This document shows, piece after piece, positions 1 through 64,000 of a stretch of 64,000 nucleotides of DNA. The position numbers and the translations under genes are program-made. Source of the DNA: Bacteroidota bacterium. GTDB lineage: Bacteria; Bacteroidota; Bacteroidia; Flavobacteriales_E; Vicingaceae. The DNA lies in contig JACPDX010000006.1 of assembly GCA_016183805.1 (NCBI GenBank), forward strand, positions 33,693 to 97,692, written 5' to 3'. The first letter of the stretch is position 1. Each line of letters opens with the position of its first letter. The notes under the pieces are model-generated. The model worked only from the letters and a program-made list of their open reading frames with translations, did no database searches and was not told the DNA's origin.

Positions 1-1
1 A

Positions 2-352
2 ATGTTTAAAAATATCAAAAAAAGAAATGGAATTTATGTGAGCACCATTCAAAACGGACAAGGAAATTCGGTAGAATTAGGCAAAACAATCATTATAAAA
101 TATAAGGCAAACTTTATCGATGGAATTGAGTTTGACAATACCTATTATCAGCATTATTTTGAATATACCTACGGAACACCAAACCAAGTAATTGAAGGTT
201 TAGATGTTGCATTATTAGGAATGAAAAATAAAGAAAAATCAAAAATTATCATACCTTCGCAGCTCGCTTTTGGAGATAAGGGTTCGTCCACCGGAATTGT
301 GCCTCCTTTTACTCCTTTGGTGTATGAATTAGAAATTATTGATATAAAATAA
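2..352 (+). CDS. FKBP-type peptidyl-prolyl isomerase, C-terminal part (5' end probably outside the window)
   Basis: The 116 residues form one FKBP fold: a GKTIIIKYKANFIDG strand, the EGLDVALLGMKNKEKSKIIIP block, QLAFGDKG and the closing PLVYELEIIDIK strand. FKBP domains catalyse cis-trans isomerisation of Xaa-Pro bonds and help fold exported proteins. The next three genes are all secreted or lipid-anchored FKBPs, so an extracytoplasmic role is likely. No signal peptide is visible, and the first ATG lies two bases from the window edge, so this is probably the tail of a longer lipoprotein whose start lies upstream; an internal Met is as likely as a true start. Some active-site aromatics look weakly conserved (FDNTYY where other FKBPs have FDSS), so catalytic activity is uncertain. 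Confidence 0.75.
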   Translation: MFKNIKKRNGIYVSTIQNGQGNSVELGKTIIIKYKANFIDGIEFDNTYYQHYFEYTYGTPNQVIEGLDVALLGMKNKEKSKIIIPSQLAFGDKGSSTGIVPPFTPLVYELEIIDIK

Positions 353-374
353 CAAAAAACAATTAAAAAGAACT

Positions 375-1100
375 ATGAAAAAAATCATTCTACCTGCAAT
401 AATTGCAGTTTCAATCATGTCGTGCGATAAAGGTGAATCATCTGCTGACCTTACTTTAACCAACGAAATCGATTCAGTAAGTTATGCTTTAGGGGCAAAT
501 ATGGCTAACAATATTGCTAAAGATTTTTCTGAAGCCAATAGCGACGCTTTTATCAAAGGATTTAAAGATGTGTTAGATTCTGCTGTACTTAACATTCCTA
601 TTGAAAATTTACAAGGTGTTTTACAACCATTCTTCCAAAGAAAACAACAGGAAGCCATGATTAAACAACAAGCAGAAGCTGAAAAAGCTGCTAATGAACA
701 ATTTGGTGATGTTAAAGTTCAGGGAGAGAAATTTTTAGAAGAAAACAAAACTAAACCGGGTGTTAAAGTTACCGCTTCCGGTTTACAATATATTGTAATG
801 AAAGAAGGTAAAGGAAAACAACCAACAGCTGAATCTAATGTTGAAGTACATTACCATGGTACAACTACTGATGGAACAGTATTTGATAGTTCGGTAGAAA
901 GAGGAAAATCCATTACATTTAATGCAAGTCAAGTTATACCGGGTTGGACTGAAGGTTTACAGTTAATGAAAGAAGGTGCTAAATATAAATTTTTCATCCC
1001 TCAGGAATTGGCTTATGGTGCAAATCCTCAACCAGGAAGCCCTATTAAACCATTTATGCCATTGGTTTTTGAAGTAGAATTAATTAAAATAGTTAAATAA
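375..1100 (+). CDS. FKBP-type peptidyl-prolyl isomerase, lipoprotein
   Basis: A 241-residue protein with a lipoprotein signal (MKKIILPAIIAVSIMSC; Cys17 is the lipid-anchor residue). Residues about 30-125 form the helical FKBP_N dimerisation domain (DSVSYALGANMANNIAKDF) seen in FkpA/Mip-type isomerases, and residues about 135-241 form the FKBP catalytic domain ([43 protein letters not shown]). It should act as a foldase or chaperone for envelope proteins. It starts 22 bp after the preceding gene and ends 8 bp before the next, so the FKBP genes look like one operon. The following gene is a close paralogue with the same domain order, implying tandem duplication. Confidence 0.9.
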   Translation: MKKIILPAIIAVSIMSCDKGESSADLTLTNEIDSVSYALGANMANNIAKDFSEANSDAFIKGFKDVLDSAVLNIPIENLQGVLQPFFQRKQQEAMIKQQAEAEKAANEQFGDVKVQGEKFLEENKTKPGVKVTASGLQYIVMKEGKGKQPTAESNVEVHYHGTTTDGTVFDSSVERGKSITFNASQVIPGWTEGLQLMKEGAKYKFFIPQELAYGANPQPGSPIKPFMPLVFEVELIKIVK

Positions 1101-1108
1101 AAAAATAA

Positions 1109-1861
1109 ATGATGCGTATTTCAATGATTAAATCTTCGCTTTTAACTTTTGTGTTAATAGCTTCTGTTACTACAGTTTCTGCTCAAAAAAGCAAAAAGGA
1201 TAAAAATGCTGCTCCGGCAGCAGTAGCTCCAAAAAACTTTGTTTTAACCAACGAAGTAGATAGTGTAAGTTATGGTATTGGTGTAAACATGGCTCAAAGC
1301 ATTAAAAAAGAATTCCCTGAAGCTAATGTAGATGCCATTGTTGCAGGTATAAAAGAAGGCTTAAAAGGTGAAAACAGCATTTCGGCAGAAATGCTTCAAC
1401 AAGCTGTAGCTGTTTATTTTAAACGAAAATCAGATGCAGCAAGCAACGAACGTTTGGCTGAAACCCAAAAAGTATTAAAAGAAGGGGTAGCATTTTTAGA
1501 AGCTAACAAAGCCAAAGAAGGTGTAAAAGTTACTGAAAGTGGTTTGCAATATTTGGTAATGCAAGAAGGTACAGGAAAACAACCAACTGCAACTTCAAGT
1601 GTTACGGTACATTATCACGGAACAACTCCTGACGGAACTGTTTTTGATAGCTCTGTAAACAGAGGCGAACCTGCTACTTTTGGTTTAAACCAAGTAATTA
1701 AAGGTTGGACAGAAGGTTTACAATTGATGAAAGAAGGTGCAAAATATAAATTCTTTTTACCTAATCAATTGGCTTATGGCTCTAATCCTCCTCCGGGTGG
1801 TGTTATTAAATCGTTAATGCCATTGGTGTTTGAGGTAGAACTGATAAAAGTAAATGACTAA
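1109..1861 (+). CDS. FKBP-type peptidyl-prolyl isomerase, secreted
   Basis: A 250-residue paralogue of the preceding gene: FKBP_N helices at about residues 45-125 ([20 protein letters not shown]) and an FKBP domain at about 140-250 ([35 protein letters not shown]). The N-terminus is an ordinary type I signal peptide ending in VSAQ rather than a lipobox, so this copy is probably soluble in the periplasm while its neighbour is membrane anchored. ATG codons lie at 1109, 1112 and 1124; the last (MIKSSLLTF) gives the most typical signal peptide, so the exact start is unsure. The stop codon overlaps the next start by 8 bp, which suggests coupled translation. Confidence 0.88.
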
Positions 1862-2669
1862 AAAACATACCTATAAATTTTGGACAGGAATACTGTTAGC
1901 CATCGTGCTAATGTATTCCTGTTCTGCATTAAACAAAAAACGAACAATAGTGGGAAAAGAATTTAAAACCGAATCAGGATTAATTTATACAATTACCCAA
2001 GAAGGAACCGGAAGACGTGCTCAGGCAGGCGACAAAGTAGAAGTACATTATACTGGTAAACTAAAAAACGATTCTATTTTTGATAGCTCTGTATTTAGAG
2101 GACAACCTTTTAGCTTTAAATTAGGTGAAGGACAAGTGATTAAAGGTTGGGATGAAGGCATTGCTTTATTAAATGTTGGCGACAAAGCTACTTTTACCAT
2201 TCCACCTCAATTGGCTTATGGCTCGCAAGGTGCAGGCGGTGTAATTGGACCAAACGAAACCTTAATTTTTGAAGTTGAGTTGCTTAATATTATTGAAGCA
2301 CCTAAACCTTTTGATGTAACCGGAAAAGATACTGTTACTACTGCTACCGGTTTAAAAGTTATTAAACTAAACAAAACAGAAGGCAAACAAGCCGAAGCCA
2401 ATAAAATGGTTCAAGTACATTACTCGGGTTATTTACAAGATGGCAAAATGTTCGATTCTTCTGTAGAACGTGGACAACCACTTGATTTCCCATTGGGGCA
2501 AGGAAAAGTAATAAAAGGTTGGGACGAAGGCATTGCTTTACTAAAAGTAGGCGAAAAAGCCCGTTTAATTATACCACAAGAGCTGGGCTATGGCGAACGT
2601 GGTTATCCACCCATTATACCTGCAAAAGCTACATTAATTTTTGATGTAGAATTGATAGATGTTAAATAA
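1854..2669 (+). CDS. Tandem-domain FKBP-type peptidyl-prolyl isomerase, lipoprotein
   Basis: A 271-residue lipoprotein (hydrophobic stretch ending MYSC, Cys23) carrying two complete FKBP domains, about residues 40-147 and 163-271. Both hold [48 protein letters not shown] and the final [16 protein letters not shown] strands. Both aromatic pockets look intact, so both domains may be active. Double FKBPs usually combine catalysis with substrate binding, but which domain does which cannot be told from sequence. It is the last gene of the FKBP operon, overlaps the previous stop, and is followed at once by a strong intrinsic terminator. Confidence 0.9.
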
Positions 2670-2670
2670 A

Positions 2671-2697
2671 AAAATCCCTCGAAAGAGGGATTTTTTT
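2671..2697 (+). terminator. Rho-independent terminator of the FKBP operon
   Basis: A perfect 10-bp stem (AAAATCCCTC / GAGGGATTTT) with a GAAA tetraloop, followed by a T run, begins 2 bp after the stop codon at 2669. The A-tract on the other side would let it work in both directions. Confidence 0.9.
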
Positions 2698-2710
2698 GTT
2701 CATAGAAATT

Positions 2711-2842
2711 ATTAACGGTTTCGGGCTTTGCGTTGGTTGGCTTTTGAAACCGAAAACTGTCTGCCAGCACCAACGTTTATTAATTGCTCAAATTTTTTTA
2801 TTCGCACTGTCCGCCCACTAACGCAAAACCCGTGTTAGTGGC
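2711..2842 (-). repeat. attC-like recombination site (site 0) behind the GrpB gene
   Basis: Read on the minus strand this about 132-bp imperfect palindrome begins with GCCACTAAC, then AC, the arm GGGTTTTGCGTTAGTGGGC, a central part, the partner arm GCCAACCAACGCAAAGCCC, the spacer GAAACC and GTTAAT. The arms pair over 19 positions with a few mismatches, and the spacers are unequal (2 versus 6 nt), as in integron attC sites. It is closely similar along its whole length to the site at 45389-45520. The TAA stop of the GrpB gene lies inside the CACTAAC end, as is common in gene cassettes. It is called attC-like because no covariance-model score is available. Confidence 0.7.
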
Positions 2843-3462
2843 TGTTGTTTTTACAGGATTGTTTATGAAACCAAGTTAAAGCAAGTTTTTCGGTCTCTTT
2901 TATAAAGCTATCCTTTGCAGCAGAATATTCAAATTGGTGTTTGAATTCCTGTTCTGATAAGTTCTTTTTTAATTTGTAATATTTGTCTTTAATTTCAGGA
3001 TATGTATTTAAAAAGTCACGAAATGCTATATGTCTGGTCCAATCATATGTGTCTTTAACTATAATATGGATGTTTGCTAATGATTTAAAATCTTTCCCAC
3101 CAATATATTCCTCTCCAATACCAATTATTTTAGGTGGGACTAAGTTCTTTAATGGTGTTAATTTTACGAAAAGTCGTCTGGACGGCCAAGACGGTTCATA
3201 AAGTTTAAAATATGTGTAGCCACAATTTATCATTGGGTTTATAACTTCGTCTAAATGGCTTTTATCTTTCAGTCCAACAAGAATGTCAATTGTAGGTTTT
3301 GCACCAAGCCCCACAACTGACGTGCTTCCAATATGTTCAATTGTTGGGGAAAAATTAAGAAGTGCATTATTAATTGCCAGTTGTTCTTCGGAAAATTTAT
3401 TGGGCCAATCATTATTATATTCTTCAACTGTGATTTTCATGGGTTCTTACAATTGCCACTAA
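2717..3462 (-). mobile_element. Putative integron-type gene cassette carrying a GrpB-family gene
   Basis: On the minus strand the unit runs from a GTTAGTGGC at 3463-3455, 15-23 bp before the ATG, to the attC-like site at 2842-2711. The first bases of the unit (GTTAGTGGC) are exactly complementary to the first bases of the site (GCCACTAAC), as expected when a circular cassette opens within one attC. The unit holds a single gene in the orientation usual for cassettes. It lies just beyond the terminator of the lptD-like gene. No integrase gene is in the window, so mobility today cannot be judged. Confidence 0.6.
2835..3440 (-). CDS. GrpB family protein (nucleotidyltransferase-like fold)
   Basis: A 201-residue protein of the GrpB/UPF0157 family, recognised by IEHIGSTSVVGLGAKPTIDI followed by a hydrophobic strand (LVGLK), and by HIIVKDTYDW and RDFLNTYPEIKDKYYKLKK. 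The family adopts a nucleotidyltransferase-like fold (the GSTSV...PTIDI block is its GS...D signature), and members occur alone or fused to dephospho-CoA kinase; the substrate of the stand-alone form is not established. The gene fills most of a putative gene cassette: its stop lies inside the attC-like palindrome, and 15 bp upstream of its ATG is the cassette boundary. GrpB-like genes are common cargo of mobile cassettes. No promoter of its own is evident. Confidence 0.82.
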   Translation of the reverse strand: MKITVEEYNNDWPNKFSEEQLAINNALLNFSPTIEHIGSTSVVGLGAKPTIDILVGLKDKSHLDEVINPMINCGYTYFKLYEPSWPSRRLFVKLTPLKNLVPPKIIGIGEEYIGGKDFKSLANIHIIVKDTYDWTRHIAFRDFLNTYPEIKDKYYKLKKNLSEQEFKHQFEYSAAKDSFIKETEKLALTWFHKQSCKNNSH

Positions 3463-3487
3463 CTTGTTTATACCCTCAACTAAAGTA

Positions 3488-3532
3488 CAAAAAAAATGAG
3501 TATATCTATATCAATTTGGGTAGATATACTCA
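3488..3532 (-). terminator. Terminator of the lptD-like gene
   Basis: A perfect 12-bp inverted repeat (TGAGTATATCTA at 3497-3508 and TAGATATACTCA at 3521-3532) is followed on the minus strand by eight T residues. It lies 43 bp past the stop at 3575. The same GTATATCTACCC motif inside a hairpin occurs at the equivalent place before the second cassette (see 44790-44838). Confidence 0.75.
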
Positions 3533-3574
3533 GCTTGAATTGAGGTTTATTCATTTTCAAATGTAACTAATTTT

Positions 3575-6016
3575 TTAGAAGATACTTGGTATATTTCTAC
3601 GTATCAGTTTTAAATCTTGCAACATGGCAGATTTTACTTTTATGGTAAAGGTATAGCTTTGCCGTGGTCCGAGTGGTATCCATTGGATGTCCATTTCCCA
3701 ACAATGTAAATCACGGTAAATATTTAAACTGGTGTACGATAAATCGTGTTGTTGAAAATCGTAACCTGAAGCAAAACCAATTTTCCATTTTTGAGTTAAA
3801 CTAACATCGCCTGTTACACCTATGGTTTGCACCACACTTTTAGAGCTTTCAAAAACCGGTTTACTGTAATACACATTGTAAGCAAAGTTTAGTGTCCATG
3901 GCACATCAAAATCAATGTAATCGTCGAGGTGCGAGTTTACATAAGCCAACTCTTGTTCGGTAGCAAATTTGCTGGTTTTTTGTACTTTTTTGGCCACTTT
4001 GCTTTTTAGCATAAAACCTAAATTTACCGAGGCACTGGTTAACCGCCCTAAACCACCGGTTTCGCTGTAATGCGATTTGTTTATTCTAGTTCCACCAGTA
4101 TCCAATGCATAAGGATCAAGAGTTCCATTAAAATTTAAATTAAACTTGTTAAACAGGTAGGTACGGGCACCAATGCTAATATTGCTCCAGTTAAACGAAT
4201 CGGCTAAAAGGTTGTAACTTGTGGCAAGGCTTAAATTTTCCAGTAAAGTAACTTTTTTAAGGGTATTGTCGGTATCGTTTTTTGTTTTGTATTTCATGTC
4301 GAAACTTTGCAACAAATTAAAGTTTAACAAACCTGCTTTTGCCGTGTGGGTAGTTCCATAAACACCTTCCTGAAAAATAGAATATTTAGTTGAAATATTG
4401 TTGGTATCGGTATAGGTTCTTATTCCACTGTTATTTTCAGGAGTATAGCTCAATCCAACACCCGGTGTAATTACATGCCGTATGGCTTTAATACCATTGC
4501 CTCTAAAGTTGTACATGCCATAAAGTTTGGTGGTTAAATTGGCAGAAGTACTGTACGTGTTTCCTCTTTCAAATTTATTGATGGTATCCGTTCTAACATT
4601 TCCTGTAGCCGATGTATCCCATGTTTTGTTGATTGTTTTTAAATACCACAATTCCGTATAATTTACAGCAGGGTTTAACGTAAAGTATTTCAGTACTTTA
4701 AAAGAGGTACTGACAGGGATGGTATGTTGAATACCGTTTTTTAATTTTCTAGTCACCAATTCAGGTGTATTTCTTGCCAACGGGTAAATACGAGCCACAT
4801 TAAAAGCTATTTCAGGCAATCGCACGGTTACTTGTTTCGATAAAGTATTTTGGTTGTGTGATGCATTGATGTTTAACGTAAAGGGTTTATTGTCCCAACG
4901 TCTGGTGTAAGAAATATTAGAGCTAAAATTGGTTGATAAATAATCGGTTGCATTCGTATTAAAGTTGTTGGTAAAGTTGGTACTGGTACCCAAGTTTACA
5001 TTCGCCGAAAAAATGCTCGTTGGTCGTGCTTTAGGGTCTTGATTGTGTCTCCACCTAAAAAAGAAGTCTCTTTTTTCGCTGTAATCAGGAAATTCTTCTT
5101 CACTATTTTTAAATACCGAATAATTGGTTTCCACTCTTCCGTTAAACTTGTACCTGTTGTTATAATTGGAGTTAAACTTAGTTCCCCAACTTCCTTTAGA
5201 ATAAAAATCGGCAGTAAATTCAGCATCTAAATGGTCGTTCACAAACAAGTAGTAACCACCATTTAACATAAAAAAACCAAGTTGTTCACTTTCGCCGGGT
5301 AACGGAATAATGATTCCCGACTTTTGTTTTGGTGTATTTGGGAAAAAACCAAAAGGAATAGCAAAAGGATTAGGAGCACTTTCAATAAATAAATCGGCAG
5401 GACCGGTAATTATTTTATCGTTAGGTATAATTTTTAACTTATTCGCTCCAAAATGATAATGAGGTTCTGCTAAATTGCAAGTGGTGTATTTTCCGTTTCT
5501 AATGTAAAGAATGTTATCGGGGTTTTTATAAATTTTTTGACCATGAATGTATCCTTCTCCTTCCTGAGTTTTTACATCAGAAATCAACCCTTTTTTAGAG
5601 TTAAAGTTGTACTTTATCTGGTTAGCATAAAATTCTTTTGTGCCTTGTTTAAAATAAGGCTCTCCAAAATATTTTTGTGTAGAATCTTGTTTTCCTCTTG
5701 CGGTAACAATATTCGAATCTAAATCCGATTCAATTTCTTCGGCTTTTAGCTCTAAATCTTCGTAATGCACTTCCGATTCGCCAAATAAAAATATTTGTTG
5801 CGATTTCATGTCAAAGCGTATTGAATCTTTTGCTTTGTATTCAACTTTCGATTTCATGGCATCTTTAGAAATAAAAGAATCGATAGACAAAACAATGACA
5901 CTATCGGTTTGAAGGGTATCTTGTTGGGCAACTAACAAATTTGGGGTTATACCAAATAGTAATACAAGAAGTGTATTAAAGGTGCAAAAAAGCTTGGTAT
6001 AGTTGTTGTCTTTCAT
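3575..6016 (-). CDS. lptD: LPS assembly outer membrane protein, LptD/OstA family
   Basis: An 813-residue exported protein. A signal peptide ends near residue 31 (NLLVAQQD). Residues about 45-150 resemble the periplasmic OstA/LptA-like beta-jellyroll (DMKSQQIFLFGESEVHYEDLELKAEEIE), and the rest is a long series of amphipathic strands with many aromatic and Asn residues, as expected of the large LptD barrel. LptD receives lipopolysaccharide from the periplasmic bridge and inserts it in the outer leaflet. The signature after the jellyroll (FFPNTPKQKSGIIIPLPGES) fits the Bacteroidota form. Divergent from the amidase gene with 130 bp between the ATGs; the shared region shows no strong promoter. 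Ends at a clear terminator. lpxD in this window shows that the organism makes lipid A. Confidence 0.85.
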   Translation of the reverse strand: MKDNNYTKLFCTFNTLLVLLFGITPNLLVAQQDTLQTDSVIVLSIDSFISKDAMKSKVEYKAKDSIRFDMKSQQIFLFGESEVHYEDLELKAEEIESDLDSNIVTARGKQDSTQKYFGEPYFKQGTKEFYANQIKYNFNSKKGLISDVKTQEGEGYIHGQKIYKNPDNILYIRNGKYTTCNLAEPHYHFGANKLKIIPNDKIITGPADLFIESAPNPFAIPFGFFPNTPKQKSGIIIPLPGESEQLGFFMLNGGYYLFVNDHLDAEFTADFYSKGSWGTKFNSNYNNRYKFNGRVETNYSVFKNSEEEFPDYSEKRDFFFRWRHNQDPKARPTSIFSANVNLGTSTNFTNNFNTNATDYLSTNFSSNISYTRRWDNKPFTLNINASHNQNTLSKQVTVRLPEIAFNVARIYPLARNTPELVTRKLKNGIQHTIPVSTSFKVLKYFTLNPAVNYTELWYLKTINKTWDTSATGNVRTDTINKFERGNTYSTSANLTTKLYGMYNFRGNGIKAIRHVITPGVGLSYTPENNSGIRTYTDTNNISTKYSIFQEGVYGTTHTAKAGLLNFNLLQSFDMKYKTKNDTDNTLKKVTLLENLSLATSYNLLADSFNWSNISIGARTYLFNKFNLNFNGTLDPYALDTGGTRINKSHYSETGGLGRLTSASVNLGFMLKSKVAKKVQKTSKFATEQELAYVNSHLDDYIDFDVPWTLNFAYNVYYSKPVFESSKSVVQTIGVTGDVSLTQKWKIGFASGYDFQQHDLSYTSLNIYRDLHCWEMDIQWIPLGPRQSYTFTIKVKSAMLQDLKLIRRNIPSIF

Positions 6017-6146
6017 TTAAACTAAATTCTTCACAAATTAAGTGCTTATAAACTTAAAAGCTTAGAATTATTAACATTGGTGTTGTGATAAAATACTCCA
6101 TCCTTTTATAGGTCTCAAAATTAAAAAAATAAATTTGACATCAGTT

Positions 6147-7367
6147 ATGTTTAAAACCAATAGCAATAATAATAACAAGTCTGCCATAAAACGCACGATT
6201 GGCTTGTTTCTTGTTTTCTCCGCCTCATTTTTTTTTAAGGGATATGCCAATGGCTCAAAAGATTTTTTTGGTATAAAAACGGTAGTTATTGATGCCGGGC
6301 ATGGTGGAAAAGATGGTGGTTGTGTGGGCTCTATTGCCAATGAAAAAAATATTGCTCTTTCCATTTCTTTAAAATTAGGAAAGTACATCGAAGAGAACTT
6401 TAAAGATGTTAAAGTTGTTTACACCAGAAGTACAGATGTTTTTATAGAATTGGCAGAACGGGCTAGAATTGCAAACAAGGCGAATGCCGATTTATTTATT
6501 TGTATTCATGTAAATTCAGGAACAGTAACAAATGCAATTGGAACTGAAACTTATGTAATGGGTTTGCATAAAACAGAATCAAACCTTAAAGTAGCACAAC
6601 GTGAAAATGCTTCCATTTTATATGAAGATGATTATAAATCGAAATACGAAAATTTTGACCCAAATTCTCCTGAATCATACATCGTATTAACATTAACTCA
6701 AAGTGCACATTTAGAGCAAAGTTTAATTTTTGCCGCCAAAGTTCAAAAAGAATTTACTGAAAAAGTTGGACGATACAATAGAGGAGTTAAACAGGCAGGG
6801 TTTTTAGTGTTACACCAAACTGCCATGCCAAGTGTTTTAATAGAAACAGGATTTATAACCAACAAAGAAGAAGAAAAATTTTTAGCTTCTGATATTGGGC
6901 AAGATTATATGGCTTCAGCTATTTTTAGAGCATTTAAAGAATATAAATACGAAATTGAAAGCAAAGGAATAAAAGAAGAACCCAAGAAGCTAGAAGCAGG
7001 AAGTCAGAAGACTGAAGTAGTTGAAGTGCCCAAAGTTGTTGACGATAAAAATAATAGAAAAGACAAAAAGAAGCTGGAAGACGGAAGTACGAAGTTAGAA
7101 GAAGGTGTCGTGTTTAAAATTCAAATTGCAACATCATCTGTAAAAACAGAATTGAAACCTGAAAATTTTAGTGGTTTAGAAGGTGTGGATTTATATGAAG
7201 CCGGAGGCTTATATCGATATACTTATGGCAAAGAAAAAAATATGGGCGATGCCAATAGCCTTCAATTGCAATTAAAAGACAAAGGGTTTAAAGATGCTTT
7301 TATTGTTGCATTTAAAGATGGAATTCGAATTCCAATCAGTGAAGCCATAAAACTTCAAGAAAAATAA
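6147..7367 (+). CDS. N-acetylmuramoyl-L-alanine amidase (Amidase_3) with C-terminal SPOR-like region
   Basis: Cuts the amide bond between MurNAc and the stem peptide of peptidoglycan. Residues about 35-255 form the zinc-dependent Amidase_3 domain: VVIDAGHGGKDGG (first zinc His), TRSTDVFIELAERARIANKA, FICIHVNSG (second His) and SVLIETGFITNKEEE (catalytic Glu). A linker of about 45 residues, rich in Lys and Glu, is encoded by degenerate repeats (6981-7104). The last about 80 residues (VVFKIQIATSS...DAFIVAFKDG) look like a SPOR peptidoglycan-binding domain. The ATG at 6147 (MFKTNSNNNN plus hydrophobic signal) is preferred to a TTG four codons upstream. About 407 residues is usual for the Bacteroidota form, which serves in cell separation. 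Confidence 0.88.
   Translation: MFKTNSNNNNKSAIKRTIGLFLVFSASFFFKGYANGSKDFFGIKTVVIDAGHGGKDGGCVGSIANEKNIALSISLKLGKYIEENFKDVKVVYTRSTDVFIELAERARIANKANADLFICIHVNSGTVTNAIGTETYVMGLHKTESNLKVAQRENASILYEDDYKSKYENFDPNSPESYIVLTLTQSAHLEQSLIFAAKVQKEFTEKVGRYNRGVKQAGFLVLHQTAMPSVLIETGFITNKEEEKFLASDIGQDYMASAIFRAFKEYKYEIESKGIKEEPKKLEAGSQKTEVVEVPKVVDDKNNRKDKKKLEDGSTKLEEGVVFKIQIATSSVKTELKPENFSGLEGVDLYEAGGLYRYTYGKEKNMGDANSLQLQLKDKGFKDAFIVAFKDGIRIPISEAIKLQEK
6981..7104 (+). repeat. Degenerate GAAG-type repeats inside the amidase linker
   Basis: Two clusters (about 6981-7016 and 7069-7104) of roughly 10-bp units of the form GAAGCTRGAAG, GGAAGT and MAGAAG encode the Lys/Glu-rich linker. Similar clusters occur at 21195-21244 in the helicase gene and at 22389-22426 between genes. 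Confidence 0.6.
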
Positions 7368-7438
7368 CTTCGATTCACTATTCATTTTTTTGTTATGTAA
7401 ATTGCTTTAACGATATTTGTGAACAATTGAATGTATTC

Positions 7439-8353
7439 ATGAAAATTTCAAAAGAAGTAAGGGTTGGTTTTTTTTCATTATTAGCAATAGCATTGCTTGT
7501 TTGGGGATATAATTATTTAAAAGGAACCAACATATTATACAAACACAAAACGATTTATACGGTATATCCTTCGGTTGCCGGATTGGCAAAATCTTCTCCT
7601 GTTTTAATTAATGGGTTTCAAGTTGGAGTGGTTCAATCCATTTATTTTCACCCTAACAATTCAGGTCAAATTGTGGTGGAAATGGTTTTTTCTGAAACCG
7701 ATTTTTTAATACCAAACAATTCTATTGCAAGTTTGGTGAGCATGGATTTTTTAGGTTCTAAAGCCATTGCCATAAAGTTAGGCTCAAGTAAAAAGGATAT
7801 TGCTTCAAAAGATACGTTAATTGCCGATTTAGAAAAGTCGATGCTTGATGATGTTTCTGAGCAAGTATTACCGTTAAAGGATAAAGCTGAAAAATTAATG
7901 GTATCACTAGATAAAACGGTGTCTCAGTTGGATGTGGTGCTAAAAGATGTAGAGGAGGTGTTAAACGACAGAAATAAACAACGTTTTTCTGAAGCTTTAC
8001 AAAATTTGAGTATTACCATTAATTCGTACAAAGAGGTTGCTGAAACCATGAATCAATCCATGAAAAATTTGCAACCTACGTTAAAAAACTTTAGAACATT
8101 CAGCGATTCTCTAGCTGCACTTCAAATGAATACCACCTTAACTAAAGCTCAAGCTACTTTTGATGATTTGTCGTTTATAATGGCTAAAATTAAAAATGGA
8201 GAAGGTTCTATGGGACAATTAATAAATAACGATAGTTTATACCTTAATTTACAAGCTGCCACCAAAGATATGGACAAATTGTTAATTGATATGAAAGAGA
8301 ATCCAAAACGATATGTTCATTTTTCTGTTTTTGGTAGAAAAGATAAAGATTAA
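7439..8353 (+). CDS. MlaD/MCE-domain lipid transport protein
   Basis: Periplasm-facing, single-span protein of the MlaD family, the substrate-binding partner of Mla-type ABC lipid transporters. One N-terminal membrane helix (VGFFSLLAIALLVWGYNYL) is followed by an MCE domain at about residues 35-115 (YTVYPSVAGLAKSSPVLING, FQVGVVQSI, SLVSMDFLGSKAIAIKLG). The C-terminal half is helical and coiled-coil-like (LEKSMLDDVSEQVLPLKDKAEKLM and onward), as in Bacteroidota homologues. ATG 7439 is taken as start because MKISKEVRVG is the usual family N-terminus; a TTG lies four codons upstream. No MlaE or MlaF gene is next to it. It follows the amidase by 71 bp, and the Fe-S genes follow within 14 bp, so co-transcription is possible. 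Confidence 0.88.
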   Translation: MKISKEVRVGFFSLLAIALLVWGYNYLKGTNILYKHKTIYTVYPSVAGLAKSSPVLINGFQVGVVQSIYFHPNNSGQIVVEMVFSETDFLIPNNSIASLVSMDFLGSKAIAIKLGSSKKDIASKDTLIADLEKSMLDDVSEQVLPLKDKAEKLMVSLDKTVSQLDVVLKDVEEVLNDRNKQRFSEALQNLSITINSYKEVAETMNQSMKNLQPTLKNFRTFSDSLAALQMNTTLTKAQATFDDLSFIMAKIKNGEGSMGQLINNDSLYLNLQAATKDMDKLLIDMKENPKRYVHFSVFGRKDKD

Positions 8354-8366
8354 GTAACACTTTAAC

Positions 8367-9683
8367 ATGATGATATCCTCGATAATTTTTATTGCACTTG
8401 TTATAGCTGCATCAGCATTATTTGCTAAAAATGTTAAAACTATAATTAGAAACATTAAGCTTGGGAAAGATATTGATCGTTCCGACAGGAAAAAAGAACG
8501 ATATCTGTTAATGGCAAAAGTGGCTTTAGGTCAATCAAAAATGGTAGTTCGACCTGTTGCAGGTTTGCTTCATATTATTGTTTATGCAGGTTTTATCATC
8601 ATTAATATTGAGGTATTAGAAATTGTTTTGGACGGAATTTTTGGTACTCACCGTTTGTTTTCATTTTTAGGAAGTTTTTATTATGGTTTAATTGCGAGTT
8701 TTGAGGTTTTAGCTTTGTTGGTGTTGGTTTCTTGTTTAATCTTTTTAATCAGAAGAAATGTATTACGATTAAAACGTTTCTCTGGGGTAGAAATGACCAG
8801 TTGGCCTAGATCTGATGCCAATTATATTCTAATTACCGAAGTGTTGTTAATGTCAGCTTTCTTGATTATGAATGCTGCAGATTCTTCTTTGCAAAATTTA
8901 AATTCATTTCATTATACACAAGTAGGTTCATTTCCTATAAGTGGATTATTTGTTTCAAGCTTAAGTAGTATAAGCGAAAGTGGTTTAATAATGCTGGAAC
9001 GTTCGCTTTGGTGGTTTCATATTGTAGGCATTTTTGCATTTTTAAATTACTTACCTTATTCAAAACATTTTCACATTTTATTGGCATTTCCAAACGTATT
9101 TTATTCGAAACTAGAACCAAAAGGTCAGTTTGAAAATATGGCAGCTGTTAAAAAGGAAGTAGCATTAATGTTCGACCCGGCAGCCGACCCTTATGCAGCT
9201 CCAGTCGAACCACAAGGAGAACCTTTACGTTTTGGAGCTAAAGATGTTACCGATTTAACTTGGAAACAATTAATGGATAGTTACACGTGTACCGAATGCG
9301 GTAGATGTACATCTGTTTGTCCTGCAAACATAACCGGTAAATTGTTATCGCCACGTAAAATAATGATGGATACTAGAGACAGATTGGTTGAGGTAGGTAA
9401 TGGGATTGATAAAAATGGTAAAGATTTTAATGATGGTAAATCGCTCATCAGAGATTACATTACCGAAGAAGAAATATTGGCTTGTACCAGTTGTAACGCT
9501 TGTACAGAAGCTTGTCCGGTAAATAACGACCCACTTTCAGTAATTATAGATTTACGAAGATATTTAATTATGGAAGAGTCGAAAGCTCCTTCGGAATGGA
9601 CCGGTATTTTTACCAACATTGAAAACAACGGGGCCCCTTGGCAGTTTGCTCAGGCAGATAGATTAAAATGGAAAGATGAGTAA
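8367..9683 (+). CDS. Membrane-bound (4Fe-4S) oxidoreductase subunit, heterodisulfide reductase-like
   Basis: A 438-residue protein with about five to six membrane helices in residues 1-250 (MMISSIIFIALVIAASALFA, LLHIIVYAGFIIINIEVLEI, and others), resembling a nitrate reductase gamma/HdrE-type haem b domain. Residues about 305-400 form a ferredoxin domain with two 4Fe-4S motifs: CTECGRCTSVCP and CTSCNACTEACP. It should pass electrons between the quinone pool and a cytosolic Fe-S partner. The next gene encodes the matching CCG-domain protein, as in HdrDE, GlpC-like and Lld-type systems. The physiological donor is not known for this Bacteroidota pair. The start at 8367 is ATG ATG; either codon could serve. 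Confidence 0.82.
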   Translation: MMISSIIFIALVIAASALFAKNVKTIIRNIKLGKDIDRSDRKKERYLLMAKVALGQSKMVVRPVAGLLHIIVYAGFIIINIEVLEIVLDGIFGTHRLFSFLGSFYYGLIASFEVLALLVLVSCLIFLIRRNVLRLKRFSGVEMTSWPRSDANYILITEVLLMSAFLIMNAADSSLQNLNSFHYTQVGSFPISGLFVSSLSSISESGLIMLERSLWWFHIVGIFAFLNYLPYSKHFHILLAFPNVFYSKLEPKGQFENMAAVKKEVALMFDPAADPYAAPVEPQGEPLRFGAKDVTDLTWKQLMDSYTCTECGRCTSVCPANITGKLLSPRKIMMDTRDRLVEVGNGIDKNGKDFNDGKSLIRDYITEEEILACTSCNACTEACPVNNDPLSVIIDLRRYLIMEESKAPSEWTGIFTNIENNGAPWQFAQADRLKWKDE

Positions 9684-9745
9684 GAAAGTTATCAGTCAAC
9701 AAGAAAACCAAAAACCAGTAACGTTGAACTTTAAATTAACAAAAT

Positions 9746-10534
9746 ATGAGTGAATTAAAAGTGCCAACAATGGCAGAAATGATGGCTTCAGAGCAAAACC
9801 CTGATGTGTTGTTTTGGGTAGGATGTGCAGGTAGTTTCGACGATAGAGCAAAAAAAATAACACGTGCGCTTGTTAAGATTTTAAACAATGTGGGAGTAAA
9901 TTTTGCTGTTTTGGGAAGCGAAGAAAGTTGTACAGGAGATCCTGCAAAACGTGCCGGAAACGAATTTTTGTTTCAGATGCAAGCCATGGGAAATATTCAA
10001 GTATTGAATGGGTATGAAATTAAAAAAATTGTAACCACTTGTCCTCACTGCTTTAATACGTTAAAAAACGAATACCCAGAATTGGGCGGAAATTATGAAG
10101 TGTTGCATCATTCGGAGTTTTTACAAAACTTAATCAACGAAGGTAAATTAACCATTCAAGGCGGAGCATTTAAAGGACAAAAAATTACTTTTCACGACCC
10201 TTGTTACTTAGGTCGTGCAAATGATGTTTATGAAGCACCGCGAGTTTTGATTGAAAAATTAGATGCCGAATTGGTGGAAATGAAACGTTGCAAAACCAAT
10301 GGATTTTGTTGTGGAGCAGGAGGTGGTCAAATGTTTAAAGAAGCAGAAAAAGGAAATAAAGAAGTAAACATTGAGCGTACTGAAGAAGCCATCGAATTAA
10401 AACCGGATATTATTGCCACTGGTTGTCCGTTTTGTATGACCATGATGACTGATGGCGTAAAACTAAAAGACAAAGAAACAGAAATTAAAATTTTTGATTT
10501 AGCAGAATTAATTGCCAAGGCGAACGATTTATAA
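9746..10534 (+). CDS. (Fe-S)-binding CCG-domain protein, heterodisulfide reductase B/LldE-like
   Basis: A 262-residue cytoplasmic protein with two cysteine-rich CCG domains. The first holds FWVGCAGSFDDRA, EESCTGDPAKR and TTCPHCFNTL; the second holds HDPCYLGR, NGFCCGAGGGQMF and TGCPFCMTMM. Such domains bind unusual Fe-S clusters in HdrB, GlpC and LldE. It follows the membrane Fe-S subunit by 62 bp in the same direction and most likely forms a complex with it. The pair is widespread in Flavobacteriia, yet the electron donor is unassigned, so only a general oxidoreductase role can be stated. Confidence 0.85.
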   Translation: MSELKVPTMAEMMASEQNPDVLFWVGCAGSFDDRAKKITRALVKILNNVGVNFAVLGSEESCTGDPAKRAGNEFLFQMQAMGNIQVLNGYEIKKIVTTCPHCFNTLKNEYPELGGNYEVLHHSEFLQNLINEGKLTIQGGAFKGQKITFHDPCYLGRANDVYEAPRVLIEKLDAELVEMKRCKTNGFCCGAGGGQMFKEAEKGNKEVNIERTEEAIELKPDIIATGCPFCMTMMTDGVKLKDKETEIKIFDLAELIAKANDL

Positions 10535-10601
10535 CTAATTTTGTTTTGAGTTCAAGGTTAAAAACCTCAAACCTCAAATGTTGAACATTAAACCGAACAC
10601 C

Positions 10602-11093
10602 ATGAACGAAGCATATAAAAATTTCCCTGATAACAGTAAAGTTTGGATTTACCAATCATCGAAACCATTAGATGAAGATGATGTAAATTTTATAAAAGTA
10701 AGAGTTGACGAATTTGTATCAACTTGGGAATCGCACGGAAGTTTGTTAAAAGCAGATTTTGATGTGCTACATAACTTGTTTATTGTCTTTTTTGTAGATG
10801 AGCAAGGTGATAGAATGTGTGGTTCTGCTCAAGATAGAGCCGTTCGTTTAATGAAAGATTTGGAGCAAGAATTAGAAGTAGAGTTGGTAAACAGAATGAA
10901 TTTGGCTTATCTCAAAAATGGTAAAGCAACAGGGGTAAAAATGAATGATTTTGCTACGTTGTACGAAAAAGGTGAATTAACAGATGATACCATTGTTTTT
11001 AACAACACCATTACCACTAAAAAAGAGTTTGACACCATCTGGAAAACACCCTTAAAAAATAGCTGGCACAAACAGTTGTTGGAAAAAGTTTAA
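10602..11093 (+). CDS. Conserved hypothetical protein (often labelled ABC transporter ATPase in Bacteroidota)
   Basis: About 163 residues with the conserved core NSKVWIYQSSKPLDEDDVNFI, VDEFVSTWESHG, FFVDEQGDRMCGSAQDRAVR and NDFATLYEKGELTDDTIVFNN. No Walker A, signature or Walker B motif is present, so the database label of ABC ATPase often attached to this family is not supported. The gene sits directly behind the Fe-S pair, in the same direction, an arrangement common in Flavobacteriia, so a link to that oxidoreductase is possible. The ATG at 10602 (MNEAYKNFPD) is preferred over one eight codons upstream because the upstream codons are encoded by a low-complexity CTCAAACCTCAAA stretch. Confidence 0.7.
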   Translation: MNEAYKNFPDNSKVWIYQSSKPLDEDDVNFIKVRVDEFVSTWESHGSLLKADFDVLHNLFIVFFVDEQGDRMCGSAQDRAVRLMKDLEQELEVELVNRMNLAYLKNGKATGVKMNDFATLYEKGELTDDTIVFNNTITTKKEFDTIWKTPLKNSWHKQLLEKV

Positions 11094-11117
11094 TAGTTTT
11101 TATTCTTAACGAAATAA

Positions 11118-11277
11118 TTATGTAGGTACAAACTCTTTATGTGTACTTCTTAATTGTTTGCTGACCGCTTCATAATCCTGATTTTTTATAAACTCAATCA
11201 TTAAATGACTTTCTATCAAAATTTTAGGATTTATTTTTTTAAGTGGTTGATGAGGTCATAGAAATCAAAGTGACAGT
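11118..11277 (-). pseudogene. Remnant of a regulator gene, perhaps GntR/FCD family
   Basis: Within a gene-free interval of about 309 bp, minus-strand translation gives KINPKILIESHLMIEF and then NQDYEAVSKQLRSTHKEF before a TAA at 11118-11120. This resembles the end of an FCD ligand-binding domain (H..I..AI...D...A...M..H). The upstream part (FDFYDLINHLKK) continues in a different frame across a run of A residues, and no start or DNA-binding domain is left. It is best read as a decayed 3' end. The family assignment is tentative. Confidence 0.35.
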
Positions 11278-11352
11278 TTTTTTGTTCACCATGCTAAGAG
11301 TGTGGTGCGAATAGACAAATTTTATTACCGATGCATAATGAGGTTTAATAAC

Positions 11353-11383
11353 TTGACGGCACAAAAAAGAATTACTAACTTAG
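11353..11383 (+). promoter_or_regulatory. Candidate promoter of pepT
   Basis: TTG at 11353-11355 and TAACTTAG at 11376-11383 (Bacteroidota -7 consensus TAnnTTTG, one mismatch) are 20 nt apart and end 19 bp before the pepT ATG. GACGGC (11355-11360) and GCCGTC (11383-11388) form an inverted repeat over this region that could be an operator or leader hairpin. Confidence 0.45.
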
Positions 11384-11402
11384 CCGTCCTAAAAATAAAG
11401 TT

Positions 11403-12656
11403 ATGGAATACATCAAAAATTACCACTCAACAGTAGCAAATCGTTTTATAAAATATGTTCAGATAGACACCGAATCTGACCCGAAATCGGAATCTTTTCC
11501 ATCGAGCATGAAACAAAAAGATTTAGGGCAACTTTTAGTTCAAGAATTGCTAGCTATTGGAGTCTCTGATGCCGCTATGGATGATTGGGGGTATGTTTAT
11601 GCAACCATTCCAAGTAACTCATCAAAAAAAATCCCTACCATCTGTTTTTGTGCACACATGGATACTGCTCCTGATTGCAGCGGAAAAGATGTAAAACCAA
11701 TTTTACATAAAAATTATACTGGAGCTCCCATTGTTTTGCCCGATGTAGATGACCAAATTATTACTACCGATAAACATCCGTATTTAAAAGAAAAAATTGG
11801 CGACGATATTATTACAGCTAGTGGACACACCTTGTTGGGTGCTGATGATAAGGCAGGAATAGCCATTATTATGGATTTTGCAAATTATGTGATAAACAAT
11901 CCTGAATTTGAGCATGGTTCAATTAGGATTTTATTTACTCCAGATGAAGAGGTTGGTAGAGGAGTGGAACACATTGACATGAAACGTTTAAATGCTGATT
12001 ATGGATATACGTTAGATGGTGGACTTTTGGGTTCAATTGAAGATGAAAGCTTTTCGGCAGATGGAGTTGATATTGTCATCAATGGAGTTTCTACACACCC
12101 CGGTTATGCAAAAAATAAGTTGGTGAATGCCATTAAAGTGGCTTCAGAATTTATTGATGCACTTCCAAAAGATTCGTGGTCGCCGGAGACTACAGAACAT
12201 AGAGAAGGTTTTGTGCATCCTACTTATTTTAATGGCGGTTTAGAGCAAGCAAAATTAGGATTTATCATTCGTGACCATGATACTTCTAAACTCGCAGAAT
12301 ATGAAAATAGGCTTAAAAATTTATTGGATACAGTAGTTTCTAAACATAAAGGTGTTACCTCAGCATTTAAGGTAAAAGAACAATACCGAAACATGAAAGA
12401 AGTATTAACTACAGTACCTTTTGTTACCGATAATGCAATAGAGGCAATGAAAAGAGCAGGAATAGAACCTAAACCGGTTATCATACGTGGTGGAACTGAT
12501 GGTTCACGACTTTCGTTTATGGGTTTGCCTTGCCCTAATTTATTTACCGGAGAAATGGGTATTCATTCACGACAAGAATACGTGAGTGTACAAGACATGG
12601 AAAAAGCAGTAATGACCATGATTCATTTAATTACTATTTGGAAAGAAAGAGCTTAA
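11403..12656 (+). CDS. pepT: Peptidase T (tripeptide aminopeptidase)
   Basis: A 417-residue cytosolic M20-family metallopeptidase that removes the N-terminal residue of tripeptides. The dinuclear zinc site can be traced: FCAHMDTAPD (first His and catalytic Asp), TLLGADDKAGIAI (bridging Asp), FTPDEEVGRGVEH (catalytic Glu and zinc Glu), YTLDGG (zinc Asp) and GIHSRQEYV (last His). Length and motif order agree with E. coli PepT. It stands alone between a decayed regulator and a convergent T9SS gene, with a candidate promoter upstream and a bidirectional terminator downstream. Confidence 0.93.
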   Translation: MEYIKNYHSTVANRFIKYVQIDTESDPKSESFPSSMKQKDLGQLLVQELLAIGVSDAAMDDWGYVYATIPSNSSKKIPTICFCAHMDTAPDCSGKDVKPILHKNYTGAPIVLPDVDDQIITTDKHPYLKEKIGDDIITASGHTLLGADDKAGIAIIMDFANYVINNPEFEHGSIRILFTPDEEVGRGVEHIDMKRLNADYGYTLDGGLLGSIEDESFSADGVDIVINGVSTHPGYAKNKLVNAIKVASEFIDALPKDSWSPETTEHREGFVHPTYFNGGLEQAKLGFIIRDHDTSKLAEYENRLKNLLDTVVSKHKGVTSAFKVKEQYRNMKEVLTTVPFVTDNAIEAMKRAGIEPKPVIIRGGTDGSRLSFMGLPCPNLFTGEMGIHSRQEYVSVQDMEKAVMTMIHLITIWKERA

Positions 12657-12686
12657 TTTATACCGCTTGGACAAATTGGACAAACA

Positions 12687-12720
12687 AAAAGGCTTCCGTT
12701 ATGAATGGAAGCCTTTTTTT
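12687..12720. terminator. Bidirectional terminator between pepT and the T9SS gene
   Basis: Eleven-bp stem AAAAGGCTTCC / GGAAGCCTTTT around a 9-nt loop, with T runs on both strands. It lies between two convergent genes (stops at 12656 and 12741). Confidence 0.88.
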
Positions 12721-12740
12721 ATAGATAGGTATGTCGTGAG

Positions 12741-13649
12741 TTATCTTACTACGTTAATTTTATTGGTGTAAACAACATCATTATTGTTCATTACCTGATA
12801 AATATAAAGACCTACAGGTAATTCTTCAACGTTAACATTAACAACATTACTCATAACACTTACTGATTTTACAGTTTTACCAGTGATATTGGTAATTTTA
12901 ATACTAGTAGCTTTTGTATTGTTTAATGCAATTTTAATAGATGAAGACGCCGGATTAGGGTAAGCAGCAATTCTTTCGGTATTAGTTATTACATTAACAC
13001 CTACCGGGTTGTTAATTACTAAACCATCTAACCAAAATGTAGAGCCTGGTTGTGGTAAACCGGTGGTAATAGTACCTCCTGCACTTGATGCAGCAAAAAT
13101 GATTAAAGTGTCAGGAGTATCTGTAGTAAAATAGTTAAAAGGAATATTAAAAGATGTCCAAACAGGAACGGTAATATTAATCATAAAAACCGCTTGACCG
13201 TCAACAACTGTACTTGATGAACCAACATCATAATGTTGTAATTGTGCAAATAACACACAAGTATCACCACCCACCGGAGCCGATTTAAACAATAAATCCA
13301 TTGAAATAGGTTTTTGTGTGTATGCAACTCCACCAATTAGATTACCACCTAATAAATCACCATTTAATGCTAATAATCCAGCGATAGTATCAGCACCACC
13401 GGTTAAAGCTCCAAATCCTGTCATGGTTACCATTTTTGCAGAAATGCTTCCTGCTCCGGGATCTGCTGTTTCTTGTGTGGTACCATTTGGACCGCCAAAG
13501 TTACCAGTGTTAAAAGTTTCCCATCCAGTTGGATTGTTGGGGCTTGCAGTTGTTGGTCCCCATGTTTCAAATCCCATGTTGGTTTGTGCAACAATTGTTG
13601 TTGCAGTTAGTGCTACTATAGCACTTAAAGAGAGTAATTTTTTAATCAT
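12741..13649 (-). CDS. Secreted T9SS cargo protein of unknown function
   Basis: A 302-residue protein with a type I signal peptide (MIKKLLSLSAIVALTATTIVAQ) and a Por/T9SS type A sorting tail in the last about 75 residues (RIAAYPNPASSSIKIAL, ITNITGKTVKSV, LPVGLYIYQVMNNNDVVYTN, KINVVR). The tail directs export through the type IX system and anchoring to the cell surface. The middle (residues 25-220) looks like a beta-sandwich of the carbohydrate-binding kind found in PCMD-like or gliding-associated surface proteins (NMGFETWG...PTGWETFNTG, GSTFWLDGLVI), but no catalytic motif is seen. Single gene with its own terminator. Confidence 0.85.
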   Translation of the reverse strand: MIKKLLSLSAIVALTATTIVAQTNMGFETWGPTTASPNNPTGWETFNTGNFGGPNGTTQETADPGAGSISAKMVTMTGFGALTGGADTIAGLLALNGDLLGGNLIGGVAYTQKPISMDLLFKSAPVGGDTCVLFAQLQHYDVGSSSTVVDGQAVFMINITVPVWTSFNIPFNYFTTDTPDTLIIFAASSAGGTITTGLPQPGSTFWLDGLVINNPVGVNVITNTERIAAYPNPASSSIKIALNNTKATSIKITNITGKTVKSVSVMSNVVNVNVEELPVGLYIYQVMNNNDVVYTNKINVVR

Positions 13650-13760
13650 AATAATAAGTTTTTAAGTTTACGTAAAATAAAGATTAAAAACTTATTTAAA
13701 AACATGATTGTTAAATTTGATACACAATCAAAAATTTATTAACAAAATATAACATTATAT

Positions 13761-16268
13761 TTAGTTTTGAATTACCGTCATTTCAACACGTCTGTTTTTT
13801 TGCCTTCCTTCAGGAGTTTTGTTAGAATCAATAGGTTTGGTGTGGCCGAACCATTTTACATCAAAACGAGAAGCATCAACTCCTTTTTGTTGTAAGAAAT
13901 TTTTAACCGATTCAGCACGTTTTTTTGAAAGCAGTAGATTTTTAGCCGGTTTACCTACATTATCAGTATGCCCTTCAATTTTTAAACCCCAATCAGGTTT
14001 TTTCTCCAGTAATAAAGCTAATTCTGTTAATGAAGGTAATGAACTCTCTTTAATAATGTCTTTTCCGGTTTCAAATTCCAGATTACTAAAAGCAGTGTTT
14101 AACACTTCTTGCTCTTCGGCAGAAAGTACAAGAGCTTCACCTTTAACTACAGATGCGTAAGTGCATTTAGTCGAATCGGTTTTAAATGCTCTAATGGTTG
14201 TAATGGAATCGTTATTAAATACATCTATATCAATATAATCAGGACAACTATCATCGGAGTTGCTTAACTCAAACAAATAACTTTTATCTGTAGGTAATTG
14301 ATTAAACCTAAATTTCTCCTGACCAAAAAATAACGTATCGGTGAGGTATATTTCGTTTAAGCTATCTAAAATAGAGAGTAATTTTAACGGACAACCTTTG
14401 TTGGAGATGGGTCCGGGGTATGTGGGGCATCTATCTTCACTATCTTTTATACCATCACCATCAGTATCGGGGCAACCTTTAAATTCGTGTAATCCACTAT
14501 CTAATGGGCAATCGTCTTCTTTGTCCATAATACCATCCATATCAGTGTCCGGACAACCACTAAATTCAGGAAGACCAGGTTCAGTTACGCAGCTGTCTAA
14601 TTTATCCATGATGCCATCACTATCAGTATCAGGGCATCCTTTAAACTGAACTAATCCACTATCTAACGGGCAATCATCTTCTGAATCTTGAATACCATCT
14701 TTATCCGTATCCGGGCAACCCATAAATGCCCAAACACCATAAACATCTTTACATTTATCTTTTTTATCGGAAACTTTGTCTTTATCCTTATCTTTTGGTT
14801 TTGGATTTAAGATAGGGATTTTAATAGCAAAATAAAAATCACCACCATTTACCTTTGTGCTGCTGCTGTTTATTGCAAACAAAGGTACTAAATCGCCGGT
14901 ACCAATAACAAAAGGGCCTGTTCTTAAACCTAATCCAAACCTAAATCCGGTAACATTGTTGTATGAAAGAGGTAATGATACTCCAAACCAACGTTTTTCC
15001 CAACGAGGGGTTAAAGCAAAATTATTGGGATAGTGAACTATGTTTTTATCTTTCATAATTAAAAGATTTAAACGCATATAATAGTTTACATAAATATTTC
15101 GCCAAATGTTGTAATCTACATCAATGTTTGCGTGGGTTGGCAGGTTCATAAAAAACTCACCTTCATCACTTCTAAAAGCTACATCGCCTGTTTTTTCTAA
15201 TCGAATTAAAGCCGAATCTAAAGAACGAAATCCTTCAACACCATCAAATTGTTGCAAATCAAATACTCCTGTTTGAAAACTAAAGTTTCTGCTTAAATTT
15301 CCTTTTTTGTAGGTCATTCCACCTATATCGTTGATGGCAGCACCAACACGGAGTTTGTATTTGTTTTGGTCTTTTCTCCACAAGTCAGTTTTATTGTCCA
15401 TGTCGTATTTAAAACTCTTGTAATTAGGTCGATATTCGTAAGTTATACCAATATCAAAACCAAATCCAAGGTTCGAATATTTTTTAAAAAGTTCTCCAGC
15501 AGAAAAAGATTCATTGCTGTTATCTTTGGGTTCAATGTATCCACCCAAATTATCAGAATAACCATAATCAAAATCACCTTTAATAAAATTGGCAGTGGTA
15601 TCGTTTTGGATATTAAAATCAACGTTTTCGGTGTTTAAATAAAACGAGCCTATCCCTTGCAACAATTTAAGTTTACCACCTATTTTCCAAAAATGTTGAT
15701 TGTCCTCTTTTAATATTTGAGCATAGGCAAAATTGTACTCGTTCCATGTGTTCATGGACAAGTTCATGTTTTGGTCTTTTAAATTCAAATTAAACAGTTG
15801 CATGTAATTCCATTCGTTACTTGCTAAACGAATCAATTCTGGCGAAACATTATCAATATTTAAAAAGGTCCTGTTTTTTACTTGAAAACCAATGGATCTT
15901 TTATGATTGATGGAAACCATAAAATTTAGTACATCAATTTCTGTTTGAATAAAGGCTGACCTTGCTTTATTTCCTCTATTGTTGTATTCGTAGAACTGTG
16001 CATTGGTATATTGATTTACAGAATCGACAGTTACAAATTTTGATAAACCGTTATTATTTAACCAGTAAGCGTGGTTGTTGTATGCAGAAAGATGAGCTCC
16101 AAATAAAAGAACATCCACCTTCATTCGATTATCGGCAATTGAGGAAGGGTTAAAATCCAAGCCCATTACACCCGAATAATTACTTTGTCGGATACCTAAA
16201 AACTCTTGAGATTTAAGGTTTGAAAATAACAAAATAAGAGTTGAAAAGAAGATTATTTTTTTTGTCAT
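13761..16268 (-). CDS. OmpA-family outer membrane protein with DUF5723-like barrel and thrombospondin type 3 repeats
   Basis: An 835-residue protein. A signal peptide (MTKKIIFFSTLILLFSNLKSQ) precedes a beta-rich region of about 500 residues resembling the DUF5723 porin-like domain (FLGIRQSNYSGVMGLDFNPSS). Residues about 505-640 hold calcium-binding thrombospondin type 3 repeats (GCPDTDSDGIMDKLDSC, GCPDTDMDGIMDKEDDC and similar). The last about 120 residues form an OmpA peptidoglycan-binding domain (LKIEGHTDNVGK, LSKKRAESVKNFL, GRQKNRRVEMTV). It should link the outer membrane to the cell wall. The four repeats are very alike at DNA level, making a roughly 100-bp tandem array near 14420-14720. 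Monocistronic; it faces the same way as the neighbours on both sides. Confidence 0.87.
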   Translation of the reverse strand: MTKKIIFFSTLILLFSNLKSQEFLGIRQSNYSGVMGLDFNPSSIADNRMKVDVLLFGAHLSAYNNHAYWLNNNGLSKFVTVDSVNQYTNAQFYEYNNRGNKARSAFIQTEIDVLNFMVSINHKRSIGFQVKNRTFLNIDNVSPELIRLASNEWNYMQLFNLNLKDQNMNLSMNTWNEYNFAYAQILKEDNQHFWKIGGKLKLLQGIGSFYLNTENVDFNIQNDTTANFIKGDFDYGYSDNLGGYIEPKDNSNESFSAGELFKKYSNLGFGFDIGITYEYRPNYKSFKYDMDNKTDLWRKDQNKYKLRVGAAINDIGGMTYKKGNLSRNFSFQTGVFDLQQFDGVEGFRSLDSALIRLEKTGDVAFRSDEGEFFMNLPTHANIDVDYNIWRNIYVNYYMRLNLLIMKDKNIVHYPNNFALTPRWEKRWFGVSLPLSYNNVTGFRFGLGLRTGPFVIGTGDLVPLFAINSSSTKVNGGDFYFAIKIPILNPKPKDKDKDKVSDKKDKCKDVYGVWAFMGCPDTDKDGIQDSEDDCPLDSGLVQFKGCPDTDSDGIMDKLDSCVTEPGLPEFSGCPDTDMDGIMDKEDDCPLDSGLHEFKGCPDTDGDGIKDSEDRCPTYPGPISNKGCPLKLLSILDSLNEIYLTDTLFFGQEKFRFNQLPTDKSYLFELSNSDDSCPDYIDIDVFNNDSITTIRAFKTDSTKCTYASVVKGEALVLSAEEQEVLNTAFSNLEFETGKDIIKESSLPSLTELALLLEKKPDWGLKIEGHTDNVGKPAKNLLLSKKRAESVKNFLQQKGVDASRFDVKWFGHTKPIDSNKTPEGRQKNRRVEMTVIQN

Positions 16269-16348
16269 GGGTATAAATTAACTGATGGGTTTAGAACGAT
16301 TTTTTTTAAATATTAGTTGCATCAAAAATTAGCGGTACTATGTAATTA

Positions 16349-17815
16349 TTAATTTCTTTTCCAGAAATATGGAGTAAAAAGAATGACAATGGTAAAAAGT
16401 TCCAACCTTCCAACTATCATTAATAGCGAAAGTATCCATTTTGCTGTATCGGGAAGTAGAAAGAAATTTTTAGACGGGCTAACATTCTCTATTCCTGGAC
16501 CAATGTTAGCCATACTTGTAGCTACCGCACTTATTGAAGTCATAAAATCAACTCCGGTGACAGTAAGAGCAAGAGACCCAATGGTAAAAATAAAAATATA
16601 TAAGAATACAAAAGCCATTAGGTTATAAATGATTTTATTTGGCACAGCCATATTATTAAGATGAACAGGTATAATTGCGTTTGGATGAATACGTCTTTTA
16701 AATTCTAAATATCCATTTTTAATCAATAAAACAATCCTCACTATTTTCATTCCTCCGCTTGTTGACCCTGCACTTGCTCCAGAAAAAAGCATTAAAAAAA
16801 ACATAAAAGTTGGAAATACTCCCCAAAATGTATAATCTGCTGTAGCGTAACCAGTAGAAGATACTATGCTGGAAATTTGAAACAACGAGTCTCTTATTGA
16901 TTTTTCAAAACCTCCTCCATTGTATTTGTATGCAAATGGAGTTATTAATACAAGTAACAATAGAATCCAACCTATGTACCACTTAAATTCATCATTTTCC
17001 CAAAACTTTCTAAATTTGAGTTTTATTCCGAAATAAATTAAATTAAAATTAATACCTGCAATAATCATAAAAACAATAATGATATACTCTATTAGGGGAG
17101 AGTTAAAATAAGCAATACTATCTTGTTTGGTCGAAAATCCACCTGTTGGAAGAGTTGTTAATGAGTGATTAATGGCATCAAAAAAATTCATCCCTGCCCA
17201 CATTAATGCAACAGTTTCGAGAAGAGTGAGCAATAAGTAAATTCCCCAAAGTCTTTTTGCAGTTTCTTTAATTCGGGGATGAATTTTATCTTTTGTCGGA
17301 CCCGGAGCTTCTGAAGCAAACAATTCCATTCCTCCAACGCCCAATAAAGGTAAAATGGCAATGGTTAAAACAATAATTCCCATACCACCAATCCATTGGG
17401 TCATGCTTCTCCAAAAAAGTATGCTACGAGGTATTTCCTCAATGTTATTTAAAATAGAAGCACCGGTAGTTGTGAATCCAGAGGCAGATTCGAAAAAAGC
17501 ATTTGTTATATTAGGAATGGAATTACTTAATAGATAAGGTAATGTTCCGAACGAAACCATTAATAACCAACCAAAGGTTACAATAATAAAACCGTCTCGT
17601 TTTTTTATTTCAGCATTTTCGCTATTTCTGGAATATAGTTTAAAACCAAATCCAAATGCTAATGTAATTAAAGATGAAATTATTAATGGATATAAGCCAC
17701 CTTCGTTATAATAAATAGAAAAAGGTATGGCAAATGCCATTAAAATACCCGATATGACAATTAAAGTACCAACAACGTTAGCTACAACTTTTATATTAAT
17801 TAAGCTTTTTGGCAT
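16349..17815 (-). CDS. trkH: TrkH-family potassium uptake protein
   Basis: A 488-residue integral membrane protein of the TrkH/KtrB superfamily, the ion-conducting subunit of Trk potassium uptake. It has four pore-loop repeats, seen as SASGFTTTGASI, TTLPTGGFSTK, SSTGYATADY and ATSMANIGPG, each with the filter glycine. ASAGSTSGGMKIVRIVLL matches the conserved intramembrane loop in the third repeat. The gene starts 6 bp after trkA stops, so the two are co-transcribed. The length is normal and nothing is missing. Confidence 0.93.
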   Translation of the reverse strand: MPKSLINIKVVANVVGTLIVISGILMAFAIPFSIYYNEGGLYPLIISSLITLAFGFGFKLYSRNSENAEIKKRDGFIIVTFGWLLMVSFGTLPYLLSNSIPNITNAFFESASGFTTTGASILNNIEEIPRSILFWRSMTQWIGGMGIIVLTIAILPLLGVGGMELFASEAPGPTKDKIHPRIKETAKRLWGIYLLLTLLETVALMWAGMNFFDAINHSLTTLPTGGFSTKQDSIAYFNSPLIEYIIIVFMIIAGINFNLIYFGIKLKFRKFWENDEFKWYIGWILLLLVLITPFAYKYNGGGFEKSIRDSLFQISSIVSSTGYATADYTFWGVFPTFMFFLMLFSGASAGSTSGGMKIVRIVLLIKNGYLEFKRRIHPNAIIPVHLNNMAVPNKIIYNLMAFVFLYIFIFTIGSLALTVTGVDFMTSISAVATSMANIGPGIENVSPSKNFFLLPDTAKWILSLLMIVGRLELFTIVILFTPYFWKRN

Positions 17816-17821
17816 ATTGGT

Positions 17822-19162
17822 TTAATGAAAAAATTCTTCAACATCTTCTATGTCACTGTTTTGAACAAAAACAACAGCTTTGTCGCCTTCTTGTATCTGA
17901 AAATCACCAAAAGGAATAAAACCTTTATTGTTTCTAATAATACCAGCTACATTCATAGATTTAGGTAATTTAAGTTCACGAAGTGGCTTGCGTGTTATTT
18001 TGGTGTTTGCCTTTACGTTAAACTCTATAATTTCCGCATCAACCCCATGTAGGTTGGCAATGGCTTGAACTTCTCCTTTTCTGATGTATTTTATTATTTC
18101 GTTTGCTGCAATAATTTTTTTATTGATTAATGTATCAATACCTATGTTTTGTGAAAGATTGATATAATCCATGTTCTCTACCCGTGCAATAGTTTTTCGA
18201 ACACCATGCGATTTGGCTACCAAAGAAGTGATGATGTTGGTCTCAGAATTACCTGTTAAAGCAATAAAAGCATCCATATCATCAATATTTTCTTCTTCTA
18301 AAATGGAGACATCTCTGCCGTCGGCATTAATTACCAGTGTTTTTTTAAGTTTTTCAGCTACTTCTTCAGCCCTTATTTTGTTCTCTTCAATAAGCGTTAC
18401 ATTGTATTTTTTTTCTAACAATTCGGCAGTTAAAACTGCTATTCTGCTTGCTCCGAGTATCATTATGTTTTTTATTTCATAACAATCCTGACCACAAATA
18501 TTTGTAACTTCTTTTATACCATCCGGGGTAGCAATAAAATAAACGATGTCATTTTCTTTAAGCACCGAATCAGCTTGAACCATTAGAGTTTTACCCTGAC
18601 GGAGAAATACCAGCGGTTTAAACGATTGGTGTGGGTTTAGGTAGGAGGTATCAACTATAGATTTATTAATTAATTGTGAATTGTTACCTATCGCGATACC
18701 AAAAACAGAAAGTTTTCCGTTTTCAAATTCATAATCATCTGTAAATAACGATTGGTTAACCAATCGTTGAATTTCTTTTGAAGCCAATTCTACAGGAGAA
18801 ATAATAGTATCAACCCCCATTTCTTTAAAAAAGGTTTCCAGTTCATTTAACGAAGTTTCGTAGTTGGTTAGTCGGGCAATGGTTTGTTTTGCACCTAATT
18901 TTTTTCCAATCATGCAAATAAGCATGTTTATTTCTTCAATGGAGGTAGCTGCAATTAACAAATCGCAAGAGCTGATTTTAGCCTCTTTTAACACCCCTAA
19001 ACTGGTTGCATCCCCTTTAATACCAATAACATCAATATGGTTTTGAACATACTGTAAACGTTCAATATTTTGATCAATAATATAAAGGTCTTGAGCTTCA
19101 TTGGTGAGCATTTTTGCTAAATGAAAACCAACTTCCCCTGCTCCTGCAATAATTATTTTCAT
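17822..19162 (-). CDS. trkA: Trk system potassium transporter regulatory subunit TrkA
   Basis: A 446-residue peripheral protein with two RCK modules. Each has a Rossmann NAD-binding domain (MKIIIAGAGEVGFHLAKML at the N-terminus; IMILGASRIAVLTAELLEKK near residue 230) and a TrkA_C domain (about residues 145-225 and 370-446, for example GIIRNNKGFIPFGDFQIQEG). NAD(H) or ATP binding gates the TrkH pore. In the second Rossmann motif the usual GxGxxG reads GASRIA, so nucleotide binding there may be weak. First gene of the trkA-trkH operon; the start ATG follows a 200-bp intergenic region with a 17-bp tandem duplication. Confidence 0.93.
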   Translation of the reverse strand: MKIIIAGAGEVGFHLAKMLTNEAQDLYIIDQNIERLQYVQNHIDVIGIKGDATSLGVLKEAKISSCDLLIAATSIEEINMLICMIGKKLGAKQTIARLTNYETSLNELETFFKEMGVDTIISPVELASKEIQRLVNQSLFTDDYEFENGKLSVFGIAIGNNSQLINKSIVDTSYLNPHQSFKPLVFLRQGKTLMVQADSVLKENDIVYFIATPDGIKEVTNICGQDCYEIKNIMILGASRIAVLTAELLEKKYNVTLIEENKIRAEEVAEKLKKTLVINADGRDVSILEEENIDDMDAFIALTGNSETNIITSLVAKSHGVRKTIARVENMDYINLSQNIGIDTLINKKIIAANEIIKYIRKGEVQAIANLHGVDAEIIEFNVKANTKITRKPLRELKLPKSMNVAGIIRNNKGFIPFGDFQIQEGDKAVVFVQNSDIEDVEEFFH

Positions 19163-19211
19163 ATGTAAATATCTATTGTTTTTTATATGTCATATGGAAT
19201 AGCCTATCTTC

Positions 19212-19245
19212 ATTTGTGTTTGTTTACAATTTGTGTTTGTTTACA
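19212..19245. repeat. Perfect 17-bp tandem duplication upstream of trkA
   Basis: ATTTGTGTTTGTTTACA occurs twice head to tail (19212-19228, 19229-19245), followed by ACAAAC, which can pair with GTTTGT. It lies 50-83 bp upstream of the trkA ATG and could hold a repeated operator. No function is shown. Confidence 0.6.
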
Positions 19246-19376
19246 ACAAACTTTTTGTTAATGGCTATTTCATAGTTTACCGAGAATTTTTTCAAATGTA
19301 AGAATCAAATGTGTTAATCTCTAAAAATTTATTAATGACCCATTTTTATTCAATTCAAAGTTGCTATTTTTACGGT

Positions 19377-21571
19377 ATGATAACTTCATCTGTCGAAAAT
19401 AATAGATTAGCTCTAGCCTCCAAATTTATCAACAATACCAATCGGCATGTTTTTTTAACCGGAAAAGCGGGTACCGGAAAAACCACATTCTTAAAATACA
19501 TCATTCATCATACCTTTAAAAATGTGGTGGTTGCTGCACCAACTGGCATTGCAGCAATAAATGCAGGAGCAACAATAAAAATTCTTTACTCAAAGAAATG
19601 AAAATGAACAGAGTAAAGCGAAAATTGTTGCAAGAAATGGAGTTGTTGATTATTGATGAGGTAAGTATGTTGCGTTCCGATTTATTGGATGCTATTGATA
19701 CCATTTTGCAATCGGTACGGAGAAACAGAAGAGCTTTTGGAGGTGTTCAGCTTTTATTTATTGGCGATTTGTTGCAATTGCCTCCAGTGGTAAAAGATGC
19801 CGAATGGCGAATTTTAAAACAATATTACAAAAGCCAGTTTTTTTTTGATGCTTATGCTTTAGCTGATAACCCACCTTTATACATTGAGTTAGAAAAAATT
19901 TATCGTCAAACCGATAACACTTTTATTTCCATTTTAAATAATTTAAGAAATAATACGGTTAACGAACACGATGTGGAAGTATTAAACCAGCATTATCAGC
20001 CCGATTTTAAACCAAAACCTACAGAAAATTATATTAAACTTACCACACATAACAACAGTGCCGATTTATTAAACAATACCGAATTAACAAAAATTAAAAA
20101 TCCATCCTATTTTTTTAAGGCAGAGATTAAAGATGATTTTAACGAAAATGCTTATCCGTTGGAGTTAACACTTGAGCTAAAAAAAGGAGCTCAAATTATG
20201 TTTGTTAAAAACGATCCATCGGGAGGTCAGCGTTTTTTTAATGGCAAAATAGGAGTTGTTTCTTCCATAAATGATGATGAAATTGAAGTAGAATTTGAAG
20301 ACAAAACCAAACCAATAACGGTAGATAAATATGTTTGGGAAAACATAAAATACAAAGTAAACGATGTTACCAACGAAATTGTTGAAGATGTTGTTGGTAC
20401 GTTTACTCAGTACCCTATAAAATTAGCTTGGGCAATTACGGTACATAAAAGTCAAGGGTTAACGTTTGATAAAGCAATTATTGATGTAGAACATGCTTTT
20501 GCACCTGGTCAGGTTTATGTGGCATTGTCGAGATTAACATCATTAGATGGTTTGGTGTTGAGTTCTAAAATCAACTTTAAAAATTTAACGAGCGATGAAA
20601 CCGTTGCAAATTTTGGGAAAACCAAACCAACAGAAGATACCTTAACCAATCTTTTAACCGACGAGTCGCAGCAGTTTTTAAAAAACTACATTGTTGCCGG
20701 TTTTGATTTTAATTTTTTACAACAGCAATTGTTTATGCATGTAAATAGTTATGGCAAAGATGAAAAAAGGTCGGAAAAACAACAGTATTTCGATTGGGCG
20801 AATCAATTGATGAAAGATGTTGATGTAGTTAAGGAAACAGCTGATAAATTTATCAATCAAGTCAATCAAATTTTTGCACATCAAAAAACTGATTACCAAA
20901 CTATTTTGTTAGCCAGAGTAAATTCAGCAAAAGAGTATTTTTTACCCATTTTAAAAACACATTCGAAAGCTATTTTAGCTAAGATTGAAGAGGTAGGTAC
21001 CAAAAAGAAAGTAAAAGCTTATTTGCAAGAATTGGTTGATTTGGATGGTGTTTTTTACAAACAAATTCAATCTATTCAAAAAGTAGAGGCTTTGTTAAAA
21101 TCGTCGTTAAATAATGTGGAGTTTACTAAAGAAAACATAGGGATAAGTCATGCAGATAGAATAAAAGAGGTTACTTCTATTATTCCTGATAAAGTGGAGA
21201 AGACCGAAGTCGGAAGACCGAAGGCCGAAGTTAGAAGGAAGGATACGAAAGAGAAAAAAGAAAAAATTGATACTAAAAAAGTAACTTTTGACTTATACAA
21301 AGCAGGAAAAAGTATTGCTGAAATTGCCAAAGAAAGGGGTTTCGCAACAACCACCATCGAAGGGCATTTGGCTCACTATATTGGACTTGGTTTAATCAAT
21401 ATCAAAGAATTTGTTGAGGAGGAAAAAATGAAAATAATTATGGATACCATTAAAAAATTAGACACCAATTTATTAAGTGAAATAAAACACCATTTGGGAG
21501 AAGATTTTTCTTACCCGGAAATAAAATGTACGTTAGCTTATTATCAAAATGCGAGTAAAGTAACAATGTGA
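19377..21571 (+). pseudogene. PIF1-like superfamily 1 helicase with HTH C-terminus, broken by an internal deletion and frameshift
   Basis: Residues from ATG 19377 give NRHVFLTGKAGTGKTTFLKY (Walker A) and VVVAAPTGIAAINAGA; this frame stops at 19601. The next frame continues from about 19580 with KEMKMNRVKRKLLQEMELL, then LLIIDEVSMLRSDLLDAID (Walker B), GVQLLFIGDLLQLPPVV, AWAITVHKSQGLTFDKAIID and GQVYVALSRLTSLDGLVL. A helix-turn-helix region ends the protein (FDLYKAGKSIAEIAKERGFA). Intact relatives carry about 25-30 residues with motif Ia (TIHS...) between the two parts, so both a deletion and a frame change are present at about 19575. Such helicases unwind DNA ahead of repair or recombination. 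As sequenced it should be non-functional; an assembly error is the alternative. Confidence 0.8.
21195..21244 (+). repeat. Degenerate GAAG-type repeats inside the helicase gene
   Basis: About 10-bp units (AGACCGAAGTC, GGAAGACCGAAG, GCCGAAGTTAGAAGG) encode a Lys/Arg/Glu-rich linker (KTEVGRPKAEVRRKDTK) before the HTH domain. They belong to the same family as the clusters at 6981-7104 and 22389-22426. Confidence 0.55.
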
Positions 21572-21598
21572 AAATGTAACAATGTAACAATGTGAAAA
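21561..21598. repeat. Short iterated TAACAATG/TGAAAATG repeats
   Basis: Five 8-bp units (TAACAATG, TGAAAATG, TAACAATG, TAACAATG, TGAAAAT) run from the end of the helicase gene across the 35-bp gap to the next start. Iteration of this kind can move by slippage; no function is visible. Confidence 0.6.
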
Positions 21599-21606
21599 TT
21601 TGTCTA

Positions 21607-22392
21607 ATGAATAAAACCCACCTCATATTAAACTATTTAAACTACTTTTTTAAAGCTAGGAATCAACATGGCATTCACTCTCCTTTTGTGTATGAATTGT
21701 ACAACAATGTAATAAAAGACCAAACACCATTTTATGTTTTTAGTGATATTGAATCGATACGAGCAAAATTACTGCTATCTAATATCGAAATTGAAATCAA
21801 CGATTTTGGTGCCGGGTCAACCATCAATAAATCAAACAAACGACGAATCAGCGACATCGCGAAAAATTCGTTGAAAGCTTCAAAATATGCACAATTGTTG
21901 TTTAGATTGGTGAACAGGTTTAAACCAACCAACGTGTTGGAATTAGGTACAAGTTTGGGCATCAGTACTATGTATTTGGCTGCTTCAAGTTCAAAAACAC
22001 ATGTAACCACCGTTGAAGGCTGTTCGAACATATCAAAAGTGGCTCAAATCAATTTTTATAAATTGGGATTGAAAAATATAAAACTGATTAATCAATCTTT
22101 TGAGGATTTTTTGCCCGATTATTTAAAAACGATACCAACATTAGATTTTGTGTTTTTTGATGGAAATCACACCAAAGAAGCTACGCTTAATTATTTTAAT
22201 TTATGTGTAGAAAAAATCAACCAGCATACCATTTTTGTGTTTGACGATATTTATTGGAGTAAAGGCATGAATGAAGCTTGGAATGAAATAAAACATCATC
22301 CAAAAATTACCACCACTATTGATTTATTTACTGTGGGCATCATATTTTTTAACCCCGATTTAAGTAAAGAACATTTTGTGTTGAGGTATTAG
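21607..22392 (+). CDS. Class I SAM-dependent methyltransferase
   Basis: A 261-residue Rossmann-type methyltransferase. Residues about 100-200 show the SAM-binding core: NVLELGTSLGISTMYLA (motif I), HVTTVEGCSNISKVAQ (motif II, acidic end), LDFVFFDGNHTKEATLNYF (motif IV) and HTIFVFDDIYWSKGM. The arrangement is close to O-methyltransferase family 3/24 proteins. The first part (ARNQHGIHSPFVYELYNNVI) is typical of a Bacteroidota family whose substrate is unknown. ATG 21607 is preferred to GTG 21592, because the five upstream codons are made by the repeat tract. Follows the broken helicase closely and may share its transcript. Confidence 0.85.
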   Translation: MNKTHLILNYLNYFFKARNQHGIHSPFVYELYNNVIKDQTPFYVFSDIESIRAKLLLSNIEIEINDFGAGSTINKSNKRRISDIAKNSLKASKYAQLLFRLVNRFKPTNVLELGTSLGISTMYLAASSSKTHVTTVEGCSNISKVAQINFYKLGLKNIKLINQSFEDFLPDYLKTIPTLDFVFFDGNHTKEATLNYFNLCVEKINQHTIFVFDDIYWSKGMNEAWNEIKHHPKITTTIDLFTVGIIFFNPDLSKEHFVLRY

Positions 22393-22466
22393 AAGTTGGA
22401 AGATGGAAGGTCGAGGTTGGAAGGCAGTATTATTATCGGTTTCCCTCCGTTAGCTGACGGAAGGGG
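22389..22466. repeat. Intergenic degenerate repeats plus an iterated palindrome
   Basis: GAAG-type units (AGAAGTTGGAAGATGGAAGG and on to about 22426) are followed by CCCTCCGT-TAGCTG-ACGGAAGGG (22443-22465), a palindrome with one bulge. The gap lies between two convergent genes, so the hairpin may also help termination. Confidence 0.55.
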
Positions 22467-22479
22467 TAGGGCATATTTC

Positions 22480-23583
22480 TCAGCTTTCTATTGAATCTTC
22501 CTTCCGAACAATATTTCTCAACCACACCAAACATAAGATGGAAATCAATAGCAAAGCTCCCATAATATACCAAGTTACTTCATAACTCAAATGGGCAACA
22601 AGCTGCATACCAGAGTTATGTCCAAAAATATGGGCAATAGAAAAGGTCATGGTAAACAATGCCATGTAATCGCCTTGGTTATTAAACTTGGCAGCCCTGC
22701 CCATAGCAAACGAGTTAGAAAAGGGAAAATTTAGCATCTCACCTACCGACATCAATACCATACCAATAACCAACACACCCATCCATGCACTCGTGTTTAA
22801 AATAAAAAAACTCAAGGCAAAAATCAAGGTGCTTATGGTCAATATCCTATATTTCGAAAAACGACCTTTCTCAAAATAAGTTACCAAAGGCATTTCCAAT
22901 ATAAAAATTAACAGTCCGTTTAACGACATTAGCCAACCTATTTCTTTTTCTGTTAATCGATGTACATCATGATAATAGAGCGGAATAGTTGAAAAATACT
23001 GCATAAAAGTAAACCCTACCAACAACAATGCTCCCAGAAAGACCAAATAAGCTTTATCCTTATAAGGAGAACCTTTTATACCTACTTCCTCTTCTTTAAT
23101 TTTATTGTTGGCATGACGTTCGTTTAATACATACACAAAAAGTAAACCTGCCAAAATACAAGTAACTCCATCTACCCAAAACAATCCTGCATAACCTATA
23201 CTGTAAATAATAATACCTCCAACTGCAGGTCCCATAGAAAAACCTAAGTTTATTGCTAATCGAATTAAGGTAACTGCACGGGTTCGGTTTTCAGGTTTGG
23301 CATAAGCTGCTACGGCAACAAACAAAGCCGGTCTAAAAGTATCTGCGATTAACATCAAAAAGAAAATGGCAATACAGATTCCGGCAAAAGAAGTAATAAA
23401 TTGAAGTCCGATAAACATGAATCCTGATATCAGCAAACTCCAAAACATTACTTTATAAAACCCAAACTTGTTGGTAAGTTTTCCTCCCAGCCATGCACCA
23501 CAAACTTAACCGAAACCAAAAGCGGTCATTATCCAACCCACGTTACCCAATGTAAATTTTAAGTTTTCGGTAAGGTATTGATA
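22480..23583 (-). pseudogene. MFS transporter, 5' truncated and interrupted by a stop codon
   Basis: The open part (22480-23448, 322 residues) has about ten membrane helices and MFS features (DTFRPALFVAVAAYAKPENR, GWLMSLNGLLIFILEMPLV). The same frame continues upstream: ENLKFTLGNVGWIMTAFGFG, then TAA at 23508-23506, then VCGAWLGGKLTNKFGFYKVM, the conserved loop between helices 2 and 3. So a codon (expected Ser or Leu) has become a stop. Further upstream the frame ends in stops near 23585 and the first helix and start codon are gone. Two independent lesions argue for a true pseudogene. Substrate unknown; relatives are drug- or sugar-type exporters. Confidence 0.82.
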
Positions 23584-23716
23584 TAATTATTACTTTTTTT
23601 TAATTAGTTAATGGGTCAAAATTAGTTAATTGAGTTTAACTGAAAGTGAACAGGTAATAAAATCAAGCCAATTAAAAAAACTAAATAAATAAGTTTACGT
23701 ATTGATAAATAGACAC

Positions 23717-23738
23717 TAACTTTGATTTATAAATCAAA
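23717..23738 (+). promoter_or_regulatory. Candidate -7 element and perfect 18-bp palindrome at a lipoprotein start
   Basis: TAACTTTG (23717-23724) fits the Bacteroidota -7 consensus. It runs into TTTGATTTATAAATCAAA (23721-23738), an exact palindrome whose last base is the A of the start codon. This is a good candidate operator for a dimeric repressor. A -33 element is not clear (GTTTACG about 20 nt upstream is possible). Confidence 0.45.
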
Positions 23739-24610
23739 TGAGACAATTACTTTATTTCTTCGCTTTTTTTCTTTTGCTGGCATGCAACGACTTGACCAAT
23801 ACTGATTTTTTTGATAACAAAAAAGACAGTGATTTAAAAAAAATTTCGGAGACTATAACCACATCAGAAGATAGTGTAGTTTATGCGGAGAATGTAAGCC
23901 CGGATGGTAGTTGGCAAGTTAATATCAATCTAAAGGAAGGTTATTTTTGGGGCTATACGGTTGTTTATAATATCGGGAAAATTATCACAAAAAAAATAAA
24001 CTCTGGTATTGAATTGACTGGTAAAATGAATGATCCAAAGGCAAAATGGATGAATGATACCACCTATAAAATTCAAAATATTGGAGCAACTACAACTGGA
24101 CACTACGAATTAATTATTTATAAAAGTGCCGCATGTAAATACATCGAGCATTTTAAAGAAGAAAAAGATACCACAGAAGTTGTTGAATTAATGGAAGGAG
24201 ATTCGGCTACTTTAACTCATGAAAACAATGATAAAAAAGAGCCCGAAATAATTAACTCATACAGCCAAACGGATAATTATATCGTATTTACACAAACCTT
24301 AAAAAATTACAATAATTCCTCAACTGGTTCTAATTCTAGCGAAACCAATTTGTCAATAGTTATTCAAAATTATACCGATTCGTTTGAATATAATAATGAA
24401 GAGTTAAATGTTGTTAAACTTAATTATAGTTTTACTGATGGTTTGAATGATATCAGCGGTGACAAACCTTTTAAAGGTTATTTAAAAGGTAAACTTTTAC
24501 CTGATAACACTTGGGAAATAGAGTTGGATTTGTGGATTTCAATTTTTAGTTACGTGGACAACGAAAAAGGAAAAAAACAGATTAAAACATCGGGCATTTT
24601 TAAACCATAA
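23738..24610 (+). CDS. Hypothetical lipoprotein
   Basis: A 290-residue protein with a lipoprotein signal (MRQLLYFFAFFLLLAC; Cys16). After a charged stretch (KKDSDLKKISETITTSED) the rest is polar with alternating hydrophobic residues, suggesting a beta-rich fold in the periplasm or on the cell surface. Asn, Asp, Lys and Thr are very frequent. I do not recognise a family. The next gene, another small lipoprotein, starts 10 bp later, so they form a pair. A palindrome overlapping the start suggests specific control. Confidence 0.75.
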   Translation: MRQLLYFFAFFLLLACNDLTNTDFFDNKKDSDLKKISETITTSEDSVVYAENVSPDGSWQVNINLKEGYFWGYTVVYNIGKIITKKINSGIELTGKMNDPKAKWMNDTTYKIQNIGATTTGHYELIIYKSAACKYIEHFKEEKDTTEVVELMEGDSATLTHENNDKKEPEIINSYSQTDNYIVFTQTLKNYNNSSTGSNSSETNLSIVIQNYTDSFEYNNEELNVVKLNYSFTDGLNDISGDKPFKGYLKGKLLPDNTWEIELDLWISIFSYVDNEKGKKQIKTSGIFKP

Positions 24611-24620
24611 ATATCCGCAG

Positions 24621-24998
24621 ATGAAAAATATTTTTTTGTTGCTTGTTATACTTTTCTTAATTTCTTGTAAAACACCCGAAACAACTAGTACCCCATTAAA
24701 AGTTAAAGACCCGAATTCGCCTTACACTACATGTGTATTAGTCGAAAAAGAATTTGTAAACAAAGGGGGGTATGCAACCGATTATAAAGAATTGTATTTA
24801 CAGTGTTCTGTACAGGATTATTTTATCAAAATTTGTGAAAGTAATGTTACTCTTGAAGAATTAAAATCCTACATCAATTCTAGCATCAAAATTAAAATGG
24901 AAATTAAAGATGGCAGATGGGATATTTGTAGCGGCGACCCTGCTTATGCTCAAAGCCGTATAGGAACTTATGTAGTTATTAAAGAAATCGTAAAATAA
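24621..24998 (+). CDS. Small hypothetical lipoprotein
   Basis: A 125-residue protein with signal and lipobox (MKNIFLLLVILFLISC; Cys16). The mature part has four further cysteines (YTTCVLVEKE, LYLQCSVQDYFIKICES, WDICSGDPAY), which could form two disulfides, and a compact alternation of strands. No family is recognised. Second gene of a two-lipoprotein unit; it converges with the acetyltransferase gene 6 bp downstream. Confidence 0.7.
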   Translation: MKNIFLLLVILFLISCKTPETTSTPLKVKDPNSPYTTCVLVEKEFVNKGGYATDYKELYLQCSVQDYFIKICESNVTLEELKSYINSSIKIKMEIKDGRWDICSGDPAYAQSRIGTYVVIKEIVK

Positions 24999-25004
24999 CT
25001 GTGG

Positions 25005-25505
25005 CTAATTTTTTCGAACTGCATAAATAAGTTCATCAAGGTATTCGCCATTTTTTAAAATGGTTTTTTCTAATCTGGCTTCTAAATTAAAACCGGCTTT
25101 TTCTAATACTTTTTGAGAGCCAATGTTAGTTCCAAAAGGTCGGGCAAAAATTCGTTCAATATCCAGCTCCATAAATCCTTTTTCCACTATTTGTTTTATG
25201 GCAGAAGTTATAATTCCGTTACCCCAAAAAGGTTCGGCAAGCCAATAACCTAATTCAGCATTTTTAATATGAATGTCGGTTTGAGGATGTAATCCAATTC
25301 CACCAATAGCCTCTCCATTTATATCAATAGCTAAAATTAGGTGAGCATTACTTGAATTTGCTTTTTCAATAAAAACTTTACCATGCTCAATAGTATAAGG
25401 ATATGGAAATAAATTGGTTAAATTTTTGGCAATGTTATAATTGTTGGCATACTTTACCAAACTGCTTAAATCATCGCTATTCCAATTTCTTAAAATAAAA
25501 TTCAT
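25005..25505 (-). CDS. GNAT-family N-acetyltransferase (RimJ/RimL-like)
   Basis: A 166-residue acetyl-CoA-dependent acyltransferase. It starts with FILRNWNSDDLSSLVKYANN, has the central strand AIDINGEAIGGIGLHPQTD, the acetyl-CoA loop ELGYWLAEPFWGNGIITSAI (Q/RxxGxG/A as WGNGI), and RIFARPFGTNIGSQKVLEKAGF, the usual RimJ/RimL motif B. Targets in this family are amino groups on proteins or small molecules; the substrate here cannot be named. Its ATG is 7 bp after the stop of the FG-GAP pseudogene on the same strand. Confidence 0.88.
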   Translation of the reverse strand: MNFILRNWNSDDLSSLVKYANNYNIAKNLTNLFPYPYTIEHGKVFIEKANSSNAHLILAIDINGEAIGGIGLHPQTDIHIKNAELGYWLAEPFWGNGIITSAIKQIVEKGFMELDIERIFARPFGTNIGSQKVLEKAGFNLEARLEKTILKNGEYLDELIYAVRKN

Positions 25506-25512
25506 CGGTTTA

Positions 25513-27775
25513 TTAATTTTTAACCAATTTAAACACTTTGTTTCCTACTTTATTGTTAAATTTTATCAAATAAATTCCTTGAGAAATGGCTAATAAATTA
25601 ATATTTTCAATAGGTTTACGAACTTCTTGATGGAGAAGTGTTTTACCCACTAAATCAATCAATTCTATTGTTGCATTATTAATTAAATTATTACCTAAAT
25701 CGATAGAAACACTATTTTTTGCTGGGTTGGGATAAATACTGATGTTCGACCATAAATTAATTTCTTCGACAGAAATAACAGCTTGTTTTCCTTCAAAAAA
25801 AGCAACGCCACCTGCTTGATTACCAATTACCATATCTAAATATGAGCTACCATTAACATTTGCTATGGTTACCGATGAATTAGTGCCTTCGTTGATGTTT
25901 AAAAAATTAGTATCTAATCTGGTAAATGTTCCTGATAAATTACCATCAATATTTCCAAATCTAAAAATATTTCCACTTGACGAACCTGCAAACATTTTGT
26001 AAGAACCAGCATCATCAATAACACAAGGAACACTATTCCCTTGGTAAAACATAGGATGTTTAGTAGAAACTCTTCCGAGTGAATCAGTAATTTTTGCAAA
26101 AGTTGGTACAGTTAACGTACCAGTATTTTCGTAATAAGAAAAATAACCGTTTTCTTTGCCTATAACCATATCTAACTTTCCATCTCTGTTTAAATCAACC
26201 AATTGTGGTGTAGCAAAATTTCCAACATCAATCGATTGATATTTGGGTTGATTTAATACAAAATTCGCTGGGTTACTTGCTCCTGCATTATTGGTGAAAT
26301 AATGTAAATTTCCAAAATAATCGCCAATCATCATATCTTCATCACCATCATTATCTAAATCACCAAAAGTTGGATGAATTCCTAAAACAGGTTTGTTTCC
26401 AACCAAATCTAAATTTATTGTTGATAATCCTGCAAAATCTTCATCGAGTAATTTATAAATTGGAGTTATGGTAGTTCCGATATTATGGTAAAGGGACAAG
26501 CCTGAGGTATAAAGTAACGAAACCGATTTGTCGTATTTACCATAATTACTAACGATTAAATCTTGTAAACCATCACCATCATAATCAAAAAAAACAGGAT
26601 GAGTCCGTTCTCCCAATTCTATCATATCTTCTTGTAAAAAGTTGGTTTGTTGGAGATTAAAAACAGGCAAAGAGGTTGTTCCGCTATTTAAATACAGCCA
26701 AAAACTTTTTGAATTTTCGCAGCCGGCATAACAATTATTAGTTACTAATAAATCTTTTGCATTATCATTATTTACATCCAAATAATATCCGGCAGGAAAA
26801 ACATCCATATCAACTGCAATAGTTGAACTGTTGTTGGATGGAAAATTCTGGTCTTCAACATTTATATAAGATGCCGTAAAGTTTGGCGTATTGTCGGCAT
26901 TGTAAAGAGCAGTTAAATTAGTAAACGAAACATCTCCTAAAACAAGTTCTTTTGAATTATTATTGTCTAAATCTAGGGTTAATAAGGTCGATCCACTGTG
27001 TTTTTTTTCGATATTTCCCTCTTGCTTAAGTTGATTGGTTATATATGCCAAACGTTGTGGATTTGAAACGTTGTAGTCGCAGGTATCATTTAACGTTACA
27101 CTATTATTAGATAAATTTTCGGCAAAATAGCCCCAACATTTGTTGGTCAATTTAAAAACCAAACTATCACAAGTTCCAAAATTTTCTACCGACAAATTTT
27201 TGTGATATTCCACGTAAGTTCCTAAAATAGAAAAGGTTAAAATATGTAGAACTCACGTATAAATTTATCGGATTATTTAATCCATCATCGGGCAAAAAAT
27301 CGGAATATATCAAATTAGTAACTAATTCAAAGCTTAGCTGAGTTTGAGAACTATTTTTATAAACTGCTGCTCCACCTGATGAATATGTAAAAATATCTAT
27401 TTTACCATCACAATTAAAATCTCTAAGCAATACCCAGTCGTGCAATTCCGGAAAACTATCTTTGTATTGCGGGGCAAAGGTATAGGCTATGGTAGAAGGA
27501 ATGCCTTGATTAATAAATGTCGAAATTTTATTTCCTGCTCTATCAAAAGTAAATAAATCATTTATTCCATCCAGATTTAAATCGATTTCTGAAACTTGTA
27601 TATGATTAAATCCGCCAATCCATGGATAAATATATGGATTGCTCAATTTGTCAAAAACCTGAACATTAATATTTCTTTCAAAATTCTCTTGAGCCAATAT
27701 TGGTTTTAAGAATAATGCTATTAAAAATAATAATAAAAATAGTTTACGAAACATAAGAAAAAACCTTTTAAACAA
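25513..27775 (-). pseudogene. FG-GAP/VCBS-repeat T9SS surface protein, split by a frameshift with small deletion
   Basis: The first part (27775-27167) has a signal peptide (LFLLLFLIALFLKPILAQ) and VCBS-type calcium-binding repeats (SEIDLNLDGINDLFTFDRAG, DFNCDGKIDIFTY). The second (27213-25513) continues with DYDGDGLQDLIVSNYG, DLDNDGDEDMMIGDYFGN, DLNRDGKLDMVIGKENG and ends in a T9SS tail (ISIYPNPAKNSVSIDLG, GIYLIKFNNKVGNKVFKLV). Near 27215-27250 the correct frame resumes as HILTFSILGTYVEYHKN, while the first frame reads STYFNLFYFRNLRG; about a dozen residues of one repeat seem lost as well. Intact relatives are about 750 residues with a surface beta-propeller. Either a decayed gene or a sequence error. 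Confidence 0.8.
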
Positions 27776-27833
27776 CCCAAAGATATCGAATTTATTAGCT
27801 TTAGCGTATTTATTAAAGTAATTAAAATTTATA

Positions 27834-27864
27834 TTGATTAATATCTTTTGAAATTCTATATTTG
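27834..27864 (+). promoter_or_regulatory. Candidate promoter of secDF
   Basis: TTG at 27834-27836 and TATATTTG at 27857-27864 (a full match to TAnnTTTG) are 20 nt apart and lie 39 bp upstream of the secDF ATG. Confidence 0.55.
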
Positions 27865-27902
27865 CAGGCTTATAAAATTAAGATATTATATAATTAGAGA
27901 AC

Positions 27903-30902
27903 ATGCAAAACAAAGGATTATTAACAACTTTCACGGTACTGTTTGCTATTGCAGCAATATTTTCATTATCGTTAACATTTGTTGCAAACAGTGTTGAAAG
28001 CGACGCAAAAGAGTTCGCAAATGGAAATTCTGATGTAGAATTTGCTTATTTAGATTCCATGGCATCTGAAGAAGTATATCCAATTATTGGATATACATAT
28101 GGTGAGTTAAGAACTAAAATGTTAAATCTTGGTTTGGACTTAAAAGGCGGTATGAACGTTACTTTAGAAGTTCAAATTGATGAGGTGGTAAGAGCTTTAT
28201 CATCGTTTAGCAAAGACAACGCTTTTAATCAAGCCATTATTGATGCTAAAAAAGAACAAACAAAAACTCAAGCCGATTTTGTAACTTTATTTGGTGAAGA
28301 ATACCAAAAGAAAAACCCAAATGGTAAGTTATCTTCGGTTTTTTACACGTTAGATAACAAAGAAAAATTATCGCCAAATGCTACCAATGAAGATGTTTTA
28401 GCTTTTATTAAAACCGAAGCTGATGATGCCATTGAGCGTTCTTTTAATGTACTAAGAACAAGAATTGGTTTATTTGGTGCGGCTCAACCAAACATTCAAA
28501 AACTAACCGGTTCAGATAGAATTTTAGTTGAATTACCCGGTGTAAAAAACAAAGAAAGAGTTCGCCAGTTGTTACAAGGTACAGCAAAATTAGAATTTTG
28601 GTTAACTTACGAAAACCAAGAAATCTACCCCATGTTGGCACAAGCTGATGAATTGTTGGGTACTGCAAATAAAATTACTTCTTCAACAGATTCAACAATT
28701 ACAGATTCAACAGTTGTAGATACAGCTGACACTAAAACTGAAGTTGCAGATACTACCAAAGAAGAAAAAACAGCTTCTTTATTAGATAAAATTGAATCGG
28801 GCGATAAAACAAAAGATACCTCGGCTACTTCTGCAGAAGCAGAAAAATCATTTGAAGAATATGCCAAAGAACACCCATTGTTTGCTGTAATGCGTCCTGC
28901 CATTTTTCAAGATGAAAAAGGTCAATATTTTCCTGGACAAGGACCAGTTGTTGGTTATGTTGCTATAAAAGATACAGGTAAAGTAAATGCCTATTTAGCT
29001 AAATCTGAAATTAAAGGTTTGTTTCCTCCTAGAATTAAATTTTTATGGACAGCTAAACCTTATGATGATGAGAAAAAATTCTTACAATTACTAGCCATTA
29101 AGGTTGATAACCGAGAAGGTCTGGCTGTTTTAGAAGGAGATGTAATTGTAGATGCTTCTCAACAGTTTGATCAATTTAGTGGTGCTCCACGAATTGACAT
29201 GACAATGAATGGTGAAGGTGCTAGCAAATGGAAAAGAATTACTGCTGATAATATTGGCAAATCGGTAGTTATTGCTCTTGATAATTTGGTGTATTCTTAT
29301 CCAACAGTTCAAAGTGAAATTGCCGGTGGTCAATCAAACATCTCCGGTAATTTTGATATTGAAGAAGCAAAATTAATTGCTAACATTTTAAAAGCAGGTA
29401 AATTACCAGCTCCAGCAAAAATTATTGAAGAAAATGTGGTTGGTCCAACCTTAGGACATGAATCTATCAATAAAGGAATGTCTTCATTTCTTATAGCATT
29501 AATGGTTGTATTAGCTTACATGGTATTTTATTACTCAAAAGCTGGTCTTGCTTCAGTGGTTGCTTTAATGGCTAACATGTTTTTTATCTTTGGAATATTA
29601 GCTTCCATGCCACAATTAATTGCTTTAACATTACCAGGTATTGCAGGTATCATTTTAACTATTGGAATGTCGGTAGATGCTAACGTTCTTATTTTCGAAC
29701 GTATTCGGGAGGAAATTAGAGCCGGAAAAGGAATGCGTTTGGCTGTTTCTGATGGTTATAAATTTGCTTACTCATCAATTATCGACTCGAACGTAACAAC
29801 TTTACTTACCGGTTTTGTATTGTGGTTTTTCGGAACAGGCCCTGTTGAGGGCTTTGCTAAAACATTGGTAATTGGTATTTTAACCTCATTATTTACTGCT
29901 ATTTTTATTACTCGATTGATTTTTGAATATCAATTAAATAAAAATAAAGTGTTGAAATTTTCAACTAAATTTACTGAAGGTGCTTTTAAAAACACCAAAT
30001 TTGATTTTATTGCCAACCGTAAAAAATTCTATATTTTATCGGGAATAATAGTAGTTATTGGTATTGGTTCTCTTGCAACAAGAGGTTTGCAGCAAGGTAT
30101 CGACTTTAAAGGTGGTCGCTCTTATGTAGTAAGATTCGATGCTCCTGTTTCTACCGTTGAAGCATCTAAAAGTTTAGAAAAACTATTTGGAGTTTCACCC
30201 GAAACTAAAACTTATGGTGATGACAATCAGGTAAAAATTACTACCACTTATTTAATTGACAGTGATGATGAAAATGTCGATGAAATTGTAGAAGGTAAAT
30301 TGAACGAAGGATTAAATTCGTTGAATGTTAAATACGAAGTAATGAGTTCGCAAAAAGTTGGACCTACTATTGCAAACGACATTAAAACTTCATCGTTCTG
30401 GTCAATTTTATTCTCCTTATTCATTATCTTCCTATACATTGTATTTAGATTTAAAAAATGGCAGTTTGGTTTAGGTGCATTAGTAGCTTTATTCCATGAT
30501 GTTCTCATTACTTTAGCTGTCTTCTCTATTTTTTATGGTATTTTACCTTTCTCATTAGAAATTGATCAGGCATTTATTGCCGCTATATTAACCGTTGTTG
30601 GGTATTCTATTAATGATACTGTAGTTGTTTTTGATAGAATTAGAGAATATTTAGGAGCATTTAAAAAACGCCCTGAAAATGAACTTGTAAATGATGCTAT
30701 AAATAGTACATTAAGTAGAACCATCAACACCTCATTAACGACCATTTTTGTATTGTTAATGATCTTTATTTTTGGTGGTGAAGTAATTAGAGGATTCTGT
30801 TTTGCTTTATTAGTTGGTATTGTGGTTGGGACTTATTCATCTATATTTGTGGCTTCACCAATTATGTATGATTTATCTAAAAAAGATAAATCAGAAAACT
30901 AG
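27903..30902 (+). CDS. secDF: Protein translocase subunit SecDF (fused)
   Basis: A 999-residue fusion of SecD and SecF, which use the proton gradient to finish export through SecYEG. One N-terminal helix (TTFTVLFAIAAIFSLSLTFV) is followed by LGLDLKGGMNVTLEV, the P1 domains, and SecD helices with GIAGIILTIGMSVDANVLIF and FERIREEIRAGK. The SecF half begins at about residue 720 (GIDFKGGRSYVVRF) and holds AAILTVVGYSINDTVVVFDR and IREYLG. The Asp in both SVDAN and SINDT motifs needed for proton flow are present. Residues about 258-318 are a Ser/Thr/Asp/Lys-rich low-complexity insertion in the SecD periplasmic domain (DSTITDSTVVDTADTKTEV). Single gene with promoter and terminator. Confidence 0.95.
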   Translation: MQNKGLLTTFTVLFAIAAIFSLSLTFVANSVESDAKEFANGNSDVEFAYLDSMASEEVYPIIGYTYGELRTKMLNLGLDLKGGMNVTLEVQIDEVVRALSSFSKDNAFNQAIIDAKKEQTKTQADFVTLFGEEYQKKNPNGKLSSVFYTLDNKEKLSPNATNEDVLAFIKTEADDAIERSFNVLRTRIGLFGAAQPNIQKLTGSDRILVELPGVKNKERVRQLLQGTAKLEFWLTYENQEIYPMLAQADELLGTANKITSSTDSTITDSTVVDTADTKTEVADTTKEEKTASLLDKIESGDKTKDTSATSAEAEKSFEEYAKEHPLFAVMRPAIFQDEKGQYFPGQGPVVGYVAIKDTGKVNAYLAKSEIKGLFPPRIKFLWTAKPYDDEKKFLQLLAIKVDNREGLAVLEGDVIVDASQQFDQFSGAPRIDMTMNGEGASKWKRITADNIGKSVVIALDNLVYSYPTVQSEIAGGQSNISGNFDIEEAKLIANILKAGKLPAPAKIIEENVVGPTLGHESINKGMSSFLIALMVVLAYMVFYYSKAGLASVVALMANMFFIFGILASMPQLIALTLPGIAGIILTIGMSVDANVLIFERIREEIRAGKGMRLAVSDGYKFAYSSIIDSNVTTLLTGFVLWFFGTGPVEGFAKTLVIGILTSLFTAIFITRLIFEYQLNKNKVLKFSTKFTEGAFKNTKFDFIANRKKFYILSGIIVVIGIGSLATRGLQQGIDFKGGRSYVVRFDAPVSTVEASKSLEKLFGVSPETKTYGDDNQVKITTTYLIDSDDENVDEIVEGKLNEGLNSLNVKYEVMSSQKVGPTIANDIKTSSFWSILFSLFIIFLYIVFRFKKWQFGLGALVALFHDVLITLAVFSIFYGILPFSLEIDQAFIAAILTVVGYSINDTVVVFDRIREYLGAFKKRPENELVNDAINSTLSRTINTSLTTIFVLLMIFIFGGEVIRGFCFALLVGIVVGTYSSIFVASPIMYDLSKKDKSEN

Positions 30903-30918
30903 ATTAAAAAAAAAATAA

Positions 30919-30956
30919 AAAAAACCCTTTCTATGTCATAGAAAGGGTTTTTTTTT
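30919..30956 (+). terminator. Terminator of secDF
   Basis: A long stem (AAAACCCTTTCTATG at 30921-30935 and CATAGAAAGGGTTTT at 30937-30951) is followed by a T run. A-rich sequence upstream makes it symmetrical. Confidence 0.9.
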
Positions 30957-30994
30957 AATCACAAAATATTACCTTTAGAAAAAATATATAATCG

Positions 30995-31930
30995 ATGAAA
31001 ATTCCATCAAATAATTTAGAAAATATTGCTAAACTTCTCAATTGTGAGTTTATTGGCGATTCAAATCACACCATCACTGGAATAAATGAAATACATTTAG
31101 TAGAACATGGTGATATTGTTTTTGTGGATCATCCTAAATATTATGATAAAGCATTAAATTCAAAGGCAACTACCATTATTATTAACCAACAAGTAGATTG
31201 CCCAAAAGGAAAGGGGTTAATTTTTTCTGAAGATCCTTTCAGAGATTTTAATTTTCTCATCAATTTCTTTTCCCCATTTGATTTTAATAAAAATTTGGTT
31301 TCCGATACCATAGAAATTGGAAGAAATTGTCAAATACATTCAACGGTTACCATCGGTAATAATGTTAAAATTGGTGATAACTGCCTACTATTTCCAAATG
31401 TAGTGATATACGATAATTGTGTTATTGGTAACAATGTAATTATACAAGCCAATAGTGTAATTGGCGGTCATGCATTTTATTATAAAAACAGAGGCGACCA
31501 TCGTGAGCGATTAAATTCTGGTGGAAAAGTAATTTTACACGACCATGTTGAAATTGGAGTTTGCACCACTATTGACAAAGGAGTTACAGGAGCTACAACG
31601 ATAGGAAAACACACTAAAATTGATAATCATGTTCAAGTTGGACATGACACATTAATCGGAGAAATGTGTATCATAGCATCACAGGTAGGAATTGCAGGTT
31701 GTTCGGTAATTGGTAACAATGTTACTTTGTGGGGTCAAGCTGGTATTCCGAGCGACATCCACATTGGAGATAATGTAGTGGTAATGGCTCAATCCGGTAT
31801 AACTAAATCATTAGAAGCAGGCAAATCATATTTTGGAAGCCCGGCTGAAGAATCACGAAAAAAATTCAAAGAACTAGCTTACATTAGACAAATACCTGAT
31901 ATTATAGAACAACTTAAAAAGAATGGATAA
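30995..31930 (+). CDS. lpxD: UDP-3-O-acylglucosamine N-acyltransferase (LpxD-like)
   Basis: Third step of lipid A synthesis: transfers a 3-hydroxyacyl chain to the 2-amino group of UDP-3-O-acylglucosamine. Residues about 1-95 form the LpxD N-terminal domain (IAKLLNCEFIGDSNHTITGI), and residues about 100-280 form a left-handed beta-helix of hexapeptide repeats (EIGRNCQIHSTVTIGNNVKI, NCVIGNNVIIQANSVIGGHA). NHVQVGHDTLIG holds the catalytic His, and GGHAFYYK matches the second conserved His. At 311 residues it is slightly shorter than E. coli LpxD (341). Flavobacteriia often have two lpxD-like genes; this one overlaps a SpoIIE phosphatase gene by 8 bp and may be the paralogue rather than the main lipid A enzyme. 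Confidence 0.85.
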   Translation: MKIPSNNLENIAKLLNCEFIGDSNHTITGINEIHLVEHGDIVFVDHPKYYDKALNSKATTIIINQQVDCPKGKGLIFSEDPFRDFNFLINFFSPFDFNKNLVSDTIEIGRNCQIHSTVTIGNNVKIGDNCLLFPNVVIYDNCVIGNNVIIQANSVIGGHAFYYKNRGDHRERLNSGGKVILHDHVEIGVCTTIDKGVTGATTIGKHTKIDNHVQVGHDTLIGEMCIIASQVGIAGCSVIGNNVTLWGQAGIPSDIHIGDNVVVMAQSGITKSLEAGKSYFGSPAEESRKKFKELAYIRQIPDIIEQLKKNG

Positions 31931-33146
31931 ATCTTCAAAAAGTTTAAAAAAGAGGTTACAACTTGGTAATTTTAAAATAAACAAGTTGCTGGAAGTAACA
32001 AAAGGAATAAATAATAATATTCCTCAAGCCGATTTATTTAGAATTTACGAAGAAGTTTTAATTGATGAGTTGAATATCGGGAAACTTCTTTTATATAGCT
32101 ATAACAATAATGAATGGATTCAGGAGCTATGTATAGGAACATCTTGTTCAATAATAAATGCGGAAAGAGATTTATTGCCGATTAACGAAATTGTCGGTAC
32201 TCATACCATTTCCAACCCCAATTTACAAGATTTTGATGTTATCATTCCGGTTTTTCATAAATCAAATCCTTTAGCCTATTTACTTATTGGTGATTTTGCC
32301 GATGAAAAAATAGAAGTTAGCCCCATTATTAAGCATCTTACTTTTATCCAAACCTTTACCAACATAATTATTGTTGCTATTGAAAACAAAAGGTTATACA
32401 AACAAAGTATTCAGCAAATAGCCATTCAAAAAGAAATGGAATTAGCATCAGAAATGCAAACGATGCTTTTTCCAAGTGAATTACCCAATAATGATGATAT
32501 TGAAGTAAGTGCAAAGTATCAACCTCATCACATGGTTGGTGGTGATTATTATGATTTTATCCGGTTAAATAGAGATGAAATAGCTTTTTGTATTGCTGAT
32601 GTCTCTGGGAAGGGGGTTCCGGCAGCATTAATTATGTCAAATTTTCAGGCTAGTTTTAGGGCATTGGTAAAACGGACATCCTCTTTAACCGAACTTATTA
32701 CTGAACTTAATGAGAATATTTTATCTACTGCAAAAAGAGAAAAATTTATCACAGCTTTTATTGGTAAATACAATATTCAAACCCAAAACCTTCAGTTCAT
32801 CAATGCCGGTCATAATCCACCACTTCTGCTTATCGGACACAAATTTCTTGAATTGGAAGATGGTTGTACCATTTTAGGGATGTTTCATAAATTACCTACA
32901 ATAACAGAGAAAAACATTTATATACCTTCCGGCTCAATTTTGATGTGTTACACTGACGGAATTAATGAACAGATAAACGATAATAATTATGAGTTTGGTA
33001 TTGAACCATTAAAACAAACCATTTTACTCCATAAAGAAGAAAATGTAGAATCTATTATTTCAGAATTATTTAAACGGTTAGAAGAATTTAAAGGAAATGA
33101 AGATTTTGCTGATGATATTGCTCTACTCGGAATCCGGTTCAAGTAA
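31923..33146 (+). CDS. SpoIIE/PP2C-family serine phosphatase with N-terminal GAF-like domain
   Basis: A 407-residue cytosolic protein. Residues about 20-165 resemble a GAF sensor (LEVTKGINNNIPQADLFRIY, GKLLLYSYNNNEWIQEL). A helix (IQKEMELASEMQTMLFPSEL) leads into the PP2C-like RsbU/SpoIIE domain at about 190-405, with metal-binding residues in HHMVGGDYYDF, IADVSGKGVPAAL, INAGHNPP, YTDGINEQ and DFADDIALLG. Such phosphatases normally act on anti-sigma factor antagonists. Its ATG overlaps the lpxD stop, and its end overlaps the O-antigen ligase gene on the other strand by 24 bp. Unlike the two phosphatases at 58-63 kb it carries no repeat-derived insertions. Confidence 0.9.
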   Translation: MDKSSKSLKKRLQLGNFKINKLLEVTKGINNNIPQADLFRIYEEVLIDELNIGKLLLYSYNNNEWIQELCIGTSCSIINAERDLLPINEIVGTHTISNPNLQDFDVIIPVFHKSNPLAYLLIGDFADEKIEVSPIIKHLTFIQTFTNIIIVAIENKRLYKQSIQQIAIQKEMELASEMQTMLFPSELPNNDDIEVSAKYQPHHMVGGDYYDFIRLNRDEIAFCIADVSGKGVPAALIMSNFQASFRALVKRTSSLTELITELNENILSTAKREKFITAFIGKYNIQTQNLQFINAGHNPPLLLIGHKFLELEDGCTILGMFHKLPTITEKNIYIPSGSILMCYTDGINEQINDNNYEFGIEPLKQTILLHKEENVESIISELFKRLEEFKGNEDFADDIALLGIRFK

Positions 33147-34562
33147 TATTTTATCCTTATGATAAACATCTATTGCCACAATTAAAGCAATAAATCCCCA
33201 AAAAGGAACTGAAGCCTTATCTGTATCTAAATAGTTGTTTAAAAATCCATGAACTACGTAGGTAAATAATCCTAGCAGAGTAAATAAAACTACTCTTTTT
33301 AATTTGCCTTTCGGTAATTTGTGATAGAGGTTGGAGCCCTTATAAAACACCATTCCAAAAAGGAAAATAACGGTTAACATCCCAATAAACCCCGATTCTG
33401 CTAAAGGACCAATATATTCACTATGAGCATTACCGTTGTTACCAACATTTGTGCTTATAATAGTTTTATCTTTTGATGATTGAAACGGAGCATATTGAAA
33501 AACATAAGTTCCAGGTCCCCAGCCAAAAAATGGGCGTTCCTGAAACATTCTAAATGCCGAATTCCATCGGTTTAAACGTTCTTTGTTCGAAGCATCACTC
33601 GATACATTTGAAATAGACTGAACATGTTCGGTAAGTTCAGCTGATGAATCCTGATTATTACGTTCTAAATTTAAAATTATGGTATTCCAATTAAGAGCTA
33701 TAAGTACAATTGCAATAATTACTATGTTTAATAAGTATTTAAATTTTACCTTATACTTGTAAATAAAATATAAAACTAACGCAGCTAAAAGGCTCACCCA
33801 TGCAGCTCTTGTATAAGATAATATTGTTCCAAGAATAACAATACCCATTACACCGAATGAAATAAGTCGAAAATAAAATTTCTCCGATTTATCTATAAAA
33901 ATAAATACAATGGGTAAAAACATTGCCAAAACAGCACCATAAGAGGTGTGGTCTTTGTAAAAGGGTTCCATTACCCAATGTGCGGCCTTTTCATCAAAAT
34001 TAAGACTTGCTAATCGAATAGAGGCATATACAATTACTCCAACAAAAGGAATTAAGTACGCCCAATAAAATGCTCTATAATTATTTACTTTTAAAAATAG
34101 TTGAGTTCCGATAAAATAAAAACATACCACAAACCACAATCGTGATACTAAAAATTTTAACGAAATAATAGGCATTTCGCTGGTAAAAGTGGTTATCAAT
34201 AACCATGCAAGATGAATAAAAATAGCTATTGAAACGGGGTGTCTTAAAATGCGTTGGTCAAACCCTTTATCATAAACTACTTTGAGAAAAAAAAGTATCA
34301 TTACGCCAAACATTAATGGTTCGGTAGGTAAATACATTCCTATTCCTCCCAATTCCAATTCTTCAAGATTAAGTGAAAGTGGCGTGGCAAAAACAATAAA
34401 CCACATGAGTTTTTCCACATTAAAAAAGGCTAAAAAAACTATCGCCAATACAAATGGTAGAATGGCTAAGTAATAAAATTCGTATATGATTAGTACACTG
34501 TTTAAAGCTATAAATAGAAAGCTTAATAAGTAAATGTAATATGGTTTAATGGCACTTAACAA
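33123..34562 (-). CDS. O-antigen ligase family protein (WaaL/Wzy-like)
   Basis: A 479-residue membrane protein with about twelve helices. The large periplasmic loop between about residues 330 and 400 carries the family motif (RMFQERPFFGWGPGTYVFQY and NAHSEYIGPLAESGFIGML; the H is the proposed catalytic residue). Such proteins join O-antigen to lipid A-core or polymerise polysaccharide units; sequence alone does not separate the two. It begins the minus-strand group with two Wzz-like genes and a flippase, which supports a surface-polysaccharide role. Its 3' end overlaps the phosphatase gene. Confidence 0.87.
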   Translation of the reverse strand: MLSAIKPYYIYLLSFLFIALNSVLIIYEFYYLAILPFVLAIVFLAFFNVEKLMWFIVFATPLSLNLEELELGGIGMYLPTEPLMFGVMILFFLKVVYDKGFDQRILRHPVSIAIFIHLAWLLITTFTSEMPIISLKFLVSRLWFVVCFYFIGTQLFLKVNNYRAFYWAYLIPFVGVIVYASIRLASLNFDEKAAHWVMEPFYKDHTSYGAVLAMFLPIVFIFIDKSEKFYFRLISFGVMGIVILGTILSYTRAAWVSLLAALVLYFIYKYKVKFKYLLNIVIIAIVLIALNWNTIILNLERNNQDSSAELTEHVQSISNVSSDASNKERLNRWNSAFRMFQERPFFGWGPGTYVFQYAPFQSSKDKTIISTNVGNNGNAHSEYIGPLAESGFIGMLTVIFLFGMVFYKGSNLYHKLPKGKLKRVVLFTLLGLFTYVVHGFLNNYLDTDKASVPFWGFIALIVAIDVYHKDKILLEPDSE

Positions 34563-34565
34563 GTA

Positions 34566-35516
34566 TTATTTTTTAATTTTTTGTTGAAATAAAATAATAA
34601 TAAAAGCAAAGAATACAGCACCAAAAGTGGCTAATGAAACGATTAACCAACGGATTGGATATACTTTTTTATAAGAAATGGCTGGTTCAGATACTAAGTT
34701 GGTATAAGTCATCACTCTGTTTACGTTGCTGGTAGCTTTAAAAAATTCATTTTCCCAAAACTTGTAAGCATCTAATAAATGATAAACACGTTGGTCTAAA
34801 GTGATAAAATCACCTCCTTTTTCTTCAATATTTTTTTTCAGTTTTATTATTTCTTCATTGTTTGAAGAAGTTTTACTTGCCCCATCAAAAGTCCTCAAAT
34901 AACCTTTAGTTACTTCTTCAGCCTGAGTTGCATAGTCAATAATATTAAAATCCTTTCTTATCTTTTTTAATTCATTAGAAACAGAATCTAATTCAACTTT
35001 TATCTTATTAAATTGTGTTTCAACTGTTTTAAATTCTTCTAAGGCTCTTTTTCGATGTTCTTCTCTAATCACTTTGTTTAAATTATCAATAATGCTATTA
35101 ACCATTTTAAAAGCAAGTTCAGGATCGGTATCTGTAACTATAATCTGAGCAGACTCATATTTCGTTTCACTAATAACTACATTTTCATCATATTCTAACA
35201 ACAAATAGTAATCTGCTAATTTATCTTCCGGCTTAATATCATAATGTTCCGCAAGATTAAATTCATTAATGATATTTTCCTTAATAGCTCTAGATTCAAA
35301 CCATTGCATCATTTGCTCAATTGGACTTTCTTCTGAATATTCTCCCAAATTTGACGGATAAACTATTGCTTGCGATTTAAACTTCGGTTTGATAAATGTT
35401 GGGGATGAAAAAACAACAGATAAGATAGCTGCTGCAATACCAACAATTAGTAACGTTTTTTTATTTTTTAATGCAATCTGAAAGAGATTACTATTCATGT
35501 TTGCTAAATCTGACAT
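34566..35516 (-). CDS. Wzz-like polysaccharide chain-length/co-polymerase protein
   Basis: A 316-residue protein with membrane helices near each end (KKTLLIVGIAAAILSVVFSS and YPIRWLIVSLATFGAVFFAF) and a long periplasmic coiled-coil part between them, which is the Wzz plan. The RWLIV...PIRW block before the second helix is the conserved proline-rich end. Wzz proteins set the modal length of O-antigen or capsule chains. It is about 30 percent identical by eye to the next gene, so the two arose by duplication. Ends 4 bp before the ligase gene begins, so they are one operon. Confidence 0.82.
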   Translation of the reverse strand: MSDLANMNSNLFQIALKNKKTLLIVGIAAAILSVVFSSPTFIKPKFKSQAIVYPSNLGEYSEESPIEQMMQWFESRAIKENIINEFNLAEHYDIKPEDKLADYYLLLEYDENVVISETKYESAQIIVTDTDPELAFKMVNSIIDNLNKVIREEHRKRALEEFKTVETQFNKIKVELDSVSNELKKIRKDFNIIDYATQAEEVTKGYLRTFDGASKTSSNNEEIIKLKKNIEEKGGDFITLDQRVYHLLDAYKFWENEFFKATSNVNRVMTYTNLVSEPAISYKKVYPIRWLIVSLATFGAVFFAFIIILFQQKIKK

Positions 35517-35527
35517 AGGAATTTAGA

Positions 35528-36514
35528 TTAGTTTTTTAAATTTTTTGAAGCAGCTAAAATAAAAATAGTTAATACAACGGATGAAAGAGTAGAAATTAGT
35601 ACAATTAACCAACGAATTGGATAAAATTTTTTTTCAGCCGGGAAAGCATTGTTTACTATAAATTTGTGTTGCAACAAATTCTCTGCATCAACTTTTGCTT
35701 CTTCATATTTAGAATGAATTACTGTAAGTTGTTTTTTTTCATACTCTAATTGGTCGCGAATAGAAACATAAGCTCCACCATATTTCGATAATGTTTTTAA
35801 TCGCTCTTCCAGTTGGTTTGCTGCAACTACTTTTCCCTGTACAATCGCAATACCCAGTTGTTCTGTAAGTCTTTCTGCCTGAGATTCATAATCAATTACT
35901 CCTAATATTCTTAATGCAGTTAAAGAATCTTCTAATGCTTGAATAAACGCTGCCTGTGCATTATACCTTTGTTCAACAATTTTTAGAGCAGGAAGAGATA
36001 TTTCTTTTTGCATCCTGTTTTTAACCGAATCCATAAATATGGCAATATCATTAGCTATAAATGCTGCGGTATCGGCATTATAATCTAAAACAGAAATTTC
36101 AACTGCCAAGTATTTGGTTAATTTAAAGGTAATGTTGTCGTTAAATTCTTCATACAATTTGGTGAATTTATATTCTTCGTTTTTAGCAATATCATAATGC
36201 TCTAACAAATTATATTTTTCAATGATACGGTATTTAATTTCATCCGAATTAAGAATTTGTAACAATTGTTCAGCTTCCTCTACTTCTCCAAATTTTAAAA
36301 CATCTTCTTTATTTGAATTGTTTTCAGAAATTAACGCTTTAGAAATAGAGCTTGTAGTGGTCGGATAGAGAATAACAGTAGATTTAAACCTGTCTTTTAT
36401 AAACAACGAAATAATTAAAGATACAATAGCTGCCGTTAAACCTACAATTAACAGTACCTTCTTACTTGAGCTAATCAGGTGAATTAAATTTAAATTGTTA
36501 ATCTCTTTTGTCAC
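35528..36514 (-). CDS. Wzz-like polysaccharide chain-length/co-polymerase protein
   Basis: A 328-residue protein: helix 1 (KVLLIVGLTAAIVSLIISLF), then FKSTVILYPTTTSS, a long helical region (RMQKEISLPALKIVEQRYNA, QLEYEKKQLTVIHSKYEEAK), then FYPIRWLIVLISTLSSVVLT. It has no C-terminal tyrosine kinase domain. It probably works with its paralogue downstream and the ligase/polymerase. It lies 66 bp from the flippase gene, same strand, so one transcript from 38.0 to 33.1 kb is likely. Confidence 0.82.
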   Translation of the reverse strand: MTKEINNLNLIHLISSSKKVLLIVGLTAAIVSLIISLFIKDRFKSTVILYPTTTSSISKALISENNSNKEDVLKFGEVEEAEQLLQILNSDEIKYRIIEKYNLLEHYDIAKNEEYKFTKLYEEFNDNITFKLTKYLAVEISVLDYNADTAAFIANDIAIFMDSVKNRMQKEISLPALKIVEQRYNAQAAFIQALEDSLTALRILGVIDYESQAERLTEQLGIAIVQGKVVAANQLEERLKTLSKYGGAYVSIRDQLEYEKKQLTVIHSKYEEAKVDAENLLQHKFIVNNAFPAEKKFYPIRWLIVLISTLSSVVLTIFILAASKNLKN

Positions 36515-36580
36515 TTAAAATGATGTTTTTCTTAATTTATCAAGCCGGACAAAAGTACAATTTTTATTAAAGATATTGTT

Positions 36581-38020
36581 TTATCTGTTTTTAACTAATT
36601 GTAATAAATCTTTAAAACTAATAATTTTAAAAAGAAAGATAAAAGCCCCTGAAAAAATGACTGTAGTTAGTAAAGCAAATTTAATAGATATGTTATATTG
36701 TTTTAATACCAATATTGACAAAATGATTAGAACCAACAATAAGATAACTTTTAATAAATATGAATAATTGATGGAAAAATTAAAAATTTTATTACAAATT
36801 AATATCTGCACAACAAGCACTATAAATTGTGTAACTAAACTAGCAATGGCAGAACCTTCTGCTTTGTAAACAGGAATTAAAATTAAATTCAATAATAAGT
36901 TTAAAAACAAACCAACAACTGCAATAATATTTAACTGCTTTAAACTTCCGTTCGAAGTTAAAAGTGTTCCGTAAATATATGTACCGGCTATTGCTACAAA
37001 ACAAAACATTAAAATACTTAAAACATTTGATGATGACTGAGAATAATTATCATACAATAAATCAATGATATTATCTCCATAAAAAAAACAAAATATAGCT
37101 AAAATTGAAGCAGGAACAAAGAGTAAACTAAACGACAATTTTACCAAATCGTCTAATTTTTGTTTTTTAGCTATCATCATTGCAAACATTGGTAGCAGTA
37201 ATCCTGCAAACAAAACACCAATTTGAGATGAGGCATCGAGTAATCGATAAGCTTGTGCGTATATCGCCGCCTGATGTTCTCCATCAACAAGCATTAAATC
37301 GAGCATAATGGCATCCAAACGATAATAAAAAGTCATGGTTAAAACTAAAAAAGCATAAGGTAAAGTTTGCTTCAGCGTTACCAATAGGAATGGAAAATTC
37401 AGTTGAAACGAAAATACTTTTGTTTTAAAAAAGATAATTGAGAAAACAACCATTGCTGTTATTATGTACGCAAATGTTTGGGCGTAAACAAAATGAATGA
37501 TAGAAAAAGATTCGGTTATCACATTACCCCATAACAAAATACTACAAAAAACAATCATCAATACTTTGTCTAAAACAGAAAGTAAACTATCTGTTCTGAA
37601 CAGTTGAAGCCCTGATATATTTGATCTCATAAATAATATCATGGAAATAAGAAATTGATTTACTGATAAAAATAATAACAAAACAAACCTATCTGAATCG
37701 TATCCCACAACATAACCAACAACAAATGTTATAACAAAATAAATGATTGAAAGTAAAAACTTGAAAGTAAGTAATCCAGAAAAATATTTCGATAAAATAT
37801 GGTTGTTTTGAGCTATATTTTTGTTGTTGTAGTTGGTTAATCCTAAGTCTAAGAGTATGCTAAACAACATCGAAAAATTAAACATAGCAAAATAAATTCC
37901 ATAATCTTGACTTGGAACTATGTTTTGAACTGTTCGGTCTATGCCGAAAATCCAAAAAGGCTTAATTAAAAAATTAAGCAACAACAATAAAGCAAGATTT
38001 ACAATGAATTTTCGTTGCAT
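36581..38020 (-). CDS. Polysaccharide flippase (Wzx/MATE-like)
   Basis: About 479 residues with 12-14 predicted membrane helices (ALLLLLNFLIKPFWIFGIDR, LLFLSVNQFLISMILFMRSN, and on to the C-terminus). RLDAIMLDLMLVDGEHQAAIYAQAYRLLD is the typical signature of the seventh helix and loop in polysaccharide biosynthesis proteins. It moves lipid-linked units across the inner membrane. ATG 38020 is preferred to a TTG seven codons upstream. It heads the minus-strand polysaccharide operon and is divergent from the FkbM gene. Confidence 0.85.
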   Translation of the reverse strand: MQRKFIVNLALLLLLNFLIKPFWIFGIDRTVQNIVPSQDYGIYFAMFNFSMLFSILLDLGLTNYNNKNIAQNNHILSKYFSGLLTFKFLLSIIYFVITFVVGYVVGYDSDRFVLLLFLSVNQFLISMILFMRSNISGLQLFRTDSLLSVLDKVLMIVFCSILLWGNVITESFSIIHFVYAQTFAYIITAMVVFSIIFFKTKVFSFQLNFPFLLVTLKQTLPYAFLVLTMTFYYRLDAIMLDLMLVDGEHQAAIYAQAYRLLDASSQIGVLFAGLLLPMFAMMIAKKQKLDDLVKLSFSLLFVPASILAIFCFFYGDNIIDLLYDNYSQSSSNVLSILMFCFVAIAGTYIYGTLLTSNGSLKQLNIIAVVGLFLNLLLNLILIPVYKAEGSAIASLVTQFIVLVVQILICNKIFNFSINYSYLLKVILLLVLIILSILVLKQYNISIKFALLTTVIFSGAFIFLFKIISFKDLLQLVKNR

Positions 38021-38127
38021 CAGGAATTGATTTTTTCGCAATAAAAGTAATATTATTAAACTAAAGTACTTATATCTAAATCAAGATTATTACTTTCGTA
38101 GCCTTAAAACAATTCTCATCATTTATT

Positions 38128-38856
38128 TTGATAGCTAGGCTTAAAAATATAATACGTAATACTTTAAATTTTTTGCATTTAGACATAACAAAAAACTTAA
38201 AATACGACAGACTTACTATTCAAATAATGAAAAAAGTCATCCAACACAACTCCAATTGTATTGATGTCGGTTGCCATAAAGGAGAAATATTAACTAAAAT
38301 AATTGAGTTATCACCTGATGGAACCCATTTCGCTTTTGAACCAATTCCTTCTTTCTATAAAAAACTAATTGATAATTTTAATGAACAAGTTACCATTTTA
38401 CCTTTTGCTCTTTCCAATTCTAATGGATCAACAAGTTTTCAATTTGTAAAAAATGCCCCGGCGTACAGTGGAATAAAAAAGAGAAAATACGCAATTAGTA
38501 ATCCGGAAATTGAAGAAATAGATGTTGAATTAAAAAAATTAGACGATGTAATTCCTGAATCTGTTGTCATTAATTTTATTAAAATAGACGTTGAGGGAGC
38601 AGAATTTGATGTGTTGAAAGGTGCTAAAGAACTTATTTTAAGATGTAAGCCCGTTATTATATTTGAATTTGGATTAGGAGCAAATGATTTTTACAACAGT
38701 AGTCCGGAAAACCTTTTCGACTTTTTAACCACAGAAACTAATTTAAAAATCTTTTCACTTGAGAATTGGATAAACAATAAAAACTCATATTCAAAAACTG
38801 AATTTGTTGATTGTTTTAATAAAGGTTTTGAATATTATTTCATTGCTTGCCCCTAA
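38128..38856 (+). CDS. FkbM-family methyltransferase
   Basis: A 242-residue SAM-dependent methyltransferase: SNCIDVGCHKGEILTKIIEL (SAM motif I), FAFEPIPSFYKKL (motif II) and INFIKIDVEGAEFDVLKGA (the FkbM signature). FkbM enzymes methylate hydroxyl groups of sugars or polyketides; here the polysaccharide genes around it favour a sugar. No ATG fits before residue 34, so a TTG start at 38128 is assumed; the N-terminal 30 residues (NTLNFLHLDITKNLKYDRL) agree with relatives. It starts 107 bp from the divergent flippase. The next gene begins 26 bp after its stop. Confidence 0.85.
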   Translation: MIARLKNIIRNTLNFLHLDITKNLKYDRLTIQIMKKVIQHNSNCIDVGCHKGEILTKIIELSPDGTHFAFEPIPSFYKKLIDNFNEQVTILPFALSNSNGSTSFQFVKNAPAYSGIKKRKYAISNPEIEEIDVELKKLDDVIPESVVINFIKIDVEGAEFDVLKGAKELILRCKPVIIFEFGLGANDFYNSSPENLFDFLTTETNLKIFSLENWINNKNSYSKTEFVDCFNKGFEYYFIACP

Positions 38857-38882
38857 CTTTTTCTTTTACAAAGTTGATTGAA

Positions 38883-40013
38883 ATGAAAAAAATAGCGTTC
38901 AATACCAGATTATTGATTAAAGATAAAATGGATGGTATTGGATTGTTTACCCTCGAAACTTTAAAAATACTTGTTAAGAGTTATCCTGAAATTGAATTCT
39001 ATTTCATTTTCGATAGAACACCAAATCCTGAATTTATTTTCAGTAAAAATATCATTCCTGTAATAATAAAGCCTCCTACACGACACATCTATTTATTTAA
39101 TTATTGGTATCAGTACGCACTAAAAAAACAATTATCAAAAATTAACCCAGATATCTTTGTTGCTACAGATGGAATGTTTCCTTTAAAAACCAAAACCAAA
39201 ACTTTAGCAGTAATTCATGATATATATTTTGAGCATCATCCTGAACAATTGCCTAAAAGTGTACTAAATTTTTACCTTACTAACTTCCCAAAATTTGCAA
39301 AACAAGCAACCAGAATTGCAACGGTTTCTGAATTTTCGAAAAAAGATATTTGTACCACTTATAAAATTGATGAAAATAAAATTGATGTGGTTTACAACGG
39401 TTCCAACGAAAATTTTATACCAATTCCAACAAGTGAACAAACAAAAGTTAAAGAACAATACACCGATGGCTACGACTACTTTTTATTTGTCGGCACACTT
39501 CACCCACGAAAAAACTTAATCAATTTGTTTAAAGCATTTGAACAATTTAAAATAACCACAAAATCGCCTAAAAAATTACTTGTAGTGGGGCGTAAAATGT
39601 GGTGGACTCCGGAAATTGAGGCAGCATTAAACAGTCTTTCTTTTAAAAACGACATTATTTTAGCTGGAAGAGTTACTGAACATGAACTTTATAAAATTAC
39701 TGCTTCGGCTTATGCTTTAACTTATACTCCTATTTTCGAAGGTTTTGGAATTCCTTTGGTAGAGGCTATGAGCTGCGGAACTCCTGTTATATCATCAAAC
39801 ATTACCTCAATGCCCGAAGTGGTTGAAGAAGCAGGAATTTTAGTTGACCCATTTTCGGTTGAAGATATTGCCAATGCTATGATTAGAATGAATGATGAAC
39901 ATTGTTTAAGGGGCAATTTATCGGAAAAAAGTATAATTCAAGCTAAAAAATTTAGCTGGCAAAAAACTGCCGATTTACTTTGGGATTCGATTCAAAAAAC
40001 AATAAATGCTTAA
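38883..40013 (+). CDS. Glycosyltransferase, GT4 family (GT-B fold)
   Basis: A 376-residue enzyme with the N-terminal acceptor domain ([35 protein letters not shown]) and C-terminal donor domain ([52 protein letters not shown] with the E-x7-E motif). It transfers a sugar from a nucleotide donor, most likely in assembly of the surface polysaccharide handled by the neighbouring flippase and ligase. ATG 38883 ([11 protein letters not shown]) is the standard start; upstream in-frame codons overlap the FkbM gene. The stop overlaps rnhB by 8 bp. Confidence 0.88.
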
Positions 40014-40605
40014 AAGTTGTTTTCAAAAAAAATTGATTGAAGCTGGCTGCGATGAAGCTGGTCGAGGTTGTTTAGCTGGGCCGGTCTATGCTGCTGCAGT
40101 AATTCTTCCGCGAGATTATAAAAATAACATCCTAAACGACTCCAAGCAACTTTCCGAAACCAAAAGAAAACTACTCAGAATAGAAATTGAAAAAGAAGCT
40201 ATTTCCTATGCAGTTGGTGTTGTAGATAATATCGAAATTGATAAAATAAACATTTTAAATGCTTCCTTTTTAGCTATGCATCGAGCCATTGAGCAACTTA
40301 CTATTAAACCCGAATTGTTGCTTATTGATGGAAATCGCTTTAAACCCTACAAAAAAATTCTGCACGAATGTATCATTAAAGGCGACGGTAAATTTTTATC
40401 TATTGCTGCTGCTTCCATTTTAGCCAAAACTTATCGTGATGAATTTATGGAAGAAGCCGATATTCAATTTCCTGATTACGACTGGAAAACCAACAAAGGT
40501 TATCCAACAAAATTCCATCGAGAGGCAATACGACAAGTAGGAATTACTCCTTTACACCGTAAAACATTTCGGTTGTTACCCGAACAATTGGCCTTAAAAT
40601 TCTAA
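40006..40605 (+). CDS. rnhB: Ribonuclease HII
   Basis: A 199-residue RNase HII that cuts RNA in RNA-DNA hybrids and removes single ribonucleotides. The catalytic acids are visible: [15 protein letters not shown] (Asp and Glu), LLLIDGNRF (Asp) and [10 protein letters not shown] (Asp). [13 protein letters not shown] and the tail [16 protein letters not shown] agree with the family in order and length. The gene overlaps the glycosyltransferase stop by 8 bp, so translation is probably coupled although the functions are unrelated. Confidence 0.95.
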
Positions 40606-40646
40606 CATTTTATATTAAACAACATAAAAAAACAAAAGAACCCCTA

Positions 40647-40673
40647 TTGTTTTTTGTGGAGTATGTATATTTA
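40647..40673 (+). promoter_or_regulatory. Candidate promoter of kynU-kmo
   Basis: TTG at 40647-40649 and TATATTTA at 40666-40673 (one mismatch to TAnnTTTG), 16 nt apart and 23 bp before the ATG. GGAGT (40658-40662) and ACTCC (40675-40679) flank the -7 element and could form an operator. Confidence 0.4.
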
Positions 40674-40695
40674 CACTCCGAAAAAATTCAACTGA

Positions 40696-41973
40696 ATGGA
40701 TTATCAAAATATACTAGCTTTTGCTCAACAATTAGACGAGCAGGATGAATTAAAAACCTATAGAAACAAATTTCATATTCCTGTAATTAACGGAATTGAA
40801 ACCTTATATTTTACAGGTAATTCATTAGGATTACAGCCTAAATCTACCGTAGCTTATATTAACCAAGAACTAGAAGATTGGGCAAAATGGGGTGTTGAAG
40901 GTCATTTTCATGCAAAAAATCCTTGGTTTTCGTACCACGAACAATTTGCCGAGCCAATAGCTAAAATTGTTGGTGCTTTACCAAAAGAAGTGGTGGTAAT
41001 GAACAATCTTACCGTTAACCTTAACTTGTTAATGGTTTCATTTTATCGACCTACCAAACAACGCTACAAAATTGTGTGCGAAGCAAAAGCATTCCCGTCT
41101 GACCAATATGCCCTTGAAATGCAAGTACGAAGTGCAGGTTTTAATCCTGACGAAGCATTGATTGAGGTTGCTCCTAGAGATGGTGAGAAAACAATACGAA
41201 ACGAAGATTTTATAAAAGCCATTGAAGAAGCTGGTAGTTCATTAGCTTGTGTGATGATTGGTGGTGTAAACTACTTTACCGGACAAGTGTTTGATATGAA
41301 AACCATTACCGAAGCTGCACACAAAGTAGGTGCTTATTGTGGTTTCGATCTAGCTCATGCTGCAGGAAATATTGAACTTAAATTGCACGAATGGAAAGTC
41401 GATTTTGCTTGTTGGTGTTCCTATAAGTATTTAAACTCCGGGCCTGGCGGAGTTTCCGGAATCTATGTTAACGAAAAACATTGTAACAATACCGAATTAC
41501 CTCGTTTTGCAGGGTGGTGGGGACACGAAAAAGAAACCCGTTTTTTAATGGAGAAAGGGTTTAAACCCATGAAATCTGCCGAAGCATGGCAAATGAGCAA
41601 TGCTCCTGTTTTAACAATGGCAGCACACAAAGCTTCTGTTGATATTTTCAATGAAGTGGGCATGGAAAAATTGCTAAAAAAACAACGCTTATTATCAGGT
41701 TATTTAGAATTCATCATCGACGACATCAACTCGAAACTCGAAACTCAAAACTCAAAACTAGAGAACATCACTCCACGCAGTTGGAACGAACGTGGCTGTC
41801 AGATTTCGATAGTTGCTCACGGATATGGAAAAGATTTATTTAACAAATTATTAGACAGAGGTGTTATTACCGATTGGAGAGAACCAAACGTAATTCGTTT
41901 AGCTCCTGTTCCGCTATACAACAGTTTTGAAGACATTTATAAATTTGGAGAAACCCTTAAAAACTCATTATGA
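40696..41973 (+). CDS. kynU: Kynureninase
   Basis: PLP-dependent hydrolase that cuts kynurenine or 3-hydroxykynurenine to anthranilate or 3-hydroxyanthranilate plus alanine. Family features: [64 protein letters not shown] and [14 protein letters not shown] with the PLP lysine. 425 residues is normal. Residues about 344-360 ([16 protein letters not shown]) are encoded by iterated AACTCGAAACTCAAAACT units (41729-41766), a repeat-derived insertion in a surface loop. The stop overlaps kmo by 4 bp, so the enzyme acts with the monooxygenase in tryptophan breakdown or NAD synthesis. Confidence 0.95.
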
Positions 41974-43322
41974 AAACAGCAACAATTGTAGGCGCAGGAT
42001 TAGTTGGCTCATTATGGGCTGTATATCTTTCAAAAGCAGGTTATAAAGTAACTATGGTCGAAAGACGTCCTGATATCAGAAAAGCAGATATCTCGGCAGG
42101 AAAATCAATCAACTTGGCTTTATCTACCAGGGGATGGAAAGCCTTAGATACTGTTGGTGTGGGCGATGAAATCAGAAAAATTGCCATTCCAATGTCGGGT
42201 CGTTTGATGCACGATTTACAAGGAAATTTAACTTACCAGCCTTATGGAAAAGAAGGTCAGGCAATTTATTCGGTTTCGAGAGGTGGTGTAAATGCAAAAA
42301 TGATGGACATTGCTGAAGAATTTGGCAATGCTCAAATCAACTACAACGAACGTTGCATTGATGTAAATTTAGAAAAAGGTATTGTTTACACCGAAACAGA
42401 AAATGGAGAACGAAAAGAATACCAATCGGATGTTGTTTTTGCTGCCGATGGTGCTTTTTCGGCTGCTCGTTACAATGCTTTTCAGAAATTAGACCGATTT
42501 CAATACAGCCAAAATTATATTGATGACGGCTATCGTGAAATTTTACTTCCTGCCAATGCCGACGGAAGTTACCGATTAGAAAAAAATGCTCTACACATTT
42601 GGCCAAGAGGGCAATTTATGTTGATTGCATTACCCAACGAAGATGGTTCTTTTACTTGTACCCTTTTTATGCCAATGAAAGGAGCTAACTCGTTTGAGAG
42701 TTTAAAATCAAAAGCTGCTGTTCAAGAATTTTTTAAATCTACTTTCCCCGATTTTTACACCATGATGCCCGAAATAGCTGATGCTTGGGAAGATCACCCT
42801 TTATCGTCGTTGGCAATTATCCGTTGTTACCCTTGGACACATGGAAAAACTGCCTTGATGGGCGATGCTGCACACGCTACTGTTCCGTTTTACGGACAAG
42901 GCATGAACTGTGGTTTTGAAGATTGTACCGTAATGTGGGATTTAATGAAAAAACACAACGAAAATTGGGACTTAATTTTTGAAGAATACCAACAACTGCG
43001 TAAACCTGATGGCGATGGTGTTCAGGATTTATCGTTGCACAATTACCATGTGATGCGTGATTTTGTTGCCGACCCCATGTTTTTATTACAAAAGAAAATT
43101 GAAGCCCATTTTTCTGAAAAATACCCCGACAAATGGATGCCGTTGTACAGCCAGGTAACTTTTAGCCACATTCGTTATTCTGACGCATGGAAAACCGGGC
43201 AGAAACAAGATGCTATCATGAAAAAAGTGATGGCAGATTTTCCGGATATTGAGCAAGTTTGGAACAGTAAAAATGTGGAAGATGCTATTTTGGAGGAGTT
43301 AGGCGTAAGGGAAAAGGCATAA
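41970..43322 (+). CDS. kmo: Kynurenine 3-monooxygenase
   Basis: FAD-dependent monooxygenase that makes 3-hydroxykynurenine. The N-terminal Rossmann motif [20 protein letters not shown], the DG-type motif [17 protein letters not shown] and [20 protein letters not shown] (FAD ribityl site) are in place. 450 residues with a hydrophobic C-terminal half is usual for bacterial KMO. It follows kynU in an ATGA overlap. The order is reversed relative to the reaction (KMO then kynureninase), as is common. No 3-hydroxyanthranilate dioxygenase, tryptophan dioxygenase or formamidase gene is in the window. Confidence 0.95.
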
Positions 43323-43323
43323 G

Positions 43324-43366
43324 TATAATTTTTGGTGGTAAAAAAGTAAACCACCAAGAAAATTAT
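43324..43366 (+). terminator. Hairpin downstream of kmo
   Basis: TATAATTTTTGGTGGT (43324-43339) pairs with ACCACCAAGAAAATTATA (43349-43366) with one mismatch region. Only weak T-rich sequence follows, so it is a possible rather than a certain terminator. Confidence 0.5.
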
Positions 43367-43402
43367 AAAAAATTAACAACTCGATAAGTTGATTTATACC
43401 AC

Positions 43403-43429
43403 TTGTTATTTATCTAAGGCGTAACTTTG
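43403..43429 (+). promoter_or_regulatory. Candidate promoter of the metallophosphoesterase gene
   Basis: TTG at 43403-43405, 16 nt, then TAACTTTG at 43422-43429 (full match to the Bacteroidota -7 consensus), 41 bp before the ATG at 43470. Confidence 0.6.
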
Positions 43430-43469
43430 TGTTGAAAAACTACTAACCCCTTACGACTATCGCCTAATA

Positions 43470-44717
43470 ATGTATTTAAAATTTATTCTTTCCTCCATCC
43501 TTGTCATCATTGTGTTAGATTGGTATTTTTTCCGTTCGTTCCGTTCGATTATCAAAAATTACAACAAAAAATTAAGGCTAACGATAACTATAAGTTATTG
43601 GGTGTTCACCTTATTTACAGTAGTTTTCATGTTTTTTGTCGCTTCTTATTTTGTCGATAAAACCGCTGCACCCAAAATATTCAGGGTTTATGTAATGGGG
43701 TTGATTTTTATGATTTTTATTTCAAAAATGATTGGTTCGCTGTTTATTTTTGCTCACGATATAAAATCGCTTGTACTTTTTGTTAAAAAGAAACTTTATC
43801 CGAAAGTAATTCCTATTCATCCCAATACCATTACCCGTAAAGATTTTTTGAAAAAAGCAGGAGTAGTTGCTGCTGCCATTCCTTTTGGCACATTATTTTT
43901 TGGCATGGTAAAAACAGCTTACGATTACACCATTAAACGTGAAAAACTAAGCATCAACAACCTACCCAATGCTTTTAAAGGGTTAAAAATTGTTCAAATT
44001 TCCGATTTACACGTAGGAAGTTTTTTAACCGACGAACCATTAAAAAAAGCCATCCAATTGATTGATGACCAAAAACCTGACATCATTTTTTTTACCGGCG
44101 ATTTGGTGAACGATATTACCGAAGAAGCCCTTCCGTTTATGGATACTTTAAAAAAATTATCTGCTCCAATGGGTGTTTATTCTATTTTGGGCAACCACGA
44201 TTATGGCGACTATTTTTATCAAAAGGACGACCACGAAGGCAAACAACACAATTATAATTTAATGAAAGAAGTACATCAAAAATTGGGTTGGAAACTGTTG
44301 TTAAATGAACATGTGGTGTTAGAAAAAGACAACGAACGTTTAGCTGTTTTGGGTGTGGAGAATTGGGGGGCCGGTGGGCGTTTTCCAAAATATGGCGATT
44401 TAGACCTAGCCAAAAACGGGCTACTTTCCACCGACATAAAATTGCTGTTGAGCCACGACCCATCGCATTGGGAAGCTAAAATATTGCCCGAACACAGCGA
44501 TATTGCTGCAACATTTTCGGGGCATACACACGGTATGCAGTTTGGTATAGAAATACCCAACTTTAAATGGAGCCCTTCGCAATACCTTTACAACCAATGG
44601 GCTGGGCTTTACACCACTAACCAACAACATTTGTACGTAAACCGAGGCTTGGGTTTTATTGGCTACCCTGGCAGAGTGGGCATTTTACCCGAAATTACCG
44701 TTTTTGAATTGGCGTAG
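43470..44717 (+). CDS. Membrane-anchored metallophosphoesterase (YkuE-like)
   Basis: A 415-residue protein with four N-terminal membrane helices (LKFILSSILVIIVLDWYFF to MGLIFMIFISKMIGSLFIF) and a short twin-helix region after KKLYPKVIPIHPNTITRKDF. The calcineurin-like domain starts at about 165: VQISDLHVGSF, FFTGDLVNDI, YSILGNHDYGDYFY, LLSHDPSHWE and ATFSGHTHGMQFG hold the metal-binding Asp, His and Asn residues in the usual order. Homologues are thought to hydrolyse lipid-linked phosphodiesters or pyrophosphates; the substrate is not proven. Own promoter; a short hairpin follows its stop, then the accessory region starts. Confidence 0.9.
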   Translation: MYLKFILSSILVIIVLDWYFFRSFRSIIKNYNKKLRLTITISYWVFTLFTVVFMFFVASYFVDKTAAPKIFRVYVMGLIFMIFISKMIGSLFIFAHDIKSLVLFVKKKLYPKVIPIHPNTITRKDFLKKAGVVAAAIPFGTLFFGMVKTAYDYTIKREKLSINNLPNAFKGLKIVQISDLHVGSFLTDEPLKKAIQLIDDQKPDIIFFTGDLVNDITEEALPFMDTLKKLSAPMGVYSILGNHDYGDYFYQKDDHEGKQHNYNLMKEVHQKLGWKLLLNEHVVLEKDNERLAVLGVENWGAGGRFPKYGDLDLAKNGLLSTDIKLLLSHDPSHWEAKILPEHSDIAATFSGHTHGMQFGIEIPNFKWSPSQYLYNQWAGLYTTNQQHLYVNRGLGFIGYPGRVGILPEITVFELA

Positions 44718-44745
44718 AGTCGCACGATTGTGCGTCTTTATTTAT
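44718..44745 (+). terminator. Terminator of the metallophosphoesterase gene
   Basis: AGTCGCAC-GATT-GTGCGTCT (44718-44737; one mismatch) starts at the base after the stop codon and is followed by a T-rich tract (TTATTTATTTTATT). Confidence 0.65.
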
Positions 44746-44747
44746 TT

Positions 44748-44838
44748 TATTACATTTGGTAGATATTATGTGACTAGAATTACGTATATCTACCCTATAT
44801 CAGGCAGATATATGTAGTTTTATCACACATATAAACAA
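44748..44838 (+). other. Left flank of the cassette array, shared with other loci
   Basis: Three parts are seen. TATTACATTTGGTAGATATT (from about 44748) recurs with two changes upstream of the cytochrome gene at about 48093-48118 and contains a TACATTTG -7-like box. An imperfect hairpin (ACGTATATCTACC ... GGCAGATATATGT, about 44792-44825) resembles the perfect hairpin at 3497-3532. ATAAACAA just before the GTTA boundary is identical at the GrpB cassette. The flank may be a docking site, a promoter for cassette genes, or both. Confidence 0.45.
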
Positions 44839-44839
44839 G

Positions 44840-45513
44840 TTATCGGAAATAATTTTATGTATTTGCATAACTATTAAATTTTTATATGTCCTACATTTTT
44901 ATACCTATGAATATTGATTGCTTAGAAATAATGGAAAAATGGAAATTCAATCAATATTTTCCAAAATTAGACATGTCAGCATATCGCAAATCATACGAAG
45001 ATGGTAATAGAATTCTATCTGGTCCTTCAGGTTGTGAAGGTTTTGCTGTGATGGATAGAGAGAGTTTAATAGGTCTCTTTGAATATTATCCTGATATTGA
45101 CGGGAAACCTGAGATTGGATTAGCATTAAGCCCGGATTTAATTTACCAAGGTTTAGGAAAAAAAGTTATGGATGCAGGCATTATACACCTTCTAAAGTAC
45201 AATCAGTATGATGAAAGCTATATATATCTTACCGTTTCTGCCGAAAATATTCCTGGAATAAAATTTTATATGAAATATGGTTTCTCTAAGTATAAAGAGG
45301 TTAAAAATGGAGAAGAAGAGATTACAGATTACAAAATGAAATACAAATTATGAATCGATAACAAAAGGAATATTCATAAAAATAACATCCGATAACACGG
45401 GTTTTGCGTTAGCGGGCGGACAGTGCGAGTATAAACATTTGAGCAATTAATAAACTTTAGTGCGAGCAGACAGTTTGGTGTTCCAAAAGCCCATTAACGC
45501 AAAGCCCGAAAAC
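44840..45513 (+). mobile_element. Putative integron-type gene cassette 1 (GNAT gene)
   Basis: The unit begins in GTTATCGG (44839-44846), 40 bp before the GNAT start, and ends in the attC-like site at 45389-45520. The site opens with CCGATAAC, the exact complement of the cassette start. One gene, same orientation as the site. It adjoins cassette 2 directly. Confidence 0.65.
44886..45353 (+). CDS. GNAT-family N-acetyltransferase (cassette gene)
   Basis: A 155-residue acyltransferase. It shows ALSPDLIYQGLGKKVMDAGI (acetyl-CoA loop QGLGKK), IYLTVSAENIPGIKFYMKYG and FSKYKEV, which are standard GNAT motifs A and B. GLFEYYPDIDGKPEIGLAL forms the central strands. The closest known activities are acetylation of amino groups on peptides or small molecules, and cassette-borne GNATs sometimes give drug resistance, but nothing here identifies a substrate. 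It fills putative cassette 1; the stop lies 35 bp before the attC-like site. Confidence 0.82.
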   Translation: MSYIFIPMNIDCLEIMEKWKFNQYFPKLDMSAYRKSYEDGNRILSGPSGCEGFAVMDRESLIGLFEYYPDIDGKPEIGLALSPDLIYQGLGKKVMDAGIIHLLKYNQYDESYIYLTVSAENIPGIKFYMKYGFSKYKEVKNGEEEITDYKMKYKL

Positions 45514-45520
45514 GTTAGCA
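45389..45520 (+). repeat. attC-like recombination site (site 1)
   Basis: Order on the plus strand: CCGATAAC, AC, arm GGGTTTTGCGTTAGCGGGC (45399-45417), centre, arm GCCCATTAACGCAAAGCCC (45489-45507), spacer GAAAAC, GTTAGCA (45514-45520). The 19-bp arms pair with three mismatches, all of the G-T/A-C kind. Spacers of 2 and 6 nt are unequal, which in attC sites decides the strand that is recombined. The whole is closely similar to the site at 2711-2842. Confidence 0.7.
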
Positions 45521-47716
45521 AACATAAAACAAGAATTATGAAGAAATTATTTTTGATAAGTTTATTAGTTAGCGGCTCTTTCAGCTATAGCTATTCACAG
45601 GACATGGTTTTTGACTGGGCGAAAATGTATGAAACTGTATCGGGGGAAAATGAAATTTACAACCAGTTTTTTCAGGCCGATAGCAATCATCTTTTTATAG
45701 CAGGAAAAGTATTCTCTGCTGTCAATGACTTCGACCCTGACACCGGCAGCTATATGCTACCTGCTCTATACAACGGAAATTATCACATTTCCATGTTTGA
45801 CCTTGATGGACACCATATTTGGTCGACTATACTGGGGAGTACGCTGGGACAATCAGGTTCTCTTAAAACTGAAATTCAGGACATGGCACTAAGCAATAAT
45901 GGGAGCTTATACGTAACAGGATCGTTTCTAGACACACTCTATTACGAAACGACCTCCGGTTTGCAATACATAACATCTAAGGGATATACGGATATCTTTT
46001 TTGGGAAAATGGATACACTGGGAAATTGGCTATGGATGAAATCGTATGGCGGAATTTATGATGATGCCGGAGGAGCCCTTTCAATAGCCGGCAATGACGA
46101 AATATATTTAAGTGGATCTTATTCTGATTCCGTAAGATTTATCCCTGGCAATACACCAAACTATGCACCCGTATATGCATTATTTACCTTAAAGTTTAAT
46201 TCACAGGAACAAGAGCAATGGGTTTATTCGACTGATAATCCTGTTACCTTCCCCGTTTTTGAGGTAAATTCCATGTGTATCGACAACGATAACGGAATAT
46301 ATATCGGAGGTAATTATTTCGACTTTTCTGGTGATTCAGTTAATTTCCAATCAGCAGGAAATTCCTCGTTGGTAGCAAATAATAACGATTACGATGGATT
46401 TTTATTAAAGCTGGACACTGCCGGAACTTTTGAGTGGGTAAAATCATATTCCTCAAGTGGGACAGACTATGTTGACAAGATTACATTTAATGCTGCCAAT
46501 AACAGTGTCATTGTATCCGGCCGGGCGGGTAATAGCAACCTGGATTTTGATCCGGGTACTGTGGCTGATAGTTTAAATTTTTCATCCGGCGTGTTTGGCA
46601 ATTACCTCTTATGCCTTACGCCAACCGGACAATTCAGCTGGTTAAAACAACTTTTTGCAGATAATGTACCCGGCACCGATTTAGTAATGCATATAGTAAC
46701 TGACCGAAAAGGCAATATTCATGGACTAAGCACATTTAATAATCCTTTAGATGCCGACCCGGGTTCCGGTGTGGTGAGTTATTCCATAAATCCAGGCGGT
46801 GCAAGTTTCAATACATATAGCCTAAAGTTAGATAGTTTGGGGAATTACCTTTGGAGCTATCACTACACAACAGCATTCAATGGAGATATTGCTTATGGAA
46901 TCGGAAAGGATGCTTTTGACAATATTTATGTTGGCCTGTTCGATGGTGTTGGGCCTGATCCGGACACGCTTACTCTTGGTAACATAAATTTGGTACATTC
47001 AAATAATGCAAGGCATTTTGCTAAGCTAAGAGAATGTAGTGTTCCTGTCTCTTCTGTAAGTCAAATCAATGACAGTACGCTGACCGCAACATTTTTCTAT
47101 CAAAACATCAATTATCAATGGGTCAATTGTGATAGTGGGTATGTGGTTGTTTCAGGAGCAACACAACAAGAGTTCATTCCGCCCGTCTCAGGAAACTATG
47201 CACTTATATCAACTTCATACGCTTGTTCGGCAGATACATCAGTTTGCTTTCTCTTGAATTTAGGTGGATTAACCGGAATTACGAATAATGAATTAAACAG
47301 TTTTATTTCAATATTTCCAAATCCTACTCCAGACAACGTTAGCGTTAAATTATCAGAAATAAATCAAACCATTGAATACACCATCTTCAATATCATGGGG
47401 CAAACTGTTTATAAGAAGTACTTTAAAAATAGTTCACAATTTCAAATTGAACTTCCAGATAGAAAAGGAATATATTTTATCAAAATAAAACTGGATAATA
47501 ATCGGGAAGCCATAAAAAAGATAATAAAGGAATGACGTTTATCACGTTTCTAAAAGTCATTAAAGAATAACATTTACTAACACTTTGTATAAGTAATGGC
47601 AGTCAATTAAGTAATGGCAGTCAATGTGGTAAGTTTAAGGATTTTTAGTCTGCTCAAACTACATGCGGTTTGACAGGAAAACACCACGCAATCTGCCACT
47701 ACTCATACAATTTATC
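45515..47716 (+). mobile_element. Putative integron-type gene cassette 2 (T9SS protein gene)
   Basis: Starts at GTTAGCAAA (45514-45522), the end of site 1, and ends in the palindrome at 47573-47724, whose first bases TTTACTAAC are complementary to the start at 8 of 9 positions (the mismatch is a G-T type). At about 2.2 kb it is long for a cassette. It holds one gene, starting 24 bp after the boundary. Confidence 0.55.
45538..47535 (+). CDS. Secreted T9SS cargo protein (cassette gene)
   Basis: A 665-residue surface or secreted protein. The signal peptide MKKLFLISLLVSGSFSYSYS starts at ATG 45538; in-frame codons upstream are only translation of the attC-like palindrome. Repeats of about 55-70 residues (WSTILGSTLGQSGS, LYVTGSFLDTLYYE, GNWLWMKSYGGIYDD, IYLSGSYSDSVRF) suggest a beta-propeller of the SBBP type. 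The tail is a T9SS sorting domain (FISIFPNPTPDNVSVKLSE, FNIMGQTVYKKYF, KGIYFIKIKLDNNREAIKK). By eye the gene is richer in G and C than its neighbours, in line with transfer. Cargo of this kind in a putative cassette is unusual. Confidence 0.85.
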   Translation: MKKLFLISLLVSGSFSYSYSQDMVFDWAKMYETVSGENEIYNQFFQADSNHLFIAGKVFSAVNDFDPDTGSYMLPALYNGNYHISMFDLDGHHIWSTILGSTLGQSGSLKTEIQDMALSNNGSLYVTGSFLDTLYYETTSGLQYITSKGYTDIFFGKMDTLGNWLWMKSYGGIYDDAGGALSIAGNDEIYLSGSYSDSVRFIPGNTPNYAPVYALFTLKFNSQEQEQWVYSTDNPVTFPVFEVNSMCIDNDNGIYIGGNYFDFSGDSVNFQSAGNSSLVANNNDYDGFLLKLDTAGTFEWVKSYSSSGTDYVDKITFNAANNSVIVSGRAGNSNLDFDPGTVADSLNFSSGVFGNYLLCLTPTGQFSWLKQLFADNVPGTDLVMHIVTDRKGNIHGLSTFNNPLDADPGSGVVSYSINPGGASFNTYSLKLDSLGNYLWSYHYTTAFNGDIAYGIGKDAFDNIYVGLFDGVGPDPDTLTLGNINLVHSNNARHFAKLRECSVPVSSVSQINDSTLTATFFYQNINYQWVNCDSGYVVVSGATQQEFIPPVSGNYALISTSYACSADTSVCFLLNLGGLTGITNNELNSFISIFPNPTPDNVSVKLSEINQTIEYTIFNIMGQTVYKKYFKNSSQFQIELPDRKGIYFIKIKLDNNREAIKKIIKE

Positions 47717-47724
47717 GTTAGCGG
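47573..47724 (+). repeat. attC-like recombination site (site 2)
   Basis: TTTACTAAC (47573-47581), then AC, arm TTGTATAAGTAATGGCAG (47585-47602), a centre that contains a tandem copy of the AAGTAATGGCAGTCAAT unit (47591-47608, 47609-47626), arm CTGCCACTACTCATACAA (47693-47710), a 6-nt spacer TTTATC, and GTTAGCGG (47717-47724). The arms pair at 16 of 18 positions. The arm sequence is unlike sites 0 and 1, but order and spacing are the same. Confidence 0.62.
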
Positions 47725-47811
47725 TAAGTTTATGCCGACACAACGGGGAAGCAGAAAACCGATTAGAGTAAGCATAAATTACAACAAAAAACAAATGAAA
47801 CATCTGACAAC

Positions 47812-47939
47812 CTCCGCACCTTGCCAAATGCCAACTAAGGACTAAAAAGCAGCTTGTCATTTTAGATTTTTTCCGCAAAAATGCGGAATTAAAATCTTAA
47901 TCGCACAGCCTTATAGAAAAAGGATTTAGTAAATTTATC
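47812..47939 (+). repeat. Dispersed 130-bp repeat, copy A, with variable hairpin
   Basis: Starts CTCCGCACC and ends TTTAGTAAATTTATC. The copy at 49112-49241 is about 85-90 percent identical outside the centre. The centre holds TTTTAGATTTT ... TTAAAATCTTAA arms enclosing TTCCGCA-AAAA-TGCGGAA; in the other copy the inner arms have another sequence but still pair. Its left end interrupts a short reading frame that starts at ATG 47794 (MKHLT), probably the gene of a third cassette after GTTAGCGG. The rest of the gap 47725-48169 holds no other gene; a TTCGTAG...CTACGAA hairpin lies near 47950-48005. Confidence 0.7.
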
Positions 47940-48092
47940 CCCTTCCTGTTCGTAGCTTGAAGTGAGGGCAATAGCCCAGATAGTTATCGGGGAAACTACG
48001 AACATATAACTACAAAATCAAAAAGTGTTCTTTTTAGTAAAAGAAATTAAGATATTAGCCCGTAGTTGCTCTCTTTATTTTATATTTTTTGT

Positions 48093-48118
48093 ATTACATT
48101 TGGTAAATATTGTGTGAT
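48093..48118 (+). promoter_or_regulatory. Promoter-like motif shared with the cassette flank
   Basis: TATTACATTTGGTAAATATT and the following TGTGTGA match the sequence at 44748-44775 with two changes. It contains TACATTTG, a -7-type box, and lies 50-75 bp before the cytochrome gene. ACATATAA follows in both places. Confidence 0.4.
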
Positions 48119-48169
48119 TGTCTTCATACATATAACTAAGGCATGCTGCATGTTAAAAAACAAACACAT

Positions 48170-48742
48170 ATGAAACAATCGTATTCTAAAGTTTATCGAA
48201 TATTCCATTGGGCAATTGCCATTTCATTTATCCTTTTATTAATTACCATTTTTTTGAGGTTAACATGGATGAATAAGGATAACATGGCTGGTATAATTGA
48301 AAGTTATCTTAGTGAAACTGACCAAGTTTTATCTCAAGATCAATTAATTGTTTTAGCAAAACAAATCAGGGAACCGATGTGGCAATGGCATATTTATATT
48401 GGTTATGTTTTAGTTGGTTTATTTTGTTTGCGTTTCATGCTTCCATTGTTCGGGAAAATGAAGATACCAAACCCATTAGATAAAAGTTTAAATATCAAAG
48501 AAAAACTCCAAAAATGGATATATATTATCTTCTATTTAGGTGTTGTGATTTCTTTAGTTACTGGTCTTATGATTGAATTAGGACCAAAGGATTTAAAGAA
48601 ACCAATGGAAGAGATACATATACTTTCTATCTACTATTTAGTTTCATTTATTATAATTCATTTGGCAGGTGTGTTATTAGCTGAATTTACTGACCAAAAA
48701 GGAATTGTATCAAGAATTGTGAGCGGAGAAAATAGTGACTAA
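48170..48742 (+). CDS. Cytochrome b561-like membrane protein
   Basis: About 190 residues with four membrane helices: KVYRIFHWAIAISFILLLIT, WQWHIYIGYVLVGLFCLRFM, KWIYIIFYLGVVISLVTGLM and ILSIYYLVSFIIIHLAGVLL. Histidines in RIFHWA, QWHIYIG, EEIHIL and IIIHLAG fit two haem b ligand pairs, as in the Ni,Fe-hydrogenase/cytochrome b561 family. It probably carries electrons across the inner membrane; no partner dehydrogenase is adjacent. ATG 48170 (MKQSYSKVYRIFHW) is preferred to one nine codons upstream. The gene and the next one lie between two copies of a 130-bp direct repeat. Confidence 0.85.
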   Translation: MKQSYSKVYRIFHWAIAISFILLLITIFLRLTWMNKDNMAGIIESYLSETDQVLSQDQLIVLAKQIREPMWQWHIYIGYVLVGLFCLRFMLPLFGKMKIPNPLDKSLNIKEKLQKWIYIIFYLGVVISLVTGLMIELGPKDLKKPMEEIHILSIYYLVSFIIIHLAGVLLAEFTDQKGIVSRIVSGENSD

Positions 48743-48796
48743 TTAACTCATGTTACTCATAAAAGTAAATAACCGCAGAGAAATAAATTTAGGAAT

Positions 48797-48988
48797 ATGA
48801 CGACTAATGAATCAAAAAAAATAGAAGATGGCGACCAATGTAAGGTTGTAGGAGGAACACATATAGGAAAATCTGGTATTGTGCGTGATATAAATACAAG
48901 TAAGACAGGCCACATCACGATTACGGTTGTACAAAAAAATGGCCGCTACTTGGAGTTTAAAAAGTTAAATCTGGGTTCATTTACATAA
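48797..48988 (+). CDS. Small KOW-motif protein
   Basis: A 63-residue protein with a KOW-type core at residues about 10-36 (DGDQCKVVGGTHIGKSGIVR and the following DI), the RNA- or protein-binding loop seen in NusG and ribosomal proteins L24/L26. Nothing else is fused to it. The rest is short and basic (GHITITVVQKNGRYLEFKKL). Free-standing KOW proteins are poorly understood; RNA binding is an inference. It follows the cytochrome gene by 54 bp and may share its transcript. Confidence 0.72.
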   Translation: MTTNESKKIEDGDQCKVVGGTHIGKSGIVRDINTSKTGHITITVVQKNGRYLEFKKLNLGSFT

Positions 48989-49058
48989 AAAGAGATTGTG
49001 GGTTAAGCATGCAATGATGATCTAAGCATAAAAAGTTAACCTTTCTCAGCGAGATTTA

Positions 49059-49112
49059 CTACAAGGTTTTGGCTCTGTTCCAATACACATCCATTTCGTC
49101 TAAAGTCATTTC
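49059..49112 (-). pseudogene. 3' remnant of a mazG-like gene cut off by repeat copy B
   Basis: Minus-strand reading from the repeat edge gives EMTLDEMDVYWNRAKTL and a TAG stop at 49059-49061. This resembles the C-terminus of the MazG nucleotide pyrophosphohydrolase (EMTLEEMD.YW..AK). The reading stops at the CTCCGCACC end of the repeat, so the rest of the gene was lost there. It lies in a gene-free stretch (48989-49383) in which otherwise only the repeat is seen. The match is short. Confidence 0.4.
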
Positions 49113-49241
49113 TCCGCACCTTTCCAAATGCCAACTAAGAACTAAAAAGCAGCTTGTCATTTTAGATTTTATCCCGATAGTTATCGGGAATTAAAATCTT
49201 AATGGCACAGCGTAATAAAAAAAACATTTAGTAAATTTATC
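49112..49241 (+). repeat. Dispersed 130-bp repeat, copy B, with variable hairpin
   Basis: Direct repeat of 47812-47939. The conserved flanks (GCCAACTAAG, AAAAAGCAGCTTGTCATTTT, TTAAAATCTTAAT, TTTAGTAAATTTATC) enclose TCCCGATA-GT-TATCGGGA, a palindrome different from that of copy A. The two copies bracket the cytochrome/KOW pair. Confidence 0.7.
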
Positions 49242-49383
49242 GCTATGCCATTAATCCCCATCTCAGCTTAGTTTATTCGAATACAACTATAAAACAGTTA
49301 CTACAAATCATCATCAGGGCTTTTATATACTCTATACTTTTGGTAATCACTCATTAATACATAAATATAAAAACGTACTAAAA

Positions 49384-50718
49384 CTACTGTTTCAGTTTTG
49401 GGTCTAATGCATCACGTAAACCTTCGCCAATAAGGTTGTAAACGGTAATGGTAATAAAAATGGCTATACCCGGAAACATTACCAGCCACCACGCTTCAAA
49501 TTCTTGCCGGCCCAAGCTGAGTAACGAACCCCAAGTTACCGATTCGTCAGGCACACCAATACCCAAAAACGATAAACCGCTTTCTACTAAAATGGCAGAA
49601 GCAATACCAAAAGCAATGGAAACAAATACCGGAGCCAAACCGTTGGGTAACGCATGTTTTAGCATGGTTCGTTTATCGGAATAGCCCAATGCTTTCGCAG
49701 CTTGTAAAAATTCCAATTCTCTTATTTTTAAAAATTCGGCTCGGGTAAATCTGGCTATGCCTGTCCATGAGGTAATACCAATAATGACCATTAAAATAAC
49801 CAAACTACGTTCTTTCATAATAGCCGAAATGGTAATGATTAACAACAAATTGGGCATCGAATTTAAAATTTCTATTCCACGCGATACGATAGAATCAACC
49901 GGAACAGTTACTTTTTTACTCATAAACCCCGGTAAATTTAATCGCCCCACGCTGTTGCAAATAAAAACAACCACAAAAAACACCACTAAACTAATCAATA
50001 ACCCAAGTATGCCACTACCCATACCGTCGTTAAAACTTTCAGCTAAAGCGGTGTTTCGGGCAATAAAAGCGTAGAAAAAACCTAAAACAACTCCTAAAAT
50101 GGTCATGTAATACCTAAAACGGGTGGCAATTAAGTTTTTATCGCCATAAAAACCTGCCAAAGCCCCTAAAATAATACCAATAGTTGCAGCAATACCCATG
50201 GATAAAATACCCACCAGCAACGAAACTTTGGTGCCGTGAATTAACCCGGCGGCAACATCTCTGCCAATGGCATCGGTACCTAAATGGTGGCGGAATTTTT
50301 TTGGTGCGGGAACAATTTCACCTTTTACGTTTTTATAATATTGAACATCGGTTGGAGCAACATACTCGCGGTTGTAACGGTCTGGTTTTTCGGGCGAGTA
50401 GGGGATGGGAGCCCAAATTACACGTTCCAATTCCAGTTGTTTCCAATCGGTAATGTCAAATTGCAGTTGTTCCCAGTTTCCTGTTAAAGGATTTTTCGTA
50501 GAATCGGTAAGCGTAGCGTTAAAATAGGTTTGAAATGCCGGATAATAGGAGTTGCCTCTGTATTTTGCATACAAGGGTTGGTCGTTGGCAATAAAATGAG
50601 CTGACAGGGCAGTAAAAATTAAAAAAACCAAAATATACAACGACACCATTGCAGCTTTGTTTTTTTTAAACTGCTTCCAAGCGTATTGTTTAAAGGAGAA
50701 ATCTTTATTTTCTGACAT
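49384..50718 (-). CDS. ABC transporter permease, OppC/DppC-like
   Basis: A 444-residue inner-membrane permease, longer than the usual about 300. After helix 1 (MVSLYILVFLIFTALSAHFI) comes a periplasmic loop of about 100 residues (YYPAFQTYFNATLTDSTKNP and onward), then HHLGTDAIGRDVAAGLIHGT, the standard OppC motif. Around residues 205-275 extra helices are inserted (MTILGVVLGFFYAFIARNTA, LGLLISLVVFFVVVFICNSV). The EAA loop that contacts the ATPase is intact (EFLQAAKALGYSDKRTMLKH and ALPNGLAPVF). Translation from ATG 50718 (MSENKDFSFKQ) is preferred to a TTG three codons upstream. Last gene of a three-gene operon; no ATPase gene is nearby. Confidence 0.88.
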   Translation of the reverse strand: MSENKDFSFKQYAWKQFKKNKAAMVSLYILVFLIFTALSAHFIANDQPLYAKYRGNSYYPAFQTYFNATLTDSTKNPLTGNWEQLQFDITDWKQLELERVIWAPIPYSPEKPDRYNREYVAPTDVQYYKNVKGEIVPAPKKFRHHLGTDAIGRDVAAGLIHGTKVSLLVGILSMGIAATIGIILGALAGFYGDKNLIATRFRYYMTILGVVLGFFYAFIARNTALAESFNDGMGSGILGLLISLVVFFVVVFICNSVGRLNLPGFMSKKVTVPVDSIVSRGIEILNSMPNLLLIITISAIMKERSLVILMVIIGITSWTGIARFTRAEFLKIRELEFLQAAKALGYSDKRTMLKHALPNGLAPVFVSIAFGIASAILVESGLSFLGIGVPDESVTWGSLLSLGRQEFEAWWLVMFPGIAIFITITVYNLIGEGLRDALDPKLKQ

Positions 50719-50727
50719 AATGAACAA

Positions 50728-52290
50728 TTAATGGTACGAAATACGTATATCAACAACGGCATATAAAATATCAGCAACCAAATATCCGATAACCGTTAAA
50801 AATCCTGAAATGGTAAAAATGGCAACAATCATGGGATAATCGTAATTTAAAATAGCACTAAAGGTTTCGAAACCCATGCCCGGTAAGGAGAAAATAACCT
50901 CAATAATTACCGAGCCACCAATAGCCACCGGAAAAATGTTGGCAAAAACGGTAATAATGGGCAACAAGGAGTTCCGAAAGGCATGTTTCAATACTACCGT
51001 TTTTTCGTTTAATCCTTTTGCCCGTGCGGTTCGTATAAAATCTTGTCCCATTACATCAATCATCCCCACTCGCATAATTCTGCTCAAAAAAGCAAACGAA
51101 CCATACGTGTAAGCAATTAGCGGTAAAACCATGTAAGGCCAGTGGTGAGCCATTTTTTCGAAAATTCCCCAATCTTCTTTGTATAAAGAGGGGTCTTGAA
51201 AACCCGATTCCGGAAACCAAACCAACACATCAGGATTTGCAAAGGTGTAAAGCAATAAAGTACCTATAAAAAAGGAAGGCATGGAATACATCACAAACAA
51301 TACAATGGATGATATTCGGTCGAATTTAGAACCTTTTTTGTAAGCAGCATATATTCCAATAGGAATACTGATGATGTATGCAAACAGGATGGAAAGAAAA
51401 ATAAATACAAACGATACTTTAAATTTTTCCCAGATTTTATCGGAAACAGGTTGGTTGTCGATGTAGGAAATACCAAAATCGCCACGCAACACGCCTTTTA
51501 ATTGTCCCGCTTGTGCTTCGCCAAACCACGGAGCATTACCAAATAACCAACGGTGGTATTGGTTGTTGCCGTAAAAAATAAGTTTAGGAAGGTATGTTTT
51601 CCAAGGTGTTGCGGTTGTTTTTAAGTGTTCGAAAGCTTTTTTTACCTCTATAAATTCAGGATTTAAGTGGGCTAAATAAGGAGCTTTTTTGTAATCGTTT
51701 TCTAAGGTATCGAGTTTAGAAACAATGGCTTTTTCGTTGTAAGTTTCCAGTAAACTTAATATAGCAAAACTGGTGTTGTTTTTTGCGTCGGTTATTTCAT
51801 TTTTACTGAATTTTTCAGCAAAAGAGGTATCCATTCTAATGCTGTCGCCTTCTTTTATTTCGTTTAAAACAAACGACGAATGCTGGAGATAAATTTGATC
51901 CACATTTAACGAATCATAAGCTGCAAGTAAACCCAATAACGTATGGTAGTAATTGGAAACGGCACTCCAGTTTCCGTATTGCCTCGACAGTTTTAACAGG
52001 TTTTCCTGTTGGGCTTTATCGGCAATTTTGTACAACGTATCGCAATCGGACCAGGTGCTTAAACTGATATAAAAAACAGGTAAATCCAATCCCAATCTTG
52101 CCCTTATTTCTTCTTTAATTTTTTTGGTGGAGCCCGATTGTTCGCTGGCAGTTCCTTCTTTGTTGGCTGATTTTGATAAACGTTCTACCGGGTCGCCGGG
52201 AGCATTTATGCTGATTACAAACGCCAGTAATGAAATCATTATTAACGTTGGAATAAAAAGGGTGAGTCGTTTTAAAATATATTTAAACAT
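50728..52290 (-). CDS. ABC transporter permease, OppB/DppB-like, with large periplasmic insertion
   Basis: A 520-residue permease; relatives have about 310-340. It starts normally (MFKYILKRLTLFIPTLIMIS, INAPGDP, ARLGLDLPVF), but about 190 residues are inserted between LGLDLP and LKGVLRGDFGISY (residues about 75-265). The insert is mainly helical, with many Asn, Tyr and Lys residues, and should lie in the periplasm near the substrate-binding protein. The remaining helices and the EAA loop (DFIRTARAKGLNEKTVVLKH, AFRNSLLPIITV) are normal. It lies between oppA-like (4 bp) and oppC-like (9 bp) genes, so the importer is one operon. Confidence 0.88.
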   Translation of the reverse strand: MFKYILKRLTLFIPTLIMISLLAFVISINAPGDPVERLSKSANKEGTASEQSGSTKKIKEEIRARLGLDLPVFYISLSTWSDCDTLYKIADKAQQENLLKLSRQYGNWSAVSNYYHTLLGLLAAYDSLNVDQIYLQHSSFVLNEIKEGDSIRMDTSFAEKFSKNEITDAKNNTSFAILSLLETYNEKAIVSKLDTLENDYKKAPYLAHLNPEFIEVKKAFEHLKTTATPWKTYLPKLIFYGNNQYHRWLFGNAPWFGEAQAGQLKGVLRGDFGISYIDNQPVSDKIWEKFKVSFVFIFLSILFAYIISIPIGIYAAYKKGSKFDRISSIVLFVMYSMPSFFIGTLLLYTFANPDVLVWFPESGFQDPSLYKEDWGIFEKMAHHWPYMVLPLIAYTYGSFAFLSRIMRVGMIDVMGQDFIRTARAKGLNEKTVVLKHAFRNSLLPIITVFANIFPVAIGGSVIIEVIFSLPGMGFETFSAILNYDYPMIVAIFTISGFLTVIGYLVADILYAVVDIRISYH

Positions 52291-52294
52291 GCGG

Positions 52295-54058
52295 TTATTC
52301 TGGTTTTAATGTGGAACCTCCATATTCCGGTTTTAACGATAAATTACCTAAAATAACACCGGGGCGTTCGTTGTACATGTTGGCGTTATCAAAACGTTTG
52401 TGAATGGCTATTTTTCGGTTTATACTGTACATAAAAACGTAAGGTTGTTCGTCGTAAATTTTAGCTTGTAAGGCTTTAATGGCAGCAAGATGTTTTTCGG
52501 GGTCTAACGAAGTATTTCCTAATAAAATTAAAGAGTCGCTTTCTGCATCGCCAAAACCTGTAAAATTTGAACCTTTGTTTGCCCACGATTCGGTATGCCA
52601 CAATTGAACAGGGTCGGAATATGCTGCTGAACCTCCCCAACCTCCAGCCATGGCATCAAATTTATGGTCGTAAGCATTTTTGAAAAACAAGGTAAAATCC
52701 ATTGGAGTAGGTATGGCTTCAATTCCTGCTTTATACATGCTTTCTTTAGTCATTAAAATTAATTCTTTAGTTGAAGAAGCTCCACTTATGTAGCTCAATT
52801 TGAACGAAAAAGGTATTTTTTTTCCATTAATTACTTTGTCCCTGATGTTGTCGCCGTCGGTATCTTTCCAGCCAGCTTCGTCCAACAATTTTTTTGCTTT
52901 TTCAACATCTAAATCAATCAATTTTAAATCGGTGTTGTACGCTTTTTGTAAAGGCGAAATGTGCGAAACCTGCCGAATGGCTTTTCCTTTAGCAATCACA
53001 TCAATAATTTCCTGAACAGGTACTAAATGAGCCATAGCTCTTCTTACTCGTTTGTCGATAAAAAATGGTTTAAATTCGGTACCGTCAGGCTTCATGTTTA
53101 GGCCAATGTAGGCATAAGAATATTGTGGTAAAAATTCGGCATGATAGTTTTTATTAAAATAATCTAACTCTTTTAGTTTAATCAATTTAGTGGTTCCAAT
53201 ATAAGTGGAAACATCTATCTGTTGGTTTTTAATGGCCAAATAGGCAGCAGCATCATCACTTATTATTTTAAAAATTATTTTATCAGGATAGGCTTTGTCG
53301 TATATGTTGGCAGAACTTGCACCATACCAGTTTTTCTTTTTTGTAAGTGTAATATAACTACCCACCACAAATTCGGTAATTTGATAAGGACCCAATCCAA
53401 CCAATTTTTCGGGTTTGTAACTGTTGTCGCCACTGTTAAAATCGTTAAACCAATTTACCATGTCTTCTGATGGCTGGTAGTTGGGGTCGTTTATTTGTTC
53501 AAAAGTATAGTGGTCTAACACTCCTTTTGGATCCCAAAATTTCTTTTGCTGAATGTAAATTTCTGCGTAAATGTCTAAGTTGTTAACATGCAGAATTTTT
53601 GTGCGGACAATAAACTTATTGCTGTTTTCGGGATGTTTCCTCACACTTTCAATGATGGCAGAATAAACACCTTTAACCTGAGTGTTATTGGTAAGTGGAG
53701 CAATTGTTAATTTTGTAGTAAAGATAATGTCGTCAACAGTTAAAGGGCTTCCATCGTCCCACTTTACTCCATCAACAAGTTCGTAAGTGTATTCCAAACC
53801 ATCGGCAGAAGGAATGGGCATTTCTTTAATCAAAAAAGGAATAGGTTCTAATTTTACCAAGTCCATTTTTACCAATGTTTTTTGAGTATATTGGAAAATA
53901 TAAGTGCGGTCGGAAGCATTGTCGTTAAAAGGATGTAAACCATTGGGACTTGATGAAATATGAGCTATTACGGTATTGGTAGTTAAATCGCGTTTATCAA
54001 CACATGAGGTTATAAATATTAAACTAATCAGGAAGATTATTGTTTTTAAAATACTCAT
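52295..54058 (-). CDS. ABC transporter substrate-binding lipoprotein, OppA/DppA-like
   Basis: A 587-residue periplasmic binding protein of the SBP_bac_5 family. Lipobox FLISLIFITSC (Cys19) gives a lipid anchor. Family features: VKWDDGSPLTVDDIIFTTKL, LVGLGPYQITEFVVGSYITL, FFIDKRVRRAMAHLVPVQEI, KKLLDEAGWKDTDGDNIRDK and YSDPVQLWHTESWANKGSN. Ligands are likely peptides or nickel-like complexes; the sequence does not decide. ATG 54058 (MSILKTIIF) is preferred to a start seven codons upstream. First gene of the opp operon. The 250-bp gap before it, up to 54308, shows no gene and only an A/T-rich promoter-like region. Confidence 0.9.
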   Translation of the reverse strand: MSILKTIIFLISLIFITSCVDKRDLTTNTVIAHISSSPNGLHPFNDNASDRTYIFQYTQKTLVKMDLVKLEPIPFLIKEMPIPSADGLEYTYELVDGVKWDDGSPLTVDDIIFTTKLTIAPLTNNTQVKGVYSAIIESVRKHPENSNKFIVRTKILHVNNLDIYAEIYIQQKKFWDPKGVLDHYTFEQINDPNYQPSEDMVNWFNDFNSGDNSYKPEKLVGLGPYQITEFVVGSYITLTKKKNWYGASSANIYDKAYPDKIIFKIISDDAAAYLAIKNQQIDVSTYIGTTKLIKLKELDYFNKNYHAEFLPQYSYAYIGLNMKPDGTEFKPFFIDKRVRRAMAHLVPVQEIIDVIAKGKAIRQVSHISPLQKAYNTDLKLIDLDVEKAKKLLDEAGWKDTDGDNIRDKVINGKKIPFSFKLSYISGASSTKELILMTKESMYKAGIEAIPTPMDFTLFFKNAYDHKFDAMAGGWGGSAAYSDPVQLWHTESWANKGSNFTGFGDAESDSLILLGNTSLDPEKHLAAIKALQAKIYDEQPYVFMYSINRKIAIHKRFDNANMYNERPGVILGNLSLKPEYGGSTLKPE

Positions 54059-54308
54059 TAGATTTTTTTTGATAGTCACAAATATAATATTACCTGATGA
54101 TACAAGGAACGATTTAAATAAATTATAAGTTGCACAGATATACTTTTATCGCCGTTTTACGTTGCGAATAGCTGAGCAGATAAAATGATATTTTCTTTAC
54201 AAGTACTTAGTGCATTTGGCAGTTAAAACAAAAAATGTAAAGTAGTTTATCTTTTTTTTTGTTTTAAAACGAAAATTATTGTAATTTTCTAAATCTTTAT
54301 AGCAATTT

Positions 54309-54848
54309 ATGGTGGAGCCTCATGTAATATTGGTTGATGAAAAGGATAATGTTTTAGGTACATTGCCTAAGTTAGAAGCTCATGCTAAAGGCTTGTTGCA
54401 TCGTGCTATTTCTGTTTTTCTATTTGATTATGAAGGGAATTGGATTATTCAGCAACGAGCTTTAAATAAATATCATTCAGCCGGCTTATGGACGAACACC
54501 TGCTGCTCGCACCCTTATTATAACGAAACAGTAATAGAAGCTGCCAATCGCAGATTAATGGAAGAAATGGGAATGAATTGTGAGTTGAATTTTGTGTTTA
54601 AATTGTTGTACAGGGCTGAATTGGATAATGAGTTGGTCGAGCATGAATTAGACCATGTTTTTGTTGGCTTTACTACTCAACTGCCGGTGTTAAATCGTGA
54701 TGAAGTATCAGAATGGCGAAAGCTTTCGTTTTTTGATATTGACAAGGAAATACAATTATACCCCGAAAGATATACCGAATGGTTTAAATTGATGTATAAA
54801 AAAGTGAATTTACATTTGGTATTAGAAACCACTAATCGAAAAAACTAG
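54309..54848 (+). CDS. idi: Isopentenyl-diphosphate delta-isomerase, type 1
   Basis: A 179-residue Nudix-fold enzyme that interconverts isopentenyl and dimethylallyl diphosphate. Key residues: HRAISVFLF, WTNTCCSHP (catalytic Cys and metal His), ANRRLMEEMG (Nudix-like block) and VEHELDHVFVG (catalytic Glu and metal ligands). Length equals E. coli Idi (182). It feeds quinone and undecaprenyl synthesis. The start ATG opens directly with MVEPHVILVDEKDN, as in homologues. The gene downstream starts 23 bp later on the same strand. Confidence 0.95.
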   Translation: MVEPHVILVDEKDNVLGTLPKLEAHAKGLLHRAISVFLFDYEGNWIIQQRALNKYHSAGLWTNTCCSHPYYNETVIEAANRRLMEEMGMNCELNFVFKLLYRAELDNELVEHELDHVFVGFTTQLPVLNRDEVSEWRKLSFFDIDKEIQLYPERYTEWFKLMYKKVNLHLVLETTNRKN

Positions 54849-54871
54849 TGTTAAGTGTGGTCTGCTAAAAA

Positions 54872-55786
54872 ATGATAAAAAATGTTGTCATTACAGGTGG
54901 TACAGGTCTAGTGGGAAAAGCACTAACCAACTTATTACTCTCAAATGGTTATGAGGTTTTTGTACTTACTCGTAATCAAAAACAAGCTACTCAAAAAAAT
55001 AATTATAGTTTTTGGGATGTTGAAAATGAAATTATTGATGAACAAATCATAAAAACTGCTGATTACATTGTTCATTTGGCAGGTGATGGAATTGCAGATA
55101 AACGTTGGACTTCATCAAGAAAAATAAGTATTTTAGAAAGTAGAACAAAACCCTTAGAACTTATTTTTAAAGTATTAAAAAACAATTCTAATCAACTAAA
55201 AGCATTGATTTCTGCTTCTGGTGTTGGTTATTATGGAGCAATTACTTCGGATAAAGTATTTATTGAAGAAGATGTTGCTGCATCTGATTTTTTAGGTAAA
55301 ACTTGTGTTGCATGGGAAAAAGAAGTAGATAAATTCAATGAATTAGGTATTCGTACAGTAAAACTCCGCACCGGAATTGTATTAGCAAAAGAGGGTGGAG
55401 TCTTACCTAAAATGACTTTGCCTTTTAAATATAGTTTTGGAAGTGTTTTGGGCAGTGGAAAACAATACATGCCTTGGATTTCGTTAACAGATTTATGTCA
55501 AGCGTATTTGTTTGCTATCGAAAATAATCAACTATTTGGTGCTTATAATACTGCTGTTGAAGATGATACCAACAATGCAAGTTTTAGTAAATCTGTTGCT
55601 AGAGTTTTAAATAAAAGAATATTCTTACCAAATGTTCCCACCTTTGTTTTGAAAATACTTTTAGGCGAAATGGCTGGTATTATTCTAAATGGGAGTAGGG
55701 TAAGTAATTCAAAAATTAAAGCTGAAGGTTTTCAGTTTTTACACGAAGATTTAGATAAATGTTTAGAGCAGGAATTAGTTGAGTAA
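54872..55786 (+). CDS. TIGR01777-family NAD(P)-dependent epimerase-like protein
   Basis: A 304-residue SDR-like protein of the YfcH/SulA family. VVITGGTGLVGKALTNLLLS is the NAD(P)-binding loop; IVHLAGDGIADKRWTSSRKI, LISASGVGYYGAI and RTVKLRTGIVLAKEGGVLPK are family signatures, and the last about 45 residues form the DUF1731 tail (LPNVPTFVLKILLGEMAGII). In the catalytic region YYG replaces the usual YxxxK, as normal for this family. The substrate is unknown. Its TAA stop touches the TGA stop of the convergent gene with no base between, so transcripts must overlap. Confidence 0.88.
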   Translation: MIKNVVITGGTGLVGKALTNLLLSNGYEVFVLTRNQKQATQKNNYSFWDVENEIIDEQIIKTADYIVHLAGDGIADKRWTSSRKISILESRTKPLELIFKVLKNNSNQLKALISASGVGYYGAITSDKVFIEEDVAASDFLGKTCVAWEKEVDKFNELGIRTVKLRTGIVLAKEGGVLPKMTLPFKYSFGSVLGSGKQYMPWISLTDLCQAYLFAIENNQLFGAYNTAVEDDTNNASFSKSVARVLNKRIFLPNVPTFVLKILLGEMAGIILNGSRVSNSKIKAEGFQFLHEDLDKCLEQELVE

Positions 55787-56650
55787 TCATTTACCATTTG
55801 GATCAGTCCATCTCCTGTCTTTTGAATTTTTGTCCAATTTAACGTCTATATTTTTTTGAAACTTCCAATGATTTTTTTCTAAAATAAAAGCATCAAAACT
55901 GTCTAAAGAAGGTCCGTAATATTCAAACACTCCATTCAGGTTAGAATTTGGAGGTACTAAATAATCAAAAATAATCATGTTTTCTTTTGGATGGTATTTT
56001 AACGACATTACAGCCGTTTCGGAATAAGTAAAAATAACTCTTTTTTGTGGCTTCTTGTCAACTTTAAAAAGTGCTGAACCAAATTTGATTGCCCCACTTT
56101 TGCTAATGGTCATCACCTCAATTATTTTTTTATTGGTGAGGTTGTAATCGCCGTCCCAGCCTAATAAAGTGTAAGTGTCGGAGCCTAATTTTTTATCGTA
56201 AATAATTTCGTAATACAATGCACCAAACCAGGTTTTGTCGGTTAAGGTTTGTGTTTCAGGTTTTGTAATCTCGCTCGATTTATCAATCAATTCAATCAGT
56301 TTATATTGTTCGTTGGCTAATTTTAGCTGAACAATAGCAAAATATTGATAGGTTTCATCATTAAAAGGAAGTGTCCAATTGTAAATTTTTACTTTATCGT
56401 TCGATTTTAAAATGCTTATAGCACGGATATTTTTAAAAGGAAAATCAAACGAACCTTTTTTAGAAAGAGCTTCATTTAATAAACTCTTAAATTCTTCGTT
56501 TACTTTTAATTTGCTTTCATCATTGGCTTCGCTAATGAGGTCAATGCTCAATTGATTTAATGCAACCTCGTAATCAGCCAAACTTTTTTCTTGCGAAAAA
56601 GCATGAACAACTATTAAGGTAAGCAGAAATGAAAAAAATGTTTTAAGCAT
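55787..56650 (-). CDS. Conserved exported protein of unknown function
   Basis: A 287-residue protein with a signal peptide (MLKTFFSFLLTLIVVHAFSQ). The mature part alternates beta strands and acidic/basic segments (AISILKSNDKVKIYNWTLPF, TWFGALYYEIIYDKKLGSDT, YTLLGWDGDYNLTNKKIIEV). Relatives are frequent in Flavobacteriia beside the ferredoxin and acyl-CoA reductase genes, as here, but no function is established. It has no lipobox. Starts 74 bp downstream of the ferredoxin stop with a terminator between them, so it is transcribed separately. Confidence 0.75.
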   Translation of the reverse strand: MLKTFFSFLLTLIVVHAFSQEKSLADYEVALNQLSIDLISEANDESKLKVNEEFKSLLNEALSKKGSFDFPFKNIRAISILKSNDKVKIYNWTLPFNDETYQYFAIVQLKLANEQYKLIELIDKSSEITKPETQTLTDKTWFGALYYEIIYDKKLGSDTYTLLGWDGDYNLTNKKIIEVMTISKSGAIKFGSALFKVDKKPQKRVIFTYSETAVMSLKYHPKENMIIFDYLVPPNSNLNGVFEYYGPSLDSFDAFILEKNHWKFQKNIDVKLDKNSKDRRWTDPNGK

Positions 56651-56664
56651 GGGTTAAAAGTAAA

Positions 56665-56698
56665 AAAAAACCGTCAGTCAGTTGACGAACGGTTTTTT
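56665..56698 (-). terminator. Terminator of the ferredoxin gene
   Basis: AAAAAACCGT (56665-56674) pairs with ACGGTTTTTT (56689-56698); inner bases CAGTCAGTTGACG can add a second short stem. It lies 26 bp beyond the ferredoxin stop. Confidence 0.75.
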
Positions 56699-56723
56699 GT
56701 AAGCGAATATTGTACCACTTCAA

Positions 56724-57071
56724 TTAAACATGAAGTTTGTCTTTTTTAGCTAAAAGTTCTGCTTCCGACTCTCTAACATCAGGGTCGTCCACACAACAAT
56801 CAACAGGACAAACGGCAGCACACTGGGGAGTATCATGAAAACCTTTACATTCGGTACACTTATCGGCAACGATGTAATAAAAATCATTGCTAACAGGTTC
56901 TTGTGTAGCATCAGCATCCACTTCATCACCATTTCGTAGTTTGAATTTTCCGCCAACGGTTGTTCCATCACTTACTCTCCATTCATCACCACCTTCATAA
57001 ATTGCATTATTTGGGCATTCCGGTTCACAGGCTCCACAATTAATACATTCGTCAGTTATTATTATTGCCAT
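56724..57071 (-). CDS. 4Fe-4S dicluster ferredoxin
   Basis: A 115-residue electron carrier with two clusters. The first motif, [16 protein letters not shown], and the second, [20 protein letters not shown], give eight ligand cysteines; the second has an extra loop (KGFHDTPQ) as in Allochromatium-type ferredoxins. CCVDDPD follows. Between the motifs lies an insertion of about 40 residues ([20 protein letters not shown]). It is divergent from the acyl-CoA reductase gene, with 46 bp between starts, a linkage common in Flavobacteriia. It may supply electrons for a reductase, but the partner is not shown. Confidence 0.92.
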
Positions 57072-57117
57072 CGTATTTTAAGTTTAATGTTTGTAATTTT
57101 ACTGCAAATGTAAGAAA

Positions 57118-58179
57118 ATGAGTTTAGATAAAAAGATAAATGCCTTTGTAGAATTAGGAAGTTTTTTAACACAATATGGTTCAAATCATAAAAATGAAAA
57201 GCTAACATACTTAAACCAAAAGTTTTACAACGATTTTGAAATTTTGATGAACAACCAAAAACCTTTTAATGGTTGGTTTACACCCGAAAATGTTGCTTTG
57301 GCAGTTGATGCTGTAACTAAAATGCTTACTAAAGAAAGCTTGGAAAAATGGTTGAATAATTATGATATAAAACAGCATCTAACGCCAAAAAGAGTAGGGG
57401 TGGTAATGGCAGGAAATATTCCTTTGGTGGGTTTTCATGATTTTTTATCGGTTTTAATTACCGGCAACATTTTGGTGGCAAAAACCTCTAAAGAAGATAA
57501 TTTATTGATTAAAAAAATTGCAGAAATTTTAATTGAAATAGAACCCGGTTTTAAAGATAACATCATTTTTACTGAACGGCTGGAAAATTTTGATGCAGTA
57601 ATTGCAACAGGTAGCAACAATACAGCACGTTATTTTGAGTTTTATTTTGGAAAATATCCTAACATTATTCGTAAAAACAGAAATTCGGTGGCAGTATTAA
57701 CAGGTAATGAAACTGCAGCCGATTTTGTGAATTTGGGTAAAGATATTTTTCAGTATTTTGGATTGGGATGCAGAAATGTATCGAAACTTTATGTGCCAAA
57801 AGGCTACAGTTTTAACTTGTTTTTTGAATCTATTTTAAACGATTATCAACATGTAGTGAACAACAACAAATATGCAAACAACTATGATTACAACAAAGCG
57901 GTTTATTTATTGGGGAATAACCAATTGCTAGACAATAATTTTGTGATGTTGAAAGAAGATAAATCCTTGTCTTCGCCTGTTGCAGTGCTACATTACGAAT
58001 ATTACCATTCTATAGAAGAACTTAAAATTACTTTAGATGAATTGAAAGAAAATATACAATGTGTGATTTCGGAAGCAGAGGAATTAAACACCTTTAAACT
58101 CGGACAAGCTCAACAACCAGCACTGTGGGATTATGCTGATGGAGTGGACACTATTCAGTTTTTATTGGGGTTGAATTAA
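57118..58179 (+). CDS. Acyl-CoA reductase (LuxC-like)
   Basis: A 353-residue protein of the LuxC family within the aldehyde dehydrogenase superfamily. VGVVMAGNIPLVGFHDFLSV, ILVAKTSKEDNLLIKKIAEI, IATGSNNTARYFEFYFGKYP and FQYFGLGCRNVSKLYVPKGY hold the Rossmann part and the catalytic Cys (LGCRN). LuxC reduces acyl groups to aldehyde with NADPH; this shorter Bacteroidota form has no linked luciferase genes, so it may serve lipid or wax metabolism. The ATG follows a 46-bp divergent gap with the ferredoxin gene. Confidence 0.85.
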   Translation: MSLDKKINAFVELGSFLTQYGSNHKNEKLTYLNQKFYNDFEILMNNQKPFNGWFTPENVALAVDAVTKMLTKESLEKWLNNYDIKQHLTPKRVGVVMAGNIPLVGFHDFLSVLITGNILVAKTSKEDNLLIKKIAEILIEIEPGFKDNIIFTERLENFDAVIATGSNNTARYFEFYFGKYPNIIRKNRNSVAVLTGNETAADFVNLGKDIFQYFGLGCRNVSKLYVPKGYSFNLFFESILNDYQHVVNNNKYANNYDYNKAVYLLGNNQLLDNNFVMLKEDKSLSSPVAVLHYEYYHSIEELKITLDELKENIQCVISEAEELNTFKLGQAQQPALWDYADGVDTIQFLLGLN

Positions 58180-58497
58180 GAGTATTAAACTTTAACACCA
58201 ATGATGCACACATCGTCAATTTGATCTAAATTTCCTTTCCAATCTTCAAACACTTTATCAATAATTTGCTTTTGCTCTAACATATCTTTATCCTGAACAG
58301 ACAAAATCAATTCTTTTAATGATTTTAATTTAAATTTTTTACCCTTTTCCCCACCAAATTGGTCGGCATATCCATCAGAAAAAATGTAAATGGAATCTCC
58401 TTTTTGCAATTCTATGGTATGAGTGATAAAAGGTTGTGACACTAGATATTTACCAATGGGTTGTTTGTTGGGTTTGATTTCTATAAGTTCAAAGTTT

Positions 58498-58575
58498 CCG
58501 TCATTGCGAGTACCCAAAGGAAGTGAAGTAATCTGCTCCTTTTTTAGAGATTGCTCCATTGCACTCGCAATGAGG
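58498..58575 (-). repeat. REP-like palindromic element in the frameshifted phosphatase gene
   Basis: CGTCATTGCGAGT (58499-58511) and ACTCGCAATGAGG (58563-58575) are inverted, with nested AAGTAATCT/AGATTGCT arms. It encodes ASAMEQSLKKEQITSLPLGT and RNDG inside the PP2C domain. The same element is in the paralogue at 60617-60694. Confidence 0.75.
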
Positions 58576-58860
58576 GGACGGATAACCCATAATGGGTTAT
58601 TGGCTCCTGCGTATTTTAGTTCATAACTTTTAACTTTAAACTCTAAACTACATAGTGCTATGTCCATCCCGTCTTTTACTTCCTCATCACTTTTTTCAAA
58701 TTCCTGAATAACAATTTCACGAGTTTTGTCCAAAATTTCTCCAGGATTGGTTAATCCATATTCTCTTACACTTCTGTTTAAAGCATTGTTACAAACTACA
58801 CTAACCATGGCTCCTGGAACTCCATGGCCTGTGCAATCGGCAGCAGCAAATAAAACAAGT

Positions 58861-58930
58861 GGTGAGTTTTTGGTATTGAGTGATGGGTCCTCACCACTCA
58901 ACACTCTCGACTCATCACTATTAATAGTTT
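58861..58930 (-). repeat. GAGTGATGGG-type repeats in the frameshifted phosphatase gene
   Basis: Iterated units (TGAGTGATGGG, CACTCAACACT, GACTCATCACT) encode SDESRVLSGEDPSLNTKNSP between the DFYWMETI strand and the FAAADCTGHG metal site. The paralogue has an equivalent insertion at 61008-61075. Confidence 0.6.
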
Positions 58931-60302
58931 CCATCCAATAAAAATCTCCTGCAACAATGTCTTTGGGTTTGTAAATTATAAAGCTATCTTTTAAATGTTC
59001 TTTAACTAATTTATCTGAGGGTAATATGGCGGCTTGTATTCTTTTGGCATAGTGAATACTATCGGTTATTTCTTTATTTTTTTCTTCTACGAGTTGTTTT
59101 TGTTGGTCGGTAATTATTTGTTGTTCTTCAATTTGTTTTTTTTGTTTTTGAGTAACTCTATATCTGTTCGACATAAAAACTGAAAATACAATAACCAAAA
59201 GTAAAACAACAACTATAAATAATAAAATTCGAGTGGACATTTCTATGGTTTTCTCTAAACTTTCTTCATTAAATATGGAATCGTTAAATTGTTTGTATAA
59301 TTTATAAAATGCTAAAGAACCTTTCCAGTTTCCTGATAACGAATCACACATGGCAAGTGCTTCATACATTCTCATGATGTCGTTTTTCGAGCCAATTTCT
59401 TTAGATAAATTCAAACTTATCAACAAATGTTTTTTAGCCTCTGTAAGATTGTTTTGAGTAAGTTACCTATGTTGCCATACGAATTAGCTACACCAATTTT
59501 ATCACCTTTTTCTTCTCTAAGTTTAAGTGAGGTAAAATATTTAGCGAGAGCTAAATCATGTTTACCTTGATTTTTATAAACAACACCCTCGTTACTTAAT
59601 ATAGAAGAAAGACCTTGTTTATCATTGATTTCTGTATAATATTTCTTAGCAATCGCATAGTTTTCTAATGCTTTGTCGTAATTTAATTGGTTATAATAAA
59701 TAACACCAATGTTGTTATAGGTGTTTGCTATTCCTTGTCTATCCTGAATTTCATCCTGAATTTTGAGTGAAAGAGAATAATTTTCTATGGCTTTTTCGTA
59801 TTTATTTTGAGTTTCGAATACAAGTCCAATGTTGTTATATGAAGCTGCGAGTCCTTTTTTTGAATAGTTAACGTGTAGATTGTTCTTGATTTGTTTTGCT
59901 TTTTCCAAAACTTCCTCTCTAATTTTTATTGAAGCAAAATGATTTTCTAGTGCTTTGTCATAATTTCCTTGATTCCAATAAATTATACCAACATTGTTAT
60001 AAGAATCAGCAATATAATTTTTTGTAACCAAAACTACATCAACAGTTGGGTTTTGGTTTATAATTTTTTTTCCTAAAGCTATTGCTGAATTTCCAAATTG
60101 AAATGCTTTTTCAAATTCGCCAATTTTTCTATTTTCCCTACATAGTTCTTTTAAAAGAGCTACTTGACTTGTATCTTCATTATTAATTTTAATTAACTTT
60201 TTTAACGAGTCAATTTTATCGTTTTGTGCAAAGCAATTGAAAATAAATACTTGAATAAGAATGAGGAGAAGGATTATTCTTGTTTTTAGCATCTTTTATA
60301 AA

Positions 60303-62600
60303 TTAAATTCTAACGCCTATAACACAAATATCGTCAACTTGTTCTAAATCGCCTTTCCATTTTTCAAAAATAGTATGGAGTGTTTCTTTCTGTTCTTCCA
60401 TGGTTTGTTCTTGTATTGAAAGCAACAATTCTTTCAAGGATTTGTATTTGAATTTTTTGCCTTTTTCACCACCAAATTGGTCGGCATAACCATCTGTAAA
60501 AACATAAATGGTGTCACCTTTTTGCAATTCAATAGTGTGGGTGGTAAATGGTTGTGGATTTTCTACTTTTCCAATAGGTTGTTTGTTGGGTTTAAATTCA
60601 ATAAGTTCAAAGTTTCCGTCATTGCGAACGCCCAAAGGAAGTGAAGCAATCTGCTCCTTTTGTAGAGATTGCTTCGTTGCACTCGCAATGACGGGTGGAC
60701 GAATAATCCACAACGGATTGTTTGCTCCAGCATATTGCAGCAAAGCAATCGTATCTTTATTTTTCAACCTCAAACCTTGAACATCATACCTTAAACTACA
60801 AAGTGCTATATCCATTCCATCTTTCACATCTTCTTCGCTTTTAGCAAAACGTTCAATCACCAATTTTCGGGTTCTGTCGAGTAATTTACCGGGGTCTGTT
60901 TCGCCTTCTTCCAGCAAGGCTTTTGATAAGGCGTTGCTACAAACTAAACTTACCATAGCTCCAGGAACACCATGTCCGGTACAATCAGCTGCTGCGAAAA
61001 AAATCAGTTGTGAGTGATGGGTATTGAGTGATGGGCTCTCATCACTCATCACACTTGACTCATCACTCTGTATGGTTTCTAACCAATAAAAATCACCACT
61101 AACCACATCTTTGGGCTTAAAAAAAACAAAACCATTGCTTAAATTTTCTGTCAATGAATAACGCGAGGGTAAAATGGCTTCCTGAATACGTTTGGCATAA
61201 TTGATGGAATCGGTAATTTCTTTGTTTTTTTCATGAATAATATCACGTTGTTTTTCAACATCATGTTTTTGTTGTTCAATAATAATATTTGCTTTTTTTG
61301 TTTTTTGATAACCTTTATAAATGAAGATGGAGAGTAAAAGGGTTATTAAAAAACTGATACTGAATAAAAAGGTTAATTTTTGTTGTGAAGCAGTTTTAAT
61401 TTTTTCTTTTTCGAGAGTTTGTTGGGTAATAAAATCTTTTTTTACTTGCTCTAAGGAGTCTTTGTATTGTTTGGATTGAAATTCAAAATTTAGTTCGTTT
61501 TTAATGTCTTTTTTCTGATTTTCTTCATTAAATAAAGAATCTCGTAAAGAAATAAAGGCTTTATAATTTTGATAGGCTTTTTTGGTATCACCAACTTTTT
61601 CGTAAGATTTATAGAGTGCTTCATAAGCCGATTTTTCATTATCTTTTGCTCCAATTTCTTTTGCAATTTTCAGAGATTTTTCACCAAAAAAAAGTGCCTT
61701 ATTATAATTTCTAAGCTCGCAATAATCCTTACCAATTTCATTTAAAGCTAAAGAAATACCTTGTTTATCACCCATTTTCTCTGTTATATCTAATGCATTT
61801 TGATGGTAAATCAAAGCTGAATCGTATTGCTGTTTCTGAAAAAAAATAGCTCCAATATTACTGTAACATATAGAAACACCCTCTAAATCCTCAATTTGTT
61901 GAGAGATTTGAAGTGACTTGTTAAAATTATGGTAAGCCTCATCATATCTTTTTTGTTGATGATACACACTGCCAATATTGTTTAGTAACAACGATTGCCC
62001 AAAAACATTATTTAAAGCAATGGCTAATTGATAGGCTTCCATATATTTTTCCAAAGCTTTTTCATTTAAACCTTGATCAAAATATACACTACCAATGTTG
62101 GTTATTGCTCTGGCAATTTGCAACGTATCATTTTCTTTTTTAGATACGAACAAGTTTTGATAATACATTTCTAAAGCCTGAGAATAGTTACCTTGTTCCC
62201 AATAAACTAAAGCAATGGATGAAAGTGCATTTTGTTGCTGATAAGATGAATTTCCTTTGTATTTTAAGGCAAAATTCAATGCTAATTTTTGATGATTTAT
62301 TGATAATTCATAATCTCCTCTATCTTTATCTATAATTCCTAAGGTATTATAAGAGTCAGAAATGTAGAGTAAATGATTTGCTTTTAAGGCATGATTCAAC
62401 CCTAGTTTAGCCAATTGGTATGCCGTATCAATGTTTGAAAATTTATAATTTCGGGCAGCAATATCATAACTGTACGCCAATAGCGTATCAATTTGATGTT
62501 TTTTTCCATAAACAATAAGCGAATCAATGTTTTCATTATTTCTTGCATTTCCAAGAAACGAAAAAAGTATGAATATTAATGTTATTAAACGTTTCAACAT
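60303..62600 (-). CDS. TPR-SpoIIE/PP2C-family sensor phosphatase
   Basis: A 765-residue intact protein. Signal peptide (LITLIFILFSFLGNA); residues about 30-350 hold eight or nine TPR units (ALNFALKYKGNSSYQQQN, ATNIGSVYFDQGLNEKAL); a membrane helix (LTFLFSISFLITLLLSIFIY); a coiled coil (ANIIIEQQKHDVEKQRDI); and a SpoIIE phosphatase domain from about 460 (VVSGDFYWLETI, FAAADCTGHGVPGAMVSLVC, YAGANNPLWIIRP, FTDGYADQFGGEKG). So a periplasmic TPR sensor may control a cytosolic serine phosphatase. Relatives are numerous in Bacteroidota. Its 3' end lies 10 bp before the frameshifted paralogue starts. Repeat-derived peptides lie at two places in the catalytic domain. Confidence 0.9.
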   Translation of the reverse strand: MLKRLITLIFILFSFLGNARNNENIDSLIVYGKKHQIDTLLAYSYDIAARNYKFSNIDTAYQLAKLGLNHALKANHLLYISDSYNTLGIIDKDRGDYELSINHQKLALNFALKYKGNSSYQQQNALSSIALVYWEQGNYSQALEMYYQNLFVSKKENDTLQIARAITNIGSVYFDQGLNEKALEKYMEAYQLAIALNNVFGQSLLLNNIGSVYHQQKRYDEAYHNFNKSLQISQQIEDLEGVSICYSNIGAIFFQKQQYDSALIYHQNALDITEKMGDKQGISLALNEIGKDYCELRNYNKALFFGEKSLKIAKEIGAKDNEKSAYEALYKSYEKVGDTKKAYQNYKAFISLRDSLFNEENQKKDIKNELNFEFQSKQYKDSLEQVKKDFITQQTLEKEKIKTASQQKLTFLFSISFLITLLLSIFIYKGYQKTKKANIIIEQQKHDVEKQRDIIHEKNKEITDSINYAKRIQEAILPSRYSLTENLSNGFVFFKPKDVVSGDFYWLETIQSDESSVMSDESPSLNTHHSQLIFFAAADCTGHGVPGAMVSLVCSNALSKALLEEGETDPGKLLDRTRKLVIERFAKSEEDVKDGMDIALCSLRYDVQGLRLKNKDTIALLQYAGANNPLWIIRPPVIASATKQSLQKEQIASLPLGVRNDGNFELIEFKPNKQPIGKVENPQPFTTHTIELQKGDTIYVFTDGYADQFGGEKGKKFKYKSLKELLLSIQEQTMEEQKETLHTIFEKWKGDLEQVDDICVIGVRI
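60617..60694 (-). repeat. REP-like palindromic element in the intact phosphatase gene
   Basis: CGTCATTGCG (60617-60626) and CGCAATGACG (60684-60693) are outer arms; GAAGCAATCT (60644-60653) and AGATTGCTTC (60665-60674) are inner arms. The DNA is read in frame as VIASATKQSLQKEQIASLPL and GVRNDG. The outline CATTGCGA...GAAGCAATC is a well-known dispersed repeat in Bacteroidota and other phyla. Confidence 0.8.
61008..61075 (-). repeat. GAGTGATGGG-type repeats in the intact phosphatase gene
   Basis: Units GTGAGTGATGGG, TTGAGTGATGGGC, TCATCACTCATCACAC and GACTCATCACTC encode SDESSVMSDESPSLNTHHSQ next to a metal-binding strand. The position is equivalent to 58861-58930. Confidence 0.65.
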
Positions 62601-62632
62601 CTTTTGTTAAACCAACATAATTAATAATGTTA

Positions 62633-62650
62633 TCCCGAAAGTTTTCGGGA
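62633..62650. repeat. Iterated palindrome TCCCGAAAGTTTTCGGGA
   Basis: An 18-bp element with 8-bp arms around GT, in the gap between divergent genes. It has the same plan as TCCCGATAGTTATCGGGA in repeat copy B (49172-49189). Confidence 0.6.
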
Positions 62651-62752
62651 GTAAATGTAGATAAATATTGTTTTATTCTTAAATTTAAGCTAGTTGATAA
62701 TAACAATTTTATTAGTTTTGTCGCATATTTACAGAATATCATGGAGAATATC

Positions 62753-63949
62753 ATGGAGCAAGTTTTATCCAACAGAATAAATAGCTTAAGCGAATCTCAA
62801 ACTTTGGCCATGGCCAGAATAAGCAGGGAATTAATTGCTCAAGGAAAAGATATTATTAGTTTAAGTATTGGTGAACCCGATTTTGCAACCCCCGATTTTA
62901 TAAAAGAAGCTGCAAAAAAAGCCATCGACGAAAATTATACGCATTATACGCCAGTACCGGGATATTTAGAATTACGAAAAGCAATTTCATTAAAATTTAA
63001 ACGCGATAATAATTTAGATTATTCGCCCGAACAAATTGTGGTTTCTACAGGAGCTAAACATGCATTGACCAATCTGGCATTAACTATTTTAAATCCGGGC
63101 GACGAGGTTTTATTGCCAACCCCATATTGGGTAAGCTATCACGACATGATTAAAATTGCTGAAGCTAAACCAATCACTATTCATTCAGGCATTGAAGCCG
63201 ATTTTAAAGTTACTCCACAACAAATTGAGGCAGCAATTACATCAAAAACACGAATGTTTTGGTTTAGTTCACCTTGTAATCCGAGTGGTTCGGTTTATTC
63301 TAAAGACGAACTTTTTGCCATTGCTCAATTATTATCCAAACATCCCAATATTTTAATTGTTGCAGATGAAATATACGAACACATCAATTTTTTAGATAAA
63401 CACCAAAGTATTGCACAATTCGATTTTATTAAAGACCAAGTAATTACAGTGAATGGTGTTTCTAAAGGTTTTGCCATGACGGGTTGGAGAATTGGTTACA
63501 TTGGTGCCCCAAAATGGATTGCCGATGCTTGTACTAAAATGCAAGGACAATTTACTTCCGGAACTTGTAGTATTGCTCAAAAAGCAGCTCAGGCTGCTTT
63601 AGAAGCTGATCCAATTTCGATAACTCCAATGCAAGAAGCTTTTAGGAAACGTAGAGATTTGGTGCTTAAATTAATGAGCGAAATACCGGGCTTAAAACTA
63701 AATGTGCCAAAAGGTGCTTTTTATGTTTTTCCTGATGTTTCTTACTTTTTTGGTAAAACCGATGGTGAAACGGTAATTAAAAACGCTGATGATTTATCCA
63801 TGTTTTTATTGCACAAAGGATTGATTGCTATGGTTTCTGGCGATGCATTTGGAAACCCTGATTGTTTACGTTTATCGTACGCTACTTCTGAAGAAATATT
63901 AACTGAAGCAATTAAACGTATGAAAAACACGTTGGCGTTGCTAAAGTAG
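62753..63949 (+). CDS. PLP-dependent aminotransferase, aspartate aminotransferase-like (class I/II)
   Basis: About 398 residues, fold type I. ISLSIGEPDFATPDFIKEAA, YTHYTPVPGYLELRKAI, VVSTGAKHALTNLALTIL, WFSSPCNPSGSVYSKDEL, VADEIYEHINF and NGVSKGFAMTGWRIGYIG (PLP lysine in SKGFAMTGWR) are typical of aspartate aminotransferase of the I-gamma branch, which moves an amino group between aspartate and 2-oxoglutarate. Two ATGs lie 12 bp apart (62741, 62753) because ATCATGGAG is duplicated; the second matches homologues (MEQVLSNRINSLSESQT). Convergent genes are absent; a repeat tract follows its stop. Confidence 0.92.
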   Translation: MEQVLSNRINSLSESQTLAMARISRELIAQGKDIISLSIGEPDFATPDFIKEAAKKAIDENYTHYTPVPGYLELRKAISLKFKRDNNLDYSPEQIVVSTGAKHALTNLALTILNPGDEVLLPTPYWVSYHDMIKIAEAKPITIHSGIEADFKVTPQQIEAAITSKTRMFWFSSPCNPSGSVYSKDELFAIAQLLSKHPNILIVADEIYEHINFLDKHQSIAQFDFIKDQVITVNGVSKGFAMTGWRIGYIGAPKWIADACTKMQGQFTSGTCSIAQKAAQAALEADPISITPMQEAFRKRRDLVLKLMSEIPGLKLNVPKGAFYVFPDVSYFFGKTDGETVIKNADDLSMFLLHKGLIAMVSGDAFGNPDCLRLSYATSEEILTEAIKRMKNTLALLK

Positions 63950-63985
63950 GAATTAGAGATTAGAAATTAGAGATTTACGATTAAT
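63950..63985. repeat. TTAGAGATTAGAAATTAGAGA tract after the aminotransferase gene
   Basis: Iterated 7-bp-like units (ATTAGAG, ATTAGAA, ATTAGAG, ATT) begin at the stop codon. Similar in style to the other degenerate tracts of the window. Confidence 0.55.
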
Positions 63986-64000
63986 AAATAACGAATAGCC

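Follow-up and report, generated by a model that had tools for sequence, protein, structure and literature searches.

In the window, by which we mean the whole 64,000-nt stretch of DNA analysed, there are very probably two genuine arrays of gene cassettes, with an attI-promoter module ahead of each, and we are similarly confident that these arrays are orphan sites of an integron-like platform of the Bacteroidia. Both genes flagged by the initial annotation, which encode a GNAT acetyltransferase and a T9SS-sorted beta-propeller protein, are true mobile gene cassettes, and they lie at a chromosomal integron site without its integrase. The system to which they belong is integron-like and widespread in Bacteroidia, with a different recombinase, and is apparently undescribed: a literature search, mostly without subscription journals and preprints, found no description of it.

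Cassette arrays in the window and its genome

The features on which the analysis rests are as follows (positions are those of the window):

43470-44717, plus strand: metallophosphoesterase gene, the syntenic anchor; the integrase is directly next to it in the congener G001
44751-44838, plus strand: attI-like module; putative promoter core TACATTTG at 44751-44758, imperfect hairpin with ATCTACCC, terminating in TATAAACAA followed by GTT
44839-45513, plus strand: cassette 1, GNAT acetyltransferase (ORF 44886-45353; Pfam Acetyltransf_1, 2e-7); head GTTATCGGA, R'' TCCGATAAC at 45388-45396, 9/9 complementary
45388-45522, plus strand: attC1; R'' at 45388-45396, R' from 45514
45514-47716, plus strand: cassette 2, T9SS-sorted beta-propeller protein (ORF 45538-47535; Por_Secre_tail, 4e-11); head GTTAGCAAA, R'' TTTACTAAC at 47573-47581, 8/9 complementary
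47573-47725, plus strand: attC2; tandem 18-nt duplication in the 5' arm, 47590-47625
47717-47840, plus strand: probable head of a truncated third cassette, GTTAGCGGTAAG..., an uncertain assignment; 47704-47803 has a match in G001
2708-2842, minus strand: attC of the GrpB cassette, 87% identical to attC1
2717-3463, minus strand: cassette for a GrpB family protein (ORF 3440-2835; Pfam GrpB, 2e-39); head GTTAGTGGC, R'' GCCACTAAC, 9/9 complementary
3464-3565, minus strand: second attI-like module, TACATTTG ... TATAAACAA, preceding the GrpB cassette; junction TATAAACAA/GTTA

The plus-strand array has the anatomy first ascribed to it: two adjoining cassettes, each of which starts at GTT and ends in a palindrome whose R'' box is complementary to the head of the same unit, with the R' GTT that closes attC1 also forming the first bases of cassette 2. 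The complementarity between cassette start and palindrome, claimed from the outset, now stands at 9/9 for cassette 1 and 8/9 for cassette 2. The initial inventory was sound for these two cassettes, but it had missed the attI/promoter module at 44751-44838 and the third cassette, on the minus strand. Within attC1, 45398-45417 pairs with 45489-45508 (20 nt, 85% complementary). Before both arrays the module has the same plan, i.e., a putative promoter TAnnTTTG, a hairpin and then TATAAACAA/GTT (a slash marks the junction here and below), and the same module was found 3' of intact integrases in other genomes. An Rfam scan of the window gave no match. Downstream of attC2, window positions 47704-47803 gave a 74% match to C10:59700-59806 of G001, within the integron contig of that species; no R'' was located for the putative truncated cassette starting at 47717.

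The remark that no integrase lies nearby is correct for the window, and a sister species has one at the same site. In the congener G001 the order is KMO, metallophosphoesterase, a 378-aa integrase, attI and cassettes, and the metallophosphoesterase protein is 84% identical between the window and G001. Because the G001 integrase occupies the same site, the window array represents a chromosomal integron site that is missing its integrase. In five other genomes (G002, G003, G015, G019 and G006) unrelated genes follow the metallophosphoesterase. Among the congeners compared, no clean empty site for the window locus could be demonstrated, because the neighbouring genes of the integron-free congeners differ and the downstream genes of G001 lie on other contigs.

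When the genome of the window (G000) was searched with attC1 for more copies, as had been suggested, BLAST returned the 87% copy on the minus strand of the same window, which closes the GrpB cassette, and a third attC homologue was found on contig C15, closing a cassette for arr (rifampin ADP-ribosyltransferase). Just upstream of the arr cassette, the same attI recurs together with a tyrosine-recombinase fragment of 136 aa, so that a truncated integrase, attI and the cassette together span C15:162167-163274 (6168-7275 of locus L030). The attC of this cassette ends in GTC rather than GTT, and its Arr protein shares 47% identity with the Arr-2 of class 1 integrons. In all, G000 contains about nine attI modules and about a dozen attC sites. 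The modules (two on C5, and others at C7:10537, C15:89885, C15:162622, C15:214718, C29:23631, C60:57084 and C93:34412, with a further BLAST match at C33:41886) are scattered and of several sequence types, and none is accompanied by an intact integrase. A search of G000 for IntI yielded Xer-like matches only, all below the cut-off.

The evidence is evenly balanced on whether the G000 arrays are dead remnants of a once-working platform, with nothing moving now. No intact integrase was found in this assembly at 96% completeness, the one copy present is truncated, the C15 attC ends in GTC and an arm of attC2 is duplicated, all of which favor decay. On the other hand, the assembly consists of 109 contigs, one of them broken inside an attC, and an integrase might act in trans from a plasmid or an unassembled contig, plasmids with intact integrases being known.

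The integrase family and its distribution

Using the 136-aa fragment as query, we obtained matches in 31/60 related genomes, mostly within integrases of ~345-416 aa. At 16 loci that were read past the integrase stop codon, we found a promoter core, a hairpin, TATAnACnA/GTT and a cassette, a few of the loci stopping at a contig edge. The same integrase-attI-cassette plan recurred at eighty named loci, nearly all in Bacteroidota (hosts include Flavobacterium limicola, F. denitrificans, F. psychrophilum, Algoriphagus, Polaribacter and Kaistella), and about 90 Bacteroidota loci show the order integrase, promoter, attI, cassettes. By automatic detection, TATAnACnA/GTTR was present ~100 bp past the integrase stop in 67 of 91 loci, with a mode of 101 bp; many of the remaining loci are cut by contig ends. 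The motif TAnnTTTG occurred within 60 nt of the integrase stop in 33/67 cases, compared with 41/1340 random stretches.

Many contigs of metagenome-assembled genomes (MAGs; e.g., L063, L068, L110 and L140) terminate at or barely within attI, which would be the expected outcome if members of the population differ in their first cassette. The first cassettes at L064, L069 and L075 have a common leader, GCCAACCGCACAAACAGCACATTTGGTTTTTGCC..., possibly with a promoter of its own. A plasmid of Chryseobacterium sp. SNU WT5 (L238) carries an intact integrase and about five attC sites, and is a mobile form of the system.

The catalytic residues are conserved in the Bacteroidia integrases. Five of them scored 220.0-231.4 bits against NF040815 (XerA; cut-off 220 bits), one being exactly at the cut-off, whereas matches to TIGR02249 (IntI) were split in two and fell under the 265-bit cut-off. 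The spacing from KGxKDR to LRH was 69-71 residues in 72 Bacteroidia integrases, compared with 111 in 18 IntI proteins, and the ~40-residue insertion specific to IntI was missing from all 72 that were measured. In a careful tree, which took in one bad outgroup row, IntI formed a clade with 100/100 support and the Bacteroidia integrases fell outside it. A sister grouping of Bacteroidia integrases and IntI, seen in a quick tree with a support of 94, was dropped; the careful tree does not resolve the deeper branching. By fold, the best match among solved structures was IntI4 (2a3v).

In a profile search with the N-domain, the top PDB match was the HARP domain of SMARCAL1 (E = 6e-4), and Pfam HARP matched the best member integrase at 7e-6; by fold, HARP ranked first at an E value of 0.26, which is not significant. 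The N-terminal ~70 residues are most like the SMARCAL1 HARP domain, a resemblance that is weak by fold. Judged by its sequence, the integrase is XerA-like with an N-terminal HARP-like domain, and lies outside IntI as that family is defined. The initial annotation had suggested a little-studied Bacteroidota integron lacking its integrase; in substance that suggestion is upheld by the complementarity of R'' and head, the attI, the arrays and the syntenic integrase of the congener, but an IntI-type family is not.

It is very unlikely that these are the cassettes of ordinary IntI integrons, or of a CALIN, with the XerA-like genes as mere bystanders. Class 1 integrons do carry blaVEB with a Bacteroidota-type attC, so that IntI1 evidently accepts such sites, and other classes of the phylum often have an IntI, which is present in 105/395 genomes of a whole-phylum sample, all but one of them outside Bacteroidia. 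However, within Bacteroidia a canonical IntI over the cut-off was found in 1/395 genomes and the N-domain in 173/395, the spacing between the XerA-like gene and the attI behind it is constant in most loci, and the first cassettes there follow the head/R'' rule. We consider it even less probable that the host XerC/XerD proteins move the cassettes while the adjacent integrase has another role: the host has ordinary Xer-like genes, and the adjacent integrase itself has a XerA-like catalytic core, but it is the integrase bearing the N-domain that is tightly linked to attI.

The attC sites and probable natural movement of cassettes

A scan of the window for a hairpin with an R''/head match (up to one mismatch) returned 15 matches, compared with 8.25 per dinucleotide shuffle, the shuffle counts pooling exact and one-mismatch matches; only two matches were exact, at 44839 on the plus strand and 3463 on the minus strand. 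Statistics from the window are only suggestive for the cassette pattern, and the decisive support comes from other genomes. There, an exact 9-nt R'' lay downstream in 33/49 first cassettes anchored on attI (mean 1.7 and maximum 6 in 200 shuffles), and was absent in 16/49. A strong hairpin came after 23/29 R'' sites located by the head match alone, compared with 21/870 controls. Compensatory changes occurred at 15/16 pairs of the attC stem, with a covariation of 0.58 compared with ≤0.07 for slid partners; the hairpin control is the cleaner of the two, because the covariation set was picked partly by complementarity score.

An attC covariance model was trained on 24 attCs with an R''/head match. 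It recovered attC1 (E = 2e-26) and the attC of the GrpB cassette (E = 4e-28), two of the sites used for training; attC2, a site outside that training set, matched a portion of the model at E = 3e-5. The arrays comprised 90 attCs from 37 loci and were contiguous and co-directional, with up to 7 cassettes of a median length of 797 bp. On predicted folding, the bottom strand was the more stable in 26/37 loci (p = 0.02), and in 30/37 when the arms alone were folded, which suggests a modest preference for that strand. BLAST of attC1 against plasmids gave no match, although the structural covariance model does find such sites there.

Natural sequences also indicate that the cassettes move, with exchange exactly at G/TT of attI or attC in natural junction swaps. 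Loci L069 and L070, which are from different genera, have the same 1500 bp leading up to attI but differ from GTT onwards. The constant start of blaVEB, GTTAGCGG, occurs at attI1 in a class 1 integron and at a Flavobacterium-type attI on an Aliarcobacter plasmid; on Klebsiella plasmids, blaVEB from GTTAGCGG lies behind an integrase remnant and attI, with its downstream end missing. The blaVEB junction is identical at attI1 and at two Bacteroidota attI sites, and the gene is closed by the same attC, with R'' 9/9, in the class 1 integron and on the Aliarcobacter and Wohlfahrtiimonas plasmids. The initial annotation had staked its case on the units moving as such, and these natural data, i.e., the L069/L070 swap and blaVEB at several attI sites, did not contradict it. 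The blaVEB cassette at L240, L241, L242 and L243 carries an attC of Bacteroidota type and stands behind different attI sites.

On a Sphingobacterium plasmid, tet(X2) has the head GTTATGTGC and the R'' GCACATAAC (9/9), and its flanking attCs matched the covariance model at E values of 3e-21 and 3e-17, neither having been used in building it. Here tet(X2) is a complete cassette between two attCs. In Acinetobacter, tet(X3) is preceded by an attI-like junction and the C-terminal portion of the integrase; its R'' is mismatched and the adjoining attC is truncated. Loci with tet(X) in or beside such cassettes are L237 (Acinetobacter p80-1-2-tetX3), L244 (Sphingobacterium pWB8) and L245 (a B. fragilis plasmid).

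The weakest reading, that the palindromes are passive repeats (REP-/MITE-like, or terminators) placed after genes rather than recombination sites, can draw on the frequency of gene-following palindromes in bacteria and on the indecisive window-only statistics, but it is scarcely credible given that the outer bases match the start of their own unit, with no fixed terminal repeat, and given the GTT-to-GTT chaining of arrays, the junction swaps and the excess of head/R'' matches.

Proposed mechanism and related systems

The integron-like platform of which we take the window arrays to be orphan sites comprises, when intact, an integrase gene, a promoter and attI ~100 bp past its stop, and a co-directional cassette array. 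The XerA-type integrase would recombine the hairpin-folded attC of a circular cassette, which we infer to be a single-stranded substrate and probably the bottom strand, with a double-stranded attI. Exchange at G/TT would put the newest cassette behind the promoter, whose activity is likewise deduced from its sequence, and reactions between two attCs would excise cassettes. The HARP-like N-domain probably recognises folded DNA, as the extra domain does in IntI. At the window site in G000 the integrase has been lost, so the cassettes would be fixed there unless an integrase acts in trans.

With integrons the Bacteroidia system shares a tyrosine recombinase beside attI, cassettes that start at GTT and form co-directional arrays, attCs with R''/R' boxes, an unpaired spacer and a covarying stem, and a promoter-like sequence before the first cassette. 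As in most attCs, there is a C before the R' GTT (a bottom-strand G after AAC; PMC2727003). It differs in that the integrase lacks the IntI insertion and has the HARP-like N-domain, and in that its gene is upstream of and co-directional with attI, with the promoter behind the stop codon, whereas intI1 is divergent in the class 1 integron compared here. Like a CALIN or In0, the window has a pair of attCs separated by 2.2 kb, both found in its plus-strand array by our own covariance model, and no integrase; unlike them, its sites retain attI and promoter, and a strict CALIN presupposes canonical IntI and attC models. Xer proteins act at dif to resolve chromosome dimers. The Bacteroidia integrase has a catalytic core that scores at or slightly over the XerA cut-off (NF040815; 220-231 bits), but the protein differs from XerA and XerC/D in its extra N-domain and its cassette platform.

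To judge from these comparisons, the Bacteroidia system works like an integron, but with an integrase that falls outside IntI. Integron recombination has been reported to require the extra domain of IntI (PMC9668308), and software recognises integrons by this domain (PMC9024848). We lean, with some reservation, towards the view that Bacteroidia own an integron lineage outside the IntI clade, XerA-type, in which a HARP-like domain replaces the IntI insertion and the cassettes are interchangeable with those of class 1. As part of that view, the lineage would either have arisen independently and converged on attC chemistry, or have kept a pre-IntI state. If it is true, counts of integrons in one of the largest groups of bacteria have been too low, with searches keyed to IntI finding almost none; there would be a second solution for recombining folded DNA; and clinical resistance genes (blaVEB and tet(X)) would have a source in the Bacteroidia lineage.

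In the literature on 'xerD-tet(X3)', that 'xerD' corresponds to the C-terminal part of the Bacteroidia integrase, and in the context of the 'Re element-blaVEB', attCs of the Bacteroidia system close the blaVEB and tet(X2) cassettes. The accessible parts of three reports (PMC8635130, PMC7473080 and PMC3668210) describe an unexplained neighbor gene or repeats and recognise no integron platform; in the last of these, blaVEB was reported with 135-bp flanking 'repeated elements'. Whether 'xerD' beside tet(X) mobilises tet(X), a question raised in PMC7473080, would thereby receive a testable answer. A possible origin of the blaVEB cassette of class 1 integrons is also suggested.
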